From: an uncultured Acidobacteriia bacterium
GTDB lineage: Bacteria; Acidobacteriota; Terriglobia; Bryobacterales; Bryobacteraceae
DNA length: 57,049 nt
Direction of reading: 5' to 3'
NCBI GenBank assembly: GCA_903882645.1
Contig: CAIRXZ010000053.1
Coordinates: 1-57,049, forward strand
The translations under genes and the position numbers were made by a program. Below are positions 1-57,049 of the stretch, in pieces. Under the pieces are notes generated by a model. The model made no database searches, was not told the DNA's origin, and worked only from the letters and a program-made list of their open reading frames with translations. The stretch's first letter is position 1; each line of letters begins with the position of its first letter.

Positions 1-49
1 CCACCTTCGCCTTGAACTTCGGCGTGTACTGCTTTCGCGTCGTCGTCAT
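1..49 (-). CDS. IS3-family transposase OrfA, N-terminal fragment
   Basis: Only 16 codons are in the window. The minus strand reads MTTTRKQYTPKFKAKV, the basic opening seen in IS3-family OrfA proteins (typically M-x-K-R-K-x-Y-[ST]-x-E-F-K). An ATG at 49 is preceded by a strong purine-rich ribosome-binding site, GAGGAAGA, about 5 bases upstream. OrfA normally carries a helix-turn-helix that binds the element ends and is joined to OrfB by programmed frameshifting; none of that lies inside the window. The call rests on the N-terminus and the adjacent IS-like end. Confidence 0.6.
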   Translation of the reverse strand, partial: MTTTRKQYTPKFKAKV

Positions 50-115
50 CGCCGTCTTCCTCGCGACCGCCGACTCCGAAATTAACTTAATGCGTGGTCT
101 GAATTCTGGGGTCCA
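1..115 (-). mobile_element. IS3-family insertion sequence, left part only
   Basis: Reading leftward, the ATPase gene on the minus strand runs into sequence starting TGGACCCC near position 115, which resembles the TG-starting terminal inverted repeats of IS3-family elements. About 65 bp further in, an OrfA-like transposase start follows. The element continues beyond the window edge, so its other end, the target duplication and the second transposase frame cannot be seen. The exact boundary (about 105-116) is inferred from where ATPase coding sense stops. Confidence 0.6.
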
Positions 116-395
116 CTATAATCACCTCCGTGTTAGCGAGCTTCGGAAACGCGTAAGCCTGCGCGAGCCGTTCACGCACAGCGGGATTGGTCAGCGCGTG
201 AGTCCAGAAGCTCTTGCCCACACCGCGATTGCCGATGACGAGTTGGCGTCTCATGTCGAGGACGCCACGGTGGCCATCCGGGAAAAAGACGCGCTCGAGC
301 TCAATCTCCTCGTTTGGCTCCACCCTCGGCGACATCTCGATGCCGGCCATTGCCTCACGGATGGGTGCCAGGTCGATACCCGCGTCGATGCTCAT
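87..395 (-). pseudogene. P-loop ATPase, truncated by the IS3 insertion
   Basis: Third gene of the left-edge cassette. It starts with ATG at 395, overlapping the stop of the ParA-like gene (ATGA). A clear Walker A motif, GNRGVGKS, is at residues 55-62, followed by FWTHALTNPAVRERL. After about 92 residues, at a strand reading TEVIIV, the frame enters the IS end and stops, so Walker B and everything after it are missing. The domain is incomplete, so this fragment is unlikely to work as an ATPase. The overlaps say it was co-translated with the two genes upstream. The parent family is not identifiable from this piece. Confidence 0.6.
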
Positions 396-1753
396 GCTTC
401 GTTCTCCGATCGATCCGGATTGACGTATCGGGTGGAGATGATCGAGTCGATGCTGTCCAGGAACCGACGATAGGGCTGCTCATAATAAGGCAGATCGAGC
501 TGCGTCGGCGCTCGAACTGGATCGAAATCGATGAAGTTTGAATCGAAAGGTATCACCAGCGGATAATGCGGCGCGTCTTTATCGTCAATACCGAAACTGA
601 TGGCATCCGGATCGGCTTGCTGGGTGTCGTCTTCGTCGTAAAGATTATCGGCGAAGATGCCATATAGTTCGTCGCGATACCACGCTGTTTTTTGGGAATC
701 TGGTACGGCTTTGGCCAAAACCGCTTTGAACAGGAGTCGCCATTCTGCCCGGGACCCCGCCGTGCGGGCACGTTGCGCGAGCAACTTCAGGGCCGCAAAT
801 AAAGCAGCGTATCCTTGAATCGTCTGCCGCTGCGCCGTGCCGAAAAACAGCACCGTCGCGCCCAGACCGAGAATGGCTGGCGCGGCAAGCTCGGAGAAGC
901 CGGCTCTGCTATCGACCAGCACGACGTCGTAGCTTTCCCGTCCGGCAAAGCGGTCAACCATTTCCGTGATTTGGGCGGGCACGGAGATCGAGTTCCCACT
1001 CGGGTCAATGTCTTCGATCATGGCCCGCGAAAGCTTGGCAAGAGTGTTGCCCGGATGGTCGATGGCGCTTCTGCCCAGCGCGGGCACGACATCGACACGT
1101 CCCCCGCCGGGACTCGTCAGAGTACTGGTCCCCACATACTCCTCAAGGGCTTGGTCGGGGATTCCACCCAAGCCATTCTCGACAAGGAACTCAACAGCCC
1201 CGAAGCGAGTCATACGCTCTTCATCCAGCAGCATGCCACCAACGCCGGGCGCCTCTAAGTCGAGATCAAAGATGAGAACATTCCTGTTGCGCCGCGCCAG
1301 ATCCGAGGCCGTCACAGCGAGTGCCGTCGACCTTCCAACCCCTCCTTTAAGACTGGCAAAGACAATTCGCGGCGGACCGGTTTTGATGTCTTGTGGAGAA
1401 TCGACCCAAGCCGATCCGACGATGCGCCTGTCGAGGAGACGAATGCTGTACCGGCCCTGTTTCACAGGAAACGCGGCAGCATCCTTCAGCAACCTCTGAA
1501 CCCCTGGCTCATCTCCAAAACCGATCACGCCCTCCGCTCGTGCGTAGGGACCGAGGCGGTCCGCCATCTTCTTCTCGATATCCGCACGCCGTTCGGCCGA
1601 AGGGGATTCCTCTGAACTGAGAAAGAGCAGGCGACCACTCGAGTCACGCACGATCAGCCCTTGCTCCAGCGCATCCTGGCCCAGTTGGCCGACGATCACT
1701 TCGACCAATGTGGGCAGGGATTCGTCAAAAACGACTCTGGTGGATTCACTCAT
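392..1753 (-). CDS. ParA/MinD-like ATPase with KGGVGR P-loop variant
   Basis: A 453-residue protein. Residues 136-142 read KGGVGRS, the deviant Walker A of ParA/MinD/SIMIBI ATPases, with the second lysine changed to arginine; the signature first lysine (K136) is kept. A Walker A'-like strand IFDLDLEAPG follows at about 161-170, and a Walker B-like strand YDVVLVDSRAG lies further on. The roughly 125-residue N-terminus is not a recognised domain. ATG at 1753 is preferred to the upstream in-frame start because it overlaps the previous stop as ATGA. From memory, databases carry a family called KGGVGR-motif variant AAA ATPase, often in defence-like neighbourhoods. The role here, energising or regulating the cassette, is inference. 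Confidence 0.75.
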   Translation of the reverse strand: MSESTRVVFDESLPTLVEVIVGQLGQDALEQGLIVRDSSGRLLFLSSEESPSAERRADIEKKMADRLGPYARAEGVIGFGDEPGVQRLLKDAAAFPVKQGRYSIRLLDRRIVGSAWVDSPQDIKTGPPRIVFASLKGGVGRSTALAVTASDLARRNRNVLIFDLDLEAPGVGGMLLDEERMTRFGAVEFLVENGLGGIPDQALEEYVGTSTLTSPGGGRVDVVPALGRSAIDHPGNTLAKLSRAMIEDIDPSGNSISVPAQITEMVDRFAGRESYDVVLVDSRAGFSELAAPAILGLGATVLFFGTAQRQTIQGYAALFAALKLLAQRARTAGSRAEWRLLFKAVLAKAVPDSQKTAWYRDELYGIFADNLYDEDDTQQADPDAISFGIDDKDAPHYPLVIPFDSNFIDFDPVRAPTQLDLPYYEQPYRRFLDSIDSIISTRYVNPDRSENEA

Positions 1754-2172
1754 ACTGTGTCCATTTGACCAATCAGTCCTCCGGCGGCCCCCTTCCACTC
1801 GTCCACCCAAGCAAGACGAATGTCCTTATCCGGAGCGTAGCGCATCGAAGTGTCCCAGTTCTGGAATAACCGCGGATCTTCCGATATCCGTCGCCGTTCG
1901 CCGGAGCGGCGCCCCTGTGCGGTCGCAAGCATCCTCTTCAACGCGGGGAAATGTGCGAAGAATGGATCGTCGCGACGATCCTTCTCAGGTAACGGCTTCA
2001 TGCCGCTGGCACGCATAAGCTCCTTCACGGCAAGTTCGCCCGCGATACCGAAGAGGTATCCGGCGACGGCCTTGCAGCGGGGCTGATCACCAGCGCCATT
2101 CTGTTCATAGAGGACCTGAGCCGATCTATAGTGGCGGCGGGCTGCCACTCTCACATTCAGCGAATACGCCAT
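1750..2172 (-). CDS. HEPN-like small helical protein
   Basis: A 140-residue, mostly helical protein, first gene of the cassette. Its layout matches HEPN domains: an N-terminal helix with RHYRSAQVLYEQ, the central helix pattern AGYLFGIAGELAVKEL, a later FFAHFPALKRML, and the terminal MRYAPDKDI segment that resembles the [M]RYP turn. I see no Rx4-6H ribonuclease motif, so if HEPN it may be a non-catalytic or divergent one. ATG at 2172 is chosen over the in-frame TTG at 2190 because homologous sense starts there and GGTGG lies upstream. The stop overlaps the next start (ATGA), implying translational coupling. Confidence 0.55.
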   Translation of the reverse strand: MAYSLNVRVAARRHYRSAQVLYEQNGAGDQPRCKAVAGYLFGIAGELAVKELMRASGMKPLPEKDRRDDPFFAHFPALKRMLATAQGRRSGERRRISEDPRLFQNWDTSMRYAPDKDIRLAWVDEWKGAAGGLIGQMDTV

Positions 2173-2370
2173 TCTTAACCACCGGAGCAAGCCATTATAT
2201 CTTACAGCTTACACCGGTTGTCGCCTATCCCTGTCAAATCCGGGATGCCGCCGTCGATACCCCAAGGCCCCGGTAGCCACGAACGACAAACGCCTTTTTC
2301 GTCTTCCATCGCCCGTATCGTCGCCTACTCTTCCAGAGCCGGTTCGGTAAACGGAGGGGCCAGTCGGCGA

Positions 2371-2667
2371 TTAGGGCCGGGCAGGCTCCGGCTCAAAACT
2401 GATCCTCAGACGGCTGCCGGTGGCCTTGGCGTAACGCTGAAGCGTACGAGTCGATGGCCTGCCGCCTCTGCTCTCCAGCCGGGCTATCGCGGCCTGCGTG
2501 GTTTTCATCCGTCGCGCGACCTGTTCCTGGGTCATGCCGGCTCGACTCCGCGCTTCGATCATGGCGGCAGTGAGCGAGAACTCCTCCTCGAGCGCCTTGT
2601 ATTCGCGCCGATACTTTGGGTCCTTCATCCAATCGTTGTGTAGATCGTCAACGCGCGTGCGGCTCAT
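2371..2667 (-). CDS. higA: HigA-type antitoxin (XRE family)
   Basis: A 98-residue protein with a helix-turn-helix of the Cro/CI (XRE) type in the second half: RAGMTQEQVARRMKTTQAAIARLES at about 43-67, then a helix ending RYAKATGSRLRISFEP. The last strand is typical of HigA proteins whose toxin gene comes first. The N-terminal YRREYKALEEEFSLTAAMIEAR segment is the usual dimer and toxin-binding region. The start overlaps the end of the RelE-like toxin gene by 20 bp, the standard higBA order. HigA normally neutralises HigB and represses its own promoter; a candidate operator lies at 3004-3019. Confidence 0.85.
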   Translation of the reverse strand: MSRTRVDDLHNDWMKDPKYRREYKALEEEFSLTAAMIEARSRAGMTQEQVARRMKTTQAAIARLESRGGRPSTRTLQRYAKATGSRLRISFEPEPARP

Positions 2668-2992
2668 CGTCGGTTACCTCCTTGGCCCTCTCCAGAGCTA
2701 GATCGATTTCCCGCCTTGGCGTCTTCTGGGCCTTCTTGACGAACACCCGCACGACGACAACGCGGCGTCCCTTCGCCGTAACGTATATCGCCCGCGAGAT
2801 GCCGTCCTTTCCTTTCATGCGCATCTCCCACAACGAGCCTTCGAGATGTCTCACATGGGGCTCGCGGAGCTGATCGAAGCCGTAGCTCTGTATCAGCTCG
2901 ACAATCCGGCGGAAGCGGGCTTTCATGTCGGCGGGCAGGACATCGAGCTGTTCTCGAACCCGGTCGTCCAGCAGTTCTACGATCCACGTCAC
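2648..2992 (-). CDS. higB: HigB/RelE-superfamily toxin (phage Gp49-like)
   Basis: A 114-residue RelE-fold protein, first gene of a toxin-antitoxin operon. Characteristic segments are FRRIVELIQSYGFDQLREPHVRHLEGSLWEMRMK and the strand-rich core ISRAIYVTAKGRRVVVVRVFVKKAQKTP, as in Gp49-like HigB toxins, which are ribosome-dependent mRNA endonucleases. GTG at 2992 is the only start consistent with the family N-terminus (TWIVELLDD); its ribosome-binding site is weak. The frame is intact and its antitoxin follows, so the module is probably functional. Confidence 0.82.
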   Translation of the reverse strand: MTWIVELLDDRVREQLDVLPADMKARFRRIVELIQSYGFDQLREPHVRHLEGSLWEMRMKGKDGISRAIYVTAKGRRVVVVRVFVKKAQKTPRREIDLALERAKEVTDDEPHAR

Positions 2993-3003
2993 CTACGCGT
3001 ATT

Positions 3004-3019
3004 ATTGCATTTTTGCAAT
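3004..3019 (-). promoter_or_regulatory. Candidate HigA operator upstream of higBA
   Basis: A perfect inverted repeat, ATTGCA and TGCAAT separated by TTTT, sits 12 bp upstream of the higB start, in an otherwise GC-rich region. HigA antitoxins bind short AT-rich palindromes overlapping their own promoter. Position and symmetry support the call; binding is inferred. Confidence 0.45.
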
Positions 3020-3276
3020 GGTCGTCGCGAGCCCATTCTTGCGATCCGCACGCCAGACGGGGCTCCGGCTGGATCGTCGCCCACTCGGAAACTGTCCCTA
3101 AACGGCGCTCGGGGAAGTCCGGCCGGAATGGTAACGGCGGCTTGCGACCTGAGTACTCCGCCATCTCTGGCCTGTTGGGCCAGCCGAACCGCCGAAGCCG
3201 CCCGGCGTGGGTTCCCGGCCGGCGGTTGCGTTTGCCGGAAGTGGCGGGAGTTTCGACAATGATCGAAGGGGCGCTA

Positions 3277-3508
3277 ATGAAGAACGTCGTGAGCATCACG
3301 GTCGATCCCGCGGATGGGCGGAGTCCCGTGCGTGCGTCACTCGCGAATTCCCGTCGCTACGGTGCTGCGGCTGCTGGCCGGCGGGCTGACGGAGCGTGAG
3401 ATTCTCTCCGAATACCCGGATCTCCAGGCGGAAGATCTTCGCGGGCGCCCGCGCTTCGCCGAGGCTTCGGCAATGGAGCGGGAGCTGCCCCTCCCGTATT
3501 CGGCTTGA
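3277..3508 (+). pseudogene. DUF433 antitoxin, frameshifted
   Basis: The DUF433 family (small winged-helix proteins paired with DUF5615 PIN-like toxins) is recognisable in two frames. ATG at 3277, with AAGGGG upstream, reads MKNVVSITVDPA. Near 3312 the homology jumps to the frame of 3314: MGGVPCVRHSRIPVATVLRL, followed by LTEREILSEYPDLQAEDLR, the DUF433 hallmark. The junction GATCCC-GCGG-ATGGGC has a non-multiple-of-three spacing where relatives read DP-x-x-MGG, so a single indel separates the parts. Either the gene is dead or this is a sequencing error; the equally damaged partner downstream favours decay. Confidence 0.65.
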
Positions 3509-3573
3509 GGTTTCCGATCGACAATGCGCTGCCACCGCGCTTGGTCGGCCTTCGCGTGTCGGTCGCGCAGCGC
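3505..3573 (+). pseudogene. DUF5615 PIN-like toxin, N-terminal remnant
   Basis: A TTG start overlapping the DUF433 stop opens with MRFPIDNALPPRLVGLR, closely matching the start of DUF5615 PIN-like proteins (MRFL-[IV]-D-x-x-L-[SP]-P-x-L) including the first acidic residue of the PIN fold. Homology ends after about 17 residues, where the sequence meets the 3' end of the convergent sugar kinase gene. The rest of the toxin, with the other catalytic acids, is gone. With the frameshifted DUF433 gene it forms a dead toxin-antitoxin module. Confidence 0.5.
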
Positions 3574-4656
3574 CTACCGCTGAATCCTCGCCGACCCACC
3601 TTTCGCGAATGCGCGCACCTGCTCCACGGTGGCCATGGTGGTGTCTCCCGGAAACGTGGTCAGCAGCGCGCCGTGAGCCCAGCCCAGCTTGACCGCTTCT
3701 AGCGGCGTCTCGCCCGACATCAGGCCATAGAAGAAACCCGAAGCGAATCCATCGCCCCCGCCGACGCGGTCCAGGATATCCAGCTCGCACACCGGCGACA
3801 CGCATTCCTCGCCGCCGATCCAGGCCACCGCTCCCCAACTGTGCCGGCTGGTGGAATGGACCTCGCGCAGGGTGGTGGCGACCACCTTGATCTGCGGGTG
3901 GCGGTCCAGCACGCGGCCGATCATTCCGAAGAACGCGCTGGGATCGAGCTTGGATTTGGCGGCGACCTCCGGGCCGGCGACGCCCAGGCCTTTTTGCAGA
4001 TCCTCCTCATTGCCCACCAGCACGTCCACGTTTTCGACGATGCGTCCCAGCACCTCTTGCGCCCGCGCCACGCCGCCCGAGCGATTCCAGAGCTTCTCGC
4101 GGAAGTTGAGGTCGAACGAGACCACCGCCCCGGCAGCCTTGGCCGCCCGCATGCCCTCGATCACCAACTCGGAGGTGGTCGGCGAGAGGGCGGCGAAGAT
4201 CCCGCCGCTGTGAAACCAGCGCACGCCGCCCGCGAAAATGGCGCTCCAATCGAAATCGCCGGGCTTCAGCAGCGCGCCGGCTTCGTTCGAGCGGTTGTAG
4301 AACACCACGGGGGCGCGCACGCCGTGGCCGCGGTCGCTGTAAACCGCGGCCATGTTGGGGCCGGTCACGCCGTCGTGCTTGAACCGCTTGTAGAACGGCT
4401 TCACGCCCATGGCCTTAACGCGCTCCGAGATCAGATCGCCGATGGGGTAATCGACCATGGCGGTGGCGATTCCAGTGGCCATGCCGAAGCAGTCCGCCAG
4501 ATTTGCGGCGACGTTGAACTCCCCGCCGCTGACGTGAATCTGGCATTCCGTGGCTTTGCGAAACGGGATCACGCCGGGATCCAGGCGATGAACCAGTGCG
4601 CCGAGCGACACGAGGTCCAGGGCGCCGTTATTAGGAATTTCAAGAGAACCTGTCAT
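3574..4656 (-). CDS. PfkB-family sugar kinase, probably 2-keto-3-deoxygluconate kinase
   Basis: A 360-residue ribokinase/PfkB-fold protein. The N-terminal substrate region has HVSGGEFNVAANLADCFG (the PfkB GG-x-x-N signature), the middle has VVSFDLNFREKLW, and the C-terminal signature DRVGGGDGFASGF carries the catalytic Asp and anion hole. The SFDLN-R and VGNEEDL segments resemble KDG and fructose kinases; the substrate cannot be fixed from sequence, and KDG kinase is the best guess. It would phosphorylate a sugar acid or sugar with ATP in the cytoplasm. It stands alone, with its 3' end abutting the broken DUF433/DUF5615 remnant. Confidence 0.8.
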   Translation of the reverse strand: MTGSLEIPNNGALDLVSLGALVHRLDPGVIPFRKATECQIHVSGGEFNVAANLADCFGMATGIATAMVDYPIGDLISERVKAMGVKPFYKRFKHDGVTGPNMAAVYSDRGHGVRAPVVFYNRSNEAGALLKPGDFDWSAIFAGGVRWFHSGGIFAALSPTTSELVIEGMRAAKAAGAVVSFDLNFREKLWNRSGGVARAQEVLGRIVENVDVLVGNEEDLQKGLGVAGPEVAAKSKLDPSAFFGMIGRVLDRHPQIKVVATTLREVHSTSRHSWGAVAWIGGEECVSPVCELDILDRVGGGDGFASGFFYGLMSGETPLEAVKLGWAHGALLTTFPGDTTMATVEQVRAFAKGGSARIQR

Positions 4657-4804
4657 CTAAGGCCATTATTACCCGAATCGGGCGGCGGATTCGAGTGGGC
4701 GCGTGCGCGCATGCTGCGTCCTTGCGGAAATGCGCATTGCCTCCGACGATTCCGTTTCCGGCGGCTGGGGAATTTCGATACGGCGAGTGTTGTATGATTG
4801 GCAC

Positions 4805-5083
4805 ATGGAGACGGTTTCGGTAAGACTGGAGAAATCCGGCAGAATCCTCATACCTGCCGCAATCCGTCGGGAACTCAGCTTGAAGGAGGGTTCCGAGTTG
4901 CTTCTTCGCCTTAGCGATGCCGGCCTGCAGATTAGTACCCGCGGACAGGCCCTGGATCGGGTTCGGGCACGACTGCGGAAATACGTTCCGGAGGGTCGAG
5001 TCCTCTCTCAGGAACTGCTCGATGAGCGGCGCGAAGAGGCCGCCAGAGAGGATGCGCCGCTGATTCCGGAAAAGCAGCCCTGA
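4805..5083 (+). CDS. AbrB/MazE-like antitoxin, orphan
   Basis: A 92-residue protein. The first 45 residues form a SpoVT/AbrB swapped-hairpin DNA-binding domain: METVSVRLEKSGRILIPAAI, then RRELSLKEGSELLLRL. The tail, with LLDERREEAAREDAP, is the kind that wraps a VapC-type PIN toxin. ATG at 4805 is the family start; the longer frame upstream is not conserved in character. No PIN or MazF toxin follows: the next 363 bp are non-coding. It may be an orphan antitoxin, a lone regulator, or one that lost its toxin when the restriction gene arrived. Confidence 0.75.
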   Translation: METVSVRLEKSGRILIPAAIRRELSLKEGSELLLRLSDAGLQISTRGQALDRVRARLRKYVPEGRVLSQELLDERREEAAREDAPLIPEKQP

Positions 5084-5446
5084 CGGCCGGGCAGCGCTGG
5101 AGAGAATTGGCGGGCCGGAGGTTGTCTGGCGCTCCGGTTAGCGTCGAGCTGACCACCTAGGCACATAAGCCATTGAATCCATGAACATTGTGGTGTACAC
5201 TACGTTTCAGCGTTTGGGAAGGAAAAAGCCGCTTGATGTCCTCGTTGCTCGTAGGTTTCTTGCCGCCTGCTGTACGTGCTGAATCCGCCACCCCGGGGGT
5301 TGGTCGTTGCCCCGCCCCCTGAACGCAATCCGCCGCAAGGCGCAGGCCTTGGATGCCCTCGGAGGCATGGCCCAATTCGGGCTGGCTGCACCCCCTGTCG
5401 CGTGCGTTACGGCCAGCGACCAGTCCCAAGGGCTTCTGGACGATCA
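5084..5446 (+). other. Intergenic region before the restriction-modification gene
   Basis: I find no convincing gene. A 33-codon frame at 5181-5282 (MNIVVYTTFQRLGRKKPLDVL...) has the look of a transposase C-terminus but is too short to assign. The remainder is GC-rich leader to the methyltransferase gene. A short segment at 5126-5157 resembles one at 8901-8932 on the other side of the restriction gene (about 75% over 32 bp). Confidence 0.4.
5173..5201 (+). promoter_or_regulatory. Candidate sigma70 promoter upstream of the split RM gene
   Basis: TTGAAT (5173-5178) and TACACT (5196-5201) are separated by exactly 17 bp. This would give a leader of about 240 nt before the ATG at 5447. A GTGTACAC palindrome overlaps the -10 box. 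It is the only AT-richer promoter-like stretch in the gap; activity is not shown. Confidence 0.35.
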
Positions 5447-7477
5447 ATGAAATCGAAGCGCCGTTCAACCAACGAGATGGAATTCCAGGGCCAGGTCGTC
5501 ACGTGGCTCAACGAGAACCTCTCCAAGCACGGCGGCATGGGGCTTGAACGCGCTACCCAAGAAAAGCCCAGAAAGACCTCTGGAAAGCGGAACGATCTAG
5601 TCGTTTGGCAGTCGCGCATTGGCGAGATCGCGTTTCTCTCCATTGAGCTGAAGACGCCTGATACGCCGATTTCAGACCCCGTTTTTCTGGCGGATGCTGC
5701 TGAGAAAGCACAGCAATGGCATTCTCGGTACTTTGTCATCTGGAACATGCGGGAGGCGGAACTCTACCCAACTCCCGCCGGCATTGCGCGTATAACACCG
5801 GCGGACCGATTGTATCGGTGGGGTGCGTCAACGGGAGCAGATCAGCTAGTGGACTGGCTCAAGCCGGAAGTTGCAAAACGCCTGGAGCACCAGCTTCGGG
5901 AAATCCTCGACAGAGCTTGGAATCATTCCGTCGCGGGTGAGGGCGCTGCTGTCGCAATCGACACAGAGATCTTCGTTACGCGTATATCCGCGGCGATCAA
6001 CGCGCTTCGCGGGCTCCTTCATCGTCAGATAACCTCGGCCACAAAGGGCAGTCGTAAACTCCGAAGCACAATCAACAAGATCGCTATCGAGCAAGGCTTC
6101 ATGGGCTTTGTGGAGGACGTTGATTACGCTATCGCGGGCCAGATGGGGTATCGTCTCATAGGGCAGATTCTCTTCTACCTGGCCCTCCGCCGACAGCAGC
6201 CCGCGCTTCCCGCCCTATCCTTGTCCCGTGGTGACAAGGTCCCGGGTGCCCTGTCTGCCTACTGGAATAATGTCCGCCGCTTTGACTATGAGGCCTTGTT
6301 CAAACCGCACGCCCTCGACACCTTAGTGGAGATTCCAGCCTCCGGTCAATTCCTCATTAGGCACCTAATCGACCAGCTTGCCAGCTACGATTGGGCATCC
6401 CTAACGGACGACGTTCTGGGCTCTGTATTCGAGCGCCTAATTCCGCGCGAAGAGCAACTTCTCCTTGGGCAGTTCTATACGCCCCGCCCCGTCGCTGACC
6501 TCCTCGCCGCGCTGACAATCGAAGGCAGGCGACCACTCGTGCTCGACCCCGGCTGTGGGAGCGGCACCTTTCTCATGAGTGCCTACGACTTTATTGCCAG
6601 CCGAACCGGGCTGCGGCACAAGGACCTCCTAGCAACCATTTGGGGCTTTGATCTCAGCCCCTTCGCGGCTGAGCTCGCCGCGATCAACCTCTTCCGTCAG
6701 GACCTGTCAGAGTTCGAGAACTTCCCGCGCGTTGTCACGGGCAACTTCTTCGATCGTGACCCAGGGCAAACCGTGGAGTTCCCACCTCCGCATGTAACCC
6801 ACGACGACATGAGCAAGGTGCCAACGCCGATCCCCATCTTCGATTCCATCATCGGCAATCCACCGTACTTGCGTTCGCAGAACCAGGATGATCTGGATTC
6901 CAGATACCGCGCTCAGCTGTTTTCCGCAGCAGCTCGGGTCGGAATTAAGGCCCCGGCGAAAACGGATCTCTTCGCTTTTTTCATCTACCATGCCATGCGC
7001 TTTATGCAGGTCGGGTCCAGACTGGGGTTTGTGACACCGGCCAGCTGGCTGACCGCGGACTACGCCGTCACGCTCCAGCGACTCTTAACGCGCGAGCTGC
7101 GCCTGGTTGCAATTATTGCGTCAAATGCGGAGTCTCTTTTTCCCCAAGTCGATGTCAACGCCGCGCTTCTGGTCGCCGAGAAAGCCGCCCCTGAGGCGGG
7201 GCACGAGGGTAAGTCGCTGCTCCGATTCGTGACGCTCAAGGCGCCGATTGCGGCTCTCCTCGCGGGCTCCGGTGACTACTGGGACCGCATGGTCAAGCTG
7301 ACCGACCGAATCTATGATCCCGACAAGTCCTGCGAAGATTCTGATATCCGGATCACGATCGTTCCACTGGCGCAGGAGCGCGACGCACTCGCAGCAGCGC
7401 CAAAAAGCGCGCGTAATTGGTCCAAGTACTTACGCGCACCTCTGAGCTATTATACGCTTTTCGGGGGGGTTGCATAA
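5447..7477 (+). CDS. Type IIG-like restriction-modification enzyme, nuclease plus methyltransferase half
   Basis: A 676-residue N-terminal half of a fused enzyme. An N-terminal PD-(D/E)xK-type nuclease is suggested by D50 in NDLVVW and the ExK of SIELKTPD (E67, K69). The N6-adenine methyltransferase core has motif I DPGCGSGTFL from residue 367 and catalytic motif IV NPPY at 471-474, as in Eco57I-class enzymes. ATG at 5447 is chosen because the PD-(D/E)xK domain begins right after it. The frame ends at TAA 7475-7477 just past GGGGGGG at 7463-7469. Removing one G fuses it to the next ORF, giving about 1133 residues, so this is one gene in two frames. It would methylate and cut DNA; in this state it lacks its specificity domain. 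Confidence 0.8.
   Translation: MKSKRRSTNEMEFQGQVVTWLNENLSKHGGMGLERATQEKPRKTSGKRNDLVVWQSRIGEIAFLSIELKTPDTPISDPVFLADAAEKAQQWHSRYFVIWNMREAELYPTPAGIARITPADRLYRWGASTGADQLVDWLKPEVAKRLEHQLREILDRAWNHSVAGEGAAVAIDTEIFVTRISAAINALRGLLHRQITSATKGSRKLRSTINKIAIEQGFMGFVEDVDYAIAGQMGYRLIGQILFYLALRRQQPALPALSLSRGDKVPGALSAYWNNVRRFDYEALFKPHALDTLVEIPASGQFLIRHLIDQLASYDWASLTDDVLGSVFERLIPREEQLLLGQFYTPRPVADLLAALTIEGRRPLVLDPGCGSGTFLMSAYDFIASRTGLRHKDLLATIWGFDLSPFAAELAAINLFRQDLSEFENFPRVVTGNFFDRDPGQTVEFPPPHVTHDDMSKVPTPIPIFDSIIGNPPYLRSQNQDDLDSRYRAQLFSAAARVGIKAPAKTDLFAFFIYHAMRFMQVGSRLGFVTPASWLTADYAVTLQRLLTRELRLVAIIASNAESLFPQVDVNAALLVAEKAAPEAGHEGKSLLRFVTLKAPIAALLAGSGDYWDRMVKLTDRIYDPDKSCEDSDIRITIVPLAQERDALAAAPKSARNWSKYLRAPLSYYTLFGGVA
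7463..7469 (+). repeat. G7 homopolymer at the frame break of the RM gene
   Basis: Seven consecutive G lie between the methyltransferase and specificity halves. With seven, translation stops at 7475-7477. With six, TTC-GGG-GGG-TTG-CAT continues into the downstream frame without loss of homology. Such a tract can slip during replication (phase variation) or reflect a sequencing miscount. Confidence 0.75.
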
Positions 7478-8849
7478 GATGTTTGTGCGCCTGTCGAGCA
7501 TCGCCCGTGCAACGCTGGGATACAAGTCCCTCCAGAATGAGTTTTTCTATGTTGGAAGAAATACTATCGATACCTACGGCATCGAGGGGCAGTACTTGAA
7601 ACCTCTTTTTATTCTAAGAGACTTTGACACCTCCAGTTATCTGCAATCCCCGAAACCTAGGTTGTGGCTGTTTCACTGTCAAGATGAGGAGCGTGATCTG
7701 AGGGGGACTGGCGCCTATCGGTATATCCTGAGCATGGCGGATCGAGCAGCCACGCGGCGCAAGCAAGCCGGGCCAATCCAGACAATCCGGCAAGCGCTAG
7801 AGCTACAGGGCGGGAAGCTGTGGTACGCTCCCAAGGCGCTTCCCCACCACCATCGCCTGTGGCTCAGAAAGGCATTCAATGGAGTCTATGCGCCATTCAT
7901 GTTCAAAAGAGGCGCACTAGTGGATCAGAGATGCAACGCCCTTTCTCCGCTTGACGGGGTTCCGCGGAACTCACTCGCCGCGGCGCTCACATCAACACTG
8001 TTTGCGTACTCCCTAGAGATTAACGGGGCCGCGAGCATGGGGGCTGGAGCATTGGAGGCGCCGACGACGCGACTGAGGTCCTACCCGGTGTTCGATGTGC
8101 GTCGGTTAGCGCCAGCGGAACACGCGACGTTAGAGAGATTGGCCCAGGCTGTGTGGATTCACGAGACACCGGTTGACTGGATTGATAAGCCGAAACCCGG
8201 CAAACACCTCCGGGAGCTGGACACGTGGCTGTTGTCAAGAGCGGGTGATCTGATCGCAGCGGAAGTGCTGTACAAGGATCTGAGCGCCGTGTGCGGGGCG
8301 CGGATCGCCGTCGCGAAGGACAAGACGACAGCTACGAAACAACACACGAGCGACAGTATTTCGAGCGTCGCGAGGAGCATCTCCGAAACGATTGGTCGAT
8401 TGCTTGAAGCAAGGCGATTTCCGGAGGATTTTTGCCCCGCCGACAAGGGCGCGGCGGTTGTGTCGATAAGTGTGGACCGGGCATCGCTGCGGAAGATCGA
8501 ACTCCATCAGTTCATGGATCGGGCGGATCTGAGGCTTATGGGCGAGAGTGCTAGGCCTCTGCTCTCCGAAACGCTAGATTATCCCGTCGCAGAGGCTATT
8601 GTGAGGGCGCTTCTCGCAGGCCGTGAATCGTTTGTGGTAAGCGCTGACCCAGCGGTTGCCGGAGCGGGCGTTACTGATTTCATTAAGTGGTTTTCCACGA
8701 TTCAAGAGCGGTTGGATGACGGAATCGCGAACTCTGCCTTGGGAACTGGCTATGAGGACCGGTTGACCGTGGAGGTTTACAGGCGGTTGGGGCTGCATCC
8801 GCTCGTAGCGCGCAGGACGCTGCCGTCAACTATCGCTGTTTCGCGCTGA
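7470..8849 (+). CDS. Type IIG-like restriction-modification enzyme, specificity (TRD) half
   Basis: 459 codons in the frame one base off from the methyltransferase half. It opens with FVRLSSIARATLGYKSLQNE, the point at which such enzymes begin their target-recognition domain; the second RM protein in this window has FVRLGEVATIRFGIKSGCDD at the corresponding place after a shared (K/W)-x-(K/R)YLRAP motif. The next 220 residues look like a TRD (SLAAALTSTLFAYSLEING, TRLRSYPVFD). The C-terminal 200 residues are a helical extension. No ribosome-binding site or good start is visible at 7470, so this is almost certainly the 3' part of the gene at 5447, not an independent protein. Confidence 0.75.
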   Translation: MHKMFVRLSSIARATLGYKSLQNEFFYVGRNTIDTYGIEGQYLKPLFILRDFDTSSYLQSPKPRLWLFHCQDEERDLRGTGAYRYILSMADRAATRRKQAGPIQTIRQALELQGGKLWYAPKALPHHHRLWLRKAFNGVYAPFMFKRGALVDQRCNALSPLDGVPRNSLAAALTSTLFAYSLEINGAASMGAGALEAPTTRLRSYPVFDVRRLAPAEHATLERLAQAVWIHETPVDWIDKPKPGKHLRELDTWLLSRAGDLIAAEVLYKDLSAVCGARIAVAKDKTTATKQHTSDSISSVARSISETIGRLLEARRFPEDFCPADKGAAVVSISVDRASLRKIELHQFMDRADLRLMGESARPLLSETLDYPVAEAIVRALLAGRESFVVSADPAVAGAGVTDFIKWFSTIQERLDDGIANSALGTGYEDRLTVEVYRRLGLHPLVARRTLPSTIAVSR

Positions 8850-8976
8850 CAAGGCCCCTTCGGCGATCCGCCAGGAATGCACCAGGCGGGCGGACTTTGG
8901 CTGGCGCTTCGGTCCGCGTCGCGCTGATCCGGTGACGCTTGACATTTCTTCGCTCCATCCTTCACGCTGAACTTTC

Positions 8977-9801
8977 ATGCCCATCTTGCAGGTGATTGTG
9001 CTGGCGGTGGTGCAGGGGCTCACGGAGTTCCTGCCGGTCAGCAGCACGGCGCATCTCTATCTCACCTCCTGGCTCGCCGGGTGGCAGACCGAGACGCTGC
9101 AATTCGACGTCATGCTGCACCTGGGAACCCTGCTGGCGGTCCTGATCTATTTCTTCCGCGACTGGCTGCAGATCGCGGCCCAGGGTTTTGGCATACGCCA
9201 TGGGCGGAACCCGGAGCTGAAACACAATCACATGCTGCTCTGGCTGATGGCCATCGCGACCGTGCCGGTAGCCGTCGTGGGGGCGCTGTTCAACAAGCAG
9301 GCGGAGACCGTCTGGCGCAACCCCTTCGTAATGGGATTTATGCTCATCGCCGTTGGCGCGCTGATGTGGTTCGCCGAGAAGGCCGGCCGCAAGGAGCGCG
9401 ACCTCGCTTCGGTCAACCTGGTGGATTCGGTGGCGATCGGGGCGGCGCAGGCGCTGTCCGTGGTCCCGGGCTGCTCGCGCAGCGGCATCACCATCTCGGC
9501 CGGGCTGTTCCGGAACCTGGACCGGGAAACCGCGGCCCGGTTCTCATTTCTGCTCTCCACGCCGGCCATCGGAGGGGCGGCGGCCAAAACGCTCTGGGAC
9601 ATGCACAAGCAGCACCTGCTGCATGGGCTTCTGACCGGGCAATTCGCGACGGGAGTGGCGGTGAGCGCGATTACGGGTTGCGCGGTCATCGCCTGGTTTC
9701 TGCATTATTTGCGTCGCTACGGTCTTCGTCCGTTTGTGTACTATCGCATTATTTTTGGCATAATAGTAATCGCTCTGGCTTTCATCCGCCCGCCAGCGTG
9801 A
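8977..9801 (+). CDS. uppP: Undecaprenyl-diphosphatase (BacA type)
   Basis: A 274-residue polytopic membrane protein that removes a phosphate from undecaprenyl diphosphate, recycling the lipid carrier for peptidoglycan and O-antigen synthesis, and conferring bacitracin tolerance. Family motifs are [18 protein letters not shown] near the N-terminus (with the essential E of the [E/Q]-x4-E motif) and [18 protein letters not shown], with PGxSRSG, at about 165-182. About eight hydrophobic segments are visible. Length is normal. The stop overlaps the ftsK start (TGATG), so the two are coupled in one operon. Confidence 0.95.
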
Positions 9802-12218
9802 TGAAGCTTCTATCGCCGACGCGGCACAATAGGCTAAACGAAGTAACCGGCATCCTGTTCCTGGCGCTGGGCCTCGTGACGCTCTTGAGCCTGGCGTCCT
9901 ACCACGCCCAGGATCCCTCTTGGGACACGGCTGCATCCTCCCGCCCTCTCAACCTCATCGGCTATCCCGGCGCTTACCTCGCCGACCTGCTGTTTCAAAG
10001 CTTCGGCGCCGTCGCGCTTCTGTTCCCTCTGCCGGTCCTGCTGCTGGCCTGGAGATGGGTCCGGTCCGAGCCGGTTGAAGCCGGCGCGGCCAAGACGCTC
10101 GGCTCGGCGCTGCTCGCCCTGAGCCTGTGCGCGGGACTCTCTCTGCCGCCTCTGCCGCGCTTCGCCGGAACCATCCGCGCGGGCGGAGCCGTGGGACTTC
10201 TGACGGCGAACTGCCTGGTGGACGCGCTCAACCTGGCTGGCGCCCTGGTGGCGATCCTGACGGCCGGCATCCTCTCCATCTATCTGGTTTCGACGTTCAC
10301 CGTTTCCAGGTTCGGCGAATGGCTGGCGCGGCCCGCCGCATGGCTCAACCGGCGGCGCGAGGCCTGGCGCGTCTGGCGCGAGCGCAGGCGCGAACGCGCG
10401 CTCGAGAAGGCCAGGGAGAGAGAGCGCAAACGCCGCGAGCGCAAGCGGGAAAAAACGCGGTCCGTCACTCCACCGGAACGGGAGGAGCTGGCGATCCCGG
10501 CGCATTTCCCGCCGGTTGCGGAGACTCCGCCCTGGCATACCGGCGAGACGGCCATGGCGGAAGAGCAACCCGAAGAAGCGGCTATCGAGGAGATCCCCAT
10601 CTGCCCGGTCGAAGATGCCGCGCCCGAGAGCCGGCCATCGGCTCCCGATCCATGGCCCCCGGTTTCCGCGCCGCCAGCCCCGGACCCCTGGCTCCAGGCG
10701 CCCGCGCGGCCCCCCGAGCCCGCGCTCCGCCCGGTCTTCCAGTTGCCGTCCACCGACCTGCTCAACGAAACGCCCGCCCGCAATTCGTACGACGAGCAGG
10801 AACTGAAGGACACCGCCGCGCGCATCAAAGCGAAGTTCCAGGAGTTCAACGTACTCGGCAACGTGGTGCAGATCAACCCCGGCCCGGTGGTCACCACCTT
10901 CGAGTTCAAGCCCGAGGCCGGAATCAAGTACAGCCGGATCACGGCCCTCACCGAGGACCTGTGCCTGGGCCTGCAAGCCGAGTCGATCCTGATCGAGCGC
11001 ATCCCCGGCAGGCCGACGGTGGGCGTCGAAGTGCCCAACACCAGGCGCGAATTGATCGCGCTGAGGCAGATGCTGGAATCCGACGAGTTCGCGCAATCGA
11101 GTTCGCGCCTGACGATCCCGCTGGGCAAGGACGCCAACGGCCGCATCCGCATGACCGCGCTGGATTCCATGCCGCACCTGCTGATCGCGGGATCGACCGG
11201 TTCGGGCAAGAGCGTCATGATCAACTCGATGATCATGTCGATTCTTTATAAATCCACGCCCGACGAAGTCCGGCTCATCATGGTGGATCCCAAGCGCCTG
11301 GAGTTGGGCCTGTACGAAGGCATTCCGCACCTGCTCACGCCGGTGATCATCGATCCAAGAAAGGCCGCCAACGCGCTGCGCAACGCGGTGCTGGAAATGG
11401 ACCGGCGCCTGCGCCTGCTGGCCGAGTACGGCGTGCGCAACATCGAGCAGTTCAACAAGAAGATCCGCAAGCTCCAGGAGCAGCCGCGCGATCTGTTCGC
11501 CGAGGAGGAAACCCAGGAGGACCTCAAGCCGCTGCCCTACATCCTGATCTTCATCGACGAACTGGCGGACCTCATGATGCTCGAGGGCCGCAACGTCGAG
11601 GAAAGCGTCACGCGACTGGCGCAGATGGCGCGCGCCGTGGGCATGCACCTGGTGCTGGCCACGCAGCGGCCCAGCGTGGACGTCATCACGGGCCTGATCA
11701 AGGCGAACTTCCCGGCGCGAATCAGCTTCCGCGTGGCCACCCGCGTGGACTCGCGCACCATTCTCGATTGCATGGGCGCCGAGCACCTGCTGGGAAAAGG
11801 CGATATGTTGTTTCTGCCGCCCGGCTCTTCGCGCCTCACCCGGCTTCACGGCGCGTTCGTCACCGAGACCGAAATCGGGCGCGTGGTGGATTGCTGGAAG
11901 CGGCAGGCCGCGCCGGAATACGACCAGTCGTTCCTGATCGCTCCGCCGGGCGACGACGACGTGGAAGCGGCGGACGGCGAACCCGCGGACGCGGAGCAGG
12001 ATCCCTTGTACGAAGAGGCCGTGCGCCTGGTGCTGCAAATGGGCAAGGCCTCCACATCCACCTTGCAGCGCCATCTGCGGCTGGGTTACGGCCGGGCGGC
12101 GCGCATCCTGGACATGATGCAGCGCGACGGCATTATCGGCCCGCCCGACGGCAGCAAGCCGCGCGAGGTCCTCAAACGCCCCGACTGGCTGAGGGAAGTG
12201 GAAAACCAGTTGTTGTAA
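9801..12218 (+). CDS. ftsK: DNA translocase FtsK/SpoIIIE
   Basis: An 805-residue septum-anchored DNA pump that clears and resolves chromosomes during division. The N-terminus has about four membrane helices (for example LFLALGLVTLLSLASY and ALLFPLPVLLLAW). A highly charged Arg/Glu stretch and a Pro-rich linker follow (about 180-310), then the alpha/beta motor with Walker A GSTGSGKS at 464-471 and Walker B-type ILIFIDELADLMML. The C-terminal gamma winged helix (residues about 735-800, STSTLQRHLRLGYGRAARILD) reads KOPS-type sequences. ATG at 9801 overlaps the uppP stop; an upstream in-frame extension runs across uppP and is spurious. Confidence 0.95.
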   Translation: MKLLSPTRHNRLNEVTGILFLALGLVTLLSLASYHAQDPSWDTAASSRPLNLIGYPGAYLADLLFQSFGAVALLFPLPVLLLAWRWVRSEPVEAGAAKTLGSALLALSLCAGLSLPPLPRFAGTIRAGGAVGLLTANCLVDALNLAGALVAILTAGILSIYLVSTFTVSRFGEWLARPAAWLNRRREAWRVWRERRRERALEKARERERKRRERKREKTRSVTPPEREELAIPAHFPPVAETPPWHTGETAMAEEQPEEAAIEEIPICPVEDAAPESRPSAPDPWPPVSAPPAPDPWLQAPARPPEPALRPVFQLPSTDLLNETPARNSYDEQELKDTAARIKAKFQEFNVLGNVVQINPGPVVTTFEFKPEAGIKYSRITALTEDLCLGLQAESILIERIPGRPTVGVEVPNTRRELIALRQMLESDEFAQSSSRLTIPLGKDANGRIRMTALDSMPHLLIAGSTGSGKSVMINSMIMSILYKSTPDEVRLIMVDPKRLELGLYEGIPHLLTPVIIDPRKAANALRNAVLEMDRRLRLLAEYGVRNIEQFNKKIRKLQEQPRDLFAEEETQEDLKPLPYILIFIDELADLMMLEGRNVEESVTRLAQMARAVGMHLVLATQRPSVDVITGLIKANFPARISFRVATRVDSRTILDCMGAEHLLGKGDMLFLPPGSSRLTRLHGAFVTETEIGRVVDCWKRQAAPEYDQSFLIAPPGDDDVEAADGEPADAEQDPLYEEAVRLVLQMGKASTSTLQRHLRLGYGRAARILDMMQRDGIIGPPDGSKPREVLKRPDWLREVENQLL

Positions 12219-12284
12219 CCGAACCGGGCAGGCTCCGTCGCCGCGCCGCAACTGGATGAGCGTGGCTGACGATCGCGCTTGCCG

Positions 12285-12352
12285 GTAGTGCCTGAAGTGA
12301 GCCAACCTGGGAGCTATAGCAATCTGCAATCAACGCGCATTTCAGGCAGTAC
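12285..12352 (+). repeat. Inverted repeat between ftsK and hicA
   Basis: Arms at 12285-12299 (GTAGTGCCTGAAGTG) and 12338-12352 (CATTTCAGGCAGTAC) are complementary at 13 of 15 positions, with a 38-nt spacer. There is no T-run after it, so it is not a standard terminator. It may be a regulator site or a stable leader/3' hairpin. Confidence 0.4.
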
Positions 12353-12356
12353 CCGC

Positions 12357-12385
12357 TTGCCATCCGGACAATTTTGTCCGACACT
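12357..12385 (+). promoter_or_regulatory. hicAB promoter with palindromic operator
   Basis: CGGACAA and TTGTCCG form a perfect palindrome around TT at 12365-12380, ending 12 bp before the hicA start. It falls in the spacer of a possible promoter TTGCCA (12357-12362), 17 bp, GACACT (12380-12385). HicB antitoxins with DNA-binding domains repress their operon from palindromes at this position. Site identity is inferred. Confidence 0.45.
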
Positions 12386-12391
12386 GGAAGC

Positions 12392-12607
12392 GTGAGAGGC
12401 AGCGAGTTTGTGCGCCGCATTCAAGTTCTAGGCAAAGAGCGCGGTGTCGAGACCCGCTGGGCAGCCCACCGCGGCAAGGGCAGCCACGGACTTCTGTACT
12501 ACGGGTCGAGAATCACGACCGTGCGCAATCTGAAGGATGAAGTCGACAAACGCGCCTATCACAACATGCTCAAGCAGCTTGGCCTGAGCGAGAAGGACTT
12601 CGAGTAA
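12392..12607 (+). CDS. hicA: HicA-family mRNA interferase toxin
   Basis: A 71-residue dsRBD-like HicA toxin. It opens RGSEFVRRIQVLGKERGVE, continues AAHRGKGSHGLLYYGSRITTV with the catalytic histidine in GKGSHG, and ends NMLKQLGLSEKDF. HicA cleaves mRNA and tmRNA. GTG at 12392, preceded by GGAAGC, fits the family N-terminus; the TTG at 12374 would add six non-conserved residues and overlap the operator. hicB follows after 11 bp. Confidence 0.88.
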   Translation: MRGSEFVRRIQVLGKERGVETRWAAHRGKGSHGLLYYGSRITTVRNLKDEVDKRAYHNMLKQLGLSEKDFE

Positions 12608-12618
12608 AGGAGGAAGCC

Positions 12619-13056
12619 GTGCGGACGTTCGCGTATCCAGCGAGGTTTGAGCGCGGGGAGGCGCCGGGAGTTTTGGTGGTCACATTCCGGGACGTCCCCG
12701 AGGCAATCACGCAGGGCGACGGAAAGAAGGACGCTGTCTGGCAGGCGGCGGACTGTCTGGAGGAGGCGATCGCCGGCAGGATTGCGGACGGGCGGGAGAT
12801 CCCCAAGGCATCCAGGCCAGCTCGGGGCGAGCAGTGGATCCCCGTGCCGGCGCCCATGGCCGCGAAAGCGGCGCTCTATCTTGCGATGCGGCAGGCCGGG
12901 ATGACCAACGTGCAGTTGGCGCGAAAGCTTGGATGCGACGAGAGGGAAGTGCGGCGGATGCTCGATCCCAGACACCCCACTAAGCTGCCGCGGATCAAGG
13001 AGGCGCTCGACGCGCTCGGAAAGCGCCTCGTGGTGGGCGTTGAGGAAGCGGCGTGA
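12619..13056 (+). CDS. hicB: HicB-family antitoxin
   Basis: A 145-residue antitoxin. The N-terminal partial RNase-H fold reads YPARFERGEAPGVLVVTFRDVPEAITQGD, then AADCLEEAIAGRIADGREIPKAS, as in HicB. The C-terminus (about 85-140) is a helix-turn-helix: AALYLAMRQAGMTNVQLARK followed by a second helix EREVRRMLD. It should neutralise HicA and repress the operon through the palindrome at 12365-12380. The GTG start is preceded by an ideal AGGAGG eight bases upstream. Confidence 0.88.
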   Translation: MRTFAYPARFERGEAPGVLVVTFRDVPEAITQGDGKKDAVWQAADCLEEAIAGRIADGREIPKASRPARGEQWIPVPAPMAAKAALYLAMRQAGMTNVQLARKLGCDEREVRRMLDPRHPTKLPRIKEALDALGKRLVVGVEEAA

Positions 13057-13155
13057 ACCGCGGAACGTCCGGGCGCGGTCAGCCATTTCAAACACATTGC
13101 GGAATGCACGGATAAGGCTGGCGTGCTACCGTGAATCGGAGGACAGGAGCCGTCG

Positions 13156-13794
13156 ATGCGCTTTCTGCTGGCGGTCTTGCTATTGCCGATTCTCGCAGCG
13201 CCTCAGGCTCCGGGAACTCCTTCGACTGGAGCGTTGGTGCGCGGGGTGTTGCTCGAGCGCGACGCGCAAGCGGCTTCCGGCCAGTTTAGCGTGCGGGCGG
13301 CGGATAGCCAGGTGTTCCGTTACCTGTTCGACCCCAAGACTTACGTGGAGCGCGACAACGCCATGATCGACGTGGCGCGCCTGGAACCGGGCGACCGGGT
13401 GGAAGTGGTTTCCGACCAGGCGCCCGGCGCGGCTCTGCGGTACGCACTCACCGTTCACGTACTGCCGTCCGCGCAGCCGGTGCGTTCCGCTGTCGCCGCC
13501 CGATCCCAAAGGACGCCCGGAACTTCCGCCGATAGTCCGATCGTCGCGGGGAACCTGTTTTTCTCCGGGGTGGTCGCCCGGGTCTCCGTCGGACGCATGC
13601 TTCTGCGCACGCGCGAGGACGCCGGCCAGACCATTCTCCTGCGCCAGGACACCCGCTATGTGGAAGACGGCAGAGTAGTGGATGCCGCCGCGCTCAAGCC
13701 GAACATGCGGGTGTACGTGCAGGCCGGCAAGTCGCTCTATGACGATATCGAGGCCTACCAGATAGTCTGGGGCCGGATCCTGCAACCTAAATGA
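13156..13794 (+). CDS. Secreted protein of unknown function
   Basis: A 212-residue protein with a short signal peptide (MRFLLAVLLLPILAAPQA). Two similar beta-rich halves (about 25-95 and 130-205) share the pattern of a value stored under a condition: YVERDNAMIDVARLEPGDRV and YVEDGRVVDAAALKPNMRVY. This internal duplication resembles DUF5666-like OB-type repeats. No catalytic motif is visible. The ATG has GGAGGACAGGAG upstream. Probably periplasmic; function unknown. Confidence 0.7.
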   Translation: MRFLLAVLLLPILAAPQAPGTPSTGALVRGVLLERDAQAASGQFSVRAADSQVFRYLFDPKTYVERDNAMIDVARLEPGDRVEVVSDQAPGAALRYALTVHVLPSAQPVRSAVAARSQRTPGTSADSPIVAGNLFFSGVVARVSVGRMLLRTREDAGQTILLRQDTRYVEDGRVVDAAALKPNMRVYVQAGKSLYDDIEAYQIVWGRILQPK

Positions 13795-13799
13795 AGTTG

Positions 13800-14036
13800 G
13801 TTTGGAACCGGGTAATCGACACCCTTTCCGAGAGCCGGTTCCCGATCCGATTGGAGGCGCTCAAGGCCCACGGGCGGCTTGAACTTGCCCACGCGGACTT
13901 TGGCGGCCGGGAAGTACGTCAGCTCGAGATACGCGTCGTAGATGACGGTGGTCCCCTGGCCGAAATCGGGCCGGAAGAAGTAATCGACGTATTTGTAAAC
14001 CGTTCCGGAAAACGTCGGCCGGACGCGGCGCAAGAT
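13800..14036 (-). pseudogene. Phosphate-selective porin (OprP/OprO family) fragment
   Basis: About 77 codons on the minus strand read ILRRVRPTFSGTVYKYVDYF, FRPDFGQGTTVIYDAYLELT and KVRVGKFKPPVGLERLQS, the conserved N-terminal strands of the porin O/P family. No signal peptide precedes it and about 300 residues of barrel are missing. After ERLQS homology weakens and may continue in another frame. It lies tail-to-tail with the secreted protein gene. It is a non-functional remnant. Confidence 0.55.
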
Positions 14037-14206
14037 CTGTGTTACCCGCGGCAACCAGCATGTCGCCGAACTGCTGCGCGCACTGCGAATCACCGAGTTG
14101 GACCCGCCATCTCCACCGGAAGGACGGGAATGCCTCATGTAGCGACCAAACGCAAAACTCACCCTCGTGTTATCAATAACTTACGAGGGCAGAGGGCAAA
14201 CATGCT

Positions 14207-15439
14207 CTACGCCTTACGGAACGCCATCCCGGCGAAGCTGACTACGCTTTGCTCGTCGATGTTCCACTGCTCATAGCGCAGTAGCTCGCCCCTGGCCTCC
14301 GGGGCGGCCTTCAAAAACGAGTAGAAGGGCGCGGAGCCGCACCATTTCAGGTCGTCGCCGCGATTCTCGCGCACCAGGTCCCAGAAGCCCGCGGGATCGC
14401 AGGCCAGGATACGGCCGATGCGGGCCTCGTCGCGGGCGGCCACATCGATCATGCGGCCCTCGCCGGCCACGGCGGAGAAGGGGTCGCCGTACCGCGCGCC
14501 CATGTGGGCCATATCCACGCCGAGAATCCAGAAGAGGCTATCGCCTTCGCGGGCGCGCATCTCGCCAAGGGCGTCGAGAAAGCGCTTCACGCCCTCGTCC
14601 TCCTCGGGCGCGCCGCCGTTCGCGAGGCTTGGGGCGAAGGGGCCGCAGAGGATGGGCAGAATGCGGACGCCGGGGCCAAGTACGTGCTGGAGAAAGATAA
14701 CCTGCAACTCCACGGTGTGCTCGAAGGAGTGGCAGTAGTCCTCCATGATGGCGGCCCCGCCCCCGCGCGACGCCAGCCAGTCCGCCAGGCGCGGATCGGA
14801 GGGCGACTCGCCCAGCGGCGTGACGAAGCTCTTGCGGGTCAGGCCGAATGTTCCAGGCTCTCCGTAGTGGGAGGTGGCCAGGATCGCGAACGTCGCGCCG
14901 GAATGCTCCGGGCCGAGCCGGCCGTAGGCCGCGGCGTAGGAGCGCCACCCGCCCATAAGGCTCACATGCGGAGCGGCGATGGCGAAGAGGTCTCCAGCGG
15001 CTCCGTCCGGGGCGCCGGCGGAGCCGTCCCGCATGTACTCCGCGAGTGTTTCGCGCAACGGCCCGGGTTCGGCGGGGTAGGACGAACCGGCGTGGGCAGG
15101 CCCGCGGACGGGGCTTTCGGCGAACTCACGGCGGCGCTCGTCGCGCATGGCCGCAAAGGTTTCGTCTTCCAGAAAGCCGGAGCCGCTGAGCGTGCCGGCC
15201 AGTTGCCGGACGATCTCTCCCACCTCCAGCGAGCCGGTCAAACGGACCAGCATTTCGCGGAGATCGAGTTCGGTTTGCCGGCCATCGAAGCAGCCGAGGC
15301 AGGGCGTCAGCAACGGAGGGATCACCAGCAGGGCGCTGGAGTAGCCGTACGGGTCGCGAACGACCAGGCCGGGCTGCTCCGGCGAGGGCGACGGCATGAA
15401 ATCGAGGGCGTGGCGCAAGGCGGCGAGGGGCTTGGACAA
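14207..15439 (-). CDS. MEMO1/AmmeMemoRadiSam system protein B family
   Basis: A protein of about 410 residues. The C-terminal 280 residues are a MEMO-fold domain, related to non-haem-iron dioxygenases: GPAHAGSSYPAEPGPLRETL, AIAAPHVSLMGGWRSYAAAYG, LATSHYGEPGTFGLTRKSF, FEHTVELQVIFLQ and GVDMAHMGARYGDP contain the expected His ligands. The N-terminal 110 residues (RDPYGYSSALLVIPPLLTPC) are an extra domain seen in some bacterial homologues. The usual partners AMMECR1 and the radical SAM protein are not nearby, so the substrate is unknown. The start is uncertain: TTG at 15439 is the first plausible one; upstream sense belongs to the divergent glycosyltransferase. Confidence 0.75.
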   Translation of the reverse strand: MSKPLAALRHALDFMPSPSPEQPGLVVRDPYGYSSALLVIPPLLTPCLGCFDGRQTELDLREMLVRLTGSLEVGEIVRQLAGTLSGSGFLEDETFAAMRDERRREFAESPVRGPAHAGSSYPAEPGPLRETLAEYMRDGSAGAPDGAAGDLFAIAAPHVSLMGGWRSYAAAYGRLGPEHSGATFAILATSHYGEPGTFGLTRKSFVTPLGESPSDPRLADWLASRGGGAAIMEDYCHSFEHTVELQVIFLQHVLGPGVRILPILCGPFAPSLANGGAPEEDEGVKRFLDALGEMRAREGDSLFWILGVDMAHMGARYGDPFSAVAGEGRMIDVAARDEARIGRILACDPAGFWDLVRENRGDDLKWCGSAPFYSFLKAAPEARGELLRYEQWNIDEQSVVSFAGMAFRKA

Positions 15440-15487
15440 ATCCCATCGTAACAGTAGCGCCGATGATACACTGAGGATTCCACCGCC

Positions 15488-16456
15488 ATGCTGTCGATCG
15501 TCATTCCGATTCACAACGAGGAACGGTCCATCCTCCCGCTGTACGACCGGCTCACGGCGGTGCTGGACGCGCTCGCACGGCCGTACGAGATCCTGTTCGT
15601 GGACGACGCTTCCACGGACCGCAGCTTCGAGTTGCTCGCCAACCTGGTGGAAACCGACGGCAATCTGAAAGTGATCCGGCTGCGGCGGAATTTCGGCCAA
15701 ACGGCGGCTCTCTCGGCGGGCTTCCACGAATCCAAGGGCGATGTGGTGGTCGCCATGGACGGAGACCTGCAACACGCGCCCGAGGATATTCCGGCGTTGC
15801 TCAAGAAGATCGGCGAGGGTTACGACATCGCCAGCGGGTGGCGCAAGCACCGCGTCGACAATGCCATCAGCCGGAAGCTGCCTTCGCGAGTCGCCAACTG
15901 GCTGATGGCCAAGGCCTCCGGAATGGCGCTGCGGGATTTCGGCACCACCTTCAAGGCCTACCGGGCCGAGATTCTGAAGGACGTCAACCTCTACGGCGAG
16001 CTGCACCGCTTTATTCCGGCTCTGGCGAGTTTTTACGGCGCGCGCGTGGCCGAGGTGCCGATCCAAAACGTGCAACGGGCCAACGGCGGCTCGCACTACG
16101 GCATCGGCCGCACCTTCCGCGTCCTGTTCGACATCGTCACCATCAAGTTCCTGCTGAAGTACTTCACGCGGCCGATGCATTTCTTCGGGACGCTGGGGCT
16201 GATTGGAACGGGATTCGGCGGCGCGATCATGACCTGGCTGCTGGTCGAGAAAATCCTGGGCTATGACATCGTGGCGGAGCACGGTCCGCTAATGATCGCC
16301 GGCGCCTTGCTCCTGCTGGGCGGGATGATGATGTTCAGCACGGGGCTGATCGGCGAGATGATGATGCGGACGTACTTCGAAAGCCAGGACCGCCGCATCT
16401 ACGCCGTGCGCGAGATCCTGACGCGCAAGCAGCGCGGCGTGCCCGGCGGCAGATAG
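15488..16456 (+). CDS. Family 2 glycosyltransferase, polyprenyl-phosphate type
   Basis: A 322-residue GT-A enzyme with a membrane tail, like dolichol-phosphate mannose synthase, ArnC and GtrB. SIVIPIHNEERSILPLYDRL opens the Rossmann-like fold; VDDASTDRSFELL holds the nucleotide-binding Asp pair; VVAMDGDLQHAPEDIPALL is the DxD metal site; GWRKHRVDN and FGTTFKAYR follow. Two membrane helices lie at about 230-300. It should transfer a sugar from a nucleotide donor to undecaprenyl phosphate for LPS or glycan modification. It is followed by lpxD after 48 bp, consistent with an envelope role. Confidence 0.85.
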   Translation: MLSIVIPIHNEERSILPLYDRLTAVLDALARPYEILFVDDASTDRSFELLANLVETDGNLKVIRLRRNFGQTAALSAGFHESKGDVVVAMDGDLQHAPEDIPALLKKIGEGYDIASGWRKHRVDNAISRKLPSRVANWLMAKASGMALRDFGTTFKAYRAEILKDVNLYGELHRFIPALASFYGARVAEVPIQNVQRANGGSHYGIGRTFRVLFDIVTIKFLLKYFTRPMHFFGTLGLIGTGFGGAIMTWLLVEKILGYDIVAEHGPLMIAGALLLLGGMMMFSTGLIGEMMMRTYFESQDRRIYAVREILTRKQRGVPGGR

Positions 16457-16500
16457 GAAGCTGTCGGCTATCGGCTGGCAGCTACAGGCTGAGTCGGCGT
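16457..16500 (+). repeat. Degenerate GGCT-rich tandem repeat
   Basis: Between the glycosyltransferase and lpxD the sequence cycles through CTGTCGGCTATCGGCTGGCA, a 9-10 bp degenerate unit built on CGGCT. A similar tract (GCTGACGGCTGATGGCTGAA) is at 29170-29189. Such short intergenic tracts are easily generated by slippage. Confidence 0.4.
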
Positions 16501-16504
16501 ACCT

Positions 16505-17530
16505 ATGCGAGTGCGTGAATTGGCGGAGTGGCTGGGCGCGACCTTTGAAGGCGACGGCGAAAAGGAGCTGACCGGCGTGGCGCCGCTCGAAACCGCGGGC
16601 GGCTCCGAGGTCTCGTTCGTGGGCAGAGGCCGGGCCGCGGCGCAGGCGCGGGACTCGGCGGCAGGGTGCCTGATCGCGCCCATGGACTGGCCAAGCCAGA
16701 GCGATCGGACGGTGATCCGCGCGCCGGAGCCGCGCACCGCCTTCGCGCGGGCCATGAGCCGCTTCTACCCCACGCTCGAGATTCAGCCGGGCGTGCATCC
16801 CACGGCGGTGGTGGGCAAGGACGTGGAGTTGGGCGCAATGGTCTCCGTCGGCCCGCACGCGGTAATCGGCGGCGGAACGCGCCTGGGCGTCGCCGTGAGC
16901 ATTGGCGCGGGCTGCTCGGTGGGCAAGCGGGTGGTGCTGGGCGAAGGCTCGGTGCTGCATCCCAACGTGACGGTATACGACAACGTGGATATCGGCCGGG
17001 GCGCGATCCTGCATTCCGGGTGCGTGATTGGCGCCGACGGCTTTGGCTACGTTATGGAGCACGAGCGCTGGCACAAGTTTCCTCAGGTGGGCCGCGTCGA
17101 AATCGGAGATTTCGTCGAAATCGGGGCCAACTCCTGCGTGGACCGGGCCGCGATGGGCGTGACCTCGATCGGCGAAGGCACAAAACTCGACAACATGGTG
17201 CATGTGGCCCACAATTGCCGCATCGGACGCCACGTGGTGGTAGCGGCGCAGACCGGTTTTTCGGGCGGGGTCACGGTGGGAGACTATGCGGTGATCGGCG
17301 GGCAGGTGGGCATCGGCGATCAGGCGCGCATCGAATCGCGCGCGGTCCTGGGCTCGGGGTGCGGCGTACTGACCTCGAAGATCGTTCGTTCGGGAGAGAT
17401 CGTTTGGGGCACGCCGGCCCGTCCGCTGAGGCAGCATCTGGAACAACTCGCGAACCTCGCCCGGCTGCCCGAGCTGCGGCGCGAAGTGGCCGAACTGAAG
17501 CGAAGGCTGGCGGAGATCGAACAAGCCTAA
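16505..17530 (+). CDS. lpxD: UDP-3-O-acylglucosamine N-acyltransferase
   Basis: A 341-residue lipid A biosynthesis enzyme that adds the second acyl chain, from acyl-ACP, to UDP-3-O-acyl-glucosamine. The N-terminal uridine-binding domain is MRVRELAEWLGATFEGDGE through SEVSFVGRGRAAAQARDS. From about residue 95 a left-handed beta-helix of hexapeptide repeats runs to about 305 (HPTAVVGKDVELGAMVSVGP). The catalytic histidine is expected in MVHVAHNCRIG (HVAHN). A C-terminal helix LRREVAELKRRLAEIEQA closes the trimer. It shows the cell makes lipid A. Its stop overlaps the convergent dehydratase stop by 4 bp. Confidence 0.95.
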   Translation: MRVRELAEWLGATFEGDGEKELTGVAPLETAGGSEVSFVGRGRAAAQARDSAAGCLIAPMDWPSQSDRTVIRAPEPRTAFARAMSRFYPTLEIQPGVHPTAVVGKDVELGAMVSVGPHAVIGGGTRLGVAVSIGAGCSVGKRVVLGEGSVLHPNVTVYDNVDIGRGAILHSGCVIGADGFGYVMEHERWHKFPQVGRVEIGDFVEIGANSCVDRAAMGVTSIGEGTKLDNMVHVAHNCRIGRHVVVAAQTGFSGGVTVGDYAVIGGQVGIGDQARIESRAVLGSGCGVLTSKIVRSGEIVWGTPARPLRQHLEQLANLARLPELRREVAELKRRLAEIEQA

Positions 17531-18480
17531 TACCTCGCCAGCTCTTCGAAATCCACATTGCCGCCCGAGAGGATAACTCCCGCCGCGCCGATGTCCTGGG
17601 GCAGCTTCCCGAACAACACCGCCGCGGCGGCCACGGCGCCGCTAGGCTCCACCAGAATCTTCATGCGCAGCAGCAGGAACTTCACCGCGGCGCGGATCTC
17701 GGCGTCGCTCACCAGGATGACGTTCTCCACCAGGCGCTTCAGGACCGGGAAGGTCAGCTCGCCCGGCCGCGGCGCGCGAAGGCCGTCGGCGATGGTCTCG
17801 GGATGCGGAACCGTCACGCGCTCGCCGGCCCTCAGCGAGAGGAAGGTGTCGTTGGCGCCTTCCGGCTCGGCGCCGAAGACGCGGATGGCCGGGTACATGT
17901 TCTTGGCGATGGTGGCGCACCCGGAAAGCAGCCCGCCGCCGCCGACCGGAGCGATCAGGGCGTCGAGCGGCCCGGTTTCCTCCAGCAACTCCAGCCCGGC
18001 CGTGCCCTGGCCGGCCATGATCAGCGGGTGATCGAACGGCGGGACCAGCGTCCCGCCGCCCGCCTCCAAGATGTCGCGCGCGATTTGCTCGCGGTTCGCC
18101 GTGAAGCGGTTGTAAGTGACGATCCTGGCTCCGTGAGCGCGTGTCGCTTCCATCTTCGAGCGCGGCGCGTCCTCCGGCATGACGATGGTCGCGTGCGCCC
18201 CCACGTGCCTGGCCGCGAGCGCCGTGGCCTGCGCGTGATTGCCGGAGGAGTACGCCACCACCCCCCGCGCCAGCGCGCCCGCCGGCAGCGAGAGAATCAA
18301 ATTCGACGCTCCGCGAATCTTGAACGCGCCGCCGCGCTGCAGGTTCTCGCATTTGAAGAAAACGCGCGCGCCGGCTTGCGCGTCGAACCCCGCCGAAGTC
18401 ATCACCGGCGTACGCCGGGCCAGCGGCCGGATCCGATCCGCCGCCGCGCGCACATCGTCCGCGCAAATCGCCATGTCCAT
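17527..18480 (-). CDS. PLP-dependent threonine/serine dehydratase
   Basis: A 317-residue fold-type II PLP enzyme of the threonine ammonia-lyase/serine racemase group. The Schiff-base lysine is in GGAFKIRGASN; YSSGNHAQATALAAR is the SxGNHAQ substrate loop; PVGGGGLLSG binds the PLP phosphate; the end VILSGGNVDF is conserved. It has no C-terminal ACT regulatory domain, so it is the short catabolic type. It would deaminate threonine to 2-oxobutanoate or serine to pyruvate. ATG at 18480 is preferred over the TTG at 18498. It stands alone between lpxD and carA. Confidence 0.85.
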   Translation of the reverse strand: MDMAICADDVRAAADRIRPLARRTPVMTSAGFDAQAGARVFFKCENLQRGGAFKIRGASNLILSLPAGALARGVVAYSSGNHAQATALAARHVGAHATIVMPEDAPRSKMEATRAHGARIVTYNRFTANREQIARDILEAGGGTLVPPFDHPLIMAGQGTAGLELLEETGPLDALIAPVGGGGLLSGCATIAKNMYPAIRVFGAEPEGANDTFLSLRAGERVTVPHPETIADGLRAPRPGELTFPVLKRLVENVILVSDAEIRAAVKFLLLRMKILVEPSGAVAAAAVLFGKLPQDIGAAGVILSGGNVDFEELARY

Positions 18481-18567
18481 TGCTTCGAGTCTAGCCAATC
18501 GGCGGGCGGATGCGGAGCCCTCCTGTTAGAATGAAGGTTATCCACTCTCAGGGAGGAAAAGCCTAAA

Positions 18568-19721
18568 TTGGAATCCGCGGTCCTGGCCTTGGAAGACGGC
18601 ACGGTCTTCGCTGGCAGGAGTCTTGGCGCGCCCGCCGAACGGTCCGGAGAGGTGGTTTTTAATACCGCGCTCACCGGATATCAGGAAGTGTTCACGGACC
18701 CCTCCTATTCGGGGCAGATCGTCGTCCTCACCAACCCGCAGATCGGCAACTACGGGACCAACCAGGCCGACAATGAGTCCGGCCGCCCCTATATCGAAGG
18801 TCTTGCGGTGCGCGAATTCTCGCGGGTCGCCAGCAACTGGCGCTCGGATACCGACGCGAACCTGTTCCTGGGCCGCCGCGGCATACCCATAATCTCCGGC
18901 CTCGACACGCGCGCCCTGGTGCGCCACCTGCGCTCGCGCGGCGTGATGCGGGGCGTGCTCTCTTCCATCGAGTCCGACGCGCGGAAGCTGGTCGAGAAGG
19001 CGCGCAACATCCCGCGCATGGAAGGGCTGGACCTGGCCAGCCGCGTGTCCACGCCCGAGCGTTACGAATGGACCAAGGCGGTAGATGCCTGCTCGCCCTC
19101 GGAACCCATCGCCGCCCCGCCGGCGCCGAAATTCCACGTGGTGGCCTACGATTACGGCATCAAGCTCAACATCCTGCGCCGCCTCTGCCAGACCGGCTGC
19201 CGCGTGACCGTGGTGCCCTCCCTCACCTCCGCCGCAGACGTGCTCTCCCTCAACCCCGATGGCGTCTTCCTTTCCAACGGTCCCGGCGATCCCGAGCCGC
19301 TCCATGCGCAGATCGGGAACATCCGAAAACTCATCGGCCGGAAGCCTATCTTCGGCATCTGCCTGGGCCACCAGTTGCTCGGTCTGGCCTTGGGCGGCAA
19401 GACTTACAAACTGAAGTTCGGCCACCGCGGCGCCAACCACCCCGTGCGGAACGAGCTCACCCGGCGCGTCGAGATCACCTCCCACAATCACGGCTTCGCC
19501 GTCGATCCGGAATCTCTCAACCTGAACGAAATCGAAATCACCCACGTGAATCTGAACGATGGGACGCTCGAAGGCTTCCGGCACCGTCAACATCCCGTGT
19601 TCTGCGTGCAGTATCACCCCGAAGCGGCCCCCGGCCCGCACGATTCGCATTACCTGTTCGGCGATTTCGTGAACCTTATGGAACGAGCCGGGCCCGGCGG
19701 GCGCCCCGTGAGGGAGCGGTA

Positions 19722-19722
<1 letters not shown>
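18568..19722 (+). CDS. carA: Carbamoyl-phosphate synthase small subunit
   Basis: A 384-residue glutaminase subunit supplying ammonia to CarB. The N-terminal CPSase small-chain domain includes [20 protein letters not shown] and [11 protein letters not shown]; the C-terminal class I amidotransferase has the nucleophile Cys in [13 protein letters not shown] and the His-Glu pair in [31 protein letters not shown] is the usual inter-domain strand. The start is TTG at 18568, supported by GGGAGGAAAAG about 8 bases upstream and by family length. The TAA overlaps the carB ATG (TAATG). Confidence 0.95.
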
Positions 19723-23159
<3,437 letters not shown>

Positions 23160-23168
23160 TCGTCCGGC

Positions 23169-23340
23169 GGCTTGATGGAATCCTGGTCCAGCCATGCGCC
23201 CGATTCGACATCCTCCCAGGCGAACGGCTTTTACTCGCCGGGCGGCGCGTTCATGAAATGGAACTGGCCATCCGCTCCCACAGTCATGTCGTGGTCGTAC
23301 TCCGGCTGTCCAGCGCGCTCCCTGTCGCTCGGCCCAAGCG
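23169..23340 (-). pseudogene. Duplicated 3' fragment of the carboxypeptidase-regulatory-like gene
   Basis: These 172 bp match 26400-26571 in the same orientation without gaps, about 88% identical (21 differences by eye). On the minus strand the sense is ERAGQPEYDHDMTVGADGQF, then HFMNAPPGE, a stop codon, then KPFAWEDVESGAWLDQDSIK, mirroring the end of the surface protein encoded at 26303-28051. The in-frame stop and lack of a start show it is not expressed as protein. It sits 22 bp beyond the end of the broken GH2 gene. Confidence 0.75.
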
Positions 23341-23362
23341 GAGACGCCGATGCCTCATCGCG

Positions 23363-25954
23363 TCATTTGCGATCCACGGGCAACGCTCGCGCCGCTGGCG
23401 ACAGGGTCTGCGGCATTTCCTGCGTCAGACCGTCCACGATCGCAACCGGTTTGGAGTCGATCGTGATCGTCGCGGGCTGCAAGCCTTCGCGCTTGGCCGT
23501 CACCGTGAACGTCCCCGGCATCGGAGTCGAGCGGAAGGCCACGCGGTTGATGCCGCCCTCGGTGTTGAGGTAGAGGTTGTTGGTGGAGTTGGTCTTGCCG
23601 GAGTTATAGCCGCCGCGCCAGACGGCGGGGCCGGTTGCCGAAACCGCCCTCCCTGTCGAGTTCCAGGTGAAATCGACGCGGGCGTCGTCGGTCGGGCAAC
23701 GCTGGCCGCTGGCGTCGACCACTTCAAAGTCGATCAGAGCGATATCTTCGCCGTCGGCGCGCAGGCCCCCTGGAGCGGTGTGGAGGGTGAGCTTGATCGC
23801 CGCGGGAGCGCCGGCGGTCTTGAGCTCATGCTGTGTCACGGCGACGCCGCCTTTGTATCCGACGGCCTTGATCGTGCCGGGCGTAAACGCAATGTTCGGG
23901 AAGGCATAGAGATAACCGTTCTCCGGTTGGGTGATCTTGCCTCGGGAAACGCCGTTCACGAAGAACTCGACGCTGTCCACATGGTTGGCGATGACATTCA
24001 TCGTCTTGGTCGTGTTGGCCGGGTACGTCCAGTGCCCGATGATATGGATGTCCGGCTCTTCGTTCTGCATCACGCGCTCGGCGAAGTAAACTTCCTTGGG
24101 CAGGCGCACGGCGTCGATCTTGCCGCTGACGCGGCAGACCTCGCTCGAATCCTGCCGGCCGTCGGCGTCGGAATCGATGAAATAGATCGATGCGTAAGCC
24201 GCCCACTTGGACTGGTCCGGGTCGGTATTGGACATGCGGTTGGACCAGAACGACCACTATCGCTTGACCTGCGCCAGGGCGAACGTCTCGGAGTTGTAGT
24301 TCCATGTGTCGTTCGGCCCCTTCTTGAATCCGAAATAGGGGGGTGAATAGTCGTCCCAGAAGCGTCGGGCGCCTTCATCGCGGAAATCCTCGGTCTCGAT
24401 GAGGGGGGCCTTGTCGCGCATCTGGGCGCTGTAGGGTCCGCCCAGCATGGTTCCGAACCACTCCGTAACGGCCGCCGCCCCCGGATCGGTCAGCGAGCGG
24501 CATCCCATGACCCGGCCGCCGTGCGGGTCCAATTCCTTACGCAAGTCCACCATCTGCTTCATCTGGGAGGCAGTGACTCCGGTGTTCCCGGCCTCCCAAA
24601 AGAGCACGCTGGGGTTGTTGCGGAGGTACACGATGGTGTCGCGCATGACCTCCACGCGTTGCTCCCATTGGCGGCCTTGAGCGTCCTCTTCCTTGTCGCC
24701 GGCGGGCGCGACCTCGACGATGCCGAAACGGTCGAACGCTTCGACATCCTCCTTCTGCGGCGCCACGTGCATCCAGCGCATGTAATTCCCGTTGCTGTCG
24801 CGCAGCATCTGCGCGGTGAAATCGTGCATCCACTCGGGATAGCCGGCCCCGACGCCCGCCCATTCGTTGCTGGTGCGCTGGGCGAATCCCTTGAGATAGA
24901 CGAACTTGTCGTTGATATAAACGCCGCCCGCGCCCGCGCCACCCCTGAATTCCGTCTTGCGGAAGCCGGTGGTGACTTTGTTGACATCGACGACTTTCCC
25001 ATCGACGGTCAGGATCGTGTAAACGTCGTACAAATAGGGATCGCCGGTGCTCCAGAATCGGGCGTTGGCCAACGGGCCGGCGGCCTTCAGCACGGTCTTG
25101 GCGCCGGACAGTACATCGACTCCGTCGCCCTTGAGCGTGGCGCGCGCCACGCCGTCCTTATCCACCACCACGCCCGACAGGGTGACGTTCGCCTGGGGGG
25201 CCTTCCGATCCGCCGTGGCATTGTGAACCTGCGATTCCACCGTGACGTCGCAGGTATGGCCCGCGATGTTGTAGTTGCTGCAGTAGACGTACGTGCCAGT
25301 CGTCCCCAGGCCGTAATACAGTGGCAGGGTTTGGTAGATTTTCCCCGCGAGGTGCAGCCACACCCGCCGGTTGATCCCGCCAAAGTCGGGGTTAAAATCG
25401 TTGGCGTTCCATCTGAACGTCGTGTCCGTGGCCCGCTCCCTATAGCTGGTGCGGTTGTCCACCTGCACGGCCAACACGTTGTCCTGGTCGCCGAACAGCG
25501 CCGCGGACGTGAGGTCCACGCCGTAGCCGGTGATGCCGTTCTCATACAGGCCGAAAGGCTTGCCATTGAAATAGATGTCTCCGGCCTGGCGCATGCCCTC
25601 GAATTCGACGAACACTTTCGATCCCGCGGCGCCGGCCGGGAGCTTAAAGTGTTTTCGATACCAGCTCAGGCCCTGGTACTTGCCCCGATCGCCGCCGCTG
25701 TGGTCGATGATCACGCGGAACGAGTCGACATCGTTGAACGAATGCGGCGTGCTGACGGTCTCCCATTGGGAGTCGTCGAAGGCGACCGCCTGCGCGCCGG
25801 GCACGTCCTGGCGGATGAACTTCCAGTCCGAATTGAAATTGTACGTGACTCGCGGCGACGCAGGCGGCGTGTACCGCGAATCGGCCGCCCAAAGCGGATT
25901 TCCGAAAACGAGAACCATGAAGGCAACCAGCGGCAGGACAGCGTTTGGCTTCAT
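23363..25954 (-). pseudogene. GH2 beta-galactosidase-like glycosidase interrupted by one amber codon
   Basis: One frame of 864 codons is broken only by TAG at 24257-24259. The first 565 residues have a signal peptide (MKPNAVLPLVAFMVLVFGNP), the sugar-binding jelly roll (NFNSDWKFIRQDVPGA, TVSTPHSFNDVDSF, WYRKHFKLPAG), the immunoglobulin-like domain and a TIM barrel. After the stop the same frame continues SFWSNRMSNTDPDQSKWAAY and then the C-terminal Ig-like and DUF4982-like domains to 23363. The junction reads QVKR-stop-WSFW, where a Trp is likely (TGG to TAG). The usual acid/base Glu of GH2 (GNE) reads Thr here (WEAGNTGV), while LIETEDFRDEG could hold the nucleophile. A periplasmic plant-glycan enzyme is the likely ancestor. 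Confidence 0.8.
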
Positions 25955-26302
25955 GCGGGCTAGTTTAGCCAATAAAGGCCCAGCGCCGCAATTTGGCGCG
26001 GCCAATGTGAAAGTCCTGGGCGGTAATTCGGTAACACCCGTCGATATCGGAGTCAAGAAAGCGAGAGATTCCGGTAAAGTGGTCAGCGCCGCTCTCCATC
26101 CGTCGCGGGTTGGCGTCGTCGGCTCGATCCGGAAGATCGGACCCGCGAGTTGGGCTTTCAGGGAATCATGAACTGCGTCTACGGTCCGAACCTGATTGAC
26201 GACGGCTTGCTTCTCGGGTCGAAAGGCGCAACGAGTGGATCCGGCCTTCGCGCCGCCGGCCGGGACCGGGGTCCCAAAACCGCGATCAGGCGCCAACACC
26301 GC
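25955..26302 (-). other. Intergenic region upstream of the GH2 gene
   Basis: 348 bp between the GH2 start and the end of the surface protein gene. The minus-strand frame is open through it but has no recognisable protein sense, start or ribosome-binding site. I see no tRNA, terminator or strong promoter. Confidence 0.4.
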
Positions 26303-28051
26303 TTACTTCTGCCCCGCCGCGTCCGCTGGAATCACCACCAAGTCGGCGGTCTCCTGTCCGTCCGGGTGAATGGTGACGGAACGGCCCTTATCTTCGAGCG
26401 GCTTGATGAAATCCGGGTCCAGCCAGGCGCCGGATTCGACATCCTCCCAGGCGAACAGCTTGTACTCGCCGGGCGGCACGCTCTTGAAATGGAACTGGCC
26501 ATCCGCGCCCACCGTCGTGTCGCGGTAGTACGGCTTCTGTCCGGCGCGCTCCTTGTCGCTCGGCACAAGCGCCACCGTCGCTTGAGCGACGGGCTGCTGG
26601 TTGGCCGGGTTCTTGGCTACTCCGCTCACCTGCCCCCCGTGCGGGCTGAGCACGATCTCCACGGGCTCCGGCGCGGCGCCTTTCACCTCCAGGCCGGAAA
26701 CCAGAACGTCGGCGGCGCCCGAGTGAACCGCCTTCACGAAGAAGCCGTCCGGCAATCCCGTGACGGCGAAGTCGTAAGAGTCCGAGCTTACGTCGTCCAG
26801 CCGGAAACTGAGGTCGTCGCCCAGCTTCCCGGGCTCGCCTCCTATCCCGCCGCCGGCCAGCACGGAACCAATCGCGCCCATCAGGGAGCCCAGGCCCATT
26901 TCGCGCGGCTGCAAGCCCACCCTGACCTTGGAGAGGCCCACCTTCGTCTCCCCCTCCACGCGCACGCGCCCGGCCACCGCAACCCCCGGACCAATGGTGA
27001 AAACCAGCCCCTCGATGTCGCTCTGCCCCACTTCAACCGGAAGCGTCGAGGAGTACGTCTTGCCGTTCTGTTGGACGGAGCCGCTCAGCGCGTAGGACCC
27101 TGGCGCCACGCCGCGAACGTCGAACTCGCCCTTGGCATCCACGCGCACCACGCGCAGCGATAACGCCCCCGTCAAGCTGCGCGGCGCCAGCATCAATAGC
27201 GAAGCCCGCGCCGGAGCGTTCACGCGGCCGGCGATGTGGACCGTGCGCCTCTTGGCCAGCAAAACGTCGATGTTTCGAATCTGGACGCCCGGCGCCACGT
27301 CCACCGGCGTCGCGGCCGCCGGGTCGGTGACGCCTGGATAATAGGTCGTAACGTAATCTTCCTCCGGACGCGGCTCCGCCGAGCGGTCCACGGAGAGCAC
27401 CGCCGCGGTCGCTGCCGACATCGAGCCGGCGGTCACGTAATACCTTCCGGGCGCCAGACCGAAAACGCGATACTCCCCCAGGTCGTTCGTCTGAGCCGCC
27501 CCACCCGTGGTGAGCTGCTTCTTGCCTCCGGTGTAGCTGGGCCGCAGCAACTGGACCATCGTCGCCGCGACCGGATCGCCGTCGGTATCCAGAACACGGC
27601 CGGACACCACGCCGTGCGGCGTCATCCGCACCACCAAGTCCTTCGGCTGCTGCCCGCGGCTCAGCGTCAGATCGGTCCCCGGCTTTGACGGTCCGCGCTC
27701 CCCGTATTGCGCCGGAACGTAGCCGTTGCGGGTGACCTGAAGACGATACGAGCCTGGGTCCAGGTCCTTCATCGCGAAACGGCCCGCCGCGTCCGAAGAC
27801 GTGCTGAACTGCTGCGGAAGCCCCGCCGCCGAAAGCCCCGCCGCCGTGGGAGATGCGGAGGTGTTGGTCAGCGTCACCGCGGCCTTCTTCACCGGCTCGC
27901 CCGAAACCGCGTCGAGCACGCGGCCCTCCAGGGTACACAGATCGCCCGGTTTGCCCGCGGGCTGGGCAGCCGCGCCGCCGCCGGTCTGGCCGTTGCCCGT
28001 CTGCGCGGCCAACCCCAGAAACATCGACAAACAGACAGAAGAAAATCGCAT
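26303..28051 (-). CDS. Carboxypeptidase-regulatory-like surface or secreted protein
   Basis: A 582-residue exported protein. MRFSSVCLSMFLGLAAQTGN is a signal peptide. The body is a series of CarboxypepD_reg-like beta-sandwich repeats: LEGRVLDAVSGEPVKKAAVT with GRFAMKDLDPGSYRLQVTRN; VSGRVLDTDGDPVAATMVQL with FGLAPGRYYVTAG; and a final VSGVAKNPANQQPVAQATVA with GQFHFKSVPPGEYKLFAWED. There is no TonB-dependent barrel. Such proteins are abundant in Acidobacteriota, with roles in surface binding presumed but unproven. A sigma70-like promoter is at 28080-28108. Part of its 3' end is duplicated at 23169-23340. Confidence 0.8.
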   Translation of the reverse strand: MRFSSVCLSMFLGLAAQTGNGQTGGGAAAQPAGKPGDLCTLEGRVLDAVSGEPVKKAAVTLTNTSASPTAAGLSAAGLPQQFSTSSDAAGRFAMKDLDPGSYRLQVTRNGYVPAQYGERGPSKPGTDLTLSRGQQPKDLVVRMTPHGVVSGRVLDTDGDPVAATMVQLLRPSYTGGKKQLTTGGAAQTNDLGEYRVFGLAPGRYYVTAGSMSAATAAVLSVDRSAEPRPEEDYVTTYYPGVTDPAAATPVDVAPGVQIRNIDVLLAKRRTVHIAGRVNAPARASLLMLAPRSLTGALSLRVVRVDAKGEFDVRGVAPGSYALSGSVQQNGKTYSSTLPVEVGQSDIEGLVFTIGPGVAVAGRVRVEGETKVGLSKVRVGLQPREMGLGSLMGAIGSVLAGGGIGGEPGKLGDDLSFRLDDVSSDSYDFAVTGLPDGFFVKAVHSGAADVLVSGLEVKGAAPEPVEIVLSPHGGQVSGVAKNPANQQPVAQATVALVPSDKERAGQKPYYRDTTVGADGQFHFKSVPPGEYKLFAWEDVESGAWLDPDFIKPLEDKGRSVTIHPDGQETADLVVIPADAAGQK

Positions 28052-28079
28052 CGTGATGTCCTTATAGCAATATGCAATA

Positions 28080-28108
28080 ATTCTATTGCAATTTGCGTTT
28101 AGTGTCAA
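28080..28108 (-). promoter_or_regulatory. Sigma70-type promoter of the surface protein gene
   Basis: On the minus strand TTGACA (28108-28103) and TAGAAT (28085-28080) are spaced by exactly 17 bp, about 30 bp before the ATG at 28051. The spacer and downstream region repeat ATTGCA (ATTGCAATA, ATTATTGCATATTGC), possible regulator half-sites. Confidence 0.6.
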
Positions 28109-28156
28109 CCGTTATTCTACGCGCCGGCGCGCAGCTTCGGAATTCAGCCTTACTTG

Positions 28157-28453
28157 TCATAGCGCGTCTCTCATCTTCCCGCGGTACTCCTCAAACGCCC
28201 GGCGGCCGGTCGCCGTGAGGGTCAGGAGGGTTTGAGGAATTTTGCCGCGGAATGTCTTCTCGATCCCGACGTAGCCGGCCTCCTCCAGCCGCGAGAGGTG
28301 GCTGGAGAGGGTTCCCTTGTTCATGCCGGTCTCGTGCAATAAGTAGAGAAAATCGGCCTTCTCCGCCGCGAATAGGAGCGCGGTAATCATGAGCCGTCCC
28401 GGCTCGTGGATCACCCGGTCGATCCCGGAGAGGCTGCGCATTTGCTCGTTCAT
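28157..28453 (-). CDS. Winged-helix transcriptional regulator (MarR/ArsR-like)
   Basis: A 98-residue DNA-binding protein of the short winged-helix type often called transcriptional regulator (HTH_27). IDRVIHEPGRLMITALLFAA starts the fold, FLYLLHETGMNKGTLSSHLS is the recognition helix-turn-helix, and GYVGIEKTFRGKIPQTLLTL the wing. The ATG at 28453 overlaps the stop of the membrane protein gene (ATGA). It probably represses its own operon, possibly through the palindrome at 29100-29113. A larger frame upstream is a shadow. Confidence 0.8.
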   Translation of the reverse strand: MNEQMRSLSGIDRVIHEPGRLMITALLFAAEKADFLYLLHETGMNKGTLSSHLSRLEEAGYVGIEKTFRGKIPQTLLTLTATGRRAFEEYRGKMRDAL

Positions 28454-29079
28454 TCGGCCTCCGGCTCGGGAGCGTGCGTGCGCCGGATGTACAAAACCAG
28501 CGTGATTATGCCGGACAAGAGCAAGCAAACCCCGACGATTCCGAACGTAACTTGCAGGGTGTCCCACCAAGGCAGTCCGAGCGCGGGAACGAGCGCGGAG
28601 CCAATAGCCATCGGCAGCGCGATCAGCCATCTCCATCGCTCGCGCCTGGCGAGTTGATATGCGTAAGCGGACGCGATGGCGATGGCCCACGCCGGGCAGG
28701 CAAGGTATAAGGCGCCCAGCGCGCCCCGCTTCCATCCCATGCGAATAGCCAGCGCCAACCCGGCCGATGTCAGCGCTACCAAGAGCGCGGCCGCGGCCAT
28801 GTTGCGTATCCTTGCCGTTTTCTTCGGGACGTATGCGACGTAACCCGTCCTGCGGTAGGTAATCTTCCGCTTGATCGCTCTTGGCAGGTAGTGACAAACC
28901 AAAAGTAGCAGCGCCACCCAGGGCGCCCACACGATCCTGCGGAGCGCTGGCGGCAGCGAGTAGTACACAGCGGCGCCCGTTAGGAAAACCCCCACGGCCA
29001 TTTCCCCCGTTCCATCGATGTTGGCGTACCGCGCCGGGCGCGCCAGGTAATCCGCAATCTGCTTGTCAGCTTGGGTCAT
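28450..29079 (-). CDS. Multi-pass membrane protein of unknown function
   Basis: A 209-residue protein with about six hydrophobic segments (MAVGVFLTGAAVYYSL, IVWAPWVALLLLVCHYL, MAAAALLVALTSAGLALAI, ALGALYLACPAWAIAIASAY, WLIALPMAIGSALVPALG, VTFGIVGVCLLLSGIITLVL). A soluble N-terminal helix carries QIADYLARPARYANIDGTGE. In this genomic setting, first in an operon with a small winged-helix regulator, it resembles the membrane proteins co-encoded with HTH_27 regulators, whose function is not known. ATG at 29079 follows a promoter at 29090-29118. Confidence 0.65.
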   Translation of the reverse strand: MTQADKQIADYLARPARYANIDGTGEMAVGVFLTGAAVYYSLPPALRRIVWAPWVALLLLVCHYLPRAIKRKITYRRTGYVAYVPKKTARIRNMAAAALLVALTSAGLALAIRMGWKRGALGALYLACPAWAIAIASAYAYQLARRERWRWLIALPMAIGSALVPALGLPWWDTLQVTFGIVGVCLLLSGIITLVLYIRRTHAPEPEAE

Positions 29080-29089
29080 ATCACCTACT

Positions 29090-29118
29090 AGTTTGCACTA
29101 CCAACTGGTTGGTGTCAA
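29090..29118 (-). promoter_or_regulatory. Promoter with palindromic operator for the membrane protein/regulator operon
   Basis: On the minus strand a -35 box TTGACA (29118-29113) and a weak -10 CAAACT (29095-29090) are 17 bp apart. A perfect palindrome, ACCAAC and GTTGGT with a 2-bp centre (29100-29113), fills the spacer. The operon encodes a small winged-helix protein, so autorepression is likely. Confidence 0.5.
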
Positions 29119-29164
29119 GAGAATTCTTCAAGGAATTCTTGCGGGGACCCGAAGGCCTGTTTTG

Positions 29165-29195
29165 TTTAGCTGACGGCTGATGGCTGAAGGCTCTC
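29165..29195 (+). repeat. Degenerate GGCT tandem repeat
   Basis: TTAGCTGACGGCTGATGGCT and on to GAAGGCTCTC is a degenerate 7-9 bp repeat located just beyond the end of the FtsB-like gene, similar to the tract at 16457-16500. Confidence 0.4.
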
Positions 29196-29200
29196 TTCCG

Positions 29201-29518
29201 CTACTTCTTGCCGGATTCCGGGAGCATGTAGACCTTCTCGCCGGGGTGCACCAGCTTAAGGCGCTCTTCCACCACGCGTTCCTGCTCCGACGCATCGGCG
29301 CCCAGACGCTGGATACGCTTCCGCGTCCGCTCGATGTCCTTTCTCAGGCTGTCGGTGCGCGCTTCCCCGGCTCGGACCTGGCGCTGCTTATCGCGAAGCC
29401 CGGCGATCCCACTAGGTCCGGTCAAGGTGACAACCGCATAAGTGGCGGCCAGCAGGAACGCGGCTGCGTACGCGAATCTGGAAAGCCGGGCTTTCATGTC
29501 GCCAATGCCCTGGAACAT
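29201..29518 (-). CDS. FtsB/DivIC-family septum formation initiator
   Basis: A 105-residue bitopic division protein. One membrane helix (FAYAAAFLLAATYAVVTLTG) is followed by a coiled coil (GLRDKQRQVRAGEARTDSLR, KDIERTRKRIQRLGADASEQ) and the family C-terminus ERVVEERLKLVHPGEKVYML, with the conserved E-x-x-A/L-R-x-x-L-x-x-V-x-P-x-E. FtsB/DivIC proteins bridge early and late divisome parts with FtsL and FtsQ. ATG at 29518 or 29497 is possible. It is transcribed divergently from cutA. Confidence 0.85.
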   Translation of the reverse strand: MFQGIGDMKARLSRFAYAAAFLLAATYAVVTLTGPSGIAGLRDKQRQVRAGEARTDSLRKDIERTRKRIQRLGADASEQERVVEERLKLVHPGEKVYMLPESGKK

Positions 29519-29561
29519 AATGGTAACATCGCAGCCGCGATTCAGTCCGGATAATTTTGAG

Positions 29562-29897
29562 ATGACCGACAAGATCGTCGTTCTTAGCACGTGCGCCACC
29601 GAAGAGGATGCGGAGAGACTCGCGCGCCTCCTGGTGGAGAAGCGCCTCGCCGCATGCGTGAACGTGATTTCAGGGGTGCGCAGCCACTACCGCTGGAAAG
29701 GCGCGGTGGAGTCCGCCGGCGAGTGCCTCCTCATCGTCAAGTCCTCGCGCGAGTTGTTTCCTTCCCTGAGCGCCGCCCTGGAGAAGGCGCATCCCTACGA
29801 GATCCCCGAGGCGCTCGCGATCGCGGTGCTCGATGGCGCGGCGAACTACTTGAACTGGCTGGGCGGAAGTCTTCGCGGCGAGGACGTCTCCACGTAG
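29562..29897 (+). CDS. cutA: Divalent cation tolerance protein CutA
   Basis: A 111-residue trimeric protein with the PII-like ferredoxin fold. IVVLSTCATEEDAERLARLL, then VEKRLAACVNVISGVRSHYRWKG, with the conserved AACVN and WKG, VESAGECLLIVKSS, and the C-terminal KAHPYEIPEALAIAV are diagnostic. It has been linked to copper tolerance in E. coli, but the function is poorly defined elsewhere. ATG at 29562 is chosen over the longer upstream frame. Its TAG overlaps the GTG start of the HAD gene. Confidence 0.93.
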   Translation: MTDKIVVLSTCATEEDAERLARLLVEKRLAACVNVISGVRSHYRWKGAVESAGECLLIVKSSRELFPSLSAALEKAHPYEIPEALAIAVLDGAANYLNWLGGSLRGEDVST

Positions 29898-30592
29898 TGT
29901 TCGATCCGCTACAATCTGGGTTGGGCGCGCCGTTGGCGCCGGGTCTGGCTTTGATATTCGACATGGACGGCGTGCTGGTCGATTCCAACGGCGTCCATCG
30001 CGACGCCTGGATTGCGTTCAACCGGCGTTTCGGGCTCGAAACCACCGAGGCCATGCTGCAATTCATGTACGGCAGGCGCAACGACGAGATCGTGCGTGGG
30101 TTTTTCGGCCAGGACCTGCCGGCCGCGGAGGTGGCCATGCGCGGGGCCGCCAAGGAGGAGTTGTACCGCCAAACCATCGCCGGCCGGGTTGAGCGGATGC
30201 TGGCCCCGGGGCTGCGGCGGTTTCTCGAACGGCATCGCGGCGCGCCCATGGCGGTGGCCAGCAACGCCGAGCCGGAGAACGTACGCTTCGTGCTCGAGGA
30301 AGCCGGCCTGACCCCCTTTTTTCGCGCGGTTGTGGACGGCCACCAGGTTCGGCGGCCCAAGCCGTTTCCGGATATCTACCTGCTCGCGGCGGAACGGCTG
30401 GAGACGCCGCCCGCCGATTGCATCGTGTTCGAGGACTCGCGCTCCGGCGTGGAAGCGGCTCGCGCCGCGGGGATGCGGGTGGTTGGAATCGGATCCCTCG
30501 ATCCGGATTTGCCTGGCGCCGAGCTGGTGGCTGGCGGTTTTCTAAGCGGGGAATTGGAGAAATGGTTGAAGGCCCAGGCTCGCGCCGTGTGA
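29897..30592 (+). CDS. HAD-superfamily hydrolase, beta-phosphoglucomutase-like
   Basis: A 231-residue class I HAD enzyme. Motif I is FDMDGVLVDS with the nucleophile and acid/base Asp; the helical cap follows (HRDAWIAFNRRFGLETTEAM); motif II is MAVASNAE; motif III KPFPDIYLLAAERL; motif IV FEDSRSGVEAARAAGMRVVG. It hydrolyses or isomerises a small phosphorylated metabolite; the cap type suits sugar phosphates. GTG at 29897 overlaps the cutA stop, so the genes are coupled. The sensor-like gene starts inside its last 31 bp. Confidence 0.85.
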   Translation: MFDPLQSGLGAPLAPGLALIFDMDGVLVDSNGVHRDAWIAFNRRFGLETTEAMLQFMYGRRNDEIVRGFFGQDLPAAEVAMRGAAKEELYRQTIAGRVERMLAPGLRRFLERHRGAPMAVASNAEPENVRFVLEEAGLTPFFRAVVDGHQVRRPKPFPDIYLLAAERLETPPADCIVFEDSRSGVEAARAAGMRVVGIGSLDPDLPGAELVAGGFLSGELEKWLKAQARAV

Positions 30593-32937
30593 TCGTTCGC
30601 CTGGCGTGGGCGGCGTTCGCCGCGCTGGCGTGCCAGCCCGTGTGCGCCCAAACCGCCCTTTCCCTGGGAAGCCTGGGCGAGCGGGGAGGGCCGCCGGATT
30701 ACCTTCCCGCGCACCTCGGCGAGAGGGTGGTGGTTCGAGGCGTGGTTTCGGCCCCGCCTTTCCACTTTCCCAACTACACGCTGCTGGCTATTCAGACCGG
30801 TCAGCGCGGCGGGGTTCTGGAGGTCCCCAAGGGCGACGCCACGCTTGACGCGCTGCGCCCCGGCAGCGAGGTGGAAGCCGAGGGCCTGATTGCGGAAGTG
30901 GCTGGAATGCCGGTTGTGGCCGCCGGACGCGTCGCCGTTCTGGGGCAAGCGCAGCCACCGGCCGCGGTCCCCGTACCGCTTCGGGATGTTTCGAGCTTCC
31001 CGGGAAACCTCGGCTATCTGGGGCGGCTCGTGCGGGTCGAAGGCCGCATGACCGAAAAGGACGACACAACCGCCGGCGGCCAGGTTCTGATTGAGAGCGG
31101 GGCCGGCGAGCTTAAGCTGTTCGTCCCCAGCGCCTCCGGCCAGCCGGATTTGAGTCCGTTCGAGCGCGGCGATCTGCTGTCGGCCACCGGCGTGGCGTTG
31201 CAGTTCTGTCAGGCGCCGCCGTATAACCGCTTTTTCGAGTTGCTGGTCAACGATCCCGGCGGGATCGCGGTCACTGAGCGGACCGGGACCTTCCCGCCGC
31301 TGGCGCTGCCTTCCGGGCTCGTGGTTGTGCTGGGCGTAGCCCTTTTTCTGTGGAGCCGCGAGCGCCGTCTGCGCAAGCAGCGGGAGCGCTTGCGGGAGAC
31401 CTACCAGCTCGGCGAAGAAGTTCTGGGGTCTTCATCGGTCGAGTCGATTCTGGCGCGCATCTCGAAGGTCCTGCCCGGCATCCTCGGGATCACGCGGGTT
31501 CAGCTATACGTCCACAACCGCGCCGCCAACACGCTCGACGCAGTCTTGGAAGACCGGGGCTTCGCGGTTTCCATCTCGCTCGCCTCGACCCCCGGCGGGA
31601 CCCCGGCCCCCGCGGCGGCGTGTTTCCATTACCGCACGCCGCTGGTGATTCCCGACATCGGCCGCAGTCCGTTTCCCATCGCAAGCGACGCGGGCGGCCG
31701 CGCTCCGAAGTCCCTTCTGCTCGCGCCGATGACGGCCCAGAACGAGGTGATGGGCGTGCTGGAACTGGATCAGGACGACCGGGCCCGCGACTTCACCTCC
31801 GACGAACAGGCTCTTGCCCAGTACCTCGGCAACCAGATCGGCGTGGCCATTCGCTTGCTCGATCAGCGATCCGTGCAGGAGCAGCTCTTCCGGACCGAGA
31901 AGTTGGCCGCGGTTGGCCGCTTGATTTCCGGAATCGCGGCCGAATTGCAAACGCCCCTGGCGTCGATATCGGAGCTGGCCTCCAAGGCGCTTGAGAAGGC
32001 GGATCCCGGCCCGGCCGGCCGCGAGGTCTCCGCCATCGCCGCCGAAGCGCGCAAAGCGGCGGGCATGGTGGCCCGGCTGACGGCCTTCGCAGGAAGCGAT
32101 GCCGTGGAAGCCCGCCCGGTGTGCGTTTCCACCTTGCTGCGCAGCCTGATCGAGTTCCGCCAAGCCGATTGGAAGGCCTCCGGGATTCGTATCGACAGCC
32201 TGATCCCGCGCGAACCGCTGTTTGTGGCGGGTTCGCTAGGCCAGTTGGAGCAGGTGTTTCTGAACCTGCTGGTTCACGCCGAGCAGTCCCTAGCCGAAGC
32301 GCCCCAGAAGACCATCACGATTGGCGCCACCGTGCTGAACAAGCGGCTGTTGGTGGAGATCGCCTTCACCGCTCCGCCGGACCTGCACAAGGCCGATGAG
32401 GCGGCCTCGGTGCTGAGCGTGACGCGCAGCGTGATCGCCGGCCACGGCGGAGAGGCCCGCCTGGTTGTGAACCGCGGCGGGCAGCCGTGCTTCGAGGTGG
32501 ATCTGCCGCTCGCGGCGAAGGAGCGCGCGGCTGTCCCTGCCACCGGCCCGGACCGCGAGACCTCGCGCCCCATGACCGCTTTGCTGATTGAGCCGGAAGA
32601 GGCCGTCCAGCGTCAGATACTGACCTTGCTGGCGGCGCAGGGCTGCCGCGTCGTGCCCGTGGACAACGCCGATTCCGGCCTGGATCTGGCTCAGAGAATG
32701 CGTTTTGACCTGGCTTTCTGCTCCGTCCACGCTCCGGGCCTGAACTGGGTGGAACTGGCGGAGCGGATGCAGGGGCGGGTCGGAGGCTTCGTCCTGCTCT
32801 CCGACCGGTACGACGCCGAGCTGAGCGCGGATTTTGAGAGCGACGGCCGGTTCGTTCTGCCCAAGCCGGTGCGGGAAATGGATCTCGCGCGGGTGCTCGA
32901 CGCCGCCGACCGGCTCGCCCCCGCCAGAAGCGCGTAA
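30562..32937 (+). CDS. Degenerate sensor kinase fused to a degenerate receiver
   Basis: A 791-residue protein. A signal-like N-terminus (VRLAWAAFAALACQPVCAQT) precedes a periplasmic OB-like region (about 30-250), one membrane helix (LALPSGLVVVLGVALFLW), a coiled coil, a GAF domain (about 290-430), a kinase core and a C-terminal receiver (from M671). At the H-box LAAVGRLISGIAAELQTPLA the phospho-accepting His is Ala460 (AHEL became AAEL). The ATPase N-box asparagine region reads NLLVHAEQSL and the G-boxes are poor. In the receiver the phospho-acceptor Asp is Ser721 (AFCSVHAP), though LPKP keeps the Lys. It cannot phosphorelay in the usual way. ATG at 30562 has GGAGA upstream; GTG at 30589 is an alternative. 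Confidence 0.8.
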   Translation: MVEGPGSRRVIVRLAWAAFAALACQPVCAQTALSLGSLGERGGPPDYLPAHLGERVVVRGVVSAPPFHFPNYTLLAIQTGQRGGVLEVPKGDATLDALRPGSEVEAEGLIAEVAGMPVVAAGRVAVLGQAQPPAAVPVPLRDVSSFPGNLGYLGRLVRVEGRMTEKDDTTAGGQVLIESGAGELKLFVPSASGQPDLSPFERGDLLSATGVALQFCQAPPYNRFFELLVNDPGGIAVTERTGTFPPLALPSGLVVVLGVALFLWSRERRLRKQRERLRETYQLGEEVLGSSSVESILARISKVLPGILGITRVQLYVHNRAANTLDAVLEDRGFAVSISLASTPGGTPAPAAACFHYRTPLVIPDIGRSPFPIASDAGGRAPKSLLLAPMTAQNEVMGVLELDQDDRARDFTSDEQALAQYLGNQIGVAIRLLDQRSVQEQLFRTEKLAAVGRLISGIAAELQTPLASISELASKALEKADPGPAGREVSAIAAEARKAAGMVARLTAFAGSDAVEARPVCVSTLLRSLIEFRQADWKASGIRIDSLIPREPLFVAGSLGQLEQVFLNLLVHAEQSLAEAPQKTITIGATVLNKRLLVEIAFTAPPDLHKADEAASVLSVTRSVIAGHGGEARLVVNRGGQPCFEVDLPLAAKERAAVPATGPDRETSRPMTALLIEPEEAVQRQILTLLAAQGCRVVPVDNADSGLDLAQRMRFDLAFCSVHAPGLNWVELAERMQGRVGGFVLLSDRYDAELSADFESDGRFVLPKPVREMDLARVLDAADRLAPARSA

Positions 32938-32965
32938 GTAGCGCCGCCGGCCCGCGTGGTTTCGC

Positions 32966-33000
32966 TATAATTCCCTCATGGGGCGCTGCGGCGCCCCATG
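32966..33000 (+). promoter_or_regulatory. TATAAT box and perfect hairpin ahead of tRNA-Leu
   Basis: A consensus -10 TATAAT lies at 32966-32971 with no clear -35. Eleven bases from its first T, a perfect inverted repeat (CATGGGGCGC and GCGCCCCATG around TGCG, 32977-33000) begins, ending 5 bp before the tRNA. If the -10 is used, the primary tRNA transcript would start with this hairpin. No T-run follows, so it does not look like a terminator of the gene upstream. Confidence 0.5.
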
Positions 33001-33005
33001 ACTGT

Positions 33006-33092
33006 GCGGTCGTGGCGAAATTGGCAGACGCGCCAGACTTAGGATCTGGTCCACGAGAGTGGGTGGAGGTTCAAGTCCTCTCGGCCGCACCA
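33006..33092 (+). tRNA. tRNA-Leu, anticodon UAG
   Basis: An 87-nt tRNA with encoded CCA. The acceptor stem pairs GCGGTCG with CGGCCGC (one G-U pair). The anticodon stem CCAGA/TCTGG encloses the loop CTTAGGA with anticodon TAG. A long variable arm (class II) and the T-arm GGTTCAAGTCC are present. It decodes CUA and other CUN leucine codons. Confidence 0.95.
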
Positions 33093-33141
33093 ATCCCGTT
33101 GGCCCGCGTTGCGTAGCCCTGAGGCCGATCTAGGATTATAG

Positions 33142-34101
33142 ATGAGCGAGACTGATATCCACATGAACATTCCCGATCTCAACGAAGTTGTCATCAAGGC
33201 TCTCGACCTCCACTCGTCGTACGAGATTCCCGAGTTGCGGCTGCCGGCCGCCCGGAAGCGCCTGGTGGTCGCCAGCGGAAATGCCTTGCCGACCGGCAGA
33301 ATCCTCTTTTCCGGGGAGTACGTCGTCCTTTCCGATGAAGGCCAGTATAGGGCTGTCCTCAGGGCCGACCCGGACGTCGAGGCCGCGGTGGTGATATCCG
33401 CCTCGGGCGAAAAGGACGCTCCCCTCATAGTCGGCGATCTCATTGAGAACCCGCCCGTCGAGGGCTTTCCGAAGCCGCATCTGATTACTTGCCGTCCTCA
33501 ATCGACCGCGGCCAAGTTATTGCCCGCGGATCACGTGCTTACCACGCGCAGTATCCCCGACGAGCCAATCACTTACAACACCTCGACGTACCTGGGGATG
33601 ATTCTCTCAAAGACCCGCGAGAATCCCCTCGGGATCAAGGAATACCTTCTTGAGACCGTCAAGCCGCTAGTCACCGGCCTCAAGGAGTTTACGGCTTTCT
33701 ATCTCCTGCTTCCTTCCGAGTTCGAGGCGGTGGCGCCGATGTTCGTCACGAAGTTCGACGAGCTTTTCGGCGGGCGCGTCAATGGCCGGTGCTACACCGT
33801 GGACCAGACTCTTCACGCCAAGACCGTCATCCCATGGGACAAAGAGCTGTTTATCAGCTTCGGATACGACAACCAGGATTTTGGAACGACTCCCCGATGC
33901 CGATTGAACATACCCTTGCCCGCCGATGCGGGCCCCGCGTGTGCGATAGCGGCTGGGTACTACGCGATCGGCAGCCTGCAAGCCCAAATGCCCCCCTGGT
34001 TTAAGGAGCATGCGGACGAGTACAAGCAGATTCAGAAGAAGCTTTTTGAGAAACTGAAAGCCAGCCAGGCGAGCCATCCCGCCAAGAACCCGCTGAAGTA
34101 G
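33142..34101 (+). CDS. SIS-domain-like (sugar isomerase fold) protein, function unknown
   Basis: A 319-residue cytoplasmic protein without signal or membrane segments. RKRLVVASGNALPTGRILFS, then SDEGQYRAVLRADPDVEAAV and VVISASGEKDAPLIVGDLIE, resemble the first half of SIS domains, which bind phosphosugars. ITYNTSTYLGMILSKTREN in the middle and FISFGYDNQDFGTTPRCRLN in the second half suggest a double-SIS layout like GlmS or phosphoglucose isomerase relatives, but catalytic residues are not certain. It follows tRNA-Leu directly and has no operon partner. I hold the fold assignment as probable and the function as unknown. Confidence 0.5.
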   Translation: MSETDIHMNIPDLNEVVIKALDLHSSYEIPELRLPAARKRLVVASGNALPTGRILFSGEYVVLSDEGQYRAVLRADPDVEAAVVISASGEKDAPLIVGDLIENPPVEGFPKPHLITCRPQSTAAKLLPADHVLTTRSIPDEPITYNTSTYLGMILSKTRENPLGIKEYLLETVKPLVTGLKEFTAFYLLLPSEFEAVAPMFVTKFDELFGGRVNGRCYTVDQTLHAKTVIPWDKELFISFGYDNQDFGTTPRCRLNIPLPADAGPACAIAAGYYAIGSLQAQMPPWFKEHADEYKQIQKKLFEKLKASQASHPAKNPLK

Positions 34102-34122
34102 CGCGTGGCGTCGATTCCGCAT

Positions 34123-35001
34123 TCAGCGGCGGTGGCGAACGCGGTGCTCGGACGCCAGCGGCGTCGGGAACGTGGCCGAAATGTGATCCTGCCACGTCAG
34201 GCCCTCTTCGTCCCACAGCGACCACACCAGACCGACGACGATGCACGCGCTGAGCCACGACCCCGCGATCCGGAGCAGCCTTTGCTTCAACTCCGGGGTG
34301 AGGCCCTCGAAGGTGACCACTCGCAGGCCGGTCCATTGCTTCCCCGCCGTTTCGGCCCCGGCCATCGCCCACAAGATATCGTAAGCGAAGGCCACCAAGG
34401 CCAGGGCGCCTCCCAGGATCGGCAAGTTGGAACGATCCAGCCGGATCTCCCCGCCGGCCGCCCGGAACACGCTTAGGAAAAGCGCGTACCCGATCACGAT
34501 CATGCTTAGATCGAGCGCCGCCGCGAGCGCCCGGTGCGACCGCGCCGCCACCGGCGCGTCGCAATAAATCGCCGCCTCGACCGTCGCGCCGAGCGTGCGC
34601 CGCATGGCTCTTGGAGTCCGGCGAAAATCCAGGTTGCCCTGGTTCTCCGGCGGCGCGGATGCGCGCCGAACCCGCGGTCTGGAAACCACCCGGGCCGCCG
34701 GATCCGCTTGGGACCGCCGGCGCGTTTCGCGGCGCTCGGGAAATGGGAGGACGTTGGAACCGGCCATATCCTCGAACAGCCGCTCTTGCGCGGGGCGGGG
34801 CGGGCCTCCCGGCCTGCCCACGGCGCCACCGCCCACGCTCCCGCGCGCGGGAGGAGTCGCGATCGGGATGGGTCGCGCCTGCGGGGCGAGCGCCCCTCGC
34901 ACTACCGCGCCTGGCATGAGCGTATCGTCCGGCGTGCGCCCGCATCGCCGGCAGCGATGCTCCGCTTCGCCCATTTTCGACAGGCAATACATGCACGTCA
35001 T
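34123..35001 (-). CDS. RDD-family membrane protein with N-terminal zinc ribbon
   Basis: A 292-residue protein. The N-terminus MTCMYCLSKMGEAEHRCRRC has two CxxC pairs, a zinc ribbon. A disordered linker (30-165) includes GRPGGPPRPAQ, encoded by the palindromic repeat at 34798-34819. The C-terminal RDD domain starts HRALAAALDLSMIVIGYALF, has a second helix pair (ALALVAFAYDILWAMAG), the KQWTGLRVVTFEGL loop and the end GLTWQDHISATFPT. RDD proteins are proposed ion or small-molecule transporters; the role here is unknown. It is divergent from lptD. Confidence 0.78.
   Translation of the reverse strand: MTCMYCLSKMGEAEHRCRRCGRTPDDTLMPGAVVRGALAPQARPIPIATPPARGSVGGGAVGRPGGPPRPAQERLFEDMAGSNVLPFPERRETRRRSQADPAARVVSRPRVRRASAPPENQGNLDFRRTPRAMRRTLGATVEAAIYCDAPVAARSHRALAAALDLSMIVIGYALFLSVFRAAGGEIRLDRSNLPILGGALALVAFAYDILWAMAGAETAGKQWTGLRVVTFEGLTPELKQRLLRIAGSWLSACIVVGLVWSLWDEEGLTWQDHISATFPTPLASEHRVRHRR
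34798..34819 (+). repeat. REP-like palindrome inside the RDD gene
   Basis: GGGCGGGCC and GGCCTGCCC around TCCC form a hairpin with one mismatch. It matches the carB hairpin at 21141-21162 at 20 of 22 positions and encodes part of the disordered linker on the opposite strand. Confidence 0.6.
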
Positions 35002-35055
35002 CTAGTTGTCCCTTACGCTTCCCTGCTACCGGCGAAAATATGGTAACTTTGCGGC

Positions 35056-37524
35056 TTGAGGCCCTCCCGGATCAACTCCCTTTCACTACTTAGCATAACG
35101 GCTCCGAATTGTCACGAAAAATCTTCCAGTACTAGGTATCTTTTTGCCCTCACGCTATTGTGCATGCTGGCTTTAGCTGCTGCCTTGGCCGCCGCCCAGA
35201 CGCCCGCCCTCGTACGGCGCGATCCGGGTTCTCCGGCTTCTCCGGCGGAGGCCAAGCCGCCCGAGCCTCCGCCCCCGGCTTCCATACCCAAAGATCAGTG
35301 GGACGTGGATGCCATCGACCAGGACACCAAAGGCAAGCTCCACAAGCTCAGCGGCAACGCCTGGGTTGAGAATTACCGCCTGCTGGTACGCGCCGATCGG
35401 ATGGATTGGGACGAAGAAACCGGCGACATGCATGCCTCGGGACACGTCCACATAAAGAATTTCGAGGAGAACGAGGACGTGTGGTGCGACCGCCTCGAGT
35501 ACAACACCACCGAGGAAACCGGAAAGTTCTACGCCGTGCATGGCCAGACCGTGCCGCGAATCATCACGCGGCCGGGCATCCTCACCAGCCGCAGTCCGTT
35601 CTATTTCGAGGGCGAGTGGGCCGAACGTATCGGCGGGAAATACATCCTGCACAATGGCTTCGTCACCAATTGCGCGATGCCCAGACCCTGGTGGCGTCTG
35701 CGCGGGCCGAGGTTCGTGATCGTGCCCAAGGAAAAGGCGCTGGCGTACCGCTCCATCTTCCTGCTGCACGGCGTACCCCTCTTCTATACGCCATTCTTCT
35801 ACCACTCGCTGGCGAAGGAGCCTCGCAAGAGCGGTTTCCTCACCCCTAACATCGGGAACAGCTCTCAACGCGGGATCATGCTGGGATTGGGTTATTACTG
35901 GGCCTTCAGCCACTCCTACGATGCGACCTACCAGCTTGTGGACTACACCGCCAGGGGCTACGCGCACCACCTCGACCTCCGAGGCAAACCGCGCCCCGGC
36001 ACGGATTTCTACGCCATCGTTTATGGCGTGCAGGATCGCGGCGTGCTCGCGCCCGGCGCCACCGTTCCCACCACGTACAGCGGCATCAACCTGCATGCCG
36101 TGGGAAAGTCCGACCTGGGCGGCGGCTGGACCGCGCACGCCGACGTCGATTACTTTACATCGCTCCGCTTCCGCGACCAATGGTCGCAGTCCTATAACGA
36201 GCTGATCGGCTCGGAAGTCCGCTCCGCCGGTTTCCTCGACAAAAACTGGCCCGCCTACACCCTCAACGTCGCTGTCTCGCACGTGGAGAATTTTCAAGGG
36301 GAAGAAATCGCCATCCCGCCGGGCGGCGCGAACTATGTCGCCAACGCGGTCGTCATCCGCAAGTTGCCCGAGGCCGAGTTTTCCAGCCGCGACCAGCCCA
36401 TCTGGCGGGGCCTCCCCATTTGGTTTTCCTGGGACTCCTCGGCCGGCCTCCTGAACCGCTCCGCGCCGGTCTTCAGCCCGGACCAGACCCAGCTCATCGA
36501 CCGTTTTCAAACGGGCGTGTTCATGAACCGCGAGAACTTCGCGCCCCGCGTCACCGGCGCGTTTCACCTCGGGGACTTTCACTTGGTTCCGAGCGTGGGC
36601 ATTCACGAGACCTATTACTCGGAAGGCCAAACCCCGTACCTGAACCGCTTCCGGACTACCGGCACGAACTACGTGCGCAGCGCCGAAGACTTCTCCCTGG
36701 ATCTGATCATGCCCTCGCTCGCGCGCGTCTACGCGAAGAAGACCTTCCTGGGCGACAAACTCAAGCACGTCATCGAACCGCGCGCGACCTACCGGTACGT
36801 CACCGGCGTCGGCGCGGACTTCAACGAGTTCATCCGGTTCGATGAAACCGACCTGCTCTCGAATACCAACGAGCTGCTGCTCTCGCTGACCAATCGGGTC
36901 TACGCCAAACGCGGCGATTCCGTGCAGGAGATCCTCACCTGGACCCTGATGCAGAAGCGCTTCTTCGACCCGACCTTTGGAGGCGCGCTCATCGCCGGCC
37001 AGCGCAACGTCTTCGAAAGCACCGCCGATTTGGGGGCTTATGCATTCGTCGCCGGAGTGCGTGGCGTCTCTCCCATCGTCTCGTCGCTGCGGATCAGCCC
37101 CGTGGGCCGTTTAGGCATCCGCTGGCAGGCCGACTACGATCCGCGCACGCACGCCATCGTGGACAGCGCGCTGGCCCTGGACTACCGCTGGAAACGTTAT
37201 TTCGTCATGCTCTCCAACGACGAAGTCCACGGAAACGCCGCGCTGGCCGCCGCCGCCAACCAGTACTCCTTCCGCGTGGGCTTCGGCGATGTAAACCGCC
37301 GCGGCTTCAACGCCCACCTGGATGGCGTCTACAACTACTTGACGGCCAAAATGCTGAACTCCACCGCTCAGGTTACCTACAACACCGATTGCTGCGGGCT
37401 GAGCGTTCAGTACTACCGATACAATATCGACAACGTGCGCGACGAAGGGGCGTGGCGCGTGGCCTTCTCCATCGCCAACATCGCCACGTTAGGCAACCTC
37501 AAGAAACAGAGCCTGATGTTCTGA
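35056..37524 (+). CDS. lptD: LPS-assembly protein LptD
   Basis: An outer-membrane barrel of about 822 residues that inserts LPS into the outer leaflet. The N-terminal OstA-like jelly roll reads GKLHKLSGNAWVENYRLLVR and ADRMDWDEETGDMHASGHVHIKN. The remainder is rich in alternating barrel strands (FYTPFFYHSLAKEPRKSGFL, PNIGNSSQRGIMLGLGYYW), and NTDCCGLSVQYYRYN near the C-terminus is typical of LptD. The start is uncertain: TTG at 35056 gives a signal-peptide n-region, while the first ATG (35164) falls inside the hydrophobic core LLCMLALAAALAAAQ. It fits lpxD in showing an LPS-bearing envelope. Confidence 0.88.
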   Translation: MRPSRINSLSLLSITAPNCHEKSSSTRYLFALTLLCMLALAAALAAAQTPALVRRDPGSPASPAEAKPPEPPPPASIPKDQWDVDAIDQDTKGKLHKLSGNAWVENYRLLVRADRMDWDEETGDMHASGHVHIKNFEENEDVWCDRLEYNTTEETGKFYAVHGQTVPRIITRPGILTSRSPFYFEGEWAERIGGKYILHNGFVTNCAMPRPWWRLRGPRFVIVPKEKALAYRSIFLLHGVPLFYTPFFYHSLAKEPRKSGFLTPNIGNSSQRGIMLGLGYYWAFSHSYDATYQLVDYTARGYAHHLDLRGKPRPGTDFYAIVYGVQDRGVLAPGATVPTTYSGINLHAVGKSDLGGGWTAHADVDYFTSLRFRDQWSQSYNELIGSEVRSAGFLDKNWPAYTLNVAVSHVENFQGEEIAIPPGGANYVANAVVIRKLPEAEFSSRDQPIWRGLPIWFSWDSSAGLLNRSAPVFSPDQTQLIDRFQTGVFMNRENFAPRVTGAFHLGDFHLVPSVGIHETYYSEGQTPYLNRFRTTGTNYVRSAEDFSLDLIMPSLARVYAKKTFLGDKLKHVIEPRATYRYVTGVGADFNEFIRFDETDLLSNTNELLLSLTNRVYAKRGDSVQEILTWTLMQKRFFDPTFGGALIAGQRNVFESTADLGAYAFVAGVRGVSPIVSSLRISPVGRLGIRWQADYDPRTHAIVDSALALDYRWKRYFVMLSNDEVHGNAALAAAANQYSFRVGFGDVNRRGFNAHLDGVYNYLTAKMLNSTAQVTYNTDCCGLSVQYYRYNIDNVRDEGAWRVAFSIANIATLGNLKKQSLMF

Positions 37525-37762
37525 GATGGCCGTCAGCCTTCGGCTAAAGGCGCTTCGGCATCCGGCAGGCTGCGGGTTTCAACTTCGCCAACGGCTTGCA
37601 AGAAGGCAGGCCGGGTGGCTTGCCCCGCCAGGAGGTCTGCCCCACTGGGAATTCGCCCCGCAGAGCCTTCATCCGCTCGAACTCCCCGGCCGCCCGGCGG
37701 CGAGTGGCGCTCCGTCCGGTTCCGCGGGTTGGCTTGTGTGAGACCCTGGCAGGGTAGTAACG
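37525..37762 (+). other. Intergenic region with REP-like hairpin
   Basis: No gene. GGCAGGCC and GGCTTGCC around GGGT (37605-37624) repeat the carB-type hairpin, followed by GCCAGGAGGTCTGCCCCACT, which resembles 48362-48385 and the end of the carB insert. The first 30 bp after lptD contain a GGCTAAAGG-type degenerate tract. Confidence 0.5.
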
Positions 37763-40700
37763 TTGGTCTTTACCGAGATGGCCTTTCGAGACGCCCGCCA
37801 GCACGAAGTTGCGTTCTGCGCCGAGGTCAAGTCCTGGTCGGACGGACTTTTCCAACGCGATCCTTCTCTGCCCTTCGATTCGGCGGCAATCGAACAGTAT
37901 GGACAGGGGAACTACAAGCGCCAGGACCTTCGCGTCTACGCGCGCGCCGGCGCGGACAGGGGAAGGTTGGCGCTCTGTGGGGAAGTCAAGCTTCCGGGCA
38001 CTCCGTTCGGCGGCTCCCCGTTTAATCCGGCGCTTCTGCAAGACGCCTACGAGAAGGCGACGAATGCCGCGTGCCAGTTCTTCTTCACCTGGAACGTCGA
38101 GCACCTTGCTCTTTTCGACCGTTCGCTGTGGGACCGCCCGCTGCACGAGCAGTGCATTGGGGAATGGCATCTTGGCGAGGCGCTGAACAGCCCCGCCGAC
38201 GTCGCGCTTCCAACCGTCATAGAGAAGATCCGGGACGATCTCTTGCCGCGGTTCTACCGCGATTTCGCCCAGATCTGGAAGGGCGAGCGGCGCAGCTTCG
38301 CGAAACCGCCGGACGAATTCTACATATCCGTGCTGGAGAGCCATCTGGCCGGTCCGATGGGACCAGTCAGGATCACTAGGGATTACCTCGACGCGAAGTC
38401 CGCGAAAGACAAGTTCTTCGATGTCCAGTTGAGGACTTGGATGGTCAAGGCTCAGCAGTGGAACTTCGATCGAGACGATGCGGACTCCTGGCGGCAAACG
38501 ATCGAGCGCGCCGCGAGCAGCATGGTGTACGTGCTGAACAACCGAATCCTCTTCTACGAAGCCGTGCGAGCGCGCCACCATGAACTGCACGAACTAAGGT
38601 TCCCGAAATCGGCTAAGGACCCCGCCGATGCCATGTCGTATCTGTCGAGGCAGTTTCGAGAGGCGGTCCGCGTAACCGGCGACTATGAGACGGTCCTGAT
38701 GCCGGACCAGCACGAATGGGCGGCCCAGGTTACGCTTTCCGGCGTCGAGGCCCCGCACGCCTGGCAAAGGGTGATCGACGGCGTCGAGAGGTTCGACTTT
38801 CAACACATCTCGGCGGACATCCTGGGGCACACATTCCAACGGCTGGTGAGTCCCGAAGAGCGCCATAAATTCGGACAGCACTACACGGCCGAGACGGTCG
38901 TCGATCTGATCAACGCTTTTTGCATCAGAGAGGGCCGCGACACCGTTCTCGACCCTGCGTGCGGCAGCGGGAGTTTCCTGGTCCGGGCGTTCTATCGCAA
39001 AGCCGACCTCGACCGGTCGCTCGCGACGCACGAAAACATCTCCGGCCTGTTCGGCTGCGACATCAACCCGTTTCCCGCGCACCTGGCCACTCTGAACCTC
39101 GCCGCGCGCGATCTGGTGCAGTACAGTTTTCCGCGCGTGGTTCGCAGGAATTTCTTCACCGTGGAGCCCGGCAAGCCGTTTTGCAGGCTCCCTAAAGAAA
39201 CAAGGGATGAACGCGGGCGGCGCGAGAAATGGGACGTGACGCTCGACCCGCTGGACGCAATCGTCGGGAACCCGCCCTACGTCCGGCAGGAGCAAATTCC
39301 AAGAGAGGGCGAAAAGGGAGTCATTCCGGACCAAACCAAGGAGTTCATCTCCCGCCGCGCCGAGCGGAGCTGGCCGGGAATCGGCCTGTCCGGGCAGAGC
39401 GATTTGCACGTCTACTTCTGGCCGGCCGCCGCGGAACTGCTGAAGGAGCGCGGCTGGTTCGGTTTCCTCACCTCATCGAGTTGGCTGGATGTGCGGTACG
39501 GGTTTGCGCTCCAGCGCTGGATTCTGCGGCATTTCCGGCTTGTGGCGGTGATTGAGAGCGTCGATGAACCGTGGTTTGAAGACGCCAGGGTAAAGACAGC
39601 CGTCACAATCATGCAGCGTTGCGACGATGCCAAGGCCCGCGAGAAGAACGTGGTCCGGTTTGTCCGGTTGTTGCGGCCGCTCGCGGAGATACTGGGCAGC
39701 CGTGACGATGAGGAGCAGAAGCAAAAAGGCGCGGTGAAGTTGCGCGGCTTGATTCTCAGGACCAGAACCGACAGGTCGAGTCCCGACTTGCGCATCATCG
39801 TGAAGCGCCAAGAGGAGCTTTGGACTGAAGGCGTGCTGATCGGCGAGATGTTCGCGCGGCAGAAGGCGCTCTCGCAGTCGAAGCCCGAGCCGAACGGCGA
39901 CGACGAGGAGGAGAATGGGTTCGTCGATGGCTGCGACGCCGAAGAACCATCCGCCCTATCCGGGTACGGCGGCGGGAAGTGGGGGCGCTACCTGCGCGCG
40001 CCGGATTTCTACTTTGAGATCATGAGGGAGTTCGCGCCTAAGTTCGTCCGGCTTGGCGAGGTTGCGACCATACGGTTTGGCATCAAGAGTGGGTGCGACG
40101 ATTTCTTCATGCCGCGCCACGTAAGCGAGCGCGTGTTGAAGGAATTCCCAAACGATTCATCCTGGCAGGGTTTGCCGGCTGTGAGCGCCGCCAGGCGCAA
40201 AGACGTTCTGTCCGGACGCGTAGCCATTATCGAGGCGGGGGACGGAACGCTACATGCCGTGGAGAGCCGCTATCTGCGGCCCGAAGTACACAGTCTCATG
40301 CAGGTTGACCGGCCGACGATCACAGCCTCCGACTCGGATCGCGTGGTGCTTTGGGTCAACCAACCGATGTCCGCTTTGCAGGGCACGCTTGTCTCGAAAT
40401 ACATCAAGTGGGGCAGCAAGCGGACCTTCGCTTCCAAGAAGTCCAGGCCCGTGCCAGTGCCGGAGCGCTCTTCGTGCAAGGGCCGCAACCTCTGGTACGA
40501 CCTGACAGGACTGGAGCCGGGGATCGGTTTTTGGCCCATGGCGCAACAGTATCGGCACATTATTCCGGCTAACCCGGAGGCCTTGCCCTGTAATCACAAT
40601 CTCTTTGACATCCATCCCCTGTCGCCGGCGGATTCCCTCGCGAGCCGCGCCCTGATTCCGATTCTGAATTCGACGTTGATTGCGCTGATCAAGGCCTTCT

Positions 40701-41569
40701 ACGGCCGATATGCCGGTACGGAAGGGAACTTGAAGACCGAGGTCGTGGATGTTGTCATGCTGGAGATCCCGGACCCCAGGCGCGCGACGGAACCACAGGT
40801 GCGCCGCCTCGAATCGGCCCTATCGCGGATCCAGCAGCGCCAGGTAACGCATCTGGTCGAAAGGGCGTTGCAGGATTGCCATACCGCGGAGGAAGCGCGC
40901 AAGGCCGCCAGCGGGCCCTTGGCTCTCCCCGACGAACTTTGCCGCGGGGACCGGCGCGAACTCGACGACGCGGTTTGGGAAGTCCTTGGCGTCACGGGCG
41001 AACGGCGCCGGCGGGACTTGACCGACCGCCTTTATAGAGAGGTCGCCCTGCACTTTCGGGCGATTCGCGTCGTCGAGGTGCAGAAAATGGAACAGCGGCG
41101 GCGAACGAACGGCTCCTCCGCTGTGTCGCCCGTCAGCCTGGCGTCCGGAGCCTGGGCGGAATTGGGCCCCGACTGGAAGAGGCCGCTCGCGGAGTGGCTT
41201 GAACAGGAGAGTGGGGGGTCTCGAATCGTGTATATCCCGGAGGGACGCGCGCGCATCAGCGCCGAGCAGGATATGTTCGAGCCGCACACAGTGTTCTTCG
41301 GGTCGAAGCCCGCGATCGGCCATGAGTGTTCCAGCCGCGCCGAGGCGGAGTTGTTGTACGCCGTTGCGGAAGCCGGGCTGCGTGGTCCCGTGTCCCTTCC
41401 GGACAAGGAAGTCGATTGCCAGCGGGTTCTGCGCGATCTCGCAGATCGCATGACGGGCGGGAATAGACTGGCCGAGGAAATGGCGGAAGCGCGCGCCGGC
41501 GACGAGAAACTGAGAGAGCAAGTGGCTGAGACGCTTCGGCGATGGCTCATCCATGGGCGGCCGGATTAG
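37763..41569 (+). CDS. Type IIG-like restriction-modification enzyme, intact
   Basis: A 1268-residue single-chain nuclease-methyltransferase-specificity protein. An N-terminal PD-(D/E)xK-type domain has DLRVYARAG and CGEVKLPG (E74, K76). The methyltransferase core has DPACGSGSFLVRAF from 397 and NPPY at 503-506, then a Y/F-rich target segment. The TRD begins about 745 after WGRYLRAPDFYFEIM (FVRLGEVATIRFGIKSGCDD) and includes WYDLTGLEPGIGFWPM. A helical C-terminus follows. It has the same architecture as the split gene at 5447 but is diverged, with a different TRD, so a different target is expected. TTG at 37763 or ATG at 37778 may be the start. It stands alone. Confidence 0.85.
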   Translation: MVFTEMAFRDARQHEVAFCAEVKSWSDGLFQRDPSLPFDSAAIEQYGQGNYKRQDLRVYARAGADRGRLALCGEVKLPGTPFGGSPFNPALLQDAYEKATNAACQFFFTWNVEHLALFDRSLWDRPLHEQCIGEWHLGEALNSPADVALPTVIEKIRDDLLPRFYRDFAQIWKGERRSFAKPPDEFYISVLESHLAGPMGPVRITRDYLDAKSAKDKFFDVQLRTWMVKAQQWNFDRDDADSWRQTIERAASSMVYVLNNRILFYEAVRARHHELHELRFPKSAKDPADAMSYLSRQFREAVRVTGDYETVLMPDQHEWAAQVTLSGVEAPHAWQRVIDGVERFDFQHISADILGHTFQRLVSPEERHKFGQHYTAETVVDLINAFCIREGRDTVLDPACGSGSFLVRAFYRKADLDRSLATHENISGLFGCDINPFPAHLATLNLAARDLVQYSFPRVVRRNFFTVEPGKPFCRLPKETRDERGRREKWDVTLDPLDAIVGNPPYVRQEQIPREGEKGVIPDQTKEFISRRAERSWPGIGLSGQSDLHVYFWPAAAELLKERGWFGFLTSSSWLDVRYGFALQRWILRHFRLVAVIESVDEPWFEDARVKTAVTIMQRCDDAKAREKNVVRFVRLLRPLAEILGSRDDEEQKQKGAVKLRGLILRTRTDRSSPDLRIIVKRQEELWTEGVLIGEMFARQKALSQSKPEPNGDDEEENGFVDGCDAEEPSALSGYGGGKWGRYLRAPDFYFEIMREFAPKFVRLGEVATIRFGIKSGCDDFFMPRHVSERVLKEFPNDSSWQGLPAVSAARRKDVLSGRVAIIEAGDGTLHAVESRYLRPEVHSLMQVDRPTITASDSDRVVLWVNQPMSALQGTLVSKYIKWGSKRTFASKKSRPVPVPERSSCKGRNLWYDLTGLEPGIGFWPMAQQYRHIIPANPEALPCNHNLFDIHPLSPADSLASRALIPILNSTLIALIKAFYGRYAGTEGNLKTEVVDVVMLEIPDPRRATEPQVRRLESALSRIQQRQVTHLVERALQDCHTAEEARKAASGPLALPDELCRGDRRELDDAVWEVLGVTGERRRRDLTDRLYREVALHFRAIRVVEVQKMEQRRRTNGSSAVSPVSLASGAWAELGPDWKRPLAEWLEQESGGSRIVYIPEGRARISAEQDMFEPHTVFFGSKPAIGHECSSRAEAELLYAVAEAGLRGPVSLPDKEVDCQRVLRDLADRMTGGNRLAEEMAEARAGDEKLREQVAETLRRWLIHGRPD

Positions 41570-41675
41570 GTTTTCGGTATGACGTTGTGCCGTTGCGGGT
41601 GACCGCTCCCTCACGGTCGCGGCTCTGTGTGCGGCCTTTTCCCGTAACTTGCCGCACTCACTATACTGTAGGGGA

Positions 41676-42923
41676 ATGGTGCGTACCTGGTTGCTGTTGG
41701 CGGTTAGCTTTGTGTGCACGGCCGCCGAACCGGAGTTCCTCGCGAGGCGGCAGGCCCTGGCGGCGGCGCTTCCCGACGGGGTGGTGGCGCTGTACGGGGA
41801 AGTCGAGCGGGAGAACGCCGACCTGCGCAACGGATTCCACCAGGATTCGGATTTCTATTATCTGACCGGGTGGAAGGCCCCGGGCGCCGCGTTGCTGATC
41901 GAGCCGCGGCGACAGATTCTGTTCGCGCCCCCGCGCGACCCGAGACGCGAACGATGGACCGGCCTGCAACCGGCGTTAGACAATCCGGATGTACGGGATG
42001 CGTTGGGCTTCGGGATCGTGCTGCCCCCCGCAACCCTGGAATCGGAATTGCGCGAGTCCCTGAAGCGCTACTCCAAGATCTATACAGTTGGGCCGGAGGC
42101 GGCGGCGAAGGTCAAAGCCATCGCGCCGGCCGCGGAAATCGCCAACGCGGAGACCGCGATTGCGCGCTTGCGGATGAAGAAATCGCCGCACGAGGCCGAA
42201 CTGCTGCAACACGCCGCCGATGTTTCCATTGCGGCGCATCTGGCGGCCTGGAAGCGCGCGGCGCCGGGTCTCTACGAGTACCAGATCGCGGCCACGCTGC
42301 TTGCGGCGTACCTGGACCGCGGCTGCGAGCGGAGCGCCTACGCGCCGATCGTCGGATCCGGACCCAATTCGGTCTACCCGCACTATGCGGGGAACTCGCG
42401 CCGCATGGATCGCGGAGACCTGCTGCTGGTGGACGCGGCGGCGGAATGCGCCGGCTACGCGGCCGACGTTACGCGGACCGTCCCGGTAGGCGGCAGATTC
42501 AGCGCGCGCCAGCGGGAGATTTACGGCATCGTTCTGGGAGCGCAGCAGGCCGCCATCGCGGCGGTGAAGCCGGGCGCCTATATCGGCGGCGCTCCCGGCG
42601 CTCCCGGCCGTCCCAGCATTCAAAAAGCCGCCATGGATTACATCAACTCGCACGGCAAGGACCTGCATGGCGATACGCTGGGCAAGTATTTCATTCACGG
42701 CATCAGCCACCATATCGGTCTGGACGTTCACGACCCGGCCGATAACGGCGTTCCGCTCGAAGAGGGCATGGTGATTTCGGTCGAGCCGGGCATCTATATC
42801 CCCGAGGAGAACATCGGAATCCGCATCGAGGACATGGTCCTGGTGACCGGGGACGGGGCCAGGGTGATGACCGCGGCGCTGCCGCGCGATCCGGCGCGGA
42901 TCGAGAAGGCCCTGCGGAAGTGA
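41676..42923 (+). CDS. Xaa-Pro aminopeptidase (M24 family), exported
   Basis: A 415-residue protein with a signal peptide (MVRTWLLLAVSFVCTAAEPE). The N-terminal aminopeptidase P domain has NGFHQDSDFYYLTGWKAPGA. The pita-bread catalytic domain carries the metal ligands: two Asp in LLLVDAAAECAGYAADVTRT, His in FIHGISHHIGLDVHDPAD, Glu in VISVEPGIYI and Glu in IGIRIEDMVLV. It removes N-terminal residues before proline, here in the periplasm. ATG at 41676 follows AGGGGA closely. The CHASE2 kinase starts 2 bp after the stop, so they may be co-transcribed. Confidence 0.9.
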   Translation: MVRTWLLLAVSFVCTAAEPEFLARRQALAAALPDGVVALYGEVERENADLRNGFHQDSDFYYLTGWKAPGAALLIEPRRQILFAPPRDPRRERWTGLQPALDNPDVRDALGFGIVLPPATLESELRESLKRYSKIYTVGPEAAAKVKAIAPAAEIANAETAIARLRMKKSPHEAELLQHAADVSIAAHLAAWKRAAPGLYEYQIAATLLAAYLDRGCERSAYAPIVGSGPNSVYPHYAGNSRRMDRGDLLLVDAAAECAGYAADVTRTVPVGGRFSARQREIYGIVLGAQQAAIAAVKPGAYIGGAPGAPGRPSIQKAAMDYINSHGKDLHGDTLGKYFIHGISHHIGLDVHDPADNGVPLEEGMVISVEPGIYIPEENIGIRIEDMVLVTGDGARVMTAALPRDPARIEKALRK

Positions 42924-42924
42924 T

Positions 42925-44763
42925 ATGGCGGACATCCGCAAGAGCACGGCGCGATACATTGGGCTGCTGGCGGCGGCGTTCGCCGTGGCCGTGGCGGGGA
43001 GCTACTTCGTAAACCCGTACTTCGATAACTACGCCTACGACTTCATGTTCCGGCTCTACAAGCCCGCGCCCTGGCGTCCCCAATCCGTTGTGCTGGCCAT
43101 CGACGAAACCACTCTGCGCCGGTACGGCATGGGCTCCATGCGCAAGCCGCTGGCCGACGGGCTGAGGATCCTGGCGGGCGCGGCGCCCCGAGCGGTGGTG
43201 GTGGATCTTATGCTGGCCGACCCGGGAACCCAGGCGGCCAACGACGCGCTCGCCGACGCTTTCCGCGGTACGCCCAACCTCGTGCTGGGCGCCGAGCTCT
43301 TAGAGAAAGAGTGGGAAGAGCCGCGTCCCGAATTCGCGAAATGGGCGGCCGCGATCGGGCACGTTCACGCGCAACCCGACGCCGACAACGTGACGCGCTC
43401 GATCCTGCTCGACAAGCATCTCGGCAGGGTGCGGCATTGGGCTCTGGCCCTGGAAGCGTTCCGGCTGAGCCGCGGCGGCCCCACGATCGAGGTGGATGCG
43501 GACAAACTGGTGGTGGGCGACGCCGTCATCCCCGTCTCCGGGGAGGGGCGGCCGATGCGCATCCGTTTCATCCCGCAGGGCGCGCCCCCGATCCCGCGGG
43601 TGTCGCTGGCGGACCTGATCGACAACCCCGCGCTGGTCACGGCGTTTACGGGCAAGACGGTGTTCGCCGGCGTGACCGCCATCACCGGGGAGGTTCTCGA
43701 CCGCGTTTCCACGCCGTACTCCAACGGAAGGTTGACGACCGGCGTGGAGGTCAATGCCAACGCGTTCGAGACTTTGGCGCAGGGCCTGTTTCTGACCGAC
43801 GTTTCGGACGTGTGGGTGCTCGTATTCAGCCTCGCGGTGGCGGCGGCCATCGGGCTGGCGTTCCGCTACCTGCCCGGCTGGCGGGCCTACGCGGGCGGCG
43901 GGCTGGCTCTGGCGGCGGCGCACCTCACGCCCTATCTGTTCTTCACGGAGCGGCGCGTCTTTTCGTTCGCCACGCCGTTTTTTGTGGGGTGGCTGTGCTT
44001 CCTGGCCGCGGCGGCCTATTACAACCTGGCCGTGCGCCGGAATTGGCGAACCGAGCGGGCGGCCCGCGCGCGCTACCAGCAGGCCATGCAATTCGTGACG
44101 CACGAGATGCGCACGCCGCTTTCGGCGATTCAAGGATCGAGCGAGCTGATCTCGCGTTACGCGCTCACGGAGGAGAAACGCACGCAGATCGCCGAGCTGA
44201 TCAACTCCGAATCCAAGCGCCTGGCGCGAATGGTCGAGGTTTTTCTGAACGTGGAGCGCCTCTCGGCGGGGCAGATGGAGTTGAAGCGCGAGACGATCGG
44301 GGTGAAGCAACTGGTGGACGTCTGCGTGGCGCGCGCGCTGCCCCTGGCCGAACGCAAGCGCATCGGCATCGTCGTAAATCCCATCGCCGCGGACCTTCAG
44401 GTGGCCGGCGACGGCGAGTTGATGGAGTACGCTTGCTACAATCTGCTTACGAACGCGGTCAAGTACTCCCCGCGGCACACCGAGATCGCGGTGTCGGGCT
44501 GGCAGGAAGACGGCGAGGCGCGCATCGCCGTGAAAGACCAAGGCATGGGGATGGACCAGAAGGAAGTCAAGCGGATCTTTCAGAAGTTCTATCGCACGAA
44601 GAAGGCGGAAGAATCCGGAGAGGCGGGCGCCGGCATCGGTCTCTCGATCGTTCAGCAGATTGTGGAGCAACATGCGGGGCGGATTGAGGTGACCAGCCGG
44701 CCCGGGGCCGGTTCCTGCTTCACGCTGGCGCTGCCGCGGCTCGCCGCGGCGGAGCGAAACTGA
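42925..44763 (+). CDS. CHASE2 sensor histidine kinase
   Basis: A 612-residue sensor. A first membrane helix (IGLLAAAFAVAVAGSYF) precedes a periplasmic CHASE2 domain (about 35-290; YDFMFRLYKPAPWRPQSVVL, AIDETTLRRYG, PRAVVVDLMLADPG). Three membrane helices follow (VWVLVFSLAVAAAIGLAFRY onward). HisKA has FVTHEMRTPLSAI with His393. The ATPase domain has CYNLLTNAVKYSPR, VKDQGMGMD and GAGIGLSIVQQIVEQHAGRI. All motifs are intact. Its TGA overlaps the regulator's ATG, forming a two-component system. The signal is unknown. Confidence 0.92.
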   Translation: MADIRKSTARYIGLLAAAFAVAVAGSYFVNPYFDNYAYDFMFRLYKPAPWRPQSVVLAIDETTLRRYGMGSMRKPLADGLRILAGAAPRAVVVDLMLADPGTQAANDALADAFRGTPNLVLGAELLEKEWEEPRPEFAKWAAAIGHVHAQPDADNVTRSILLDKHLGRVRHWALALEAFRLSRGGPTIEVDADKLVVGDAVIPVSGEGRPMRIRFIPQGAPPIPRVSLADLIDNPALVTAFTGKTVFAGVTAITGEVLDRVSTPYSNGRLTTGVEVNANAFETLAQGLFLTDVSDVWVLVFSLAVAAAIGLAFRYLPGWRAYAGGGLALAAAHLTPYLFFTERRVFSFATPFFVGWLCFLAAAAYYNLAVRRNWRTERAARARYQQAMQFVTHEMRTPLSAIQGSSELISRYALTEEKRTQIAELINSESKRLARMVEVFLNVERLSAGQMELKRETIGVKQLVDVCVARALPLAERKRIGIVVNPIAADLQVAGDGELMEYACYNLLTNAVKYSPRHTEIAVSGWQEDGEARIAVKDQGMGMDQKEVKRIFQKFYRTKKAEESGEAGAGIGLSIVQQIVEQHAGRIEVTSRPGAGSCFTLALPRLAAAERN

Positions 44764-46067
44764 TGCAAAAGCTACTCTTGGTGGAAGACGATCCGGCCTT
44801 GCAGTTCACCATCCGGACGGCCCTGGAAGCCAACGGTTACCAGGTGGACGCCGTGTCGACCACCGGCGAAGCGATGGAACGTCTGGCCGATCACGCCTAC
44901 CCCATCGTGATCTCCGACATCTACATCGACGAGCGCACGGGCCTGGACATCCTGGACGCGGCCAAGCGGAAGGACCCGCGCTGCTCGGTGATCCTGATGA
45001 CGGGCCGCGGCACCATAGAGACGACCGTGGCCGCGACGCGCGGAGGGGCTTTCGACTACATCGCCAAGCCCTTCGATCTGGCGGTGATGATCGACTCGGT
45101 CGAGCGCGCCGAAGCCGCCCGCGACGGAGAGGAAGACGAAGCCGAGGAAGAGGAGTTTCCCGAGAGCGGCATGATCGGCAATTCCCCGGCGATGGTCGAG
45201 ATCTACAAGACCGTGGCGCGCGCCGCGCCCACCGACGCGACCGCGCTGATAGAAGGCGAGACCGGGGTAGGCAAGGAACTGGTGGCGCGCATGATGCACC
45301 GCTTCAGCCGCCGCGCCGCGCATCCGTTCGTGCCGGTGGACTGCGGATCGATCGCGCCGTCGCTGCTGGAAAGCGAGTTGTTCGGCGCCATGCGCGGGGC
45401 CTACACGGGGGCCGACCGCGACCGCACCGGCGTGTTCGAGGCCGCCAACCGGGGGACGGTCTTCCTGGATGAAATCGGCGACATCGAGCACAACTTCCAA
45501 CTGGCGCTGCTGCGTTTCATGGAGAGCCACGAGATCCGCCCGCTGGGCGCGCCGCGGTCCAAGGAAGTCGACGTGCGCGTGATCGCCGCCACCAACCGGG
45601 ACCTGCAGAAGATGGTGGACGAAGGCAAGTTCCGCCCGGACTTGTGGTATCGCCTGAACACGGTACGCATACTCCTGCCCCCGTTGCGCGATCGCCGCTC
45701 CGACATCCCCCAGTTGGCCTGGTACTTCGCCAACCAGTACAACGGGAAGTACAGCCGCAACGTGAAGCTGACGGATTCGGGTCTGAAGGCCCTCCAGGAT
45801 TACACCTGGCCCGGCAACGTGCGCCAGTTGCAGCACGTGATCGAGCGCCTGACGATTCTGGCGGACCGGATCGACGCGGAGGCCGTCTACGACGCCCTGA
45901 CGATCATGGAATCGCGCGAAAAGCCGGTGGATACGCTGGCCGACGCCGAGGAGGACCAGATCCGGCGCGTGCTGGCCGCCACCGGCGGCAACAAGAGCAA
46001 GGCCGCCGTGTTGCTAGGCATCGAGCGCAAGACGCTGTACCGGAAACTGGAGCGGATGAAGCCGTAG
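44763..46067 (+). CDS. Sigma54-dependent response regulator, NtrC family
   Basis: A 434-residue activator. The receiver has the acidic pair E8-D9, phospho-acceptor Asp52 (VISDIYID) and K102 (IAKPFD). An acidic linker leads to the AAA+ domain with Walker A GETGVGKE (164-171), the sigma54 loop GAYTGA (212-217, Phe replaced by Tyr as in some family members) and FLDEIGD as Walker B. The C-terminal Fis-type helix-turn-helix reads TGGNKSKAAVLLGIERKTLY. It should activate sigma54 promoters on signal from the CHASE2 kinase. I see no clear GG-N10-GC promoter nearby. Confidence 0.92.
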   Translation: MQKLLLVEDDPALQFTIRTALEANGYQVDAVSTTGEAMERLADHAYPIVISDIYIDERTGLDILDAAKRKDPRCSVILMTGRGTIETTVAATRGGAFDYIAKPFDLAVMIDSVERAEAARDGEEDEAEEEEFPESGMIGNSPAMVEIYKTVARAAPTDATALIEGETGVGKELVARMMHRFSRRAAHPFVPVDCGSIAPSLLESELFGAMRGAYTGADRDRTGVFEAANRGTVFLDEIGDIEHNFQLALLRFMESHEIRPLGAPRSKEVDVRVIAATNRDLQKMVDEGKFRPDLWYRLNTVRILLPPLRDRRSDIPQLAWYFANQYNGKYSRNVKLTDSGLKALQDYTWPGNVRQLQHVIERLTILADRIDAEAVYDALTIMESREKPVDTLADAEEDQIRRVLAATGGNKSKAAVLLGIERKTLYRKLERMKP

Positions 46068-46357
46068 GGTTTCAGCCTGCATTTCCGTTTTGGGTAGTTG
46101 CCGATGACCTCTTGATGGCCTCCGACGCCTTTATTCATGCGGGTTTCAACCGGCGGGGGAGGAACACGCAGCTCCCGCCGGCGGACCTGTCGCCCCAGTC
46201 CGTCCATAGCCGAGTCGCGCCCCCCAGGGAAAAGAAAAAGAGCTAAGAGGGTCCTAAAAGTCACCGGTTGTTGTAGAATTGAAGGCGGCCAAAGCGCCAA
46301 GCCCAGAACCGTGGCAATGCGGCCCGGCATGTCCCATTTCGCGAACGGGAGGTTCGT
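46068..46357 (+). other. Intergenic region before the lipoprotein gene
   Basis: 290 bp without a convincing gene. A TAGAAT box lies near 46275 without a good -35. A GGGAGG ribosome-binding site at the end belongs to the lipoprotein gene. Confidence 0.4.
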
Positions 46358-47875
46358 GTGACCATATCGCGTGAAGATACTCTGCGGCGCTGGTGGCGGA
46401 GTGGGGTAGCGCTCCTGTGCGCCGGCGCGTTGCTCGCCGTCGATGCCGGTTGCCACACGCAGAGAGTCGCGAGGATCGACGTCGCGCAGGCGCCCTCGGC
46501 GGCTCACGACCGGATTGTCGGCGTCACCACAACGGAAGGCAAAGACGTGAGCTTCGATTCTCCCGGCGGGGCAATCGCGGACGATTCCGTCAAGGCGTAC
46601 GTGAATAAGGCTCCCTACAGCATCCCGCTCTCCCAGGTTCAACGCCTGTGGGTGGAGCGGCGCAGGATCGACGCAGTCAGGACCATCGGGCTCGCAGTCG
46701 GCATCGCCGTTGCGGCCGTGGGAACGATCGCCATAATTGTCGCTCTCACCAAGGAGTCGTGCCCCTTTGTGTACTCCTGGGATGGCGAACGTTATGTGTT
46801 TGACGCCGAGCCGTATGGCGGCGCCATCGCCCGCGCCCTCGAGCGCGACGACTATTCCGAGCTCGAGCACCTGAAGGCGCAGCACGGCGAGTACCGCCTG
46901 TTGATCACCAACGAGGTCGACGAAACGCAGCACACCAATCTGCTCGAGCTCTGGGTCGTGGACCACGCGCCGGGTACGCGGGTCGTGGCCGACGACCAGG
47001 GCCGGCTGTACGGCTTCCGGCACATCGAGCGGCTGCAAAGCGCACGCGATCGCGGCGGAAACGACATCACCGCGTGGCTGGATGCCACGGACCGGCGCAT
47101 CTGGGAGCCCGAGGCGAAACCCGCGGCCGACGGCAGCGCGCGCGAGGAGGTTGTGCTTACGTTCGCCAAACCCGAGGGAGCCGTCAAGGCCAATCTCGTG
47201 GTCAACGCGGCCACCAGCCTCTGGGGCTCATACATGATCAAGAGGATGATGCAATTGCGCGGCCGCGGCGCGCCCGTCTGGCTTGCTTCGCTCGCGGCCA
47301 ACCCCGCCGAGATCGCGTCGCTCGCAGCCTGGTACAACCGGGACGAGCTTTACAGCCTGAAGATCGATGTCGAGGAGGACTCCGGCTGGACTACGCGCGG
47401 AGCCGCCATCGGAGGCGGCCCGTTCATCTCGGAGGAACGCGTCGTTCCTCTCGACATCAGCCACGCGCGCGGCGACCGGCTTCGCATCCGCCTGCGGCCG
47501 CCATTGGGCTTCTGGGCTTTGAACTCGTTCGCAGTATCGTACGAAACCGCCTCCACGCCCGCGCCTCAGGTTGTGAAACTCAGCGCGGCGCGCTCGTCGT
47601 CCGGCGCGGACGAGCTTGCCGCACTAGCGGCGAACGACGCGCAATACTATTCCATGCCGGATACAAGCGAGAGGGCCGAGCTACGCTTCCCAGCGCCGCC
47701 GCCCAGGCCGGGAATGGTGCGAACCGTGTTCCTTCACAGCCGCGGCTGGTACGAACTGCACCTCGGCACGCAAGGCGAGCCGGACGCCACCGCCGTGAAC
47801 GAGATCTTTTCCGTTCCCGATGCCGCCGCCCGCTTCGCGGCGCGCGAATTCGCCAACTGGCGTCCCACGCCCTAG
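46358..47875 (+). CDS. Lipoprotein of unknown function
   Basis: A 505-residue protein. The N-terminus has a lipobox (LLAVDAGC, Cys at about 32), so it is lipid-anchored. A second hydrophobic segment (TIGLAVGIAVAAVGTIAIIV) at about 110-130 is followed by CPFVYSWDGERYVFDAEPYG and GAIARALERDDYSELEHL, a pattern I recall from uncharacterised proteins reporting on surface display. The rest is beta-rich. The GTG start has GGGAGG upstream. No catalytic motif is visible; the role is unknown. Confidence 0.65.
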   Translation: MTISREDTLRRWWRSGVALLCAGALLAVDAGCHTQRVARIDVAQAPSAAHDRIVGVTTTEGKDVSFDSPGGAIADDSVKAYVNKAPYSIPLSQVQRLWVERRRIDAVRTIGLAVGIAVAAVGTIAIIVALTKESCPFVYSWDGERYVFDAEPYGGAIARALERDDYSELEHLKAQHGEYRLLITNEVDETQHTNLLELWVVDHAPGTRVVADDQGRLYGFRHIERLQSARDRGGNDITAWLDATDRRIWEPEAKPAADGSAREEVVLTFAKPEGAVKANLVVNAATSLWGSYMIKRMMQLRGRGAPVWLASLAANPAEIASLAAWYNRDELYSLKIDVEEDSGWTTRGAAIGGGPFISEERVVPLDISHARGDRLRIRLRPPLGFWALNSFAVSYETASTPAPQVVKLSAARSSSGADELAALAANDAQYYSMPDTSERAELRFPAPPPRPGMVRTVFLHSRGWYELHLGTQGEPDATAVNEIFSVPDAAARFAAREFANWRPTP

Positions 47876-48152
47876 CCCGGAGTTCCATCGCGGCACAGAG
47901 ACCATATGATCGATGTGGCTGGGGAACCCGCGATATCGGCCTTCCCGTTTCCGGCTACAAGCCCACGAGTTGGAAGGCGCGGCTCCGGAGAGCGGCGCGC
48001 GGGGATCCTCGCGCTTGGGCGGTGGAGATCCACGCGGCGAGATCGGTAGCGGGGTGAGCGTCCCGTGGTTGTCCCCAAACCGGCCAAGGGAGACGCACGG
48101 ATGGCGCAAGATCGGCCGGGGTGGGGTTGTGCGCCGCGTTCCGAGGGCCTTT
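47876..48152 (+). other. Intergenic region after the lipoprotein gene
   Basis: 277 bp of GC-rich sequence between convergent genes. I find no gene, terminator hairpin with T-run or RNA. Confidence 0.35.
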
Positions 48153-48830
48153 TCAGGCGCGGAGCGGGGGTTTCGGAGCCAAAACAGGCAATCCGGGGGT
48201 GGAAATCGCGGCGATCACGGGCTTGGGGAGGCTCGAAGATGGCCGGCGAGAGGTTGCCGCCGGAGTTGAAGGAACGAACCCAATTCCGGGGGTGGGTGGT
48301 TGATTCGGAAGGGGTTGCGGTTTGGACAGGTCCGGCTCAACGGGTTGAACACAATCCGGAAGGCAGACCAGGAGGTCCGCCCCACTGTCCGGCTCACTGT
48401 CCGGCTGACTGGCGGCGATGCACTCGAGTTTCTCGAGCGTGAGGTGAAAGCTGCGCGCGGTGGAATCCAGGCGGCGCTGGAGGCGGGCGAAATCGTTCCC
48501 GCCCACGCCGGTCCAGGCCCTGTCTTTCGAGTAGTAATGCCCCCAGAGGTAGGCTTCGGCTTTGCGCAAGCGGCGGAGCTGCCAATCGTCGTGGACGAGA
48601 ATATCGACCAGGACGCGATGCTCGGGGAGCGCGGGCTGCCAGCGCTGGTGGTACTCTTCGGCGAGGTTGTCGAGCCCGGCGGGATCTTCGCCGGGGATGG
48701 TCTGGGATTCGGCGTCAATGCCGGACTTGAGGGCATTGAAGCGGGAGACGGCCTTGCCCTGGAGGGTACGCGGGCCGGTGGACTTCTGCGCGTTTTGTTG
48801 GTTGGCCTGTATTTGCTTGATAGACGACAT
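48153..48830 (-). CDS. Multicopy Acidobacteria-type protein opening MSSIKQIQANQ
   Basis: A 225-residue, mostly helical protein. MSSIKQIQANQQNAQKSTGP, then RTLQGKAVSRFNALKSGIDA and ESQTIPGEDPAGLDNLAEEY, followed by WQLRRLRKAEAYLW, is a family I recall in many copies in Solibacter-type genomes, with the KSTGPRT start common in genome-wide repeats. The C-terminal 60 residues are Pro-rich and variable, and include GADLLVCLPD encoded by the hairpin at 48362-48381. ATG at 48830 follows GGAAGTGAGT. Function is unknown; a mobile or repetitive origin is possible. Confidence 0.65.
   Translation of the reverse strand: MSSIKQIQANQQNAQKSTGPRTLQGKAVSRFNALKSGIDAESQTIPGEDPAGLDNLAEEYHQRWQPALPEHRVLVDILVHDDWQLRRLRKAEAYLWGHYYSKDRAWTGVGGNDFARLQRRLDSTARSFHLTLEKLECIAASQPDSEPDSGADLLVCLPDCVQPVEPDLSKPQPLPNQPPTPGIGFVPSTPAATSRRPSSSLPKPVIAAISTPGLPVLAPKPPLRA
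48362..48381 (+). repeat. REP-like palindrome in the MSSIKQIQ-family gene
   Basis: GGCAGACC and GGTCCGCC around AGGA pair with one mismatch. It matches the last hairpin of the carB insert (GGCAGACCAGGAGGTC) over 16 bp and lies within coding sequence on the opposite strand. Confidence 0.55.
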
Positions 48831-49031
48831 ACTCACTTCCAAGCTGAGAGTAGCAGGCGAGCGGGCTGAGGCCTGGTGGGCGATTGGCTTAAGTGGTTTT
48901 TTTTGAACGGGATAAAAAAACATAAGTTGGAGTGAACGCGTTTTGGCGGTATAGTGTTTCTCAGACATTGAGAAGCGAAGTTCCAGTTATTCGGATATTC
49001 GGGTGCAGTCCGCCGTAAAAAGGAGACGTGC

Positions 49032-49946
49032 GTGAAGAGTATTCTGATTGGCGCGGGCCTGGTCACGGCCACACTCGGCGCTTTCGCTGTTTTGCTGGCC
49101 GCTCAGGATCTTCCTCCGGTGGTGGATGGAAGCGACCACGGCGACCCGCCGTTTCTGATTGAAAGCGGGTGGAAGCCGTTGCTGAACGGCAGGAACCTCG
49201 ATGGCTGGCAGCTCATCGATCCCGCCAAGAAGGGCCAGTGGGTGGTTACGAAAGGCGTGGTCTGGGGCGGTACGGCGAATCCCACCGTGCTGACGGCAAC
49301 GCCTGGGGCGGGCGACCGCATCGTGAACACGGGCGTGGACCCCAAGGGAAACGCCTCCAACATATACACCACCGAGAAGTTCGGGGATATCGAGGTGTAC
49401 GTCGAATTCATGGTCGCGGCGCACTCCAACTCCGGCTTTTTCCTGGCCGGGCTCTATGAGACGCAGATCTGGGATAGCTGGGGCTTCACGCCGCGCCTGG
49501 ACACCGACCGGTGCGGCGCCATGTACCACTACGACAAAGGCCCCATCGACGGAATTGACGGCGGGATCGTCCCCAACGTGCGGGCGGATCGTCCTCCGGG
49601 GCAGTGGCAGTCCTTCCACTATTGGTTCCAGGCCCCGCGCTTCGACGCCTCGGGGAAGAGGAGCGCGCCGGCCAAGTTCCTGCGCGTCCTGCACAACGGC
49701 CAGTTGATTCACGAGAACGTGGAGCGGCTCGGCCCGACGGTGGCGTCCATGAAGATTCCGGAGGCCGCCACGAACCCGATTATGCTGCAAGGCGATCATG
49801 GCGCGGTGGCGTTCCGGAATATCTATGTGAGACCGCTGCGCCCGCTGCCGAATCCGCCGGCCCCGGCGCTGGAACCCACCCCGCAGGCCCCCGTGCCGGC
49901 AGGCGGCAGAGGCGGGCGTGGCGCGGCCCCGCCGGCCAAGCCGTGA
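49032..49946 (+). CDS. DUF1080 (3-keto-disaccharide hydrolase-like) secreted protein
   Basis: A 304-residue exported protein with a concanavalin-like fold. After a signal peptide (SILIGAGLVTATLGAFAVLL) comes WKPLLNGRNLDGWQLIDPAK, the DUF1080 start, then TEKFGDIEVYVEFMVAAHSN, SGFFLAGLYETQIWDSWG and GQWQSFHYWFQAPRFDASGK. Some DUF1080 members hydrolyse 3-keto-glycosides. The C-terminal tail (about 270-304) is Pro/Ala/Gly-rich. GTG at 49032 has GGAGACG upstream. It begins a three-gene sugar locus, with the glycosidase 55 bp downstream. Confidence 0.88.
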   Translation: MKSILIGAGLVTATLGAFAVLLAAQDLPPVVDGSDHGDPPFLIESGWKPLLNGRNLDGWQLIDPAKKGQWVVTKGVVWGGTANPTVLTATPGAGDRIVNTGVDPKGNASNIYTTEKFGDIEVYVEFMVAAHSNSGFFLAGLYETQIWDSWGFTPRLDTDRCGAMYHYDKGPIDGIDGGIVPNVRADRPPGQWQSFHYWFQAPRFDASGKRSAPAKFLRVLHNGQLIHENVERLGPTVASMKIPEAATNPIMLQGDHGAVAFRNIYVRPLRPLPNPPAPALEPTPQAPVPAGGRGGRGAAPPAKP

Positions 49947-50001
49947 AGAGCGCCCGCGGGCAATGCCGTTGAGGCTTCCGTAGCAGGGAGGAGATCCAGC
50001 T

Positions 50002-51648
50002 ATGTCGCGAACGTCCCGAAGTCCCAGGGTATGGCGAGTAGTCCGCGTCTGCGGGCTGCTCGCCTGCGCCGCGCTGCCGGCGGTCGCGCAGACCAAGCCC
50101 ATCCCGCAACTCGTCAGGAAAGGCGACAAGTTCACCTTCCTGGTGGATGGCAAGCCGTTCATCATGCTTGGCGGGCAGGTAGGCAACTTCAGCGCGCTCC
50201 CGGACCGCATGGAAGGCGCACGCGAGAGCTTCAGGGCCATGCACTTGAATACCGTGGAGTATCCGGTCTACTGGAACGTCATCGAGCCAGCAGAGGGCCG
50301 CTTCGATTTCTCGGGCTTCGACCAGATTCTCCGCGGCATCCGCGCGCAGGGCTTGCGCGCCGTCATCCTCTGGTTCGGCACGTGGAAGAACGGCGCCATG
50401 GATTGGGCCCCCAATTGGGTCAAGGCCGATCCGGCCCGCTTCCCGCGCGTCATCGGGCCGGGCGGCAAGCCCATCCGCGTCCTCTCGCCGCATTCCCGAG
50501 CCAACCTGGAAGCCGACCGGAAAGCCTACGTGGCGATGATGAGACACCTCCGCGAGATCGACGAGGCCGATCGCACCGTCATCATGGTTCAGGTGGAGAA
50601 CGAACCGGGCCTGCTGGGCAGTCCGCGCGACTACTCGGCGGAATCGAACCGGCTGTTTGCCGGGCCGGTCCCCGAGAAGCTGGCGGCGTCCCTGAAGACG
50701 AAACCCGGCTCCTGGAAGGAGGTCTTTGGCCGTGAAGCCGAAGAGGCGTTTAGCGCCTACGCCGTGTCGGGCTACATCAACGAAGTCGCCGCCGCCGGAA
50801 AAGAGATCTACCCGCTGCCCACTTATGTAAACGTGTGGAACGGAGGGTACGGGACCAACGACAATTGGGAGCGCTACGACCGTCCGGGCGAGACGTATCC
50901 GAGCGGCGGCGCCGTGGCCCACATGCTGGACTTGTGGAAGGCGAATGCGCCGGCCATCGACGCGATCGCGTCCGACATCTACCACCAGTCGCCCATCACT
51001 TACTTGAAGATCCTCAACGCCTACCGCCGGCCCGACAATCCGCTGCTGATCGTGGAGACCGGCCGGGGCATCGCCTGCCGGGCCTTTTTCTACGCCATCG
51101 CGGACTACTCGGCCATCGGCTTCGGCCCATTCGGCGTGGATGGCGCGGGCGGCGGCCTGCGTCCCGATATGGCCGCCATCGCCGCCGATTTCCGGCTGTT
51201 CCAATCCACCATCCCGGTGATTGCGGAATTGCAGGGCACGCCGCATTTGAAAGCGGCCGTCGAAGAGACCGGAATCGGTGCGCGCAACCTGATTTTCGGC
51301 AAGTACGACGTGCTGGTCCGCTTTAATCCTCCGGGCAGGGCCCCCGCCGGAACCATCGCCCAGCCCGCGGCAGCCGCGCCCGCCGAACCTTCCGCGCGGG
51401 TGATGGTCGCCGAACTGGGGCTGGACGAGTTCCTCGTCATGGGCTTCGATTCCTCGGTCGAGTGGCGGCCCGCGCAGGGCTCGGACTATACCGCGGCCCA
51501 ATTCCTCGAAGTGGGGGAGGGCGTCTACGAGAACGGCGTCTGGAAACAGACCGTAGCCGGGAGCACGTCGCAGGGCGACTATGCGGGTCCCACGGTGAGG
51601 CTTCCCGCGCAGGGCGCCCTGATGCGGGTCAAGCTGATGCAGTATTGA
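50002..51648 (+). CDS. Secreted glycoside hydrolase, beta-galactosidase/GH35-like with DUF5597
   Basis: A 548-residue exported TIM-barrel enzyme. The signal peptide (VWRVVRVCGLLACAALPAVA) is followed by GKPFIMLGGQVGNFSALPDR, NTVEYPVYWNVIEPAEGRFD and GLRAVILWFGTWKNGAMDW. The likely acid/base Glu is in IMVQVENEPG and the nucleophile in LLIVETGRG, the GH-A pair. The C-terminal 150 residues match DUF5597-type sandwiches. It probably removes galactose or related sugars from plant glycans in the periplasm. It lies between DUF1080 and Gfo/Idh/MocA genes. Confidence 0.85.
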   Translation: MSRTSRSPRVWRVVRVCGLLACAALPAVAQTKPIPQLVRKGDKFTFLVDGKPFIMLGGQVGNFSALPDRMEGARESFRAMHLNTVEYPVYWNVIEPAEGRFDFSGFDQILRGIRAQGLRAVILWFGTWKNGAMDWAPNWVKADPARFPRVIGPGGKPIRVLSPHSRANLEADRKAYVAMMRHLREIDEADRTVIMVQVENEPGLLGSPRDYSAESNRLFAGPVPEKLAASLKTKPGSWKEVFGREAEEAFSAYAVSGYINEVAAAGKEIYPLPTYVNVWNGGYGTNDNWERYDRPGETYPSGGAVAHMLDLWKANAPAIDAIASDIYHQSPITYLKILNAYRRPDNPLLIVETGRGIACRAFFYAIADYSAIGFGPFGVDGAGGGLRPDMAAIAADFRLFQSTIPVIAELQGTPHLKAAVEETGIGARNLIFGKYDVLVRFNPPGRAPAGTIAQPAAAAPAEPSARVMVAELGLDEFLVMGFDSSVEWRPAQGSDYTAAQFLEVGEGVYENGVWKQTVAGSTSQGDYAGPTVRLPAQGALMRVKLMQY

Positions 51649-51676
51649 ACGACATTGAGAAAAGGAGATTGCTCTA

Positions 51677-53140
51677 ATGGATTCGAATGATACGACCAAA
51701 GGCGCGCTGTCACGGCGCGCCGCCATCGCCGCCAGCCTTGCGCCGCTCGTGGTCCCGCGTCACGTGCTGGGAGGGCAGGGTTATCAGGCCCCCAGCGACA
51801 AGCTCGCCATCGCTTGCGTGGGCGTCGCCGGCATGGGGAGGAACTACCTCAACGGCTGCAAGGACGAAGCCGTCGTCGCCTTGTGCGACCTCGATTTCGA
51901 CTTTGCCGCTCCGGTTTTCAAGGCCTACCCATCCGCCCGGACCTATCGCGACTTCCGGCAGATGTTCGACAAGGAGCAGAAGAATTTCGACGCCCTGATT
52001 GTAGCCACCCCCGACCATTGGCACTCCCACCTGGTGCTGGCCGGCCTGGCCATGAACAAACACATCTACTGCGCCAAGCCGATCACTCATACCGTCGCCG
52101 AGGCCAGAAGGGTCAAAGCGGCGTGCCTGGCGTCAAAGGTCACCACCAAGGCCAGCATTCAGGATTCCCGCACCAGCTGCGCGCGGGCCACCACCGAGCT
52201 TTTGCTGACCGGCGCCATCGGCCCGATTCACGAGGTCCACATCTGGACGCCCACCTATAGCCCGAGCGGCCTGGCGAGACCCGAGGCGCAGACGCCGCCG
52301 GAAGGCATGAACTGGGACGAGTGGTGCGGACCCTCGCCCGCGCGGCCGTATCACAAGACCTATCACTACGGCAATTGGCGGCCATGGTGGGACTTCGGGA
52401 CGGGGACCATCGGCGACTTCGGTTGCCACACGCTCCAGATGTTCCACGACGAGCTGGAGATGGGCGCTCCGGATTGGGTGGCCGGCGTGGGGAGCCAGGC
52501 TTTTTCGCTGGCCGGCCGCGTGGATAATTCCGAGTGCATGAGCATCGCCAACACCGTCCAGTGGCACATCCCGGCTCGCGGCGCGAAGCCGGCGATGATG
52601 GCGTTCTTCTACGACGGCGGACTGACGCCGCCGCGGCCGGAGAGCATGCCGCCGGAGGTTTCCATGCCGGGCAGCGGCATCATGTTCGTGGGCGAAAAGG
52701 GCGTGCAGATCTCGGCGTTCTACGGCGGCAACCCATGGCTGCCGTTCGGCGCGCAGCCCCGGCCCGGCCAGCAGGTGCGCGGCTTGCCCGGCGGCTGGCT
52801 CCTGCCGGAAGCCCGCTTCAAGGATTTCCAGCAGCCTCCGGCGACTCTGCCGCGTTGCGAGAAGCCCGATCATTACCTCGAGTGGGTGCGCATGTGCAAG
52901 GCCGGCAAGAAGTCGATCACGCCCATCGAATTTGCTTGTGGCCTGACGGAGTTCGCAGTGTTGGGAACGACGGCTCTGCGCCGCTACGCGCTGCCCGTTG
53001 CGCCGTCCCCTGGCGGGCGCGGGAACAGAGAGGCGAAAGTCCTGGCGTGGGACACAAAAGCCATGCGATTCACCAACGACGAGGCGGCGAATGGGCTGGT
53101 GGATACGGTGTACCGGAAGGAGTGGGATTACAAGGCGTAG
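51677..53140 (+). CDS. Tat-exported Gfo/Idh/MocA-family oxidoreductase
   Basis: A 487-residue NAD(P)-dependent sugar oxidoreductase. The twin-arginine signal (LSRRAAIAASLAPLVV) suggests folding with cofactor before export. The Rossmann fold has ACVGVAGMGRNYL and VVALCDLDFD; DALIVATPDHWHSHLVLAG and HIYCAKPITHTVAEAR (AKPIT in place of EKP) are family motifs; WRPWWDFGTGTIGDFGCHTL carries the catalytic region. With DUF1080 it may interconvert 3-keto sugars. Residues 360-397 are encoded by DNA also found at 55712-55827. Confidence 0.9.
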   Translation: MDSNDTTKGALSRRAAIAASLAPLVVPRHVLGGQGYQAPSDKLAIACVGVAGMGRNYLNGCKDEAVVALCDLDFDFAAPVFKAYPSARTYRDFRQMFDKEQKNFDALIVATPDHWHSHLVLAGLAMNKHIYCAKPITHTVAEARRVKAACLASKVTTKASIQDSRTSCARATTELLLTGAIGPIHEVHIWTPTYSPSGLARPEAQTPPEGMNWDEWCGPSPARPYHKTYHYGNWRPWWDFGTGTIGDFGCHTLQMFHDELEMGAPDWVAGVGSQAFSLAGRVDNSECMSIANTVQWHIPARGAKPAMMAFFYDGGLTPPRPESMPPEVSMPGSGIMFVGEKGVQISAFYGGNPWLPFGAQPRPGQQVRGLPGGWLLPEARFKDFQQPPATLPRCEKPDHYLEWVRMCKAGKKSITPIEFACGLTEFAVLGTTALRRYALPVAPSPGGRGNREAKVLAWDTKAMRFTNDEAANGLVDTVYRKEWDYKA

Positions 53141-53195
53141 GGACAACAATAGGGCGTTGAGGGGGAATTGCGCTTTCGCCTGCCGGCTGAGATTT

Positions 53196-54392
53196 CTATA
53201 CGCGATATCCGAAGAATCGTAGGCCGGCGTCGGAGTTGTTGTTTCTGATCGGATACTGGTCAGGATAGTACCATCCGAGCAGTTCCTGTACGCTCGATGT
53301 GCCGAAGAACTTCAGTGCGTCGTTGCACTCTTGCATTCGGTGCTCTTCCTTGCCCGTGCCGTGGAGGAGTATCTTCCAGGCTTTTCGAATTGTCCCGACA
53401 TCATTATTGGCCGGGTTGAGGAATTTGTGTCTGATGAGCCGGTGAGCGTGCATGCAGTTCAGGCAGTCAACTGCTTCTCGAACCTCGTCGCGGCCCAGTT
53501 CGTCGATGCGATCCTTTGCGAGCAGCTTTCGGATGACTTGGGAATGTCGCTGCCGCCAATCTTGATCGTGCGAGGTGCGAACCCAAGCGGCGAATTCTGG
53601 TGCCCATTTGCCAATTTCTGCCGTGCGCTCTGCCTTCGTCAGTGCTCGGGGATCGCGTTTGTCGTAGAACACTCGTGCAGGCGTGCCCTCCGCTTCGTGG
53701 AACAGATAGTTGAGGAACGCGTCCGTCTCAAGAAATAGTGGGTCGTTGGGCCATAGGCGCTGCACGGCGGAGTACTCCTGTGCCAGTTCTTTGTAGTGCT
53801 CGAGAAACTTGCGATAGCTGGCGAAGTCCCGCGCAGTTTTGCCTGCTGCTGCGAAGAGGCTGTCCGATGGTTTCTGAGGGAGGTCCCACAGCACCGGCAG
53901 CGCAGTGCCTTCGGACTCCTGTGCGAATTCCGAAGTGCTCTCCTTCCATTCAGTAACGGCATCTATGGAAACTTCGGTGGCGTCCGTCTCCCGCCACGTT
54001 TTGACCATTGCGATGAGGTCACTCGACTCTGTTTTTCCCAGCAAAATGCCAACTTCCCGACGCTTCGTGAATGCCGTGTCGGTCAGGTTTGCGGACGTCA
54101 CGATTGCCTGATCGTCAATGATGTAGATCTTGGCATGTACGCCCCGTATGGTGCGGACAGGGCCGCGGTCGAGTAGTCGCAGTAGCGTGCCCCGATTGAC
54201 GTTAGTGGGATCATCAGTGTCCGTGATGACCTGCAGTAGGACGGTACTGGCCAGCCACCAATTAGCGCCCAGGAGAGCACTGACGGCCGGCCACCGTCCA
54301 ATGTAGGGCGAGACGATCCAGACGCGACGCTTGGCGTTGTCCGACAGCTCGCGAAGTCTGAATCCGAGTTTAGCTCCGTGAAGGATTTCCAT
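53196..54392 (-). CDS. Phospholipase D-family nuclease-like protein with a C-terminal extension
   Basis: A 398-residue protein. The N-terminal 170 residues are a single-HKD PLD domain: RVWIVSPYIGRWPAVSALLG, then VHAKIYIIDDQAIVTSANLT with H86, K88 and D93, and TKRREVGILL. Single-HKD proteins act as dimers, often as nucleases. The middle is helical. The C-terminal 110 residues (RHKFLNPANNDVGTIRKAWK, QELLGWYYPDQYPIRNNNSD, AGLRFFGYRV) resemble a domain I associate with McrB-like and other restriction proteins. Base composition is less GC-rich than the neighbours, suggesting transfer. A defence role is inferred. Confidence 0.7.
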   Translation of the reverse strand: MEILHGAKLGFRLRELSDNAKRRVWIVSPYIGRWPAVSALLGANWWLASTVLLQVITDTDDPTNVNRGTLLRLLDRGPVRTIRGVHAKIYIIDDQAIVTSANLTDTAFTKRREVGILLGKTESSDLIAMVKTWRETDATEVSIDAVTEWKESTSEFAQESEGTALPVLWDLPQKPSDSLFAAAGKTARDFASYRKFLEHYKELAQEYSAVQRLWPNDPLFLETDAFLNYLFHEAEGTPARVFYDKRDPRALTKAERTAEIGKWAPEFAAWVRTSHDQDWRQRHSQVIRKLLAKDRIDELGRDEVREAVDCLNCMHAHRLIRHKFLNPANNDVGTIRKAWKILLHGTGKEEHRMQECNDALKFFGTSSVQELLGWYYPDQYPIRNNNSDAGLRFFGYRV

Positions 54393-54736
54393 TGCACCGC
54401 CTCATGTTTATAGCTCTCAGGATATCCCAGTATCCCTTTTCGATGGGCTCCGGCCGGATGGTCCGGTACGCGGACACTGTCCCCAGACAGCCTTGTGGCA
54501 AGCGTCCGACCGGCTTCGGAGGCAACGTCGCCTTCCAGAAGGCCGGGCGTCCGCGCGAGCAGCCCCGCGCGCGCCCACGTTGCCGCCGACCTGTACTCCG
54601 CGACGGGCCGGGGGCCTACGCGCGCTTCGCTTCGCGGCGGATCCCCTCGGCAATCCACATCCGGAGCTGCGTCTAGTAGCCTACCGACTTCGCAGCCGCG
54701 ATGTGCTTCGCCGCGGCCCTGTGCGCATAATGAGGT
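54393..54736 (+). other. Region upstream of the second hicAB
   Basis: 344 bp without a convincing gene. It holds the left copy of a 97-bp direct repeat. The minus strand of both repeat copies keeps similar sense (AAAKHIAAAK, TQLRMWIA, GIRRE), so the repeat may come from a coding sequence I do not recognise; the left copy has a stop in that frame. Confidence 0.4.
54620..54716 (+). repeat. Left copy of 97-bp direct repeat flanking hicAB
   Basis: Matches 55224-55320 at about 87 of 97 positions without gaps and with constant offset 604. It ends 20 bp before the hicA start. Confidence 0.8.
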
Positions 54737-54988
54737 GTGGGCGAGTCTGTTCTGGTGCGGGTATTGCGGGGCTCGTCGGACGCCGGCATCCGATTCGACG
54801 ACCTCCGCGCGCTTCTCCGCCGGCTCGGCTTCGCGGAGCGAATCAAGGGCAGCCACCATATCTTTACACGGGAGGGCGTCGACGAGATTCTCAACTTGCA
54901 GCCGCGGGGATCTACGGCGAAACCGTACCAGGTCAAACAAGTACGCCGAGTGCTGGTTCAATATAGACTGGCGGAAGAGGGGCAATGA
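54737..54988 (+). CDS. hicA: HicA-family toxin (second pair)
   Basis: An 83-residue HicA-like protein. RGSSDAGIRFDDLRALLRRL, then GFAERIKGSHHIFTREGVDE with the catalytic His in KGSHHIF, and ILNLQPRGSTAKPYQVKQVR with VLVQYRL match the YcfA/HicA family. The GTG start is uncertain; a downstream GTG or TTG is also possible. The stop overlaps the hicB ATG (ATGA). Confidence 0.85.
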   Translation: MGESVLVRVLRGSSDAGIRFDDLRALLRRLGFAERIKGSHHIFTREGVDEILNLQPRGSTAKPYQVKQVRRVLVQYRLAEEGQ

Positions 54989-55194
54989 CGAAGTACGAGA
55001 TTATTCTCTATTGGAGCAGCGAAGACGATGCGTTTATCGCCGAGGCGCCGGAGCTGGCCGGCTGCGCGGCGGATGGCGCTACACGCCAGGAGGCGCTCGC
55101 CAACATCGAGGTGGTCATCGCCGAGTGGTTGGAGACAGCCCGGGAGCTTGGGCGCTCGATCCCCCAGCCGAAGGGGCGACTTTTGTTTGCGTGA
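54985..55194 (+). CDS. hicB: HicB-family antitoxin (second pair)
   Basis: A 69-residue short HicB-like protein: KYEIILYWSSEDDAFIAEAP, ELAGCAADGATRQEALANIE, VVIAEWLETARELGRSIPQP. This is the partial RNase-H fold without a DNA-binding extension, unlike the longer HicB at 12619. It should bind and inhibit HicA. Translation is coupled by ATGA. Confidence 0.87.
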   Translation: MTKYEIILYWSSEDDAFIAEAPELAGCAADGATRQEALANIEVVIAEWLETARELGRSIPQPKGRLLFA

Positions 55195-55711
55195 GGGGGC
55201 GGCGGCCGGGCGCATTTTGTCGGGCGCGCTTCCCTTCGCGCCGGATTCCCTTGGCAATCCACATCCGGAGCTGCGTCTGGCGCCCTACCGGCTTTGCAGC
55301 CGCGATGTGCTTCGCCGCGGCGTCCGCCGGCGGGCTCCCCATCACGCTTCGGTCGCTCAATCCCAACATCGAGCTCGAAAGGGTCGCCGCGGTCCGCTCG
55401 GGATCGGGCTTGTTTCCTCGAACACCCTGGGCTAGCATCGTGTGCATACCCGTGGCTCGCAAGAGACAGCGCAGGTCTAAGCTCGGCTTGGCGAGCGCCG
55501 ATGCGACTGCCTTCCTGTCCCCCGCCCTGGCCGGCGCCTCCCACGGCGGAATGCCGCCGCCCCGATTCCTTGTGCGAAGGGCCGTTGTCGGCAGCAATCG
55601 GCTCAGCCTGGTTTCAGAGCGCCGTTTCCCACATGGAGGGTTTGGCGCGCACTTTTCCGAACGGCGTTCGCGTCAACTCGGGAGCAAACCGATTCCCGCC
55701 GCACCGAACCC
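55195..55711 (+). other. Region between hicAB and the oxidoreductase fragment
   Basis: About 517 bp. It contains the right copy of the 97-bp repeat (55224-55320). The rest has open frames on both strands but no recognisable protein. I see no promoter or RNA. Confidence 0.4.
55224..55320 (+). repeat. Right copy of 97-bp direct repeat flanking hicAB
   Basis: About 90% identical to 54620-54716. It begins 30 bp after the hicB stop, so the pair of repeats closely brackets the toxin-antitoxin genes. Confidence 0.8.
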
Positions 55712-55827
55712 GCAACCCCGCCCCGGTCAGCAGGTGCGCGGTCTGCCCGGCGGCTGGCTCCTGCCGGAAGCCCGTTTCAAGGATTTCCAACAGCCCCCGG
55801 CGACTCTGCCGCGTTGCGAGAAGCCCG
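55712..55827 (+). pseudogene. 116-bp Gfo/Idh/MocA oxidoreductase fragment
   Basis: Matches 52753-52868 with 8 differences and no gaps. In the same frame both encode QPRPGQQVRGLPGGWLLPEA and RFKDFQQPPATLPRCEKP; all differences appear synonymous. No other part of the oxidoreductase is present. It runs straight into the HigB remnant. Confidence 0.8.
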
Positions 55828-55829
55828 CG

Positions 55830-56063
55830 TGCCGAACCTTCGTGAAACCGAGCTATGTTTTTGTTCGAAAGGCGCGCTGGGGTCGCGAAGGCAAGGGCAA
55901 GAGCGGTGGCGTGCGGATCATCTACTACTACTGGCTCCGCGACGGCGAAGTCTATATGCTGTCGATCTACGCCAAGAACGAGCAGGCGGACATGGACGCG
56001 GCCGACAAGAAAGCCGCCCGGAAGTTTGTGGAGACGCTGAGAAATGCCAAGGGCAAGAACTAA
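55830..56063 (+). pseudogene. HigB/RelE-type toxin lacking its N-terminus
   Basis: 78 codons in frame with the preceding oxidoreductase fragment. VRKARWGREGKGKSGGVRII, then YYYWLRDGEVYMLSIYAKNE and QADMDAADKKAARKFVETL, are the C-terminal two thirds of RelE/HigB-type toxins (GKGKSGGxRVIYY and YAKNEQxDL motifs). The first third (about 40-50 residues) is replaced by the oxidoreductase piece. The core has lost structure, so it is probably inactive. It overlaps the intact antitoxin by 20 bp, as in a normal higBA operon. Confidence 0.7.
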
Positions 56064-56391
56064 GACTGTGGGTAATGCGCAGAGACTCTCGCGAGTGGGT
56101 AAGGACGTGGTCGCCGGGCTGAAAGAAGCCATCGCTCACGCGCGGGGCGAGATCTCTCTTCCTACCCGCGAATACCAAGTTCCTGGGCCAGTGGACGTGC
56201 GCGCCATCCGCGCCCGTTCCGGCCTCTCGCAATCCGAGTTCGCGCGCGAGTACGGCTTCAGCGTCCGAACGTTGCAGGAATGGGAGTCGGGAGGGGCCAA
56301 GCCGCCGAGCGCCGCGCGCGCATATCTTACAGTGATCGACCGGAACCCCAAAGCTGTTCGGGCAGCCCTTCAAAACAAGACAGCGGCCTGA
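56044..56391 (+). CDS. higA: HigA-type antitoxin (XRE family), second
   Basis: A 115-residue protein. The linker has DVVAGLKEAIAHARGEISLP; the XRE domain is VDVRAIRARSGLSQSEFARE, then YGFSVRTLQEWESGGAKPPS, followed by ARAYLTVIDRNPKAVRAALQ. This is the HigA-2 type that follows RelE-like toxins with the KGKSGG motif, so the pairing with the truncated toxin is natural. It is intact and may act as an orphan antitoxin or repressor. Confidence 0.87.
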   Translation: MPRARTKTVGNAQRLSRVGKDVVAGLKEAIAHARGEISLPTREYQVPGPVDVRAIRARSGLSQSEFAREYGFSVRTLQEWESGGAKPPSAARAYLTVIDRNPKAVRAALQNKTAA

Positions 56392-56415
56392 CGTTGGAGG
56401 CCGGCTGGAATCGAG

Positions 56416-56511
56416 ATGCTGACCACCGAGCTCCACGCGCCCGTGACGGACGCCACGGGACTTGATGGGCGATACGACATGTCGCTCTTCTGGGTATCCG
56501 CGCCCTGGTGA
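56416..56511 (+). pseudogene. TIGR03435-like C-terminal remnant
   Basis: A 31-residue piece reads LTTELHAPVTDATGLDGRYD, then MSLFWVSAPW, matching the end of the TIGR03435 soil-associated family (PV-x-D-x-TGL-x-G-x-[YF]-D-F-x-L-x-W). Upstream sequence lacks the rest of the domain. It is a remnant of a family typical of Acidobacteriota. The remaining 56392-56598 region has nothing else. Confidence 0.45.
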
Positions 56512-56598
56512 ACCACAAGAGCAACGGCTTCTAACAGTCCGCGCCGCCAATCGCCGGGTCTTTTTCCTGCCCGGAGGGTTGTTCTCGCGGGCGCGCCG

Positions 56599-57049
56599 TT
56601 ATTTGGACAGCCAGATCAAAAGCACGATCACGGCCACAGCCACGGCCGCGATCCCAATCAGCATGGGCCGCCCCAGTCCGGCTGGTTTGGCGGCGGGCGC
56701 GGGCGCGGGCGGCGGCGCTTTGGCCAGCGTCACCGTGGCGGCCGCCGCCTGGCCGGCCCCGCCCCGCCGAACGACAATCTCCTCCTGCGATGGGATCAAC
56801 CGCTGGCGGATGGCGCGCAAATCGGCCGCGAACTCGTCCATGTACCAGTAGCGCTCGCTGCGCGCCTTGGCCAGGGATTTCTCAAACACCCAGCCGAACT
56901 CGCTGGGCAGCCGGGGATCGGCGGCGTGCGGAGAAAGCGGAGTCTCGTGCAGGATGGCCTGCATCGTGCGGTCCATGGTGGGCCGCTCGAAAGGGCGGGC
57001 GCCGGTCAGCATCTCGTACAAAAGGACCCCCAGGGCCCAGATGTCCGTC
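56599..57049 (-). CDS. Serine/threonine protein kinase, C-terminal part
   Basis: The partial gene enters from the right edge. The visible part begins TDIWALGVLLYEMLTGARPF, subdomain IX of Hanks-type kinases with the invariant Asp, followed by FERPTMDRTMQAILHETPLS and the C-lobe end SLAKARSERYWYMDEFAADL. A basic and Ala/Pro-rich juxtamembrane linker precedes one C-terminal membrane helix (IGIAAVAVAVIVLLIWLSK) with no extracellular sensor, so this may be a tail-anchored kinase. Catalytic loop and ATP site lie outside the window. Confidence 0.88.
   Translation of the reverse strand, partial: TDIWALGVLLYEMLTGARPFERPTMDRTMQAILHETPLSPHAADPRLPSEFGWVFEKSLAKARSERYWYMDEFAADLRAIRQRLIPSQEEIVVRRGGAGQAAAATVTLAKAPPPAPAPAAKPAGLGRPMLIGIAAVAVAVIVLLIWLSK

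Follow-up and report, generated by a model that had tools for sequence, protein, structure and literature searches.

The 57,049-nucleotide stretch of DNA considered here (the window), from an uncultured Acidobacteriia bacterium, begins with what is left of a three-gene operon. At positions 87-2172, three ORFs lie on the minus strand and are joined by two ATGA overlaps, one between genes A and B and the other between B and a third ORF (Table 1), just as the first-pass annotation had described them. The trio matches all three PADLOC models of one system, in the same order and with overlaps: gene A matches PDC-M28A (3.6e-19, profile positions 6-125 of 138), gene B matches PDC-M28B (8.2e-100, positions 3-434 of 438), and the gene C fragment matches PDC-M28C (6.9e-17, positions 7-87 of 480 only). 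Across our alignments, window copies included, the M28C model is matched by 17/17 C sequences and the M28A model by 16/16 A sequences. These profile matches make it well supported that the trio is already catalogued, as A, B and C of the PADLOC candidate defense system PDC-M28, and the first-pass annotation, which did not recognize it as a named system, is corrected on this point.

Table 1. Features of the window and, in the last four lines, of the two-gene loci on virus-collection contigs (positions of the respective locus).
Feature	Position	Strand	Description
Gene A	1750-2172	minus	140 aa; putative HEPN protein, PDC-M28A family
Gene B	392-1753	minus	453 aa; KGGVGR-variant ParA/MinD-like ATPase, PDC-M28B family
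Third ORF	87-395	minus	102 aa; only 121-395 belongs to gene C
Gene C fragment	121-395	minus	PDC-M28C truncated after codon 91; Walker A retained
Insertion sequence end	1-120	minus	multi-copy; interrupts gene C
HigBA-like pair	2371-2992	minus	HTH_3 antitoxin (2371-2667) overlapping Gp49/DUF891 toxin (2648-2992); adjoins the trio
N6 adenine methylase, Eco57I type	5276-7477		N6_Mtase and Eco57I profiles; possible restriction-modification gene near the trio
Two-gene version, L060	6183-9424		weak coverage by PDC-M28 models
Two-gene version, L062	6352-9517		weak coverage by PDC-M28 models
Two-gene version, L063	6258-9592		weak coverage by PDC-M28 models
Two-gene version, L064	6180-9496		weak coverage by PDC-M28 models

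What cut gene C short? The first 120 bases are a repeat, and nine other contigs of this genome carry it almost in full at their ends, in matches that begin at base 1 or 3 and run to base 120-128; shorter matches occur as well. Across the eight contexts that were compared, the window among them, what all have in common stops at base 120, with up to four additional bases shared by a few individual contigs; this boundary indicates that the end of an insertion sequence interrupts gene C after its 91st codon. On the minus strand, a transposase-like ORF, perhaps of the IS3 type, starts at base 49, and positions 1-49 hold its first 16 codons; the 102-aa ORF takes its last 10-11 residues from the insertion sequence. 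The second P-loop NTPase reported earlier is therefore real in its Walker A motif, GNRGVGKS, but not as a whole gene: the fragment ends before Walker B, its C-terminal part is gone, and the window copy lacks about 80% of a protein that spans about 475-510 aa in relatives.

Searches of the organism's own assembly with the M28C model and with an intact relative's protein (E up to 10) returned only the window fragment. The rve_3 transposase domain was not found in this assembly either, so copies of the insertion sequence may have been collapsed or dropped; the remainder of C may be either deleted or merely unassembled. No second B was found in a search of the genome. The A-B-C order and tight linkage are preserved in the window, with both ATGA overlaps, but a full-length M28C is not, and the copy is therefore filed as a remnant: it is what remains of a PDC-M28 operon, a candidate anti-phage system, broken by a mobile element, and it differs from PDC-M28, itself a candidate, by the loss of most of C. 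According to the parts of two reports available to us, PDCs derive from a "guilt-by-embedding" screen and are mostly without experimental validation (PMC12988326, PMC11811056). The literature searched held no paper that uses the names PDC-M28 or KGGVGR and none on experiments testing PDC-M28; wider searches gave no description of the trio's parts or mechanism.

Linkage of the three genes across replicons

The trio is seen on plasmids, on contigs of virus collections and on genome contigs, and across phyla. Among 396 genomes of the phylum, 10 have a B match at or below 1e-20, near full length in six (the window's genome included); the search gave 14 B matches, seven near full length (the window's own included) and seven short. 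Eight regions were taken from it, with L033 and L034 holding a B domain only; the short matches in G246 (twice), G059, G125 and G392:C81 were left out. On plasmids, the A-B-C order is found in 12/12 regions read from 22 matching records (in L037, C spans the record origin), with gaps of -4 to 80 bp between the trio genes wherever both are annotated; the records outside these 12 include H11 and H12, apparent copies of H10 by species, coverage and identity, and H15-H22, which cover 26-43% of B. In virus collections, all 13 loci with a near-full-length B, from 21 loci, carry the trio; L061 is cut by a contig end, and L065-L067 have a B domain only. There was no match among 50,697 phage records. 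When 33 loci are pooled (window, L011, L027-L032, L035-L046 and L047-L059), C follows B or is fused to it in every one, although the window has just a fragment of it; A lies ahead of B in 31. Neighborhood conservation, which the first-pass annotation had proposed to check, is thus found: the A-B-C order is kept in other replicons.

The exceptions are few. A is missing in L029 and L032 and is seen in L030 as a stop-to-stop frame. In L032 (6067-10839), B and C stand without A, and an upstream HATPase_c_4 (RecG C-terminal-like) protein may replace it. A Bryobacterales MAG (L011) carries a B that is 61% identical to that of the window and a whole C of 488 aa; in the MAG sequence, its gene A (5585-6004) has an in-frame stop after codon 50, with B and C open.

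Two further observations bear on how the genes are tied together. First, pairwise distances correlate between A and B (0.86), B and C (0.87) and A and C (0.79), with 0/2000 shuffles as high; the comparison covers 26 trios, with the window, L011, L037, L032, L058 (a near copy of L057) and the fusions omitted, and the shuffles ignore relatedness. Such correlations are as expected if A, B and C were inherited jointly. Second, B and C are fused into one protein in L029 (921 aa) and L030 (1014 aa) and, more distantly, in L060-L064. Virus-collection contigs carry a two-gene version of the operon, in which a divergent HEPN-like protein precedes a B-C fusion of 895-945 aa; a weak A match lies immediately upstream of the fusion in L060 and L062-L064. 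That B and C are fused in these relatives suggests that they work together.

Predicted folds and conserved residues

Gene A was originally read as a HEPN-like helical protein with no obvious RNase motif. Window A alone matched no HEPN model in Pfam; over 16 A sequences, HEPN_AbiV was matched by five and HEPN by four at E up to 0.1, the best at about 5e-5, and a solved-structure sequence search with the A profile gave chance-like hits only. For the predicted model (mean pLDDT 85.5), rows 1-28 of the VIA-align ranking have Z 11.8-7.2, and most of those whose titles are informative belong to HEPN proteins, HEPN-MNT pairs or Csm6; helical proteins of other kinds begin at Z 6.8, level with one AbiV entry, although Z scores of 10-12 for a helical bundle are below the VIA-align caution level of about 13. 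Foldseek gave a weak match (E 0.069) and nothing under E 0.001 against the PDB, so the HEPN call rests on VIA-align, profile alignment and conserved columns. The A profile aligns with 25 PF05168 proteins of the same phylum over 110 columns at a probability of 93; 14 controls (ten column-shuffled and two reversed templates, and alignments with B and C) reached at most 0.5. AbiV was considered as the closest family and rejected, with seven proteins aligning over just 38 columns at a probability of 62. Prediction and profile alignment together support, short of proof, a HEPN four-helix fold in A, and the structural check suggested along with the first reading comes out in favor of HEPN.

If A is a HEPN protein, where would its active site be? 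The canonical Rx4-6H motif is absent: a His 4-6 residues after R111 is present in only 1/27 A proteins, and R67-x6-H74, which fits the pattern in window A and a few relatives, depends on an R67 that is not conserved. Four other residues, E46, K50, R111 and Y112, are invariant in 27/27 A proteins, and H74 is kept in 26/27. In a joint MAFFT alignment these fall on PF05168 columns with E in 22, K in 24, H in 25, R in 24 and Y in 25 of 25 proteins; by hhalign, the E, K, R and Y of A match those of PF05168, but H74 misses the PF05168 H by one column, next to a gap of ten residues. In the A model, H74 sits between helix 31-55 and helix 77-83. The Rx4-6H motif is not universal in the HEPN superfamily; AbiV and the AF0298 type keep the R without the usual H and conserve a different H, located between helices 2 and 3, that could be part of another active site (PMC3710099, in the sections available). 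A fits this AF0298-type description, appearing to keep the E...K...H...RY set of PF05168-type HEPNs. The first reading is thus supported on the fold, but it passed over a PF05168/AF0298-type residue set. With HEPN-T/PF05168 proteins such as AF0298 (2hsb), and with AbiV, A shares the fold, the helix-2 E and K, the H between helices 2 and 3, the RY pair and the lack of an H after the R; its sequence identity to AF0298 is low, at 10%, and AbiV is listed without operon partners in the available tables of PMC3710099, unlike A. The divergent A partners in L060 and L062-L064 keep E46, K50, H74, W106, R111 and Y112, with R13, H14 and G42 varying. Four other PF05168 HEPN matches are present in the window's genome (contigs C36, C55, C152 and C28), two of them with an internal stop.

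Gene B, annotated from the outset as a ParA/MinD-like ATPase with KGGVGR, lives up to that description: it carries KGGVGRS and scores 175.6 bits against NCBIfam AAA_KGGVGR (NF047398), for which the curated cut-off is 90. The nearest solved sequences are of the MinD, ArsA, Mrp and ParA types, mostly along the P-loop stretch. All 37 B homologs have KGGxGR[ST], with the signature lysine kept and the second K replaced by R, making the arginine the norm of the family; DxDx[DE][AS]PG is kept in 37/37 and DxRxG in 35/37. The deviant Walker A motif of ParA/MinD partition ATPases, KGGxxK with a catalytic lysine (motif table in PMC9178275, seen in part), is thus not found in B, which has Arg in 37/37; that table was the only item on ParA P-loop changes to emerge from our literature search. 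The family-wide change from lysine to arginine makes slow hydrolysis probable, with ATP still bound, and B may not hydrolyze ATP at all. Other conflict systems contain MinD/ParA-like domains that are predicted to be inactive (eLife survey, PMC7159879, as far as available).

Gene C can be judged from intact relatives. The model of one such protein (mean pLDDT 86.7) is matched best in VIA-align by two archaeal AAA+ ATPases, which we take to be STAND proteins, by plant NLR and animal CED-4/Dark proteins and by ORC/Cdc6, at Z 14.7 down to about 10 and an rmsd of mostly 5-7 Å; Foldseek puts ORC2 and BREX BrxC on top (E 1e-4). A solved-structure sequence search with the C profile gave chance-like hits only. 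GxRGxGK[ST] is present in 31/35 C proteins or fusions, the exceptions being four distant fusions. With Walker A, Walker B and a matching predicted fold, intact C is a STAND/ORC-like AAA+ ATPase as modeled; the ORC-like matches and the helix pattern make a C-terminal winged helix likely.

These assignments also allow a different division of labor, in which A would be a non-catalytic RNA or nucleotide sensor and B-C would load on DNA, like ParA and ORC/BrxC, to block phage or plasmid replication. B and C can be a single protein, A is absent in L029 and L032, C resembles ORC/Cdc6 and BrxC, and A lacks the canonical HEPN motif, all of which speaks for this reading; the six A residues that stay constant even in the divergent L060 and L062-L064, however, are more than one would expect of a mere scaffold, and we consider a DNA-acting B-C pair unlikely.

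Genomic neighborhoods and mobility

Three of the 12 plasmid copies (L038, L043 and L045) are embedded in BREX type 2 loci, flanked by genes such as pglW and pglX, in replicons of Streptomyces sp. NBC_01334, Candidatus Thiodictyon syntrophicum and Sphaerotilus sulfidivorans; for the remaining nine, the regions read contain no annotated BREX gene, and a scan of seven window ORFs next to the trio named no BREX family. PDC-M28 C is like BrxC by fold, and the BREX core is not known to include any of the three genes. HEPN proteins are among the embedded nucleases in a 2026 survey of BREX auxiliaries; the parts of it that were covered name no ParA-like partner of a HEPN protein (PMC12839542).

A tyrosine recombinase gene lies directly upstream of A in 5/12 plasmid loci (L036, L037, L040, L041 and L042, by annotation) and in 1/13 virus-collection loci (L049, by similarity), hinting at a small integrative unit. 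Other neighbors include a caspase-domain gene just upstream of the trio on the same strand (L028, 10927-11874), a DUF1156 gene (L027) and, downstream of the trio in L011 (8955-10436), a TIR-FGE gene, in which a TIR domain is followed up with a formylglycine-generating-enzyme-like one. All of these contexts, BREX and recombinase genes among them, are examples rather than a controlled enrichment. In the window itself, the higBA genes said to lie beside the trio are there (Table 1), but the "dead PIN module" is not recognizable as such: at 4703-5083 there is a MazE-like antitoxin ORF, followed by ~190 bp (to 5275) with stops in three forward frames and an unreadable toxin partner, and none of the seven window ORFs scanned has a PIN profile. 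Taken together, the neighborhoods point to defense and mobility. The initial reading of the trio as a defense or conflict operon holds, given the HEPN fold of A, the trio's presence across phyla and the copies inside BREX loci.

Could the operon serve mobile elements rather than their hosts? It might be an addiction or toxin-antitoxin module, with A as the toxin restrained by B, with or without C, that keeps a plasmid or prophage in place and is involved in phage defense only incidentally. Copies on plasmids and virus-collection contigs would fit, and a toxin-antitoxin role has been proposed for another HEPN family, MAE_18760, encoded with a ParA/Soj ATPase; as in PDC-M28, its HEPN gene adjoins that of a ParA-like ATPase, but no third AAA+ gene comparable to C is described in the available text (PMC3710099). 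Pfam holds a model for the MAE_18760 HEPN family, which is not among the matches of the 16 A sequences. The pattern of gene loss is harder to reconcile with addiction: the window has lost C with A and B open, and L011 has a stopped A with B and C open. Loss of C next to an open A and B suggests, from these two cases only, that C is no required antidote of A. Embedding in BREX-2 points to defense, and we regard addiction as rather unlikely. Still more distant, and to our mind very improbable, is a role outside defense, in which the operon would serve mobile elements for partition, maintenance or regulation. The likeness of B to ParA, the plasmid and virus-collection locations and the tyrosine recombinase upstream of six copies speak for it; on the other side, no ParB is annotated in the 12 plasmid regions read, some copies lie within BREX-2 operons, and B has an arginine where partition ATPases have their P-loop lysine.

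A proposed sensor, relay and effector

The most economical model has C as the sensor, B as the relay and A as the HEPN effector. Intact C, a STAND/ORC-like AAA+ protein, would be the switch, sensing either infection itself or that a primary defense such as BREX has failed. B, which probably binds ATP, dimerizes and hydrolyzes slowly, would be a relay or latch tied to C. Once released, A would be the HEPN effector: using E46, H74 and R111 as its alternative catalytic residues, it would cut RNA, and growth would stop. We give about an even chance to the reading of the locus as a remnant of a mobile, candidate anti-phage PDC-M28 operon working in this way; within it, the identity of the operon is well supported, and the protein families, gene order, fusion, conservation and truncation are observed, whereas we infer that C senses, that B relays and hydrolyzes slowly, and that A is an RNase that arrests growth. 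A more specific version is possible but on the doubtful side: a new kind of tripartite abortive-infection machine, in which the STAND/ORC-like sensor and the arginine-P-loop ATPase, fused in some species, form one unit, and the ATPase is a non-cycling ATP latch that frees a HEPN RNase with a non-canonical active site as a backup for when BREX fails.

The window copy is a dead example and matters solely as a lead to intact copies. What the analysis offers for those is a fold and a testable role for each gene, tied in A to three residues, in B to the P-loop arginine and in C to the AAA+ switch, together with natural knock-outs: C lost in the window, A stopped in L011. If right, the model would reveal a new way of controlling HEPN effectors and would add another second-line module to those inside BREX loci.
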